A DNA stretch of 38,273 nt, taken from Promineifilum sp. (lineage in GTDB: Bacteria > Chloroflexota > Anaerolineae > Promineifilales > Promineifilaceae). Shown in pieces: positions 1 to 38,273 of this stretch. The first letter of the stretch is position 1; each line of letters begins with the position of its first letter. The DNA lies in NCBI GenBank assembly GCA_018058545.1, contig JAGOZU010000024.1, forward strand, positions 1 through 38,273, read 5' to 3'. The translations under genes and the position numbers were made by a program. Below the pieces are notes generated by a model that was not told the DNA's origin, ran no database searches, and saw only the letters and a program-made list of their open reading frames with translations.

Positions 1-1
1 G

Positions 2-751
2 CGTGGAGCCGGCCACATCCTGACCGACTCCTTCTCCAGCAAGCTGGACATCATGGATAATCTGGGCATCGCTGAACAAGGCATCACCGCCGTCTATCTT
101 GGCGTCGGCCCGCAATTCAGACCGCCGGCGTCCGGCGGCGATAGCAGCCTGGTCGATATGGCCGTAGTCGCCAAGTACAATCTGCCGGAGTCCTACGTGC
201 TCTATCTGGGCGGCTATGAAACGCACAAGAACATCATCAACCTGCTCCACGCCTACACCTACGTGGCCCAGGCATTAGGCAATGACTATCCGCTCATCCT
301 TGCCGGGAAAAAGCCGGAGTCGGAATCAGCCAATTTCCCTGATTACGATGACATGATCGCGCGGTCGGGACTATCGAAATACGTCCGCTGGATCGGGTAT
401 GTAGACGAAGAGGACAAGCCTCTGCTCTATCGCAACGCCGAGGCATTTGTTTTTCCCAGCCGTCGCGAGGGATTTGGGCTGCCGCCGTTGGAGGCGATGG
501 CCTGCGGCACGCCGGTCATCGTCAGCGACAGCAGTTCGCTGCCGGAGATCGTCGGCCCCGCCGGATTCGCCGTCGATCCCGATGACGTGCGCGGCATGGC
601 CGGGGCGATCATATCCGTCCTCACCGAAGATTATCTGTCGGCCGATATGCGCCGGCGAGGGCCAATCCAGGCGGCAAAATTCAAATGGGAGACAACGGCG
701 GCCGAGACACTACTGGTGTATGATCGTGTCATGCGAGGTAGCGCGAAGTAG
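2..751 (+). CDS. Family 4 glycosyltransferase, 5' truncated
   Basis: This is the C-terminal part of a GT-B glycosyltransferase. The frame is open to the left edge, so the Met at base 53 is internal and not the start. What remains is mostly the nucleotide-sugar-binding half. It has the YLGVGPQF segment typical of the domain junction, LYLGGYETHKN with the conserved Gly and Lys region, and the EGFGLPPLE block near the end. That block is the E-x7-E motif of family 4 retaining transferases. Such enzymes move a sugar from an NDP-sugar to a glycan or lipid acceptor at the inner face of the membrane. A CDP-hexose dehydratase gene begins 38 bases downstream, which suggests a surface-polysaccharide cluster extending left of the window. 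The acceptor and the sugar cannot be told from the sequence. Confidence 0.9.
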   Translation, partial: RGAGHILTDSFSSKLDIMDNLGIAEQGITAVYLGVGPQFRPPASGGDSSLVDMAVVAKYNLPESYVLYLGGYETHKNIINLLHAYTYVAQALGNDYPLILAGKKPESESANFPDYDDMIARSGLSKYVRWIGYVDEEDKPLLYRNAEAFVFPSRREGFGLPPLEAMACGTPVIVSDSSSLPEIVGPAGFAVDPDDVRGMAGAIISVLTEDYLSADMRRRGPIQAAKFKWETTAAETLLVYDRVMRGSAK

Positions 752-761
752 GAATTTCGAG

Positions 762-781
762 TTACGAATTCAGATTCGTAA
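762..781. repeat. Short inverted repeat between glycosyltransferase and dehydratase genes
   Basis: The arms TTACGAAT and ATTCGTAA (762-769 and 774-781) are perfectly complementary around the loop TCAG. Flanking GAG and CTC could extend the stem. It fills the 38-base gap and has no T-tract, so it is not a normal terminator. It resembles a small extragenic palindrome. It could also pair near the start region of the next gene. Confidence 0.4.
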
Positions 782-789
782 TCTCTGAT

Positions 790-1926
790 TTGGATATCAA
801 TATGACCCATAACCACTATCCTTTTAACAACGCTTATGCCGGTCTTCCGGTGCTCGTCACCGGCCACACCGGCTTCAAAGGTTCATGGCTCGTCACCTGG
901 CTGCTCGAATTGGGAGCGCAAGTGATCGGCTACAGCCTGCCCGACCCGCCCACAAAGCCGAGCAATTTCGTCGTCTCCAATCTGACGAAGCACATCATCG
1001 ATGTTCGTGGTGACATCCGCGACTACGAACACCTGCATCAAACCATCATCGCCCATCGGCCGCAGGTCATCTTCCATCTGGCGGCCCAGCCCATCGTCCT
1101 GCGCTCGGTGGAATTACCCAAACTGACTATCGATACCAACGCCGGCGGCACGGTTAATGTGCTGGAAGCGATCCGCCACAGCGACAGCGTTCGCGCTCTG
1201 GTCAGCATCACCACCGACAAGGTTTATGAAAATCAGGAGTGGCTATGGGGCTATCGCGAGACCGACCAACTGGGCGGCCACGATCCCTATAGCGCGAGCA
1301 AGGCAATGGCCGAGCTGGCAATTGCCGCCTTTCGCAGCACCTACTTCTCCCCGGAGGAGTATGGCAAATCCCACCACGTCGCCATCGCCTCCACGCGAGC
1401 GGGCAACGTCATCGGCGGCGGCGACTTCGCCGACTACCGCCTCGTGCCCGACTGCATGAAGGCGCTCATGGACGGCCGCCCCATCGGCGTGCGCAATCCC
1501 CTCAGCGTGCGGCCATGGCAGCATGTCCTGGAGCCGCTGAGCGGCTATTTGTGGCTGGGCGTCCAGTTATTGCGCCATGGCCCGGCTTTCGGCGAGCCAT
1601 GGAACTTCGGCCCGCTGGAGCAGAAGGGAGTGCCGGCTCAGGCGTTGGCCGAAAAGCTGATCGAACTCTGGGATAGCGGTTCGTGGGTCCACACGCAGCC
1701 AGGTTACGCCGAAGTGGAGACGGGGCTGTTGCGCCTCAGTTGGGACAAGGCCGCCCATCGCCTGAACTGGCGGCCGGTCTACACCTGGGTCGACGCCCTG
1801 ACCGAGATCACCGACTGGTTCAAGGGATTCCAGGACAGCGCGGATATGCATGCCATGACCCGTGACCATATCCGGCGCTACACCGACCGCGCCCGCGAAT
1901 TGGAACTGGATTGGGCTGCAGGCTGA
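790..1926 (+). CDS. rfbG: CDP-glucose 4,6-dehydratase
   Basis: This enzyme converts CDP-glucose to CDP-4-keto-6-deoxyglucose, the entry step to CDP-linked deoxy and dideoxy sugars of surface glycans. It is an extended short-chain dehydrogenase/reductase of normal length (378 residues). The NAD-binding glycine motif TGHTGFKG is at residues 24-31, TTDKVYE at 141-147, and the catalytic YSASK with Tyr167 and Lys171. The TGHTGFKGSW form separates CDP-glucose dehydratases from dTDP-glucose dehydratases. The first codon counted here is TTG at 790. An ATG four codons later, at 802, is equally likely, and neither has a clear ribosome-binding site. The usual partner, glucose-1-phosphate cytidylyltransferase, is not in the window and may lie to the left. 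Confidence 0.93.
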   Translation: MDINMTHNHYPFNNAYAGLPVLVTGHTGFKGSWLVTWLLELGAQVIGYSLPDPPTKPSNFVVSNLTKHIIDVRGDIRDYEHLHQTIIAHRPQVIFHLAAQPIVLRSVELPKLTIDTNAGGTVNVLEAIRHSDSVRALVSITTDKVYENQEWLWGYRETDQLGGHDPYSASKAMAELAIAAFRSTYFSPEEYGKSHHVAIASTRAGNVIGGGDFADYRLVPDCMKALMDGRPIGVRNPLSVRPWQHVLEPLSGYLWLGVQLLRHGPAFGEPWNFGPLEQKGVPAQALAEKLIELWDSGSWVHTQPGYAEVETGLLRLSWDKAAHRLNWRPVYTWVDALTEITDWFKGFQDSADMHAMTRDHIRRYTDRARELELDWAAG

Positions 1927-1944
1927 TCAAGCCTTCGGAGAGAA

Positions 1945-3267
1945 ATGTTCGCAAAAAAAACTTATAGAGGATTCGTCGCCATCACGCTGGCGGCAGTCGC
2001 TATTATCATCGTTCTGTGCCTGAGCCCGTTTAATCCTGTCTGGCATCTCCCTATTCCATTCGAACAGATTCAATGGAAACCACAGAACATCTTTGATTTT
2101 CCCCGCAATATATTGTTCTTTCTGCCCTTCGGCTTTGGGCTGTCGGGCGTGCTGGCCCATCATAGCCGAAAGGATATCGACAGTTTGAAGATCGGCCGGC
2201 GCGTCTTCGTCGCCGGTATGCTGCTTTCGGTCATCATGGAATCGATCCAGTTGTTTATACCCGATCGAGTGACCTCTCTGGCCGACGTCGCCGCTAACAG
2301 TATCGGCGCTCTGGTTGGCTACGGTTTGTTTCACATCTGGAAAATGGGGATCGGCCGTGCACTTGACCGCTACATCACCCGGCGAAATCTGCTCTTCGGC
2401 CTGGCTCTGTACGCCATCGGCAGTGCACTGCTGACCGCCTACCTGATTAACCACGTCCGTTTGACGAACTGGGACACCTCGTTTCCCTTGGTCATCGGCA
2501 ACGAAGCGACTGGCGATCGGCCATGGCAAGGATCGGTACGATCACTGCTTATGGACGTTCGCTGTGACGATCCGCTTCCTCCGGATGTCTCTGTTGATTA
2601 CGATTTTTCGGGGGAGGCACCTTACGAAAACATCAGCCGGCGAGGGGATGAGCCGTCATTGAACTGGAGCGAAGGGCCGACAACGCCACAGGAAGACGGC
2701 AGCGTCACGACCGGCCCCGGCGAATGGCTGATAACCACCGGTCCGTTCGAAAGTTTCTCCAATTACGCCAGTCATTGCCATCACATTGTCATCAATACAA
2801 CCGTCACAGCGGCCAACCCGGCGCAAAACGGCCCCGCACGCATCGTCTCCATCTCGGCCGATACCCACCACCGAAATATCACCCTGGGGCAGGAAGGTGA
2901 CGCGTTGCTCATCCGCCTGCGCACACCCTCCTCCGGAGAAAACGGTTATAAGCCGGAGATTATCGTGCCCGACCTCTTTGCCGAGCAACAGCCGAAGGAT
3001 CTATGGGTCGAATATAACGCGCCAATGCTGGTTGTTCGGGTGAACGGCAATGCGGAAGAGTACATGCTTTCACTGGCGCCGGGGATAGCGTTCTTCACCG
3101 ATCTCCAACCGGGTAATGGTCACTGGACAATCACAATGGATGGCTGGCTCTATCGATACGATATCGCCTATGGCATTCTCGTTGTTGGGGTGGCTCTGGC
3201 GACAATCGCGGCGCTGGTCGCGGTCAGGCGAACCTTCGGCGAGGAAGCGCGACGGCGGCGGGATTAA
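1945..3267 (+). CDS. VanZ-like membrane protein with C-terminal lectin-like domain
   Basis: The N-terminal ~165 residues form a VanZ-type membrane domain with several hydrophobic spans. It has FPRNILFFLPFGFGL near residue 50 and the signature ESIQLFIPDRVTSLADVAANS near 100. An extracytoplasmic region of about 230 residues follows, with a concanavalin/LamG-like pattern (VIGNEATGDRPWQG, LLIRLRTP, APGIAFF). The protein closes with one more transmembrane helix (about 408-430) and a basic Arg-rich tail. The ATG at 1945 follows a GGAGAG ribosome-binding site 18 bases after the dehydratase, so the two genes are probably cotranscribed. VanZ proteins are linked to teicoplanin resistance in enterococci, but most family members have no known role. 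A function in surface glycan handling is inferred from the neighbours only. Confidence 0.82.
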   Translation: MFAKKTYRGFVAITLAAVAIIIVLCLSPFNPVWHLPIPFEQIQWKPQNIFDFPRNILFFLPFGFGLSGVLAHHSRKDIDSLKIGRRVFVAGMLLSVIMESIQLFIPDRVTSLADVAANSIGALVGYGLFHIWKMGIGRALDRYITRRNLLFGLALYAIGSALLTAYLINHVRLTNWDTSFPLVIGNEATGDRPWQGSVRSLLMDVRCDDPLPPDVSVDYDFSGEAPYENISRRGDEPSLNWSEGPTTPQEDGSVTTGPGEWLITTGPFESFSNYASHCHHIVINTTVTAANPAQNGPARIVSISADTHHRNITLGQEGDALLIRLRTPSSGENGYKPEIIVPDLFAEQQPKDLWVEYNAPMLVVRVNGNAEEYMLSLAPGIAFFTDLQPGNGHWTITMDGWLYRYDIAYGILVVGVALATIAALVAVRRTFGEEARRRRD

Positions 3268-3278
3268 CGGTACGGCCG

Positions 3279-4025
3279 TCAAGCCCGCTGGCCAAGGCGG
3301 CTGGCGGCATCCTTGTCCAGAAGCCACTTCACCGCTCCACCCTCTTTGGCACAAATCCTTTGGGCCGGAAGGCGAACGGGGTCATCCTGATTGAGGGTGT
3401 TGTAGACCGAGTCGGCCTTGCCGGTCCCCGATACAAGGAAATAGATATGACGGGCATCGTTAAAGACCGGCGGCGTCAGCGTCACTCGACCGGCGGGGCG
3501 GCCCTGATAGTCGGCCGACACGGCGATGACCGGCGCCCCGGCAACCATCGGCGAACCGGGAAAGAGTGACGCGGTGTGGCCGTCTTCCCCCAGGCCAAGC
3601 AACACCACATCGAAGCGTGGCCAGAGAATGGGCGCGCCCGGGTCATGGCCGGCGGCCCAGGCCCGCAATTGCTCCGTGTAATCGGCCGCCGCTTCTTCCG
3701 CCGCCAATTCCCCCTTGATGCGGTGGATGTTGCCTGTGGGAACAGGTATCTTGTTCAGCAGTGTTTCCCAAGCCGCGCGGTAATTGCTGCCCGAATCATC
3801 GGGAGGCACGAGACGCTCATCGCCCCAGAAAACGTGGGTATTTTCCCAGAATGCATCGCCCTTGAAGGCAGCCATCCGGCGATAGACGCTCAGGGGCGTC
3901 CCGCCGCCGGACAGAACGATGCTCGCCACGCCTCGCTGCCGGATAGCGGCCGCCAGGTCAGCCATGAAGATAGCCGCCGCGTCGGCCGCGAAATCAGGCA
4001 AGATCGAGACAGATTGCTCAGTCAT
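3279..4025 (-). CDS. pgl: 6-phosphogluconolactonase
   Basis: This enzyme hydrolyses 6-phosphoglucono-1,5-lactone to 6-phosphogluconate, the second step of the oxidative pentose phosphate pathway. It is a full-length NagB-fold lactonase (248 residues). It has LSGGGTPLSVY near residue 38, FWGDERLVPP with the following SNYRAAWETLL, and the family signature GLGEDGHTASLFPGSP with the catalytic-region His. Its ATG overlaps the end of the glucokinase gene by eight bases, so the two are translationally coupled and make 6-phosphogluconate supply units. Glucose-6-phosphate dehydrogenase, the step between them, is not in this window. The 3' end faces the VanZ gene tail to tail with an 11-base gap. Confidence 0.95.
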   Translation of the reverse strand: MTEQSVSILPDFAADAAAIFMADLAAAIRQRGVASIVLSGGGTPLSVYRRMAAFKGDAFWENTHVFWGDERLVPPDDSGSNYRAAWETLLNKIPVPTGNIHRIKGELAAEEAAADYTEQLRAWAAGHDPGAPILWPRFDVVLLGLGEDGHTASLFPGSPMVAGAPVIAVSADYQGRPAGRVTLTPPVFNDARHIYFLVSGTGKADSVYNTLNQDDPVRLPAQRICAKEGGAVKWLLDKDAASRLGQRA

Positions 4026-5019
4026 GGGCCGCCAAGGCCAGTGCGTCGTAAGCCGTGCCGTAGAGCGCCGCCTTCGGGTTATAGATGATATGGACGGGGA
4101 TGTGGCTCATCATCTCGCTGAAACGGCCCTTATCTCCAAAGAACTTCAGGAACGGTCCCTTCTGCAATTGAGGCAAGATGCGGGTGGGGATGCCGCCGCC
4201 GAGGTAAATGCCGCCGGTCGCCAGTACCGTCAGGGCCAAATTGCCGGCCTGGTCGCCCAGTATCTCCATGAACAGCTCCAGCGTGGCGGAACAGATCGGA
4301 GACTCTCCGGCCACGGCCGCCTTGACGATCACCGGTGTCATGTCGCTCGCCTCGGCCAACTGGTCCTTGAGCCAATCCGGCTCGGGGTGGCGCCCCGTCT
4401 CACGCAGGAAGGTGTAGATATTGGGGATGCCGAGGCCGGAGCAGACGCGCTCATAGCTGACATGACCCATGCGCGGCATCCAGTAGTTGAGCATCTCCAG
4501 TTGTAACGGCGTAGTGGGGCCAAAAGCGCAATGGCCGCCCTCGGAGGGATGGGATTCATAGCGCTCTGTGGCTCTGTTCCACACCAGATACGCCTCCCCC
4601 AACCCCGTTCCCGGCGCGATGACGCCGATGGCGCCGCGACCGACGGCCTCGCCTTCATTGAGGGTGATCAAATCCGTCCGCTCCAGAAAGGGAACGGCCG
4701 TAGCCAGCGCTTCCAGATCGTTGAGCAGATGAACCCTGAAGCCGAAGCGTTGCTGCATATCGCTCGCATCGATAGCCCACGACAGGTTGGTCACCTGGGC
4801 GCGATCGCCCATCACCGGCCCGGCCACGCCGAAGCTTCCGGCGGAGATGGTGATGCCGCTATCGCGCAGGAACTCCTCGACGATGATTTCCAGCGATTGA
4901 TATTGCCGGCTGGGGAAGACGCGCTCCTGAACGGGATGACGCGAGATAAGCGCGCCGTCATCGACATCGAAGACGGCCAGAACAGTCTTGGTGCCACCAA
5001 TATCGCCGGCGAGTAACAT
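4018..5019 (-). CDS. glk: Glucokinase (Glk family, non-ROK)
   Basis: This enzyme phosphorylates glucose to glucose-6-phosphate with ATP in the cytoplasm. At 333 residues it matches the E. coli Glk family rather than ROK kinases. It starts with the phosphate-binding GDIGGTKT at residues 5-12, has LLNDLEALA with the catalytic Asp near 100, the adenosine-region IAPGTGLGEAYLVW, and HPSEGGHCAFGP with the family Glu and His. The ROK zinc Cys cluster is absent. The ATG at 5019 follows an AGAGG ribosome-binding site. It is the first of a two-gene unit with pgl. The 115-base space upstream holds a CATTCCGGAATG palindrome that could be an operator. Confidence 0.94.
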   Translation of the reverse strand: MLLAGDIGGTKTVLAVFDVDDGALISRHPVQERVFPSRQYQSLEIIVEEFLRDSGITISAGSFGVAGPVMGDRAQVTNLSWAIDASDMQQRFGFRVHLLNDLEALATAVPFLERTDLITLNEGEAVGRGAIGVIAPGTGLGEAYLVWNRATERYESHPSEGGHCAFGPTTPLQLEMLNYWMPRMGHVSYERVCSGLGIPNIYTFLRETGRHPEPDWLKDQLAEASDMTPVIVKAAVAGESPICSATLELFMEILGDQAGNLALTVLATGGIYLGGGIPTRILPQLQKGPFLKFFGDKGRFSEMMSHIPVHIIYNPKAALYGTAYDALALAAHD

Positions 5020-5040
5020 AGGCTAACCTCTGACTTCGAT

Positions 5041-5052
5041 CATTCCGGAATG
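5041..5052. promoter_or_regulatory. Palindrome upstream of glucokinase
   Basis: CATTCCGGAATG is a perfect 12-base palindrome about 21 bases before the glk start. Two of the three next outer pairs also match. Its position suits a regulator site in the glk-pgl promoter or 5' leader. No regulator is identified, and a short palindrome can occur by chance. Confidence 0.3.
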
Positions 5053-5134
5053 GTCATGTTGGGTTGGGATCACATCGTTCCAGATCATTTTAGACGGGGT
5101 CGGCGCGAGCTGGTCCGTTTCCAATAGGCGAGGA

Positions 5135-5464
5135 CTAGTTCCGGTTATCGCCCGGAGCTGTTTGTTCCAGGGCGAGAATCAGCGCTTCCAACTCGTCGTG
5201 ACAATCGGCGCAAAAGCCCAGATGGTGTTCGAGCAGGGGCTTGATACTGCCCACGTCCTCACGGGATATAAGGCAATCGACATACTCATCAAGCCGATTG
5301 AAAACCTCTTCGCAAGAGAGTTCGTCGTCGCGCGTCACACACAGAAGGCGCATCAGTCGCTCGATGGACTGATCATCCAGAGGAACGGCGGCGCTTGCGT
5401 CGGGGGTATCGGAAGGCCGCTCCATGATCCGGCGAAGTTTTTCACTCAAAGTAGCCATTCTCAT
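5135..5464 (-). CDS. Soluble zinc-finger anti-sigma factor (putative)
   Basis: A small 109-residue protein encoded 55 bases after an ECF sigma gene on the same strand. Its second half has the pattern of an anti-sigma zinc-finger domain: SCEEVFNRLDEYVD near residue 50, then HHLGFCADCHDE near 79-90. This gives the H-x3-C-x2-C core with an upstream Cys. There is no transmembrane helix, so it would act as a cytoplasmic, ZAS-type sensor that sequesters the sigma factor and could release it on redox or metal stress. That role is inferred from the family and the pairing. The start may be the ATG at 5464 or the one at 5458. Neither has a strong ribosome-binding site. Confidence 0.75.
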   Translation of the reverse strand: MRMATLSEKLRRIMERPSDTPDASAAVPLDDQSIERLMRLLCVTRDDELSCEEVFNRLDEYVDCLISREDVGSIKPLLEHHLGFCADCHDELEALILALEQTAPGDNRN

Positions 5465-5519
5465 TCTCAGACGGTGCCGTGCTTGATTTTCTTACAGTCA
5501 TTCTGCCGGAAGGAGGTCA

Positions 5520-6164
5520 TCAATCGCCAAAGACGGCGATCACTTCCTCCGGCGTCAGCCCGTCATCGGCCATGCGGCGGCGAAGTCTCTGCCGGGCATC
5601 GAACAACAGCTTGTAGAGGGCGTTTTGGTTCGACTCCATTTGAAAGGCAACTTCACTGAGCGGCCGCCCCTGAATGACGACGGCCGTCAGCGCCTCTCGC
5701 TGCTTCTCGGTCAACTCCTCGTTGATGAGATAGTTGACATAAGCGATCAGCTCCCGACGCTCGGTTACGTCTTCCGGACGCGGGGAGGGATCGGCCACGA
5801 AAGAGGGGGTGTACTCCCCGTCATCCGTCTGCGTCAACTGGTCGAGCGACATATCGCGCCACCGCTTGCGGCGCAACTCCGTCAACCCAATGTTGAGAGC
5901 GATCTTGTTGGCCCACGTCGTGAAAAGGCTGCGCCCGGCAAAGGTATCGAGGCTATCGAGCACCTTCAGCAACGTCTCCTGGACGAAATCATCCACCAGT
6001 GCGTCGAACTCCGGCGCGGCGGTGTCGACCTGGGTAATGAGACCACGGCGGAGACCATTGGCGAGGATCAGGCGCAGATCGCTGAGAGCCGCTTCGCGCG
6101 CCGGTCCTTCAATCCGCAGATCGGACAGCCATTCCTCGTTGGTGCGTGTTGTCGTCGCGCTCAT
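5520..6164 (-). CDS. ECF-type RNA polymerase sigma factor
   Basis: A 214-residue sigma-70 family protein containing only regions 2 and 4. Region 2 includes DDFVQETLLKVLDSLDTF and TWANKIALNIGLTELRRKRWRD (roughly residues 57-105), which would bind core polymerase and the -10 element. After a linker, region 4 (about 150-200) has LTEKQREAL followed by a helix-turn-helix, LSEVAFQMESNQNALYKLL. It is paired with the zinc-finger gene downstream, forming a sigma/anti-sigma unit. The ATG at 6164 has no clear ribosome-binding site. A -10-like TACAAT lies about 45 bases upstream. The regulon is unknown. The adjacent glucokinase and lactonase genes could be targets, which is a guess. Confidence 0.9.
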   Translation of the reverse strand: MSATTTRTNEEWLSDLRIEGPAREAALSDLRLILANGLRRGLITQVDTAAPEFDALVDDFVQETLLKVLDSLDTFAGRSLFTTWANKIALNIGLTELRRKRWRDMSLDQLTQTDDGEYTPSFVADPSPRPEDVTERRELIAYVNYLINEELTEKQREALTAVVIQGRPLSEVAFQMESNQNALYKLLFDARQRLRRRMADDGLTPEEVIAVFGD

Positions 6165-6266
6165 AGCGGTGTGGTCATTGTCTTGCCCGATCGGGACGTG
6201 ACCGTATTGTAGCCGCTATCATTGAACTCGTCGCTCAATTGGCGAAATTGGGCTGGAACAACCGTA

Positions 6267-6959
6267 TCATGAATCAACCGACGGCAGGACCACCTGGTGA
6301 TAGTAATCGCACCAATCCTTCAGGGGACAGATGTGACACAGCGGCCCGCGAGCGTGACAGATCTCTCGTCCATGACGAATCAGATTGATGTGAATGGGAT
6401 AGTACGTCTCCGGCGCGCCAAGCTCGGCCAGAAAGGCGTGGGCTTTCTCCGCACTCATGCGCGGCGGGATCAGTCCCAAACGACCCGATACCCGGTGGAC
6501 ATGGGTATCGACCGGAAAGGCGTCGCGACCCATTGAAAACAGCAGGACAATGGAGGCCGTCTTGGGTCCCACGCCCTCGATACTCGTTAACCAGTCCATT
6601 GCCTCGGCCGTCGGCATCCCGGCCAGGAAATCGAGCGACAGTTCGCCACGCTCGCGATAGATGTGGCGGAGGGCGTTTCGGATACGGGGACCTTTCACGT
6701 TGGCCAAACCCGCCGAACGGATGACGTCACTGATCTCCTCCGGCGGCGCGTGCATCACACTCTCCCAATCGGGGTAGTGGGTCGTCAATTCAGTCATAGC
6801 CCGGCCGGAGTTGATGTCACTCGTGGCCTGCGAGAGGATGGTGCCGACCAATACATCCAGCGGCGAACCGGTGGATGTCCAGACAGGAAGGCCATACGTC
6901 TCGTTCAGAATGCGATAGACGACGGCATATTTTTTACGTAAAGCTGCAATGGTCATCAT
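6267..6959 (-). CDS. nth: Endonuclease III, DNA glycosylase/AP lyase
   Basis: This base-excision repair enzyme removes oxidised pyrimidines and cleaves at the abasic site. All key parts are visible in 230 residues: the helix-hairpin-helix IEGVGPKTASIVLLF with catalytic Lys133, the catalytic Asp151 in PVDTHVHRVSGRLG, and a C-terminal iron-sulfur loop with Cys201, 208, 211 and 217 in the canonical C-x6-C-x2-C-x5-C spacing. The start overlaps the stop of the upstream methyltransferase as ATGA (6956-6959), so the two are translationally coupled. A second ATG follows immediately, and either could be used. Confidence 0.95.
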   Translation of the reverse strand: MMTIAALRKKYAVVYRILNETYGLPVWTSTGSPLDVLVGTILSQATSDINSGRAMTELTTHYPDWESVMHAPPEEISDVIRSAGLANVKGPRIRNALRHIYRERGELSLDFLAGMPTAEAMDWLTSIEGVGPKTASIVLLFSMGRDAFPVDTHVHRVSGRLGLIPPRMSAEKAHAFLAELGAPETYYPIHINLIRHGREICHARGPLCHICPLKDWCDYYHQVVLPSVDS

Positions 6960-8746
6960 GATTCAGTTTCACCTGTTTGCCGCGCTCGTCTGCGGCGGCC
7001 GTCGAGGCAATCGAGCAAGGCGTTGCGGGTCGATTCGCGTTCGGCGACTGAAAGCCCTAACAGATCAAACACCAGTTCATCCAGCGTCTGACGCTCCGCT
7101 CGCGCCAACATCACCGGCGTATCTTCAATCGGCAGCGCGGCCACTCGCCGGAAACTTTCTTCCAGCAAGCGCATCGCTTCCGTGCCCAGTTCGCGCGGGT
7201 CGGGCAGCAGCACCCCGGCCAGCTCGTAGGATGCCAGCCACAACACTCCTTCGCCCAGATTCACCCGGCCGCCCAGCTCACAAGCCAACGCGAACCAGGC
7301 GCTATTGAGCAGCGCCGCGGCCGCAGTCGGCGACACACCGTTAGTCGGAACAAGGCGGTAGATTTGCTGATCGACGGCGATCGGCTCGGTAGCCACGGCT
7401 GCGAAATGACGCTGCCAGACGCCCTTGGCCAGCAAGAGTTGTCCGGCGGGAGCCTGGTCCGATTCCTGTTCGGGCAGGGCGTACCAGGGTCGCCGACCTG
7501 CGCAAGTCGCTCGCGCCGCCACATCTTGCGCCTCGCCCCAGGCCAGATAATCGGCCGCCGCCGTGCCAGTTAAATCGGCCGCCGGGGGGATAGCCAACAA
7601 CTCGTGACGACAATCGGACGCGCCCAATAGCAGTGAGTCGACGCCTCGCAGGGATTTGAGCAACGGCCGCCGGAACGCCGCCTCAATGCCCCACTGCTCC
7701 ACGCGACGACGACTGAGATAAAAGAAATCGTTGGCCCCGGTGGTGTGGCCGCGCTGTATCATCGCCCATTGACCCAGAGGGGCCGTCGGGCGTGGCGGCC
7801 GACGCAGATAAACATCGGGAGCGCGCAACAACGATCCCCAACGGGCGGTCGCGTCCAGTCCCTCCTGCTCGCGAACCCGGACTGACGCCGCAGGCGACAG
7901 TCGATCGGCCGCGGGCATCAGGCGAGTGACAAGGCTCTCGACGGCCTGCACCCGGCGGCTATCGGTCTCGAGGCCGAGCAACTCTCGCAAGGGTTGCCGC
8001 AACCGAATAAAGCGGACGCGATTGCCGGCTCGATCAGCAGCCTCCCCGGCGCGCTCCAGGATGACCAGACAAGTATTGACCCCCGCGGTGGCGAACCAGC
8101 GCTCGACGGCCGACTCCACCACGGCTACGATGCGAAAATGCTCGAGCATGAACTGCTTCAGCGCGTCACCATAGGCCACGTCGAGCCAGCCGTTAGGCAC
8201 GACAAACCCAAGACGCCCGCCCTCGCGCAAAAAATCCAGACTGTGGATGAAGAAATAGGCGTAGAGGCCGGCTCTCCGGCCAAGGAACGCGCTCAACTCA
8301 CGCGGCACAAGTGGGTGCAACGGTGATGGACCATTCGGCAAGCTTTCGGGATTAAACAAGGTCATCTGCCGGGCATCATCGCCCAGCCGTTCAATCCACT
8401 CGGCTCGCGTGTAAGGTGGATTACCCACGACGGCATCAAATGGCTCATAGCCGCTCGCATCCAGGGTGAAAAAATTCGCCCTTTCGATCCTCGCGCCGGA
8501 TACCGTCTCTGCCACGGCCGCTGCATTGGGGTCCAGTTCGATACCGTAGAGCGTCCTCTGTGCGGACTGCTCCTCGACCGAAGCCAACCAAGCGCGCCAT
8601 TGCGCAGCTCTGCGCAGCAACGCGCCGTCGCCGCAACTGGGGTCAAGCAGCCGGGCATTGGCGCGACGCAGACAGAAGCCCAACAACAAGTCGGCTACAT
8701 CGGTCGGCGTGGCATACTGCCCCCAGGTTCGCTGTTTATCGGTCAT
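6956..8746 (-). CDS. N6-adenine DNA methyltransferase, TaqI/Eco57I-like, apparently without a nuclease
   Basis: This 596-residue protein should methylate adenine N6 in a specific DNA sequence using S-adenosylmethionine. The gamma-class motif order is clear: motif X GQYATPTDVADLLL at residues 9-22, motif I DPSCGDGALL at 35-44, the acidic LYGIELDP, and catalytic motif IV NPPY at 109-112. From about residue 320 comes a target-recognition-like region with RGHTTGANDFFYL, as in TaqI-type specificity domains. No nuclease motif is visible at either end, so it is not a complete type IIG enzyme. No obvious restriction gene is adjacent. The ATG at 8746 is divergent, 59 bases from the start of a hypothetical gene. 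It may be an orphan regulatory methylase or a remnant of a restriction-modification system. Confidence 0.85.
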   Translation of the reverse strand: MTDKQRTWGQYATPTDVADLLLGFCLRRANARLLDPSCGDGALLRRAAQWRAWLASVEEQSAQRTLYGIELDPNAAAVAETVSGARIERANFFTLDASGYEPFDAVVGNPPYTRAEWIERLGDDARQMTLFNPESLPNGPSPLHPLVPRELSAFLGRRAGLYAYFFIHSLDFLREGGRLGFVVPNGWLDVAYGDALKQFMLEHFRIVAVVESAVERWFATAGVNTCLVILERAGEAADRAGNRVRFIRLRQPLRELLGLETDSRRVQAVESLVTRLMPAADRLSPAASVRVREQEGLDATARWGSLLRAPDVYLRRPPRPTAPLGQWAMIQRGHTTGANDFFYLSRRRVEQWGIEAAFRRPLLKSLRGVDSLLLGASDCRHELLAIPPAADLTGTAAADYLAWGEAQDVAARATCAGRRPWYALPEQESDQAPAGQLLLAKGVWQRHFAAVATEPIAVDQQIYRLVPTNGVSPTAAAALLNSAWFALACELGGRVNLGEGVLWLASYELAGVLLPDPRELGTEAMRLLEESFRRVAALPIEDTPVMLARAERQTLDELVFDLLGLSVAERESTRNALLDCLDGRRRRARQTGETES

Positions 8747-8805
8747 TGGCCGGGCCGGTGAAACGGTTGGGTCGGACGCTCAAGAATGATTATACTACAA
8801 GGAGG

Positions 8806-9276
8806 ATGAGCACGTTATCCCACACCGCTTTCCTCAAGACGTTGCCCGACGAGCTGCGGCCGATGTTGCCCACCCTGTTACAAGGGTTTCAGGTGCGGCA
8901 ACCGTGGAGCCTGCTGCAGATCCACTACGGCGAGCCGTCGCTGCACTACGAGGTCGGTCACTACGCCCACCAGCCCGGGCGACATGTCTCCGGCTGGGAA
9001 CTGGGTTTCCATTGCGAATCGCGCGACCATGATCTCAATCTGTTGCTGCTCAAAGGTTTCCGCCATCACCTGTTCGAGATCAAGACGACGCTCGGCGAAC
9101 GCATCGAGGCCGAGATGTGGGATCGCGGCTGGACGAAGGTCTACGAGGTCTACCCGGACGAGCCGCTGACGGAAGCCTATCGCGCGGCCGTCGCCGGGCG
9201 TCTGGCCGAGATCATCGCCTGCCTGCACCCCATTTTTGTCGATCTGCGCCGAGCGGCCGCGGAACTCTATCGCTAG
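8806..9276 (+). CDS. Conserved-looking hypothetical protein, divergent from the methyltransferase
   Basis: I do not recognise this 156-residue protein. It is soluble, with no signal peptide, and looks like a real gene. It has its own start region, codon use like its neighbours and a dense pattern of charged and aromatic residues. Notable segments are SLLQIHYGEP, WELGFHCESRDHDLN, HHLFEIKTTLGERIEAEMW and RLAEIIACLHPIF. The Glu and Lys residues in LFEIKTT could suggest a nuclease-like fold, but this is weak. The ATG at 8806 is preceded directly by AGGAGG with no spacing. A TATACT box lies only nine bases upstream, so the message may be nearly leaderless. The frame extends far upstream, but that part is antisense to the methyltransferase and is unlikely to be coding. 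Its divergent position makes a link to DNA modification possible. Confidence 0.7.
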   Translation: MSTLSHTAFLKTLPDELRPMLPTLLQGFQVRQPWSLLQIHYGEPSLHYEVGHYAHQPGRHVSGWELGFHCESRDHDLNLLLLKGFRHHLFEIKTTLGERIEAEMWDRGWTKVYEVYPDEPLTEAYRAAVAGRLAEIIACLHPIFVDLRRAAAELYR

Positions 9277-9306
9277 AGCATCGTTTCCCTCGGTACTTTT
9301 CTCCTA

Positions 9307-9336
9307 TTGTCTTCAATCATTTACAATTGGTATGAT
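9307..9336 (+). promoter_or_regulatory. Candidate sigma-70 promoter for the FG-GAP protein gene
   Basis: TTGTCT (9307-9312, four of six matches to the -35 consensus) and TATGAT (9331-9336, five of six) are 18 bases apart. The promoter lies in the 195-base space before the large exported protein, leaving a leader of about 130 bases. A good ribosome-binding site, GGAGGG, is at 9454-9459. I see nothing else in this intergenic space. Confidence 0.4.
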
Positions 9337-9471
9337 TGCGGGCGCGATTTCCGGCTTGCAGGAATCGTATCAGGCACCGGTTTAAACCCGCTTAGTCGGA
9401 AGTTCGCTTTGCCCGCTGAACCAAATATCTAAAGTAACCCTATCCTGGCATCAGGAGGGAAGCACTCATAA

Positions 9472-12400
9472 ATGCATTTGGTCATCAGATACAGACGCGG
9501 AATCCAGATCATTACCTTCACAACCCTCTTGCTCCTGTGGCTGAATATTGGGCTTAGGATTGGGCATCTGCAATTGTTCAAGTCTCAAAATGTCTCGGCG
9601 CTTGTCGATAGCTGGCAACTTCTTTCCTCAGCTAACGATGATATCCCCTCTCCGGCATCCAGCGAACAACAAACCCTTTCCCTTATTCTGGATATCGATG
9701 GAGACAATATAAACGATTTTGTCATCGGATCGCGCCGAGAACCAGGCCCAGCACTGATCTGGTATCGACGCGGCGAAACCGGCTGGGCACGCTACATTAT
9801 CGAACCCTCAGCGCTTCACATAGAGGCCGGTGGCGCTTTCCATGATATCGATGGGGACGGCGATCTGGACGTCGTTGCTGGCTGCACCAATCAATGTAAC
9901 TCGATCTGGTGGTGGGAAAACCCTTCTCCCGACTTCAAGCCTGCTACGCCATGGACACGCCGATTGATTAAAAATAGCGGCAGCAACAAGCACCATGACA
10001 TGGTTTTCGGCAATTTCGATGGCGATCCAAACATTGAGCTAGCCTTCTGGAATCAAGGGGCCAAGCAGTTATTTCTGGTCGATATACCACCCAACCCTAA
10101 ATCTACTCAACCTTGGCCCAATGCCGTGGCAATTTATACCGCTCCCGACAGCCAGCGTGAGGGACTAGTCAAAGCTGATATCGATCTCGACGGCAAGGAT
10201 GACATCATTGGTGGCGGTATTTGGTTCAAACACATCAACAACAATAACTTCACAGCATATCCAATCGAATATTTCAAGGTTATGCGAGTCGCCGTCGGTC
10301 AGCTCGTCCCAGGCGGTCGCCCGGAGATTATCCAGATTCCGGGGGATTCAATCGGACCCGGGAGATGGTATCAGTGGAACGGATCCGCATGGATAGGCAA
10401 CAATTTACCTGTCGGGACGATCACCCACGGCCACTCGCTGGATATAGGGGACGTCGATCAGGATGGCTATCTCGACATCTTCATCGGCGAGATGCGTCAG
10501 ATTCAAACCGGGATTGACCTGAATGCAAACGCGCGGACGATGGTTCTTTATGGCGATGGTCAGGGCAACTTCACGACCGATATAATCGCCACCGGCATCG
10601 ACAATCATGAATCACGTCTGGCTGATTTGGATGGCGACGGCGATCTGGATATCCTCGGCAAGCCACACAAGTGGGATACACCTCGTGTTGACGTATGGTT
10701 AAATCTGTTAGGATCATCGATCGATACCCCAACCACCACCGACACACCGGACGCAACGTCTACCGATGCCGACGCACCGGATGCGACACCGACCGATACT
10801 GAAACACCAGGGGCAACACCCACCAATGCTGATGTGCCGGAAGTGACACCTACCGATGCCGAAACACCTGAGGTAACGCCCACCAATACCGATACAGCGA
10901 CGGCGACGCCTACCGGTACGCCAACCATACCGCCCACTGACACTTCAACCACTCTTCCAACGAGTACGCCGGCGATCTGTTTCTCGCCGGATGACTGGGC
11001 CTCTCAAGTAATTGACAGCGCCCGACCGTATCGTGCCGTATTCATCGATTCAGCCGATCTGGATGGCGACGGGTATCAGGATATCGTCACCGGGGGATGG
11101 TGGTATCGCAACCCCGGTGCGGCCGGCGGGGCCTGGCAGCGTTTCGCAATCGGGGCAACGTTCAATCAGATGGCTGTTATCGATGATTTTGATGGTGACG
11201 GCCTTCCCGACATTCTGGGCACCAAGCCGGTCGCCGCCCAACCCCATCTCGGTAATGCATTTGTCTGGGCCCACAACCTTGGTGGTGCCAATCCAGCCAC
11301 TCAATTTGAGATCATTGACACGGGCGTCACGGCGTCGCACGGCGATTTTCTGCAAGGTATCACGGTCACCTCCTTTCAGCCCGGTGTCAAGGAAGTGATT
11401 CTTTCATGGCACAAGGAATCTCTCAGCCGTCTTGATGCGTTAATTGTTCCGGCCTCTCCTATCACGCAAACTTGGGCATTACGCCAATTATCGACTGTGA
11501 CACAGAGCGAAGAAGTTACTGCAGGGGATATTGATGCAGACGGTGATCAGGATATATTGCTGGGCTCGATCTGGCTTCAGAATACGGGTGACGGGGTATC
11601 CTGGAATACTCGCACCCTCTATAGTACAAGCGACAAACCGGACCGAAGTCGGTTAAGTGATATCAACAACGACGGTCGTCTGGATTCAGTCATAGGCTAT
11701 GAAAAGACGGGCTCCCAGCCCGGTAAACTTGCCTGGTATGAAGCGTCTCCAAATCCCACTGGGCTGTGGACGGAACATATCATCGCCGGCTCACCAGATA
11801 TTCTTGCCCCCATGAGTCTTGACACTATCGATATCGATGGTGACGGCGATCCGGACGTCGTCGTGGGCGAACACAATTTGGCCAATCCATCCCAAGGCCG
11901 CGTCATCATCTATGAAAACCTGAATCAAGGTGCGTCCTGGGTCGCGCACATAATCGCTACCGGCAACGAACACCACGATGGAACCCAGTTCGTCGACATC
12001 GATAATGACGGGGATCAGGACATCATCTCTATTAGTTGGAGTGAAGATAAAGTCCTGCTCTACAAGCAACAAAGCAGCTGCGTGCCGATCACGGTCACAC
12101 CGCCAACGCCAACCAACACGCCGGCATCAACTAATACATCAACTCCGACTCATACGTCGACGAACACGCCAACACCGACCGCGACGGGAACTCCTACCGA
12201 CACCGCCACGCCGACCGAGGCAGGCACACCGACCAACACACCGGTATCAACTAATACATCGACTCCGACTCATACTTCGACGAACACGCCAACACCGACC
12301 GCGACGAGCACGCCAACCAATACGCCGACGCCAACCAAGGCCAACACGCCCACCGCCACGCCAGTACCCACCACGCCGGCGCAATGCCCGATGACGGCTC

Positions 12401-14205
12401 CCGGAAACCTCGTCACCAATCCGGATTTCTCAGATACTTTCAACTGGGTATTCTTCACCAACGGCAAGGGAGCCTTCACCACAACAACCCAAACCCCCTA
12501 CCAACAATGCGCTCCAGCTGCCCAAATCGCCATCGTAACCGCCGGCACCAACGTTCAGCTATACCAGAGCGGCATCACCCTCCAGCCCAAAACGACCTAT
12601 CAGTTCTCCATCGCCGCCCGCGCTTCAGCCAATCGAACGGTCAAGGTCATTCTAGGCAGGCACAACGCGCCCTTCACCAATTACGGCCTGAACGCTACGA
12701 TCAAACTGACCCCCGGCTGGCAGGTGTTCATGATCACATTCACAACCAAGGGCTTCTCCTCACCTGTGTCCAACGGTCGGCTGCGCATCGCTTTGGAGAA
12801 GTCGGATGCTGCCGGCGATTTTTTCTTCTTCGACAACGTCGTCATCGCTCCGTCCGGCTCGATCCCGCCGACGTCGACCAACACCCCGATAGCGACCCAT
12901 ACTCCGATTTTCACAGCCACTCCATCGGAGACGCCGACAGCGACAGAGACAGGAACCCCTACCAACACTCCGACGGCGACAGATACGCCAACGAGTACAT
13001 CAATACCATCGGACACACCAAATCCATCGGAGACGCCGACCGCGACAGAGACGTCCGCTCATACGGCGACGCCAACGCATACGCCTGTGCCGGGCGCTCC
13101 AACCCAGGCTTACTCCACCGCCTTAACCGCCGCCTCAGGCGCATATGCCTTCACCGACAAGCCGGCCGAGACATCGATCAACTTCACCCAGTTGCTGGCT
13201 GCAGCGGGCCAGACACGCGCTTTTGATCCGGCCTCGCTGCGCGTTGTGGAAGTGGATTCCGGCGACGCTATCCTCGATTCGGAAGTCCCCTTCCAGTTCG
13301 ACATGGCGGCGAACTACAACGCCGCCAATAACGGAGCAGGCACGCTTGTGTGGCTGATGGAGGGCAATACCCCGGCCAACACGACGCGCCGCTATCATGT
13401 CTACTATGACGTTACGGGAAAGGGATTTACTGCGCCAAACTTCACGCCGCTGGTGTCGGCAACTGACAACGTGCCGCACAAGGGTTATCAGAGTATCCGT
13501 CTGGTGACCACTATTGGTGAATACTTCTACCACAAGCCGGGTGGCGGGTTCGCCACGCTTCTCGACGTGAGTGGTAATGACTGGATCGGATGGAGCAGCG
13601 CCACCGGAGCGGCCGGCGATTTTCGCGGCATACCCAATATGGTCCACCCGAATGACGGTGGTTACTTTCATCCCGGTCGCACGACTGCTATTACCACGCT
13701 TATAAGTCAGGGGCCATTAAAAGTAGTTTTTAAATCAACGGACAAGAACGGTAAATGGGAAACTCTTTGGGAAGTCTTCCCTGCCTATGCACGAATGACG
13801 GTCATGAAGGCTCCGTCGGCCAAATACTGGTTTCTCTATGAAGGAACACCGGGGGGGCTTCTCGAACCCGGAATTGATTCACAGACCCGCTCAAACGGAA
13901 CGATGACTCTCCTTTCGGCCACGCTAAAGACAGACATTCCCGGTGACGAATGGCTTTATTTCAGCGATCCGAACATCGGGCGATCCCTCTATCTGGCTCA
14001 CCATCAAAGCGATTCACAGATCGATGCTTACACCCCGATGGGCGGATTGATGACCGTGTTCGGCTTTGGTCGAAACGGCAACTCTCGCCTTTTGAATGGC
14101 ACGGGGCGACAGTTCACCATTGGCCTGGTCGACGCGACAGCCTATAACACCGTGAAACCGGCTATCTACAACGCCTATAAGGATGTGTCGGTTACAATCG
14201 AATGA
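9472..14205 (+). CDS. Large exported multidomain protein: two FG-GAP/VCBS propellers, CBM-like domain, Thr/Pro linkers
   Basis: A 1577-residue protein with an N-terminal signal or anchor helix (about residues 12-30, [14 protein letters not shown]). Domain 1 (about 70-415) and domain 2 (about 505-868) each hold five or six calcium-loop repeats of the DxDGDGxxD type, such as [11 protein letters not shown] and [11 protein letters not shown]. This is the signature of FG-GAP/VCBS beta-propellers. Thr/Pro-rich linkers follow at about 416-500, 872-968 and 1131-1209. A jelly-roll, carbohydrate-binding-like domain (about 970-1127, [16 protein letters not shown] to FFFFDNVVI) sits between linkers 2 and 3. 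The last 365 residues form a beta-rich domain I cannot name, possibly polysaccharide-acting. There is no sorting motif at the C-terminus. It is probably a cell-surface or secreted glycan-binding or glycan-degrading protein. The start has a GGAGGG ribosome-binding site. Confidence 0.85.
10741..10920 (+). repeat. Six 30-bp tandem repeats coding for the first Thr/Pro linker
   Basis: Six successive 30-base units (starts at 10741, 10771, 10801, 10831, 10861 and 10891) each encode a decapeptide of the form (D/E)xPxxTPTxx, for example [10 protein letters not shown] and [10 protein letters not shown]. The units are diverged at third positions, so the array is old, but its period is exact. It forms the spacer between the first and second propellers. 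Such arrays change length by slippage. Confidence 0.85.
12121..12360 (+). repeat. 120-bp tandem duplication in the second Thr/Pro linker
   Basis: Bases 12121-12240 and 12241-12360 are two copies of a 40-codon unit. The first 60 bases differ at only three positions. The second half is more diverged. Both copies read Thr/Pro/Ser-rich peptides such as [16 protein letters not shown]. The high identity points to a fairly recent duplication that lengthened the linker before the carbohydrate-binding-like domain. Confidence 0.9.
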
Positions 14206-14230
14206 TCAGGCGCGCCAAATTCGGCCGTTC

Positions 14231-15640
14231 CTATTCACCTTCGACATGGTGCTTGCCCTCGTTAAGCCGTTCGCGAGGCTTGTGAACCTCAATTGAGCCG
14301 ACGCCCAGCGGCTGCCACTTCTGAGCGATTTCGCCGCTGCGCAGTCGGTGTTCGGCGCCGCCACGGGCATGGGTGTCGGCAAACCCGGACGGCTCGATGG
14401 ACATGCGCTCCCCTTCCAGCAGAGCCAGCACCCCTTCCTGTCCCGGCTCCGGCCGCGGCGCAATGAGCGCCTCCTGATCCTTGATCTCGTGCGGGTCATA
14501 GTCCAGAGGCTCGGTGTAGGTGGTGATGAAGCCCTCGAAGTTGCGCAGTACGATCTTGCCGGGCGCCTGGCTGATGACGTAGTTGGGCATGACGGGTATC
14601 TTGCCGCCACCGCCGGGGGCGTCGACAACGTAGGTGGGCACGGCATAGCCGGAGGTGTGGCCGCGCAATCCCTCCATGATCTCGATCCCTTTGGCGACTG
14701 TCGTGCGCAGATGGCCGGAGCCTTCCACCAGGTCACACTGATAGAGGTAATACGGCCGCACGCGAATCTTGACCAGCTCGTGGACGAGTTTGCGCTGAAT
14801 ATGGACGGAGTCGTTGATGCCCGCCAGCAGGACGCTCTGATTTCCAAGAGGCACGCCGGCATGGGAGAGGCGGTCGGCAGCCGCGGCCAGCTCAGGCGTG
14901 ATCTCCTTGGGATGATTGACGTGAATGTTAATCCATAGTGGGTGGTATTTATCGACCATGTCGCAGAACTCCGGCGTGATGCGCATGGGCAGGAAGACGG
15001 GCACGCGTGAGCCGATGCGAATGATCTCCACGTGGGGGATGGCTCGCAGGCGACCGAGGATCATGTCCACCAGCTTGGGGGCCAGCACCATCGGATCGCC
15101 GCCGGAGAGCAGCACGTCGCGGATTTGCGGCGTGCGCTCAATGTAGTCGATCTGGGCATCGAAATCGGCGCGGCTGAAGGTCTGCGTCGGGTCGCCGACG
15201 ATGCGGCTGCGGGTGCAATAGCGGCAGTAGCTGGCGCATTGGGTGGTGATCAGCATCAGTACACGGTCGGGATAGCGATGGACGAGTCCCGGCACCGGCG
15301 AATGCTTGTCCTCGGCCAGGCTGTCCTCCATCATGGATTCAAAGGGTACCATCTCGCGGTCCGTGGGGATGACCTGCTTGCGGACGGGACAATGAGGGTC
15401 GTCGGGGTCGATGAGGCTGGCGAAATAGGGGGTGATATCGACGCGAAACAACCCCTGGGCCGTCAGAGCGCGGCGCTCGGATTCAGTCAGGTTGATGACA
15501 CGGCCGAGTTCCTCGACGGAATTAAGACGATGAGACATCTGCCAGCGCCAATCCATCCATTGTTCATCAGGGACGTCTTTCCAGTAAGGCGCGCGGGTAT
15601 AGACGGGATCGTTTAATGGGCTGGTGATGGGCTTGGGCAT
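14231..15640 (-). CDS. kamA: L-lysine 2,3-aminomutase (radical SAM)
   Basis: This enzyme interconverts L-lysine and L-beta-lysine using a [4Fe-4S] cluster, S-adenosylmethionine and PLP. The radical SAM motif CASYCRYC gives Cys135, 139 and 142. The PLP lysine is Lys347 in PGGGGKIPV. Asp303 (QCDLVEG) and Asp340 (VVDAPGG) match the two lysine-binding aspartates of the clostridial enzyme with a constant offset of ten residues. This supports true lysine specificity rather than EpmB or glutamate mutase activity. At the position of clostridial Cys268 there is Ser278, and the C-terminal Cys cluster is missing, so the structural zinc site is probably lost. The ATG at 15640 follows AAGGAG, and a strong promoter lies upstream. 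Beta-lysine could serve lysine degradation or, with an acetyltransferase not seen here, osmolyte synthesis. Confidence 0.93.
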   Translation of the reverse strand: MPKPITSPLNDPVYTRAPYWKDVPDEQWMDWRWQMSHRLNSVEELGRVINLTESERRALTAQGLFRVDITPYFASLIDPDDPHCPVRKQVIPTDREMVPFESMMEDSLAEDKHSPVPGLVHRYPDRVLMLITTQCASYCRYCTRSRIVGDPTQTFSRADFDAQIDYIERTPQIRDVLLSGGDPMVLAPKLVDMILGRLRAIPHVEIIRIGSRVPVFLPMRITPEFCDMVDKYHPLWINIHVNHPKEITPELAAAADRLSHAGVPLGNQSVLLAGINDSVHIQRKLVHELVKIRVRPYYLYQCDLVEGSGHLRTTVAKGIEIMEGLRGHTSGYAVPTYVVDAPGGGGKIPVMPNYVISQAPGKIVLRNFEGFITTYTEPLDYDPHEIKDQEALIAPRPEPGQEGVLALLEGERMSIEPSGFADTHARGGAEHRLRSGEIAQKWQPLGVGSIEVHKPRERLNEGKHHVEGE

Positions 15641-15695
15641 GGGATTATCACTCCTTGAGCGGTTCTTACAGCGGAACGGCGATTTATTAATGAAG

Positions 15696-15724
15696 ATTAT
15701 AGTGAAAAGAGGGCCGGTTGCGAA
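15696..15724 (-). promoter_or_regulatory. Promoter of kamA
   Basis: On the minus strand TTCGCA (15719-15724, four of six -35 matches) and a perfect TATAAT (15696-15701) are separated by 17 bases. The predicted start gives a leader of about 50 bases with an AAGGAG ribosome-binding site ten bases before the ATG. This suggests kamA is transcribed alone, separate from the ABC exporter genes upstream. Confidence 0.65.
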
Positions 15725-15743
15725 TTAGATAATAGTCGAATCC

Positions 15744-15760
15744 ACCTCGACCTTCGAGGT
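15744..15760. repeat. Small inverted repeat between exporter and kamA
   Basis: ACCTCGA and TCGAGGT (15744-15750 and 15754-15760) pair around a three-base loop, CCT. On the plus strand it is followed by TTTTAAT. On the minus strand, the direction of the neighbouring genes, no T-tract follows. It could end exporter transcripts weakly or block antisense transcription. Confidence 0.3.
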
Positions 15761-15834
15761 TTTAATAGGGGCCAACCATATGAATGCGCTATCCAAACGA
15801 ATAGAATTCCTTTCCTCCTCAACGAACCAACCCA

Positions 15835-18252
15835 CTACTCATACGCCAACGCTTCCCGAATAGTCAGACGAGCCGCATTCTCGGCCGGCAGCCAGCAAGC
15901 CGCCAACCCGATAAACACTACCAATGCCACCCAACCCAATGCCGCCGCGGCCGAAAAGGCAAAGCTCAACGGACTACCCAGCAGCGAATTGCCCATCACG
16001 CGATCCAGAATGAGCGTCAGCGGCACGGTCAGAATAATCGCCGGCACGCTGCTGATGAGAGCTACGGCCAGCCCCTCCGCCAGCACCAATCGTCGCAGCA
16101 ACGACCGCCCCGCCCCCATGGATCGCAGCACGCCGATCTCCCGCGACCTGTCCAGCACGTTGAGCGCCATCGTGTTGGCCAGACCCAGCCCGCCCACCAG
16201 CGCCGTCAACCCGGCCAACGCCATCAGCAAGACCACCAGCGTATTGAACTGCGCCAGGTAGTTCTCGCGAAGGCTGCCGGCCGTCTCCGCGCGCGCGACG
16301 GGCATGCCCGCGTCCTCAAAGCGGTCGATCAACTCGGCCGCCACCGCCGCTTGCCGTATCGGGTCATCCGCTGTGGGGCCATCCATATAGGCCACCAGAC
16401 GCCCGGCCTGGCCGTCCGTGCCCGTGACCCGCTCGAAATCGGCATAGGGCATGTAGGCCCCGGCCTCGAACGGCCGCAGGCTGATGCCCACCAGTTGCGC
16501 CGTGGTGTCGCGCAGGCCATTGATGCGCAATGACAACTCATCACCGACGGCCGGGGCATGGGTGATCTTCTCGGCCTCGTAGTTGATATAGAGAGGAATG
16601 TCGGGCGGTGCGTCGCTCTCCGTCACCCAATTGAGCCATCGCCCGTCCCGATTGGCAAATACCGCGATCTCGGTCGTCTCCGGCACGCCAAACAGGAGGA
16701 AACTGCTGCCCACACGGCCGTCGAGATAGATGCGACGGGCGTCGGCCACGCCCCAGACTTCGACCCGCGCAACGCCGTCGAGGCCGGCCGCCTCACGCGC
16801 CACATCCTCCGCTGATTCCGGTCCGGCGAAGTCGATCTGCACATCATAAGAGAACTCGCCGACCAGAATCTCGATGGCTTCATAAAGTCCCAGCCGCAGG
16901 CCGAAGGTGGCGATGAACATCGCACCCGCCAGACTGAGCGCCACCAGCGTCAGCACCAGCCGTATCTTGCGTCGTCCCACATTGCGCCAGGCCACCAGAT
17001 ACGGCATATGGGAGGCGAGAAATGAATCCCTCCCGCCCTTCTCTCGTGGCTGGGATTTCATGTCACCGGTCGGGGAAAGCGCCTCGCGAATCGTCAGGCG
17101 CGATGCCGCGAGCACCGGCCCCAGGGCTGCCAATGCCGGAACCAGCAGTGCGCCGGCGATCTGGATCAACAGCGTCGGCCACGGCAGGCCGAACGAGGGA
17201 ATGTCGAAGTTGAGTTGCCCGGCCAGATAGCTCGACTGGAACCAGGCCCCCATCAGACCCAGAGGCACCGCCAGCGCCAAGGCCATCAACCCGAAGAGCA
17301 GCACCATCCGTCCGTATTGCCGCAGCACCAGCCCGCGGCGGCCGCCCAGCGCCTTCAGCACGCCAATCGTCGGCACCTGCTGAGCGATGACGGCCGACAT
17401 GACATTGGTCACCAGGAAGGCGGTCAGCAGCAAGGTCAACCCGCCGAGGATGCCGATCATGAGCAGTCCGGTATCGACGCTGCCTTGCATCAGGTGGACG
17501 CCCGGCTCGGGGATAGCCGCCCGGGTGACGATGACGCCCTCGTCTGCCAGCCATTCGGACACGGCCGTGACGGCCGTCTCCACCGCCGCGCGATCCGGGT
17601 CAGCCGCGCTGACGGTCAGGCGCAACTGGTTATACCCCTTGGGCAGGTCCAGCGCGGCGGCCGTATCCGCGGTCAAATAGCCATACACAACGGGCGACAC
17701 CGTTGTTGGAGCCACGGCCAGGTCGTTGACGAAGCCCGCCACCGTCAATTCGAATGTGTCGCCGCCGATGAGCTGGACGGTGACAGGATCTCCCTGGGCG
17801 ATGCCAAGCACCGGCCCAACCGAGCGCTCCAGCAGCAGCGCCCCTTCAGGTGGGGGAACTTTCGCCCCCGGCTGGCGGTAGAGCGTGCCGATAGTGGCTG
17901 TGTCAAAGTCCGGCAAGACCCACAACTGCATCGGCCGAGTTTCGCCGCCGGGAAGGTCCAGCCGTAGCATCGCTTCCCGACGCAGCTCGGCCCCGGCCAC
18001 TTCTGGCAACTCAGCCACGCGCACGGCCAGCGATTCCTCTACACCGGCACCATTCATCGTGGCCAGATCGAGAATGGCGTGGGCCGGGTTCGTGCCGCGA
18101 TAGCCGTCGCGCAAGTCGCCACGCAGCACGATAAAGCTCGTCGTCGCCACACCCACGGCCGCCGTGCCGATAGCGATAGCCAGCACTACCAGGATTGTGC
18201 GTGATTTATAGAGCCACAAATCACGCAAAGTCTTAAGTCGCAACGTGTTCAT
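15835..18252 (-). CDS. ABC transporter permease with two FtsX domains (MacB/LolC-like)
   Basis: An 805-residue membrane subunit of a type VII, mechanotransmission-type ABC exporter. An N-terminal helix (about 18-40, TILVVLAIAIGTAAVG) is followed by a long extracytoplasmic domain. Then comes a first FtsX core with three helices (about 265-385), a second N-terminal-type helix near 430, another large outer domain, and a second FtsX core (about 690-800) with EIGVLRSMGAGRSLLRRLV and the closing ENAARLTIREALAYE. The paired ATPase gene lies 80 bases upstream. Proteins of this group move lipids, lipoproteins, peptides or antibiotics out of the membrane. The substrate is not evident. The ATG at 18252 has no clear ribosome-binding site and follows a 13-base tandem repeat. 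Confidence 0.9.
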   Translation of the reverse strand: MNTLRLKTLRDLWLYKSRTILVVLAIAIGTAAVGVATTSFIVLRGDLRDGYRGTNPAHAILDLATMNGAGVEESLAVRVAELPEVAGAELRREAMLRLDLPGGETRPMQLWVLPDFDTATIGTLYRQPGAKVPPPEGALLLERSVGPVLGIAQGDPVTVQLIGGDTFELTVAGFVNDLAVAPTTVSPVVYGYLTADTAAALDLPKGYNQLRLTVSAADPDRAAVETAVTAVSEWLADEGVIVTRAAIPEPGVHLMQGSVDTGLLMIGILGGLTLLLTAFLVTNVMSAVIAQQVPTIGVLKALGGRRGLVLRQYGRMVLLFGLMALALAVPLGLMGAWFQSSYLAGQLNFDIPSFGLPWPTLLIQIAGALLVPALAALGPVLAASRLTIREALSPTGDMKSQPREKGGRDSFLASHMPYLVAWRNVGRRKIRLVLTLVALSLAGAMFIATFGLRLGLYEAIEILVGEFSYDVQIDFAGPESAEDVAREAAGLDGVARVEVWGVADARRIYLDGRVGSSFLLFGVPETTEIAVFANRDGRWLNWVTESDAPPDIPLYINYEAEKITHAPAVGDELSLRINGLRDTTAQLVGISLRPFEAGAYMPYADFERVTGTDGQAGRLVAYMDGPTADDPIRQAAVAAELIDRFEDAGMPVARAETAGSLRENYLAQFNTLVVLLMALAGLTALVGGLGLANTMALNVLDRSREIGVLRSMGAGRSLLRRLVLAEGLAVALISSVPAIILTVPLTLILDRVMGNSLLGSPLSFAFSAAAALGWVALVVFIGLAACWLPAENAARLTIREALAYE

Positions 18253-18260
18253 TGATCAAT

Positions 18261-18286
18261 AACGAAGGGCATTAACGAAGGGCATT
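18261..18286. repeat. 13-bp perfect tandem duplication upstream of the permease start
   Basis: AACGAAGGGCATT occurs twice in a row (18261-18273 and 18274-18286) in the 80-base gap between the ATPase and permease genes, nine bases before the permease start codon. It may be a slippage product. Its position could change translation of the permease relative to the ATPase. Confidence 0.8.
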
Positions 18287-18332
18287 CGACGGTGGACACT
18301 CCCGATCTTGCTCATCCAGTATCCTCGACAAG

Positions 18333-19451
18333 TTAATCGACCTGGCTCTGTCGCCGGCGCAGGTCGATGATGTCCTGCAGCTCGTCGCGCAACGAGGGTG
18401 ACTCGTTCACCAGCCAATCGAAGGTCGTCCGGTCGAGCGCCGCCACGACGGCCGTCGAATCGGTGGCTGCGCGCACCGTGGCTTGTCGCGGCCGGCGGCC
18501 GACAAGAGCCATCTCGCCGAAATATTGACCCGCCCCCAATCGATCCACCAGAATTTGACGCCCGTCGGGATGCTCCACAAACACATCGACCCGGCCGTCA
18601 GTCAGGATATAAAACTTGTCGCCCGGCTCCCCCTGCCGCACGATAGTGCTGCCCGGCTCAAAGGTTGTCGGGGCCACCCGGCGTTGCACCTCGGCCAGCT
18701 GATCGTAGTTCAGGACGGCCAGCGCCCGGACGACGTGCTCGTTGACCACCTCGCCGTCGGCGATCATCACCGAGCGGTGGGTACGGGCGGCGCGGGCTTC
18801 GTCATGGGTGACCATGATAATGGTTTTGCCCCCCGCCACCAGTCGCTCGAACAGGTTAAAGATACTCTCGGCCGTGCGTGAGTCGAGATTGCCGGTCGGC
18901 TCATCGGCGATGATCAGGCCGGGGTCATTGGCCAGCGCGCGGGCGATGGCGACACGCTGCTGCTGCCCACCGGAGACGGCCGCGGGCAATTTATTCGCCT
19001 GCCCGACCATCTCCACCGTCTCCAGCAACTGCATGGCCCGCTCGCGCCGCTCAGCCGGGCGATAGAGGCGGTTGATGTCCATCGGCAACATCACGTTCTC
19101 CACCAGCGTCAGCGTCGGCAAAAGCTGAAAAAACTGAAAAACGATGCCCATATGGCGGCCGCGCCAGATGGCCATCTGTTCCTCGTCATAGGTATGCAGC
19201 GGATCGCCGCCGACGAAGATCTCGCCGCTGGTCGGCCGGTCGATGCCGGTGATCAGGTTGATGAGCGTCGACTTGCCACTGCCCGACTTGCCGATGACGG
19301 ACACAAATTCGCCGCGATTGACTCGCAGGTCGATGCCCTTCAGCGCGGGGAACTCCCCGGCCGGTGTGCGATACACCTTGATCAAACGGCGAGCGTCGAC
19401 GTAGGGGGAAGAAGCAGGGGACGGGGATGAATCGTTGTTATTCGTAGGCAT
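18333..19451 (-). CDS. ABC exporter ATPase fused to a cyclic-nucleotide-binding domain
   Basis: The first ~230 residues are a LolD/MacB-type ATPase. It has Walker [10 protein letters not shown], the Q-loop [16 protein letters not shown], the signature [14 protein letters not shown], Walker [10 protein letters not shown] and the switch His in VTHD. After a short linker the last ~125 residues form a CRP-like cNMP-binding barrel ([20 protein letters not shown], then [18 protein letters not shown]). The Glu of FGE and the Arg of RQATVRA are the positions that bind the cyclic phosphate in CRP, so ligand binding is possible. I chose the ATG at 19451. A TTG at 19493 would add 14 residues but lacks support. 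It is probably cotranscribed with the permease downstream. The fusion suggests that export is gated by cAMP or a related nucleotide, which is inference. Confidence 0.9.
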
Positions 19452-19611
19452 GATTACTCGCAACTCGGTATTGGCGAGGAAGAGATTAGCCAATAACGTC
19501 CGCTTTGGCTACTGATTGTGCCGAGAGTGATGGAGCCATTGCCAAGCCGGCAGCTTGCTGAGGAGGTTCCGGCAGCGCATTGGCCGCGCGATCCTTGCCG
19601 GAGGGGTTATA

Positions 19612-20046
19612 ATGATTGATATGAGTGATGAACTACCCGACGGCGCGATCCGGATCGTGGAACACACGGCCGATTGGGCGTTGCTGGTGCGCGGCCGCGA
19701 TCTGGCCGAACTGTTTCGTCACGCGGCCATCGGCCTGGCGCGCCTGTTGGCGGGCGACCTCGCGGCCGTGCCCCGAGACATGCAACGCGAGATACAACTT
19801 GAGGCCTACGACGCCGAAGGGTTGCTGGTCGAGTGGCTCGGCGAACTGGCCTATTGGGCCGAGCGGGAAGGGCTTGCCTTTCCCCTGATCGAACATCTGG
19901 AGGTAGCGCCCGACAGGCTCACAGGGCGAGTGCGCGGCGGCCGCGCTCCCGAACTGCAGAAACATATCAAGGCCGTGACCTACCATGATCTGGCAATCCG
20001 CGAGCAGGACGGTAAACTCGAAGTGACCATTGTGTTCGATGTCTGA
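19612..20046 (+). CDS. Archease, RtcB-activating protein
   Basis: Archease helps the RNA ligase RtcB to be guanylated and to turn over. The 144-residue protein has the family layout: [19 protein letters not shown] near the N-terminus with the metal-binding Asp, [12 protein letters not shown] in the middle, and the C-terminal [10 protein letters not shown] followed by VTIVFDV. The ATG at 19612 is favoured because GGAGGGG lies seven bases upstream. The frame is open further back, to 19555, but without a site. An ATG at 19621 is an alternative. The rtcB gene starts 29 bases downstream, a common archease-rtcB pairing that strongly supports the call. Confidence 0.92.
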
Positions 20047-20075
20047 CCTTCTGCCGACCCACCCCGGAGGATATT

Positions 20076-21524
<1,449 letters not shown>

Positions 21525-21539
21525 GGTCTCCGAGTCGCC

Positions 21540-22658
21540 ATGTCCGCAAGCAAACCCGCTCCGAAATCCGCACTTGACCGGATCATCCGCCTATCGTCCG
21601 GGCTGCGGCGGCCGCCATCGAACGTTTCGCCGCAGAAAATCCTCATCATGCAGCCATGCTGCCTGGGCCAGGTGATGCAGACCACTCCCCTGCTGGCCGC
21701 GCTGAGCGAAGGGTTCCCGGAGGCGCGCATCGACTGGGCGGTCAGCGATTGGGCCATGCCAGCCATCGGCGTCAACCCACGCCTCACCCGCATTATCCAC
21801 ACCGGCGCGGGCAGCCCCGACAATTGCAGTCGGGAAGAGCTTCGTGCCCTCATTGACAAACTCCGCGCCGGAGGATATGACGCCTGCTTCGTCCCCTCCC
21901 AATCGAACAAGACGAAACAGGCGGCCCTTCAGGCGGATATTCCACGGGTCTTCGGGTTTAACGGCGGCCGCAAAATGAAAGAGCCGGCCACCATCGAACG
22001 ACTCACGGCTCGTCGCTTTCTGTCCCTTGCCACTGCCGCCGGGGTCGATCCATCGATCATCGACAGCGTGGAGATGGAATTCGAGCCACCGGACGTCGAT
22101 CGGGCCAAAATCGCTCGCCGGTTGGTGGAGGAGCTTGACTGGCTGGGCAACACGCCGCTGGTCATACTGCATCCGGGTGGGGGCGATAACCCTGACCGGA
22201 TGGCTCTCGACAAGCGTTGGCCTGCCCAGCGGTTTGCCCGTCTGGCGAACCACCTGACGCGAACCTATGGCGCGCATGTGATTGTAGCCGGCACGGCCGA
22301 GGAGCGAGCGGTGGCCGAACAGGTCGTGGGCATGATCGCCTTTCCGGTTACCAATCTGGCCGGACAATTAGGCTTGGGCGAGTTGGGAGCGTTATGCGAA
22401 CTGGCCGATCTCTATGTGGGCAACGACGCCGGTTCGACCTGCGTCGCCGCGGCCACCGGCTGCCCGACATTGGCGATCTACGGCCCCACCGATCCGGCCG
22501 TCTACGGCCCCTACATGGTCAACGGCCGCGTCCGGACGTTATGGAAGCCCTATGAGGGAGCGTTCAACTGGGCCGCCGGGGTATCTGTGGCCGAGGCGTG
22601 CGCGGCGGCCGACAAACTGATGACCGAACCGGCGCGATTGGCAACTACGATCGCTTAA
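21540..22658 (+). CDS. Family 9 glycosyltransferase (heptosyltransferase-like)
   Basis: A 372-residue GT9 protein of the ADP-heptose:LPS heptosyltransferase type. It has KILIMQPCCLGQVMQTTPLLAAL near the start, VILHPGGG in the middle, DKRWPAQRFARLANHL, and the donor-site segment LYVGNDAGSTCVAAATGCPTLAIYGPTDP near residue 290. It lacks a transmembrane segment and would work at the inner face of the membrane. GT9 enzymes also occur in bacteria without classical LPS, where they decorate other envelope glycans. It starts 15 bases after rtcB, but the functional link to RNA repair is unclear. Its stop codon overlaps that of the convergent translin-like gene. Confidence 0.87.
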   Translation: MSASKPAPKSALDRIIRLSSGLRRPPSNVSPQKILIMQPCCLGQVMQTTPLLAALSEGFPEARIDWAVSDWAMPAIGVNPRLTRIIHTGAGSPDNCSREELRALIDKLRAGGYDACFVPSQSNKTKQAALQADIPRVFGFNGGRKMKEPATIERLTARRFLSLATAAGVDPSIIDSVEMEFEPPDVDRAKIARRLVEELDWLGNTPLVILHPGGGDNPDRMALDKRWPAQRFARLANHLTRTYGAHVIVAGTAEERAVAEQVVGMIAFPVTNLAGQLGLGELGALCELADLYVGNDAGSTCVAAATGCPTLAIYGPTDPAVYGPYMVNGRVRTLWKPYEGAFNWAAGVSVAEACAAADKLMTEPARLATTIA

Positions 22659-23299
22659 GGCTTGTCGCCCTCGGCCAGCTTCCCCTCCAGGGATTTCAGC
22701 GCCGCTTCCAGTTGCGCGCTGCGATAGCTGTTGGCAAGATCGCCGTTGGTCCGCTCGAAAACCGCCCGCAGCGCATCCGTCCGGCGGCGCAACCCCCCGG
22801 TGATCTGATCGGCAAAGTCAAAAGTTACCAGCGTGCTATAGATGAGGTCCATGGCGTCCAACAGGCGCTCGGCTTCGGGCATCTGCCCCTTGCGCATCAG
22901 GTCGAGGATGCGGCGGCGCAGTTCGCTGGCAGCCTCGGCCAGCCCGTTCAACCACGTGTTAGGCTCCGACCCCAATTCTTCCGGCGGGGGCAGCGGCCGA
23001 TTGCGAACCAGCGCATAGACGAGATTGGCCTCGACGAACTCCTTCACCGCATCCTGGGTATAACCGGCGAAGTAAAGCTCCGCGTAATTGCGCACGCCCC
23101 CGACGAGGTCTTCGGTGGCCTGGCGCGCCTCGGCCAGCAACGATTCGGCCGCCGGCCACTCCTCGCGGTGTATGGCGCGAATAGATCGGGCGCACAGCGC
23201 GATGAGGCTGCGCGACCGCTGATAGGCCAGGTCACGCGCGCCGTCGACCTGTTCCATGTAGCGTCGAATCGTTTCGGCCGTAACCTCAAGTTCGTCCAT
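22655..23299 (-). CDS. Translin family protein
   Basis: About 214 residues, predicted to be almost entirely alpha-helical, with the translin pattern. It has RSIRAIHREEWPAAESLLAEA near the N-terminus, YAELYFAGYTQDAVKEFVEA, then GLAEAASELRRRILDLMRKG, AERLLDAMDLIYSTLVTFD and a C-terminal helix ending with Glu-Arg-Thr-Asn-Gly-Asp-Leu. Translins are octameric nucleic-acid-binding proteins. Archaeal and eukaryotic members are linked to RNA binding and cleavage. The start could be the ATG at 23299 or at 23311, and both overlap the end of the DUF3467 gene, so translation is coupled. The frame extends to 23443 but that part is antisense-like and out of character. The role in bacteria is not established. 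The gene closes a sugar-uptake operon. Confidence 0.78.
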   Translation of the reverse strand: MDELEVTAETIRRYMEQVDGARDLAYQRSRSLIALCARSIRAIHREEWPAAESLLAEARQATEDLVGGVRNYAELYFAGYTQDAVKEFVEANLVYALVRNRPLPPPEELGSEPNTWLNGLAEAASELRRRILDLMRKGQMPEAERLLDAMDLIYSTLVTFDFADQITGGLRRRTDALRAVFERTNGDLANSYRSAQLEAALKSLEGKLAEGDKP

Positions 23300-23651
23300 C
23301 GCCCTTCTCATCGTCGGATTCGCTCTCGCCACTCTCTCCTGAAAAACGGAAGAAGTTATCGGCCAGGTTGGGGCGCGGGTGCGGCAGGCGAATCTCGCCG
23401 AACTGATTCTCAAAGTTGGCCAGGTTTTGGCCCAGAGCCGCATGCAGCAGCTTGGCGTGGATAGGACTCATAATGATCCGCGCCGCGACGGCTCCGCGGG
23501 GGGTGCGCGGCAGCACCTGGGCGAAGTCGACCACGATCTCGGCCGGCGTGTAGTTGATGAACGCCAGGTTGGCGTAGATCGGTTTCAGATCTTTGGGCAG
23601 GTCGATGGTGATGCGAGTCTGTTTGGGTTGTTCGTGTGTATTTTCAGTCAT
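23286..23651 (-). CDS. DUF3467 domain protein
   Basis: A 121-residue cytoplasmic protein matching DUF3467 throughout. It has DLKPIYANLAFINYTPAEIVVDFAQVLPRTP in the first half, then ARIIMSPIHAKLLHAALGQNLANFENQFGEI. The tail is acidic and probably disordered (ESGESESDDEKGDG). The start at 23651 has a CAGGGA ribosome-binding site. The gene overlaps the downstream translin start and lies 34 bases after the MalG-like permease gene. The biochemical function is unknown. Its tight coupling to translin suggests the two products act together, possibly on RNA, but this is inference. Confidence 0.82.
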   Translation of the reverse strand: MTENTHEQPKQTRITIDLPKDLKPIYANLAFINYTPAEIVVDFAQVLPRTPRGAVAARIIMSPIHAKLLHAALGQNLANFENQFGEIRLPHPRPNLADNFFRFSGESGESESDDEKGDGRT

Positions 23652-23684
23652 TCATTATCCCTGATGCTTGCCGCCACAGGCCGT

Positions 23685-24539
23685 TTAGCCCTTCACGGAG
23701 CCGGCCAGCAGTCCGCGAATGAAGTAGCGGCCCATGACGATGTAGACGATTAGCGTCGGAATGGCGGCGATGATAGCCCCGGCCATGATCATGTTCCATT
23801 CCTGAATCTGGCTTCCCGACAGGTTACGCAAGGCTACCGTGATAGGCTGCGATTCCGGCTTCTGCAGCGTGGTCACCGCAAAGAGAAATTCGTTCCAGAT
23901 ATTGGTGAATTGCCAGATGATGACGACCACGAATCCCGGCAGCGACAGGGGAAACAGGATATGACGATAGATCCCGAAGAACCCCGCGCCGTCGATGCGC
24001 GAAGCCTCGATCATTTCGTTGGGCACTTCGGAGTAGTAGTTGCGGAAGATAAGCGTCGTGATCGGGATTCCATAGACGACATGGATCAGCACCAGGCCCG
24101 CCAAGGTACCGCCTATTCCGATTCGCGACAGGGTGATCGTCAGCGGCACAAGGACAGATTGATAGGGAATGAACATGCCGAACAGCATCAGCGGGAAGAT
24201 GATATTGGAGCCGGGGAATTTCCACTTCGACAGCACATAGCCGTTCATCGACCCGAGCATGGCCGACAGGATCGTCGCCGGGATGGTCAGCTTGAAGCTG
24301 TTCATCAGATTGGGGCCCAGGCCGCGCAATCCTTTCGCGGGGATACCCGACCAGGCCGCGCGAAAACTCTCCAGATTGATCCCCTGAGGCAGGCTCCACA
24401 TTCGTGACAGGTCCTGCACCTCGGCAAAGGTCTTGAAACTGCTGCTCAACAAGACATAGACCGGGATCATGAAGATCAGGGCGAAAAGGACCAGCAATAG
24501 ATAGACGGCAAAACGAGCGGGATTAAAGCGCATGGTCAT
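23685..24539 (-). CDS. Carbohydrate ABC transporter permease, MalG type
   Basis: A 284-residue inner-membrane permease with six predicted helices. The cytoplasmic EAA loop, [20 protein letters not shown] near residue 180, docks the ATPase. It matches the second permease of the CUT1 family of oligosaccharide importers. Its start overlaps the stop of the MalF-like gene by four bases (24536-24539), so the two subunits are made together. The ATPase is not encoded nearby and is probably a shared MsiK/UgpC-type protein. Genomic context points to amino-sugar oligosaccharides as the substrate. Confidence 0.94.
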
Positions 24540-25474
24540 ATCTCGGTCTCCTGGCGGAAGCTGTAGATGAGGTAGGGGACGATGACAAACGCGACCATGA
24601 TGAGCATGATGACGGAGATCGCGGCTCCCTGGGAGTAATGGTTACCCTGGAAGGTCGTCTCGAACATGAAGATGCCGGGCACATCGGTGGCGAAGGCCGG
24701 GCCTTTGCCGGTCATGGTATAGATGAGGTCGAATATTTTGAGGGAGATGTGACCCAGGATGATGAGGGCGCTGAAGGTGATCGGCCGCAACAAGGGCATG
24801 ATGATCAGCCGGTACACCTGAAAATTGGTGGCCCCATCAACCCGGCCGGCCTCGCGCAACTCATCGGGTATGGCTCGCAAGCCGGCCAGATACATGGCCA
24901 TGGTATAGCCGGTCATCTGCCAGGCGGCGGCGATAATGACCGGGATAAGGGCGATATGGAACGGCCCGATGCTGGTCGGATCGGTATACCAGCCCCACTT
25001 CAGATTCTCCAGACCAAAGGTTCCCAAGAGCGCGTTGACGCCTCTCGGCCGCGACGCCGTGCCGGGAGCAAAGATCCACTGCCAGACGACGCCGGTGACG
25101 ACGAAGGAGATGGCCATCGGAAACAGATAGATGGTGCGGAAGATCCCCTCACCCTTCACCTTTTGGTCGAGAAGAATGGCCAGCAGGAGACCTACGCCCA
25201 CGCATATCAGCAGGAAGAAGATGGTGAAGAACAGCGTGTTCCACAGGCCTGTGTTGAAACGAATGGCCGAAATGCCGCCAATCTCTTTGGAAAAGAGAGC
25301 CTTGTAATTCGCCAGACCCACAAAGGTGTAATCCGGCGCGATTCCATCCCATTTTGAAACGGAGACAAGCCCTGTCCAGGCGATAAATCCATAGACAAAG
25401 ATAGCGATGAGAATGATGGACGGCAGAAGCATCAGAAAGGCGATCCAGCGCTCATGGCGCGTCTGGGAATCCAT
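24536..25474 (-). CDS. Carbohydrate ABC transporter permease, MalF/UgpA type
   Basis: A 312-residue membrane protein with six helices. A first helix at about 12-35 ([20 protein letters not shown]) is followed by a periplasm-side loop. The EAA motif, [20 protein letters not shown], is near residue 215. It pairs with the MalG-type permease that overlaps its 3' end. The ATG at 25474 follows a GAGGTG ribosome-binding site. A terminator stem-loop lies between this gene and the substrate-binding protein gene upstream, so permeases should be made at a lower level than the binding protein. Confidence 0.94.
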
Positions 25475-25556
25475 ATTGTCACCTCGCAGCTAATATTGGA
25501 CGGCAATGGGGAACATGCTGAATGGTATCACGAAACTAATAATTGCATAACATATT

Positions 25557-25590
25557 AAAAAGAGCGCCGCCGGATTGCTCGCGGCGGCGC
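25557..25590 (-). terminator. Rho-independent terminator or attenuating stem-loop after the first binding-protein gene
   Basis: GCGCCGCCG (25564-25572) and CGGCGGCGC (25582-25590) form a perfect nine-pair GC stem with a nine-base loop. Read on the minus strand the stem is followed by CTCTTTTTAATA, giving a five-T run. It begins 19 bases after the stop codon of the binding-protein gene. Partial read-through would set the high binding-protein to permease ratio common in such operons. Confidence 0.85.
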
Positions 25591-25609
25591 CCTTCTCACC
25601 TGTCAGCGT

Positions 25610-26968
25610 TTACTTGCAAACGCCGGCGGCAACACATGCCTGCGCCATGGCTGCTTGCGCGGTTTCGACATTGCGGTCGGTGACGAACAGGGTCATCACG
25701 TCATTGAACGCCGTCACCCAGCCTTCCGACGCGGCCGCGCCGTGGGCCAGACTCGGGGTGATCTCGTTGGTGGCGAAAGCGTCCATCGCCGACTGCAGAT
25801 ACGCATTGTACAACGAACGATCGCTGTCGCTGCGCGGCGAGATGGAACCCTTGACCGGGTTGAACGCATCCTGCCCTTCCTTTGAGCCGGACAGGGTCAG
25901 CCACTTGATGGCGTTGTCACGATGTGGCGCGCCCTTCGGCAGGCCGAATGTGTCGGACAGCATCATGAAGGTGCCGTCGGTCCCCGGCGAGGGAGCATAG
26001 CCGTAATCTACACCCGGCTCCAGGTCGAACGAGAAGAAGTAGCCGTCGGCCCAGTCGCCCATGATGGTCATGGCGGCGTCGCCGTCGACGACCAACTGAG
26101 CAGCCTGGTCCCAGGACAGGGCGGCGTGGTCCTCATTGACGTAGTCGAGCATGCGGGCGAACGTGTTGAGAGCCTCGGTGACTTCCGGGCCGTTCCAGTC
26201 CGTTTCCCCGGTCCAAAGGCCGCGATAGCCGTCGGGGCCGAGCGCGCCCAGCAGGACCGACTCGAACAGATGGGTGGAAGCCCAGATGGCGTTATCGCCC
26301 AGAGCCAGAGGCGTGACGCCCGCGGCTTTCAGGGTATCGGCCGCGGCGAAGAACTCCTCAAAGCTCGTCGGAGCGCTGATGCCGTTGGCCTCGAAGACGG
26401 CGGGGTTGTACCACATGACATTGGAACGGTGGATGTTGACCGGCACGCTCCAGATCTCGCCATTGTAGGAGAGGATATCGATCACGCCCTGGGGATAGAC
26501 ATCATACCAGCCGTTCTCCTCGAAGAGGAAAGTGACCGGCTCCATCTTGTCGGCCACGACCCAGGTGTCGATCAGCTCGTGACCGGCATGAACCTGGAAC
26601 GAGTCGGGCGGGTCGCCGGCCTGCATGCGCGTGGCCAGCACGGCCTTGGCGTTGGAGCCGGCGCCACCGGCCACAGTGGCATTGACGATCTCGACATCGG
26701 GGTATTGGGCGCGGAAGACTTCAAACATGGCATTGAGGCCATCCGCCTCGCCACCGGCCGTCCACCAGCTGAAGAACTCAAGCTGATTGGCTCCGCCGGC
26801 CGCGGGCGCTTCCGCCGCCGGTTCTGTGGCTGCAGGTACCTCTGCGGCTCCCTCCGCCGGGGCCTCTTCGGCCGGGGCGGATGGCGCGGCCGCGCCGCCG
26901 CCGCAAGCGGCCAGCGCCAGGGCAAAGATCAACAGCAACGAAATTAACAAAAGGAACTTCCTTGACAT
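25610..26968 (-). CDS. Sugar ABC transporter substrate-binding lipoprotein (SBP1)
   Basis: A 452-residue extracytoplasmic solute-binding protein of the CUT1 group. It has a lipoprotein signal peptide (about 1-20) ending in the lipobox LAAC, then a low-complexity Gly/Ala/Pro/Glu tether to about residue 60. The binding domain has LEFFSWWTAGGEADGLNAMF and later SMITIMGDWADGYFF-like and FGLPKGAPH segments typical of this family. The ATG at 26968 follows TAGGAG. It lies upstream of the MalF/MalG permeases, separated by a terminator. A perfect 9-bp inverted repeat sits 25-48 bases before the start codon. The substrate is probably a GlcNAc-containing saccharide, judging by the cluster. Confidence 0.93.
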   Translation of the reverse strand: MSRKFLLLISLLLIFALALAACGGGAAAPSAPAEEAPAEGAAEVPAATEPAAEAPAAGGANQLEFFSWWTAGGEADGLNAMFEVFRAQYPDVEIVNATVAGGAGSNAKAVLATRMQAGDPPDSFQVHAGHELIDTWVVADKMEPVTFLFEENGWYDVYPQGVIDILSYNGEIWSVPVNIHRSNVMWYNPAVFEANGISAPTSFEEFFAAADTLKAAGVTPLALGDNAIWASTHLFESVLLGALGPDGYRGLWTGETDWNGPEVTEALNTFARMLDYVNEDHAALSWDQAAQLVVDGDAAMTIMGDWADGYFFSFDLEPGVDYGYAPSPGTDGTFMMLSDTFGLPKGAPHRDNAIKWLTLSGSKEGQDAFNPVKGSISPRSDSDRSLYNAYLQSAMDAFATNEITPSLAHGAAASEGWVTAFNDVMTLFVTDRNVETAQAAMAQACVAAGVCK

Positions 26969-26992
26969 TTTTATTCTCCTAAAAGGTTGTCA

Positions 26993-27016
26993 GTTTCACA
27001 GACAAGCCTGTGAAAC
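26993..27016. promoter_or_regulatory. Perfect inverted repeat in the SBP1 leader
   Basis: GTTTCACAG (26993-27001) and CTGTGAAAC (27008-27016) are perfect complements around ACAAGC. The element ends 25 bases before the SBP1 start codon and just upstream of its ribosome-binding site. It may be an operator or an mRNA hairpin that protects the message or controls its translation. Confidence 0.5.
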
Positions 27017-27197
27017 GTTAGGCATAGAAAACAAAGGGATCAAACTATGGGTGGGCGTTTTTGTTTCTTCTCTCTGAAATTGACTCACCTCCTCTGCCGT
27101 CTCTTGAAGTTGCAAATGAGACCTACCGATGAAACACAATGAAGTAATTCCCGGTTGCCGATTTAGTGTGATCGCGTATTTGAATGGATTAGAGAAG

Positions 27198-27231
27198 CGC
27201 CTCGTCAAGGGAACTCAAACTTGGCGAGGCG
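27198..27231. repeat. 12-bp stem-loop upstream of SBP1
   Basis: CGCCTCGTCAAG (27198-27209) and CTTGGCGAGGCG (27220-27231) pair with one mismatch, which is a G-U pair on one strand, around a ten-base loop. There is no T-tract, so an operator, processing site or attenuator is as likely as a terminator. Confidence 0.5.
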
Positions 27232-27313
27232 ATAACACCGTCAGTGTATCATAGTTGGAACAAAATTGGAAGAAGTCCGACGCGCAACAACTTCGACAGG
27301 CGCGGAAACCGGT

Positions 27314-27337
27314 GGGGCGCGACCCTCGTCGCGCCCC
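27314..27337 (-). terminator. GC-rich stem-loop just after the SIS-domain gene
   Basis: GGGGCGCGAC (27314-27323) and GTCGCGCCCC (27328-27337) form a perfect ten-pair stem with a four-base loop, seven bases after the stop codon of the SIS-domain gene. No T-run follows on either strand. It may pause or protect the 3' end, or act with Rho, rather than being a classical terminator. Confidence 0.5.
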
Positions 27338-27344
27338 ATTGTAC

Positions 27345-28400
27345 TTATATCGTCTCCGTCACCTTTTGAATGCCGCGAGGGGAGTCGACGTCATAATCGC
27401 GCGCATGGGCCAGATGCATGGCCAGCATCTGACCGGGGATGATGGCCGTAATCGGGGACAGCCACTCCGGCACGCTGACGGGGATGGCCAGGGGGACGCG
27501 AGCCAACTCCAATAGCTCGGTCGCGTCGCTGATGGCGATCACCTCGGCCTGTCGCTCGCGAATGGTGCGGGCAAAACCTGCCATTTCAGCCGCCATCAAC
27601 CCCGAAGGACCGAAGACGATCACCGGGAATCCCTTCTCCAGCATCGCCAACGGCCCGTGGAGGAAATCGGCCGGGCTGTATGGCTCGACGATCGTGTAGG
27701 TCATCTCCTTGAGCTTCAGGGCCGTTTCAAAAGCCGTGGCATAGTTGAATCCCCGGCCGACCACCACGCAACGATACATATATCGATAGCGTTCGGCCGC
27801 GAGGGCGATGGCCTCATTCATGCCTAGCGTCGCCTCCACCGCATCGGGCACGACCAGGAGCGCGTCGCGTTGTTCGGCCGCGCCGCTGAGCGCCGCGCTG
27901 ATGAGCGCGATAGCTCCTAATTCGGCCGTATAGGTCTTGGTCGCGGCCACCGCGCGTTCCTCTCCGGCATGCAGGGCAATGACCACATCTCCCTGTTCAG
28001 CCAACGGGGATGCCGGACGATTGGTCAACACGGCCGTCATAGCCCCCTGTCGCCGCGCCTCGGCCAGCACGCCGACAATGTCGGGGCTTTGACCGCTTTG
28101 GCTGATGCCCAGGACGAGCGAGTTGCCCATTTTGGGCGGCCGGCCATAGATTGAAAACAAACTGGGTGCGGCAAGCCCCACGGACAGGCCGTTCATCGCG
28201 CCGAACACATACTGGGCGTAGCGACCGGCGTTATCGCTGGTGCCGCGGGCGGCGATGATGACGTTTTCAATGTCGCGCCCGTGAATCAAATCGGCTAACG
28301 CCTGGGCCGTTGCTTCTTCCTCATCAAACAGCCGGCGCAGGACGTCCGGTTGCTCATGGATTTCGCTGAATAATAGAGAATCAGAAACAAGTTTCGTCAT
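27345..28400 (-). CDS. Two-SIS-domain protein, putative glucosamine-6-phosphate deaminase (GlmS-C/NagB-II-like)
   Basis: This 351-residue protein corresponds to the isomerase half of GlmS without the glutaminase domain. Sugar-phosphate-binding motifs are present: ARGTSDNAG near residue 51, [12 protein letters not shown] near 98 and [12 protein letters not shown] near 150. The isomerase catalytic region reads [13 protein letters not shown] then FLHGPLAML, and the C-terminus [11 protein letters not shown] keeps the GlmS-like Lys. Stand-alone proteins of this type deaminate GlcN-6-phosphate to fructose-6-phosphate, replacing NagB. That fits the nearby nagA and GlcNAc-type kinase genes. An AgaS-like or other ketose/aldose isomerase cannot be excluded. 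The ATG at 28400 has an AGGA ribosome-binding site. Confidence 0.85.
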
Positions 28401-28427
28401 AGGTAATATCCTGTAACCAAATAATTA

Positions 28428-30905
28428 TTATATCGGCTCCAGCCCCGATCTGTCTGTTCCTGTCGGCCGGGATGGGTCAAGAGAGTCCGCTGCGGCACTT
28501 CTGATCATATTGAGGAACAGCCACGCCGCCGCCGCGTAGGCCAGGGCGGCGACAGCCAGCGTCAACTGGAAACCGATGTGAATTGAAAGGGCCGTGGCCA
28601 GAGCCGAGCCAAGGACCGAGGTCACGCCGTTGATGCCCCATAGCCAGGGGACGACCGACGGTTTGAGTCGCCCGATATGGCGAATCCCCACCGGAAACGG
28701 GATGCCCATCATGAAGCCCAGCACCGACAGGAGCAGGACAGCGACGAGAAGCCGCCCGGCCAATCCCATTTGCAGCGTCCGCTCCAGGACGGCGCTGCTG
28801 AACGCGGCGTGGACCATCAGAAAGACGATCAGCACAGGGAAGACATAGCGCATGTTGGCGCCGATCTTCTCCGACCCCCAACGACCGCTCCACCAACTGC
28901 CCAAGCCACTGAACAGCAGCAGCGAGAAGAGGACGACCGCCAGCGAATAGATCGGCTGGCCCAGATAGACGGTCAGCTTCTGCATGGTGGGAATCTCGAC
29001 CATCATGAAAGCCAGTCCCAACGCACCGAAATAGGCCAGAGCGGTCGTCGACGGTCGGGCCAGGTTGCGCCGTTTTGCGCCCAACCATAATGGCACGAGG
29101 ATAAACATCAGGCTGAACAGGGCTGTGATGCCGATGACGGCGAACAGGATGTAGATGGCCTCCATGCTGGTGCGATAGACGCCGCTGCCGCTGAGCGCCG
29201 GGTCCAGAAGATCGCCCAACAGGACCAGATTGAAGAAGAACGGCCGGTCGTCCGTGGCTGGAGAGATGTCCAGGGGATAGGCCCTGATGAAGGCGTCATG
29301 ATCGGCGGCCGTGATGAAGGCGCCGACTTCCTCGAATGGCTCCAGGCCGGGAGCATAGATCACCTGGTAGTCATATTCCTCGGCCACCTCCTGCAAACGG
29401 GCAATTTCCTCGGCCGTAAACGGATCCCGCTTAAATAGCGTCGTCGACAGCCCCTCCGCCTGGGCGCGAGTCAGGTCAAGCCGGGCGATAACGGCGATGT
29501 GATCGCGCGCATCAGTCACGCCCGCGGCCTCCCAGCCCGCCAGGCCGGTGGTCACCAGCCGCAGCGTCTCGGCCGGGCGCTCCGGCAGATACCAGCGCGA
29601 GATACTCAAAATACCGTCGTCGCTGAGATGATTATAGTAACTGGTGAATGCCTCCCTGGTATAGAGGCTGTTCTCGGAAAGGGCGAACGCGCCGGACCCG
29701 CCGGCCGCCCAGGTATCGATCAGGGAAGCCTGGATCACATCATAGCCGCCGGGGCTGCGGTCGATATAGCCGCGGGCGTCGGCCACGACGACATCGACGT
29801 CCGGCCGATCATAGAGATGGCCGGCGAAGTCGGCGAACGGGCCTTTGACCGCCTCGACTACCGCCGGGTTGACCTCGACGGCCGTGACATGGGGCGCGCC
29901 ACTGGCCAAAGCGGCCAACACGTCGCGGCCGCCGCCCGGGCCGATGATCAGTGTCAGGGGGTCGTCGATCAGATGATATGGGATTGCCGTCAGGTCATTG
30001 CGCAGAAACTGCACCGTATCCAGGTTGCCGTCGAAGCTCTGGATAGGCGTTCCGGCGGCGGCGTCGATCAGCAGCAAGGCGTGATCCCAGCGGCCGCCGG
30101 CGGCGATCGTCTCCTCCCATTTCCGGGGCGAGATACCCCAGAAGAACGGATACTCGGCCGGTTCGTAAACCGTGACGCGCGAATGGATATTCCATTTTTC
30201 GTAAGTGACGGGCGGTTCATCACCGCCGGCCTTGTTGACGACGATACGGACCCAAGGCGCAGCAAGGTTGCTCACCAGAAACCCGCCGGTGATCAGGAGC
30301 GCTAATCCGGCGACGATGGCCCAATGGCGACGACCGTAGATGAAAGCCAGCGCCGCCAGCGCCAGAATCAGGCTCAACAGGAAGAGCGCGTTGACGCCGC
30401 CCAGATTGGCCAGAGCCACGATACTGACCACGCAACCGAGAGCCGCGCCGATGAGATCCGCGGCATAGATCCGGCCGGCGTCATTGGGCCAGCCCGCCAG
30501 CGACAGCGCCAGCACTGACCCGGACAGGAAGAACGGCAGCGACAGCAGGATGTAGATGACCGCCAGCCAACCCAACTGTTCGAACGAGAAAGCGCCCTCG
30601 CGATTCATCAGCACCGGCCGGAACGGGATGCGAAGGTAAATGAGAAAGATGATGGGCACGGCGACAGCCAGGGCAACCGAGGCGCGGCCGATCCATGTTT
30701 GCGCGGCCTCGGGTTTCGTCAGACGGGGGAAGAAGTAGAGCAGCACCCCGGCCACGGCGCTGCCCATGAGCGCCATCGAGATTGCCAGAAAGGCGAAGTG
30801 ATACCACATCGTGACCGAAAAGATGCGCGTCAGCACCACCTCCAGAGCCAAAGCTCCCATGCTGATGAGAAAAACGCCCAGCAATAGATGTCGTGTCGCT
30901 TTCAA
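28428..30905 (-). CDS. Polytopic membrane protein with an internal spermidine-synthase-like domain
   Basis: An 825-residue protein in three parts: about six N-terminal helices (residues 8-215), a soluble Rossmann-like domain (about 235-540), and seven or so C-terminal helices (560-815). The soluble part has the methyltransferase/aminopropyltransferase glycine motif IIGPGGGRDVLAAL (320-333), the acidic VEVNP at 343-347 and VVVADARGYI at 373-382. At the place where spermidine synthases have the catalytic DSxDP sequence it reads QASLIDTW, so polyamine synthesis is unlikely. I therefore regard it as a family member of unknown substrate. It starts with TTG at 30905 after GGAGG. It lies inside the GlcNAc cluster between nagA and the SIS gene, on the same strand, with its own 154-base upstream space. 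Confidence 0.85.
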   Translation of the reverse strand: MKATRHLLLGVFLISMGALALEVVLTRIFSVTMWYHFAFLAISMALMGSAVAGVLLYFFPRLTKPEAAQTWIGRASVALAVAVPIIFLIYLRIPFRPVLMNREGAFSFEQLGWLAVIYILLSLPFFLSGSVLALSLAGWPNDAGRIYAADLIGAALGCVVSIVALANLGGVNALFLLSLILALAALAFIYGRRHWAIVAGLALLITGGFLVSNLAAPWVRIVVNKAGGDEPPVTYEKWNIHSRVTVYEPAEYPFFWGISPRKWEETIAAGGRWDHALLLIDAAAGTPIQSFDGNLDTVQFLRNDLTAIPYHLIDDPLTLIIGPGGGRDVLAALASGAPHVTAVEVNPAVVEAVKGPFADFAGHLYDRPDVDVVVADARGYIDRSPGGYDVIQASLIDTWAAGGSGAFALSENSLYTREAFTSYYNHLSDDGILSISRWYLPERPAETLRLVTTGLAGWEAAGVTDARDHIAVIARLDLTRAQAEGLSTTLFKRDPFTAEEIARLQEVAEEYDYQVIYAPGLEPFEEVGAFITAADHDAFIRAYPLDISPATDDRPFFFNLVLLGDLLDPALSGSGVYRTSMEAIYILFAVIGITALFSLMFILVPLWLGAKRRNLARPSTTALAYFGALGLAFMMVEIPTMQKLTVYLGQPIYSLAVVLFSLLLFSGLGSWWSGRWGSEKIGANMRYVFPVLIVFLMVHAAFSSAVLERTLQMGLAGRLLVAVLLLSVLGFMMGIPFPVGIRHIGRLKPSVVPWLWGINGVTSVLGSALATALSIHIGFQLTLAVAALAYAAAAWLFLNMIRSAAADSLDPSRPTGTDRSGLEPI

Positions 30906-31059
30906 GTTGAAGGAATCCTCCGAACCCTTTTTGATTTAACAAAAACCCATACCTTACGAAATCGGCTTCACAGTCAGGGAGCAGTGGAAAAGCGGTGTGT
31001 TGCCGGCCCCATTGTAGCCGACTATGACCGTCGGGAAAAACCGATCCCCGGCCGAGCGC

Positions 31060-32208
31060 CTATGACGCGCGATAGACCGATCGACCGGCCACAAACGTCT
31101 CGATGATCCGGATGTCAGGCGTCATCAAGACCAGATCGGCCCTTTTCCCGGGAGCGATGCCACCCAGTTCATCCTCCAACCCCAGCAGGCGGGCGGGCGT
31201 GGTCGTCACGGTGGCCAGCGTGTCAGCGAGGGATGCGCCGGTGAAGCGCGTGAACTGGCGCAGGATGGCGTCGAGCGACAGGATACAACCCGCCAGTGTC
31301 CCGTCCGGCAGACGAGCAGATGTCTCATCGACAGTGACGTGATAGTCGCCGAGCAAATAGTCACCCGGTGACATCCCCATGGCCGCCATCGCATCCGTCA
31401 CCAGATTGAGCCGGTCGGGGCCGGTCAGACGCCAGACCATGTCCACCACGGCCGGGTGAACATGCAGGCCATCGGGAATGAGGCCGGGCGTGACGCGCGG
31501 ATCGGTCAGGGCCGCTGCAACCAGCCCTGGGTCGCGGTGCTGCAGGGTGGGCATGGCGTTAAACAGATGGGTGGCGTAACGCGCTCCGGCGTCAAAGCCG
31601 GCCACGGCTTCATCGTAAGTCGCCAGCGAGTGCCCGGCGCTGACGATGACCCCGCGGTCACTCAGATCCCGGATCGCATCCAGCGCCCCCGACAGCTCGG
31701 GAGCCAGCGTCACCAGACGCACGCCCTTCGCGGGCGACCACTCGGCCACGGCCGCTCGCGACGGCGGCCGCAAATAGGCCGGGTTATGCGCTCCCTTCTT
31801 GCCGGGATTGAGGAACGGCCCCTCCAGATGCAAGCCCAGCGGCCGCGCTCCCGTCCAGCCGGACGGCGGGCCATCGAGCAGCACCTCCTGGGCCGAGCGC
31901 GGGACCGCGGGGGGAGAGGTAATGATCGTCGGCAGGAAGCCGGTGACGCCGTAACGGGGCAATTGCGCGGCTACGTCCCAAATAGTCGCCGGGGTGGCCG
32001 TGAAATCGAGGCCGAAGCCGCCGTTGACCTGCAAATCGAGCAAGCCGGGCGTCAGGAATAGCCCGCCGGCATCCCGGACCTCGGTCACGGCATCCAGTGG
32101 CAGGTCCGGGCCGCCGACCGTCTGGATGCATCCCTCCGCGATGAGCACCGTGCCGTCGTTGATGACGGCCCGGGGTGTTATGACGGTGGCATGGGTGATG
32201 GCCAGCAC
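31060..32208 (-). CDS. nagA: N-acetylglucosamine-6-phosphate deacetylase
   Basis: This enzyme hydrolyses GlcNAc-6-phosphate to GlcN-6-phosphate and acetate. Metal and active-site residues fall at nearly the same positions as in E. coli NagA: Glu129 in HLEGPFLN, His193 in [12 protein letters not shown], His214 in YATHLFNAM and the catalytic Asp272 in VTDAMAAMG. The first metal motif has Gln and Asn (DLQVNGG), as in the one-metal enzymes. I chose the GTG start at 32208: it has GGAG seven bases upstream and gives 382 residues, the usual length. The frame remains open to 32370 but that segment overlaps nagZ. The gene follows nagZ after four bases, so the two are cotranscribed and probably coupled. 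Confidence 0.94.
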
Positions 32209-32212
32209 AGCG

Positions 32213-33790
32213 CTACTCCACGACGTTGACCGGCAGGCGGCCACTTGGCGTGAATTCGCCAAAGATCGCTGCCGCCAATGCGTCCAGCGACGCGGGCTGG
32301 ATGCTGTAGGTACATAAGTGGGTGGTCGACGCCGGGTAGACGGCCAGATCATAGGGCGTGCGCATCGCAACGGTGACGGTGGGAATGCCCAGCCGCAGCA
32401 ACTCCGTCACCAGCTCCGCCTGTTCCGGCTGCATGGATGCGTTGATTGTTCCCAGAACCAGCAAGTCATAGTCGGTCACTCGCTCGCGCAGGGTGGTGAT
32501 GGTTTCACGGAGCGGCCGATGCTCGGTCACGAACTCATCGACGTGGGGGTGGTAGGCGCGCAGGGCGGCCGCCAGATGGGGAACGATGGTCGACGAGGTA
32601 TCGGCCGGGGTCAGATCTTCCGGGTGGGGCATAATGGCGGCAATGCGCGCCCCGTCCGGCAAGCGCAGGGGCAGCAGACCGGCCGTGTCGCGCACCAGCG
32701 TGATCGACCGGCGAGCCAGTTCGGCCTCCAGCGCGCGATGCTCGGCGCAGCCCACCTGGTCGAGGTCGGGTTGCGGTTGAGACCCCGCCCACTCTTTCAG
32801 CGATAAAATGCGCGCCACGGACGCCCGCAGATGGGCGTCGTCAATCAGCTCGCGCGTATGGGCCAGATGCAAACCGGCATAAAGCCGTTCCTGGGTGTCG
32901 GGATCGTCCTTGTTGAGCATCAGGTCGACGCCGGCACGCACGGCGGCGATGACGTCGATGATCTGCCCCGCCCCCTGGGTGATGGCGCCCATGTCTAGCG
33001 CGTCGGTGATGATGACGCCCTCGAAGCCCATTTCACCGCGCGCGAAATCGGTCATCACCCGACGGGCGACAGTGGCGGGATACGCGCTGGTTCCGGTCAG
33101 GGCGGGGATGGCGAAGTGACCGGTCATCATGAGCTTGGCTCCGGCCTTGATGCCCGCCTTGAACGGCGGAAACTCGACGGCCTCCAATCGGGCGCGGTCG
33201 TGGGCGATAACCGGCATCTTGTAGTGCGAATCGACGGCCGCCTCGCCCTTGCCGGGAAAATGCTTGATCGTGGCGGCGACCCCGGCCGATTGCAGACCCT
33301 CAATGAACGCCGCCCCCAGCACCGCCGTCAGAGTCGGATCATCGCTGAAGGCGCGGATGCCGAGCGAGGGGTTGCGCGGGTTGGTGTTCAGATCAAGGAC
33401 AGGCGCGTAGTTCACGTTGACGCCCATGGCCGCCAGTTCCCGTCCGATGGCCCGACCAACTCGCCGCGCCAGTTCGGCGTCGCGCGTCGCGCCCAAAGCC
33501 ATATTGCCCGCGAACTGGGTCGTGCCCTCGCCCATGGCCGCCAGCTGCCCGCCTTCCTGGTCGGTGGCGATCAGCATGGGCGCCTGGCCGGAGTCGCGAG
33601 CGGCTTGTTGCAGCGCGGCCGTCAACTCGCGGACCTGCCTCGGGTTGTCGTAATTAAACGGCCGAAACAGGGTGAACCCGCCCAGGCTCCTGTTGGCAAT
33701 CCAATCCAGAATGCGCGGCGGAGGTGTCCGGCCGTCGAAGGCCAGCATGAATTTATAGCCGATGAGGTCTTCGTGATTCGTGGTCATCAT
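32213..33790 (-). CDS. nagZ: GH3 beta-N-acetylhexosaminidase
   Basis: A family GH3 enzyme that removes terminal beta-GlcNAc from muropeptides or chitin oligomers. It has the TIM-barrel layout: ATDQEGG near residue 75, the loop with the Asp187-His189 acid/base pair ([10 protein letters not shown]), and the nucleophile Asp263 in [13 protein letters not shown] second alpha/beta domain (about 370-520) follows. The conserved KHFPGHG block reads KHFPGKG here, so Lys181 replaces a His near the substrate. I start it at the ATG at 33790. The frame opens earlier, at 33847, but that part is a palindromic repeat. No signal peptide is visible, so it acts on imported sugars in the cytoplasm. At about 525 residues it is longer than the E. 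coli enzyme, like Gram-positive types. Confidence 0.92.
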
Positions 33791-33812
33791 GGCAAATCGC
33801 GGGTTAGATACA

Positions 33813-33844
33813 GAAACCGGGTTCCTCGAAAGAAACCCGGTTTC
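33813..33844. repeat. REP-like palindrome upstream of nagZ
   Basis: GAAACCGGGTT (33813-33823) and AACCCGGTTTC (33834-33844) are perfect 11-base complements around a ten-base loop. The AGAAACC/GGTTTCT type of palindrome resembles dispersed extragenic repeats, as far as I recall, of cyanobacteria and Chloroflexota. It sits in the nagZ leader. There is no T-tract. Confidence 0.6.
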
Positions 33845-33904
33845 CATATCACATAATTATCATTCGACAGGGGTCGGTGCCCGGTTGCCGGCTGTAGTCT
33901 AACC

Positions 33905-33941
33905 TGTCAGGATTGGGAGTTTCATCTCCACAATCCGGACA
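33905..33941. repeat. Stem-loop in the SBP2-nagZ space
   Basis: GGATTG/CAATCC and GGAG/CTCC pair with a single bulged base (33910-33936), and TGTC/GACA extends the stem after one mismatch, around the loop TTTCAT. It lies about 43 bases after the SBP2 stop codon. With no T-tract it may stabilise the 3' end of the binding-protein message or act in processing. Confidence 0.55.
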
Positions 33942-33983
33942 ACATGGCGCTACAGAACCGGCTGCCGGTCACTGACTACGCCT

Positions 33984-35446
33984 TTAGCGCGGCCAGGAAG
34001 CGTCGATTTCTTTCAGAGCCGTATCCAGATCGGTGGAGCCACTGATCCAGTCCGTCATGCCCTTCCAGAAGGAACCGGAGCCAACTTCAGCCGGCATCAG
34101 GTCGGAGGCGTCGAAGCGAACGCTGGTGGCGTTCAGCAGCAACTCCGCAACCTTGCGGTCGATGTAGGTGGTGTACCAGTCCAGGTCGGCGTCCTTGTGC
34201 GGGGAAAGCGTTCCACCGGCGCGGACCCAGCCCTCAACACCGGCGGCCGTGGAGAAGAACTCCATCAGAGCGCGGACTTCGGGGCGGTCGTTGAACATGA
34301 CCATCATGTCGCCGGCGACCAGCGCGGGACGACCCAGGCTCTCGTCGATGGGCGGCAGGTAGAAGAAGTCGTAGTCTTCGCCGGCAACCAGAGCGTCATT
34401 GCCAAAGAAACCGGTGATCCAGGCCGCCTGGGCATGGAACCAGCAGCCGGGCGGGTCGGTGAACATCGGGACAGGGGAGTCGCCGATGAAGGTCGAGACG
34501 ATCGAGGGCACGCCGCCGTAGACATAGTCGTCATTGAGCCAGATCTCGGCCATCTTCTCGGCCGCGAGCTTCACTTCGGGCGACTCAAAGGGCAGATCGC
34601 CGGTGACCCACTTGTCGTAGTTCTCCAGCGAGGTCGTGCGCAGCATGATGTTCTCCATCCAGTCCGTGGCCACCCAACCGGTAGCCGCGCCGGACTCGAT
34701 GCCGATGCACCAGGCGGTGTCGCCGTCATCAGCGATCTGCTGGGTCAGGTCCAGCATCTCATCCCAGGTCTCGGGCACAACATAGCCGGCGGCGTCGAAC
34801 TGGGCCTTGGGGTAGAAGACCATGCTCTTGGCCGAGGCGCGCTGCCAGACGCCGGCGATGATGTCGTTGCCGTCGGCGCCGGGCATCGTCGACATGTCGA
34901 TCCAGCTGTCGATGTAGGTCTCCTGCAGCTTCTCGCGCGGCAGGAAGGTGCTGACGTCTACCAGCTTGCCGGCGGAAGCAAAGCGCTGGGCCATGGCAGG
35001 CTGGGAGATGTTGGCAACATCGGGCGGGGAACCCGCGTCGACGGAGACGTTGATCTGGGTCTCGAATTCCTTCGAGCCTTCGTAGACAACATCGATACCG
35101 GTGGCTTCCTCAAATGGGGCCAGGGCGAGTTCCATCTTGGTGGCTTCCTCGTCAACCATGACACCCCACAGGCTCACTTTCGTGCCTTTGAACTCGCCGG
35201 CTTTGGCGCGCTCCAGGAAGGAACCCTCGGCTACAGGAGCCTCGGTCGGGGCCGGGGCCTCAGTCGGGGCCGGGGCTTCGGTCGGGGCCGCCACTTCAGT
35301 GGCAACGGCGGCAACGGTGGGAGCAACTTGCTCAACCACGGCCTGGACAGTGGGGCGACCTGCTCCACGGTGGGCGCGGCTCCGCCACAGGCGACCAGGA
35401 AGGCCGTCAAGGCTACCATCAAAACTACTAATACCAAACGTTTCAT
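33984..35446 (-). CDS. Sugar ABC transporter substrate-binding lipoprotein (SBP2), interrupted by a frameshift
   Basis: The natural start is the ATG at 35446, after GGAGG. It gives a lipoprotein signal peptide, MKRLVLVVLMVALTAFLVAC, with a lipobox. After VEQVAP the reading frame changes: the mature protein continues in another frame (from about 35350) with PTVQAVVEQVAPTVAAV, a Pro/Thr/Glu/Ala tether and a 400-residue CUT1-type binding domain. Adding one C to the four-C run at 35352-35355 (G on the plus strand) restores a single frame of about 488 residues and a repeated VEQVAPTV phrase. The break is a homopolymer indel, either an assembly error or a recent mutation. If real, the product would lack its export signal. 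Starting at 35339 gives the unshifted part only. No permease genes are adjacent. Confidence 0.88.
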
Positions 35447-35476
35447 TCTTTCCTCCGTAAAGGGACTAATATTGGG

Positions 35477-35504
35477 TTTATACCCGAACTAAAACCGATC
35501 TCAA
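35477..35504 (-). promoter_or_regulatory. Promoter of the SBP2 gene
   Basis: On the minus strand TTGAGA (35499-35504, five of six) and TATAAA (35477-35482, five of six) are 16 bases apart. The predicted transcript starts about 25 bases before the ATG at 35446. It suggests SBP2 and the downstream nag genes can be transcribed apart from the ROK genes. Confidence 0.6.
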
Positions 35505-35540
35505 ACAGGAAATGGGGGGTGGGTTGCTTCGTTGCTCTTC

Positions 35541-36518
35541 TCATTTACCTCCTGCTAATATCTCCGATGTTGGGGCAGGCGCCAGATATACCGCGCCCAT
35601 AACCCCGGCATTGTAATCGGACGGCAGGACGACGACCTTTTCATCGGGCATCATCGAGGCCGTCAAAGGCGAATCGGAGCGCATAGCCTCCATCGCCGCT
35701 CGCAAGGGACGTTCAAAGGCCGCGCCGGCGCGAGTTACCCCGCCGCCGAGGACCACCTTTTCGACGTCATAGGCCATCAACAATAAATAGATGGCACGGC
35801 TCAGATAACCGGCCGCGCGCTCGATAATCCGGCGGGCAACGGGATGTCCCGCGGCCGCCAGTCGATACACCTCAACGGTAGACAATGGCCCTTCGTCTCG
35901 ACCGGGGTTTATTTCCGCTGCCTGGGCAGCGATGGCCGGGCCGGCGGCAAACGCTTCCAGGCAGCCGTATGCGCCGCAGACGCAGCGCGGACCGGTGGGA
36001 TCGACGGGAATGTGACCGATCTCCCCAGCCATGCCGTGAGCGCCGCGATAAAGACGCCCGTCCAGCACCAGTCCGGCGGCGATGCCTGTGCCGATGCTCA
36101 GATAGGCCAGACTGCTCAACGGCTCTCTCTCGCAGGCCCAGCGATACGCTCCCCAGGCGGCCGCGCGCACGTCGTTCTCCAGCGCGACCGGCACGCCAAG
36201 AGCTTCCTGCAGGGCCTGGCGCAGCGGATAAGGCTCGCGCAGATTCAGGTTGACGGCCAGACGCACCGTGCCGTTCAACGGATCAACCTGTCCCGGCACG
36301 CCCACGCCCACGGCCGAAACGCCGGCCGCGAAAATATCCGCGTCTCGTCCGGCATCGCGCAGAACGTCTTCGACCACGGCAACCGTGCCGGCGACGAGAC
36401 GGGCGGGAGAGGCGACATCGGTCGGCCGAACCGCACGGCCCAACGAGCGACCGTGTGCGTCGACCACCAGGGCGGCCGTTTTGGTTCCACCGATATCGAG
36501 ACCGATGCGCAATGTCAT
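35541..36518 (-). CDS. ROK family sugar kinase, probable N-acetylglucosamine kinase
   Basis: A 325-residue ROK kinase without a DNA-binding domain. It has the phosphate-binding DIGGTKTAA at residues 8-16, the catalytic Asp116 in VALENDVRAAAWG, and the ROK zinc site GEIGHIPVD with His169 and the CVCGAYGCLE cluster (Cys179, 181 and 186). ROK kinases use glucose, N-acetylglucosamine, N-acetylmannosamine or fructose. GlcNAc is inferred because nagZ, nagA and a GlcN-6-P deaminase candidate lie downstream and there is no PTS gene. The Glk-type glucokinase elsewhere in the window already covers glucose. Its start overlaps the stop of the ROK regulator gene (36515-36518, ATGA). Confidence 0.9.
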   Translation of the reverse strand: MTLRIGLDIGGTKTAALVVDAHGRSLGRAVRPTDVASPARLVAGTVAVVEDVLRDAGRDADIFAAGVSAVGVGVPGQVDPLNGTVRLAVNLNLREPYPLRQALQEALGVPVALENDVRAAAWGAYRWACEREPLSSLAYLSIGTGIAAGLVLDGRLYRGAHGMAGEIGHIPVDPTGPRCVCGAYGCLEAFAAGPAIAAQAAEINPGRDEGPLSTVEVYRLAAAGHPVARRIIERAAGYLSRAIYLLLMAYDVEKVVLGGGVTRAGAAFERPLRAAMEAMRSDSPLTASMMPDEKVVVLPSDYNAGVMGAVYLAPAPTSEILAGGK

Positions 36519-37696
36519 GCGATTCCCAACTCCCGATTTAACAACAGGGCCGAACAGCCCAGCATGACGATGTCGGCAGCTTTATGCACGCCAAGGGAAG
36601 AAAAACGCACGTTCGTCGCCTGGGCCATAGCCGGCAGAACGCGCTGGTGCATTTCGGCCACCATGGCGTCGAGAAAAACGCCGTCCAAATCGACCGGACG
36701 CCCGGCCAGGACCATATTGCGGATGTTGAACGCCCCCACGAGGCTGGCGGCGGCCGCGCCAAGGTAGCGCCCGGCATCGACGGCGATATCGACGGCGACG
36801 GGATCATGGGCCAATACAGCTTCGTGAAAATGGAGCCAGGTGGGCGCTCCGGAACCGAACAGAGGCGATTCAGGGCAGTCGACGGCCGCCGCCCGGGCCA
36901 GAATGGCGCGGATGCTGCTGGTCGTTTCCAGACAGCCCCGGTTGCCACAGGTGCAAAGATCGCCGCCGGGGTTGACGACCACGTGGCCGATCTCGCCCGC
37001 GCCGAAGCCGTCGCCATAGAAGGGGCGGCCGCCTAATATGATGCCGGCGCCGATGCCGCGCCCGATGCGAATGACAATGAGATTGTCGCTGTCAAGGTCG
37101 ACACCGTAGGTAAACTCAGCCAGCGCGGCCATGTGGCTGTCGTTGGCCACGTGGACCGGGATGCCGAACCGCTCTTCCAGCAAGTCGCGCAAGGGCAGAT
37201 TGACCCAGCCCGGATTGACGGCTCGCAGAACGATGCCGTTGTCGGGATCGACCAGTCCGGGGGTGGCCACGGCGAGACCCAGCAGGGGAGAGTCGGTTTG
37301 CGACAGGATCGTATCGGCCAGACGATAGACGATCTGGAGCGCCTCATCGCCGCGCGCGCCATGGGTCGGCAAGCCGGCGCGGGCTTCGATCTCGCCATTC
37401 AGATTCAACGCCAGAGCGCGGAATTCATCACCGCTGAGGTCCAGAGCCAGCAGGTGGCGGGCGTCACTATTGACGGACAGGAGTGTGGGACGTTTGCCGC
37501 CGGCCGAAGGACCCTGGCCCGCTTCAACAACCAGCTCGCTTTCGAGCAGGTCGCTGACGATGGTGGAGACGGTGGGGCGGGTGAGACCGGTGTGTCGGGC
37601 AATGTCGGCCCGGCTGACACGGCCGCTGTTGAAGATCGTACGCAAGACGAGGCGGCTGTTATGGTCTCTGGTGTGGCGGCGGGTTGCCTTTTCCAT
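36515..37696 (-). CDS. ROK family transcriptional repressor (NagC/XylR type)
   Basis: A 393-residue regulator. A winged helix-turn-helix at about residues 14-75 has LVLRTIFNSGRVSRADIARHTGLTRPTVSTIV-like spacing of helices and a recognition helix at TRPTVSTIVSDLLE. The rest is a ROK sugar-binding domain with VHVANDSHMAAL and the zinc site GEIGHVVVN followed by CTCGNRGCLE. Proteins of this group repress sugar-catabolism genes and are released by the sugar or its phosphate. The kinase gene overlaps its 3' end, so the two are coexpressed. A promoter and a perfect 19-bp palindrome lie immediately upstream, consistent with autoregulation. The ATG at 37696 has no obvious ribosome-binding site. Confidence 0.92.
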   Translation of the reverse strand: MEKATRRHTRDHNSRLVLRTIFNSGRVSRADIARHTGLTRPTVSTIVSDLLESELVVEAGQGPSAGGKRPTLLSVNSDARHLLALDLSGDEFRALALNLNGEIEARAGLPTHGARGDEALQIVYRLADTILSQTDSPLLGLAVATPGLVDPDNGIVLRAVNPGWVNLPLRDLLEERFGIPVHVANDSHMAALAEFTYGVDLDSDNLIVIRIGRGIGAGIILGGRPFYGDGFGAGEIGHVVVNPGGDLCTCGNRGCLETTSSIRAILARAAAVDCPESPLFGSGAPTWLHFHEAVLAHDPVAVDIAVDAGRYLGAAAASLVGAFNIRNMVLAGRPVDLDGVFLDAMVAEMHQRVLPAMAQATNVRFSSLGVHKAADIVMLGCSALLLNRELGIA

Positions 37697-37716
37697 AAGG
37701 GTCGCGAATCGACTAT

Positions 37717-37735
37717 GTAAGTTAACTTAACTTAC
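37717..37735. promoter_or_regulatory. Candidate operator of the ROK repressor
   Basis: GTAAGTTAA-C-TTAACTTAC is a perfect 19-base inverted repeat. It lies 20 bases before the repressor start codon and seven bases after the -10 box, so bound protein would cover the transcription start. AT-rich palindromes of this form are typical ROK operators. I found no second copy in the window. Confidence 0.72.
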
Positions 37736-37742
37736 AAAGTAT

Positions 37743-37772
37743 ATGATAACGCCTCACATCCCCTTTTGTCAA
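37743..37772 (-). promoter_or_regulatory. Promoter of the ROK repressor-kinase operon
   Basis: On the minus strand a perfect TTGACA (37767-37772) and TATCAT (37743-37748, five of six) are 18 bases apart. The palindrome follows directly downstream. This is the best promoter match in the right half of the window. Confidence 0.75.
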
Positions 37773-37801
37773 CAGGCAATTTTCGGGCTTGATCGTCTTT
37801 C

Positions 37802-37830
37802 TTGTCGCATATTTTGAGTTATGGTAAGAT
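37802..37830 (+). promoter_or_regulatory. Candidate divergent promoter for the gene at the right edge
   Basis: TTGTCG (37802-37807, four of six) and TAAGAT (37825-37830, four of six) are 17 bases apart. The transcript would have a leader of about 150 bases before the ATG at 37986. It is divergent from the ROK promoter, with the two -35 boxes about 30 bases apart. Confidence 0.4.
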
Positions 37831-37856
37831 GTCGTCAGCAGAAGAGGGGATGTCGC

Positions 37857-37961
37857 CTAAGAGCGGAATCCGAACAGACGGCTCAGGTCGGTTGAAGTGC
37901 GCGGATGGCCGAGCGCGCCGGGTAGTCGGGTGAACGGGTTCGAAAAATCCATTCCGCGAGG
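37857..37961 (+). ncRNA. Possible structured 5' leader
   Basis: GCGGAAT (37863-37869) and ATTCCGC (37951-37957) are perfect seven-base complements some 80 bases apart, with further CCT/AGG pairing outside. Inside, GGGTT/AATCC and GCGCG/CGCGC can form local hairpins. The layout recalls a closed multi-branch RNA, but it fits no riboswitch or tRNA that I know: a conserved T-loop C and an anticodon arm are missing. It may be chance. Confidence 0.3.
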
Positions 37962-37985
37962 ATATAAGCAGGTAGGTGACAAACT

Positions 37986-38273
37986 ATGGACATCATCAAT
38001 CGACGGCCCGGCTTAACAGCGCTGATAGCATTTATCGCCGGGCTAATCATCGGTCTTGTGGTACTTGGCTGGGGCCTGTTCCCTGTTGAGTATACCGGGG
38101 CCGATCCTTCCGGCCTCTTTCCCGAGTATCAGGCTCAATTGGTCCGCAACGCGGCCGAACTCTACGCCTTCGACAACAATCAGGAAAGACTGCGCAATAC
38201 TATAGGCAATTGGGGGGGCGATGCGGTCGCCTGCGAGCTGGCTAAAACCTCCCTCGATCCGGCCGACCAGGTG
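37986..38273 (+). CDS. Single-pass membrane protein, 3' truncated
   Basis: The frame from the ATG at 37986 stays open for 96 codons to the window edge. It begins MDIINRRPGL and has one strong hydrophobic helix at about residues 10-32 (LTALIAFIAGLIIGLVVLGW). The following outer region has charged and aromatic residues (EYQAQLVRNAAELYAFDNNQ) and is likely helical. The positive residues before the helix suggest the N-terminus is inside and the bulk is outside the membrane. I do not recognise the family from this fragment. The ribosome-binding site is weak, AGGTAGGTGA. The gene is divergent from the ROK repressor and could share its control region. Confidence 0.72.
   Translation, partial: MDIINRRPGLTALIAFIAGLIIGLVVLGWGLFPVEYTGADPSGLFPEYQAQLVRNAAELYAFDNNQERLRNTIGNWGGDAVACELAKTSLDPADQV

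Follow-up and report, generated by a model that had tools for sequence, protein, structure and literature searches.

An overlapping DUF3467-translin gene pair conserved within one class of Chloroflexota

Introduction

C3PO is known mainly from eukaryotic RNA interference and tRNA processing. The eukaryotic complex clears away the 5' fragments of pre-tRNAs and breaks down nicked passenger RNA, and its catalysis takes place in the TRAX subunit (PMC3834833). In archaea, the Trax protein of Nanoarchaeum degrades RNA as a single protein (PMC9051087), and archaeal TRAX genes have been described next to, or in operons with, those for SepRS and endonuclease V (PMC5424206, PMC8762117). Bacterial members of the family were already surveyed by Gupta, Kale and Kumar in 2012, a work represented here by its citations in PMC3834833 and PMC5424206. 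The window analysed in this study, i.e., the whole stretch of 38,273 bp from Promineifilum sp., carries a translin-family gene that overlaps a DUF3467 gene, and the question that it raises is whether these two products work together on RNA. The pair is real, conserved and restricted to its class, and it brings together a known kind of RNase and an undescribed genetic partner; a dedicated RNA machine formed by translin and DUF3467 is possible.

The Overlapping Gene Pair

As the initial annotation had proposed, both genes are on the minus strand and overlap. The DUF3467 gene (23286-23651, -) codes for 121 residues that match PF11950 with an E-value of 3e-19 (69.3 bits, above the gathering cut-off of 25), and the gene of the translin/TRAX (C3PO) family (22655-23299, -) codes for 214 residues. 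The overlap comprises 14 bp (23286-23299, -), so that the translin ATG is located within the 3' end of DUF3467. The translin-family reading frame is open from 23443 and runs across DUF3467 in a different frame; nevertheless, translation is likely to start at the ATG at 23299 (MDELEV...), which has gagaaggg just before it and gives the product of 214 residues. This choice agrees with a relative (L183) in which the same MDEL start is found in the middle of the open reading frame. Relatives often have a 4-bp overlap at this junction (e.g., L153, L146 and L122), and the ends of the two genes overlap, or nearly so, across at least seven families of the class. From its sequence, this arrangement probably couples the translation of DUF3467 and translin.

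The Translin-Family Protein

The claim that the second gene encodes a bacterial translin stood up well. NCBIfam PRK14562.1-5 matches the protein with an E-value of 2e-71 and 239.8 bits, and five sister models match it too. This score is below the PRK14562 equivalog cut-off of 291, and an E-value of 1e-3 was not attained with the Pfam profile PF01997; the same holds for most Chloroflexota translins. In a phmmer comparison the window protein matched AfTRAX (3zc1) with an E-value of 6e-20. Its AlphaFold model (pLDDT 94.5) presents the all-helical translin fold, and Foldseek superimposed it on AfC3PO (3zc1) over the full length with a TM of 0.92 and an rmsd of 1.5. It is thus well supported that the window protein is a bona fide bacterial relative of translin/TRAX, the human RNA-cutting pair. 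In NCBIfam, the translin homologues of PRK14562 (COG2178) go under the name of "haloacid dehalogenase superfamily protein"; since the fold and sequence of the PRK14562 protein are TRAX-like, many bacterial translins are probably misnamed.

The DUF3467 Protein

In the literature searched, DUF3467 was named only in a Porphyromonas proteome, as a protein of unknown function. An AlphaFold model based on 46 sequences shows a confident β-β-β-α core (residues 24-87) followed by a loose tail of low confidence. Foldseek with this model gave no significant match in the PDB or viral libraries. A second structural comparison (VIA) placed the COMM, PC4, PUR and MRP domains at low Z values of 2-4; all of these are small sheet-plus-helix domains that recur among the fold neighbours of DUF3467. 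Structure comparison and motif resemblance prompted the idea that DUF3467 is a member of the PC4 or PUR families; hhalign with small profiles gave this idea no support, its probabilities of 1.6% against PUR and 0.2% against PC4 being non-significant. Judging from the model, DUF3467 could plausibly be a dimeric module that binds nucleic acids or proteins.

In a Bacteroidota genome (L263:1602-3581, -), DUF3467 forms the N-terminal part of a fusion with a hybrid histidine kinase (kinase-receiver), an arrangement suggestive of a module of general use in binding or dimerisation. Histidine kinases are neighbours of DUF3467 at the Parabacteroides loci (L102) as well, and of the ssb-DUF3467-translin operons in family f2.

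Conservation of the Pair in Chloroflexota

In an even sample of 251 Chloroflexota genomes, translin was found in 139 and DUF3467 in 44. The genes were considered adjacent when DUF3467 was directly upstream of translin on the same strand, with the hits less than 300 bp apart. In the class of the window, 22 of the 30 sampled translin-bearing genomes have the adjacent pair and six have translin without DUF3467. Of the 56 genomes of the order, 51 have both genes, adjacent in 37 and on different contigs in the other 14, at least four of which have them at contig ends. Translin is present in all 51 assemblies of the order that have DUF3467, a figure that says little, translin being nearly universal there. 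No adjacency was seen in genomes outside the class that have both genes, where these are apart. Across the phylum the two genes are associated with an odds ratio of 6.6 (p 3e-6), a value that ignores kinship and is not relied on. The co-occurrence of the two genes stands as a recurrent adjacency within the class and lacks support beyond it, as illustrated by Bacteroidota, where 118 of 148 genomes have DUF3467 and none has translin; these phyletic data give no support to a dedicated DUF3467-translin RNA module across bacteria.

The pair is kept in families f1, f2, f5, f9, f11, f12 and f75 while its flanks vary, i.e., ssb, archease-RtcB, a sugar operon and others. Its commonest context in the class is an ssb-DUF3467-translin operon, found in families f2, f5 and f75 as well as in named contigs of Anaerolineales, Thermoflexales and Ardenticatenia; in families f9, f11 and f12 the pair is in other contexts. 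A linkage of bacterial translins to DUF3467 or ssb was not found in the literature searched. In family f2 (L039-L067), the operon is followed on its 3' side by a conserved membrane protein of approx. 206 residues, and also by a protein of approx. 138 residues that resembles nucleoside 2-deoxyribosyltransferase.

At several translin hits, extended open frames could suggest fusions with DUF3467; these were judged likely to be chance in GC-rich genomes, and no fusion was found in the loci examined, some of which were not read through. A viral or plasmid origin of the pair was likewise set aside, as no relatives were found in viral contigs and no translin was found on plasmids.

Proposed Function of the Pair

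The gene pair, its coupling and conservation, and the RNase family, fold and predicted catalytic acids of translin are supported. The best reading of these features, which we hold tentatively, is that a C3PO-type RNase is translationally coupled to DUF3467 as a small and probably dimeric adaptor. The cassette would yield a homo-oligomeric, metal-dependent endoribonuclease of the TRAX/C3PO type, and DUF3467, probably as a dimer, would act beside it as an adaptor that binds nucleic acids or proteins and that may recruit, restrain or stabilise the RNase by contacting it. The cassette is behind ssb in most of the Anaerolineae that have the pair; it would have moved beside archease-RtcB in the family of the window, and in the species of the window it is additionally placed behind a sugar operon. 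Its likely job would be to trim or clear structured or single-stranded RNA, e.g., tRNA fragments. The RNA degradation by the single Nanoarchaeum protein, together with the archaeal operons of TRAX with SepRS and endonuclease V, makes tRNA-related RNA the first substrate candidate. The ssb-DUF3467-translin operon and the family-level link to archease-RtcB point to partners and substrates that could be tested for a C3PO of bacteria.

DUF3467 Beyond Translin

The distribution of DUF3467 bears on a second reading, nearly as credible as the first, according to which the two genes are co-regulated with separate functions; DUF3467 would be a small, general housekeeping factor for nucleic acids and the TRAX-like RNase a second one, the two having a common transcript that goes back to an ancestral ssb operon and making no contact. 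This reading is favoured, and the adaptor reading weakened, by the wide occurrence of DUF3467 without translin. In the Bacteroidota genomes mentioned above it sits between rpoC and rpsL (rpsL-rpsG-fusA), and translin is also absent from seven DUF3467 genomes outside Chloroflexota (Kapaibacteria, Calditrichota, KSB1, Edwardsbacteria and UBP2) and from two Bacteroidota. In other Chloroflexota, DUF3467 is found 5' of a coiled-coil protein and RNase HI, 5' of RadC, or 3' of ruvB-upp, the names being assigned by sequence recognition. Thus, DUF3467 is recurrently near nucleic-acid genes (ssb, rpoC/rpsL, RNase HI and radC), which speaks for the adaptor reading, and its occurrence without translin indicates a general companion of such genes and not a translin-specific subunit. 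About 80% of the sampled Bacteroidota carry DUF3467, which lies there between rpoC and rpsL as an unstudied neighbour of core nucleic-acid genes.

Within Chloroflexota, the members of the ssb operon also occur apart: ssb precedes DUF3467 with no adjacent translin in three loci (L069, L157 and L167), and in another (L062) it is directly ahead of an orphan translin with no DUF3467; the pair is moreover split in several genera. For one of these loci (G306/L157), translin is absent from an assembly whose completeness is not known. Against separate functions, the pair stays joined, and often overlapping, after it has parted from ssb and acquired other flanks. Translin was also the closest correlate of DUF3467 in a weak distance-correlation test (Spearman 0.62, partial 0.34), which carries no conclusion because too few genomes (n=16) were available.

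Some individual loci deserve mention. In family f29 (L246, L247 and L248), where no translin was seen, DUF3467 is followed by the coiled-coil protein and RNase HI, and in family f20 (L251, L252 and L259) it overlaps or abuts radC. Bacteroides and Parabacteroides records labelled as plasmids (L099 and L102) contain rpoC, rpsL and fusA, and resemble mislabelled chromosome fragments.

The Archease-RtcB Neighborhood

That archease and RtcB share the segment with the pair had been pointed out in the initial annotation, and they are indeed 1.2-3.7 kb away, on the opposite strand, with a proximity that is conserved in the family of the window. The archease gene (19555-20046, +) was identified by sequence recognition and by homologues beside rtcB in relatives; its open reading frame begins with TTG, and the true start is probably further in. 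The RtcB RNA ligase gene (20076-21524, +) is supported by PF01139 (E 3e-177) and by synteny. Between RtcB and translin there is a glycosyltransferase-9-like gene (21540-22658, +), named by sequence recognition, a conserved neighbour whose tail overlaps that of translin by 4 bp.

This neighbourhood suggests an RNA cut-and-repair module in which translin, DUF3467 and archease-RtcB would share their target RNAs and cleaved tRNAs would be resealed or sorted by RtcB, a proposal that we consider unlikely. In its favour, of the 26 family genomes with RtcB of the window type, 23 have it no more than approx. 4 kb from the pair, and archaeal TRAX has tRNA-linked neighbours too; the three exceptions correspond to two contig breaks and one assembly without the pair. 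The orientation is divergent in 17 of these genomes, covering most other genera of the family, and convergent in six, as in the window. On the other hand, the linkage belongs to one family, and was not seen in loci elsewhere in the class or phylum. It is also part of a longer conserved block that holds glycosyltransferase, ComEA-like and membrane genes, some of them apparently unrelated: among 18 genera, the background synteny was 15 for the ComEA-like gene, 14 for the glycosyltransferase, 13 for RtcB, 12 for archease and 12 for two further genes. The linkage is neither kept beyond one lineage nor more specific than this background, which ruled it out as decisive functional evidence and leaves it as weak evidence for joint function. 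Furthermore, the ends left by carboxylate-metal RNases are usually 3'-OH and 5'-phosphate, which RtcB cannot join. A broader version has equally little probability in our estimation; it envisages a bacterial C3PO in which a homo-oligomeric RNase of the TRAX type has DUF3467 as its dedicated partner, both encoded in the ssb operon of Anaerolineae, and which would direct RNAs that are damaged or processed either to decay or to sealing by RtcB/archease.

Those genera of the family that lack the archease-linked RtcB (G251-G258, G277-G279 and others) have a different type of RtcB elsewhere; in several of these the DUF3467-translin pair is split.

Predicted Catalytic Residues of the Window Translin

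The predicted catalytic carboxylates of the window translin are E87, E90, E122 and E126; when the protein is aligned with AfTrax and NEQ131, the TRAX positions are taken by the acidic residues of its KEFVEA and GLAEAASELRR segments. The TRAX acids are E, E, D and E, and the window protein has four carboxylates with Glu instead of Asp in the third place, a position whose archaeal Asp is replaced by Ala in the crystal of AfTrax with RNA (3zc0). All 77 aligned Chloroflexota translins have the four carboxylates and all 77 have Glu at the third; therefore, this substitution is ancient and does not depend on DUF3467. The window translin is likely a TRAX-type, Mg-dependent RNase. If this Glu impaired catalysis, translin could instead be a scaffold that binds RNA or DNA with no nuclease activity, in the manner of the eukaryotic translin subunits, which bind nucleic acid while catalysis sits in TRAX (PMC3834833). 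This is improbable, as the presence of the four carboxylates in every aligned sequence fits a retained metal chemistry.

The Sugar Operon

Upstream of the pair there is a sugar ABC operon (23685-26968, -), with open reading frames for a solute-binding protein (25610-26968, -) and two permeases (24536-25474 and 23685-24539, both -). The end of the last permease (23685) and the start of DUF3467 (23651) are separated by 33 bp on the same strand, and no terminator-like site was found between them; the placement of the pair at the end of a sugar operon was thus borne out for this genome. Sugar genes are upstream of the pair in just three sampled genomes of the genus (the window, L186 and L188) and are absent at the other pair loci examined, for which reason the operon is regarded as an incidental local accident, and a role in sugar uptake for the pair, as the last genes of that operon, is very improbable in spite of the close spacing.

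Comparison with Known Systems

The small β-sheet and helix layout of DUF3467 is shared, in low-Z alignments, with the PC4, PUR, MRP and COMM domains; however, sequence comparison lends no support and the fold match is not significant. The Bacteroidota DUF3467 proteins (PF11950) have the same domain as that of the window, with about 35-40% identity, but they lack the C-terminal LADxLF segment that is present in the Anaerolineae clade, and their genomes have no translin.

The PRK14562 proteins of Chloroflexota belong to the same family as the window translin. AfC3PO/AfTrax (3zc0, 3zc1) and NEQ131 (5jr9, 5jrc) resemble it in the fold of the whole chain and in motifs of the QELVEA and GELRR type, and both the archaeal proteins and the window translin are likely single-gene oligomeric RNases. 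In contrast with archaeal TRAX, the third acid is Glu and the gene is coupled to DUF3467; the neighbours differ as well, these being ssb or archease-RtcB for translins of the window type, and SepRS and endonuclease V for archaeal TRAX (PMC5424206, PMC8762117), whose neighbourhoods are taken here from published contexts. With the eukaryotic translin-TRAX complex (C3PO), the window translin shares the superfamily and four carboxylates at the TRAX-type catalytic positions, the third being Glu; nevertheless, it is encoded by one gene with no RNAi context, whereas eukaryotic C3PO is a hetero-octamer of translin and TRAX.
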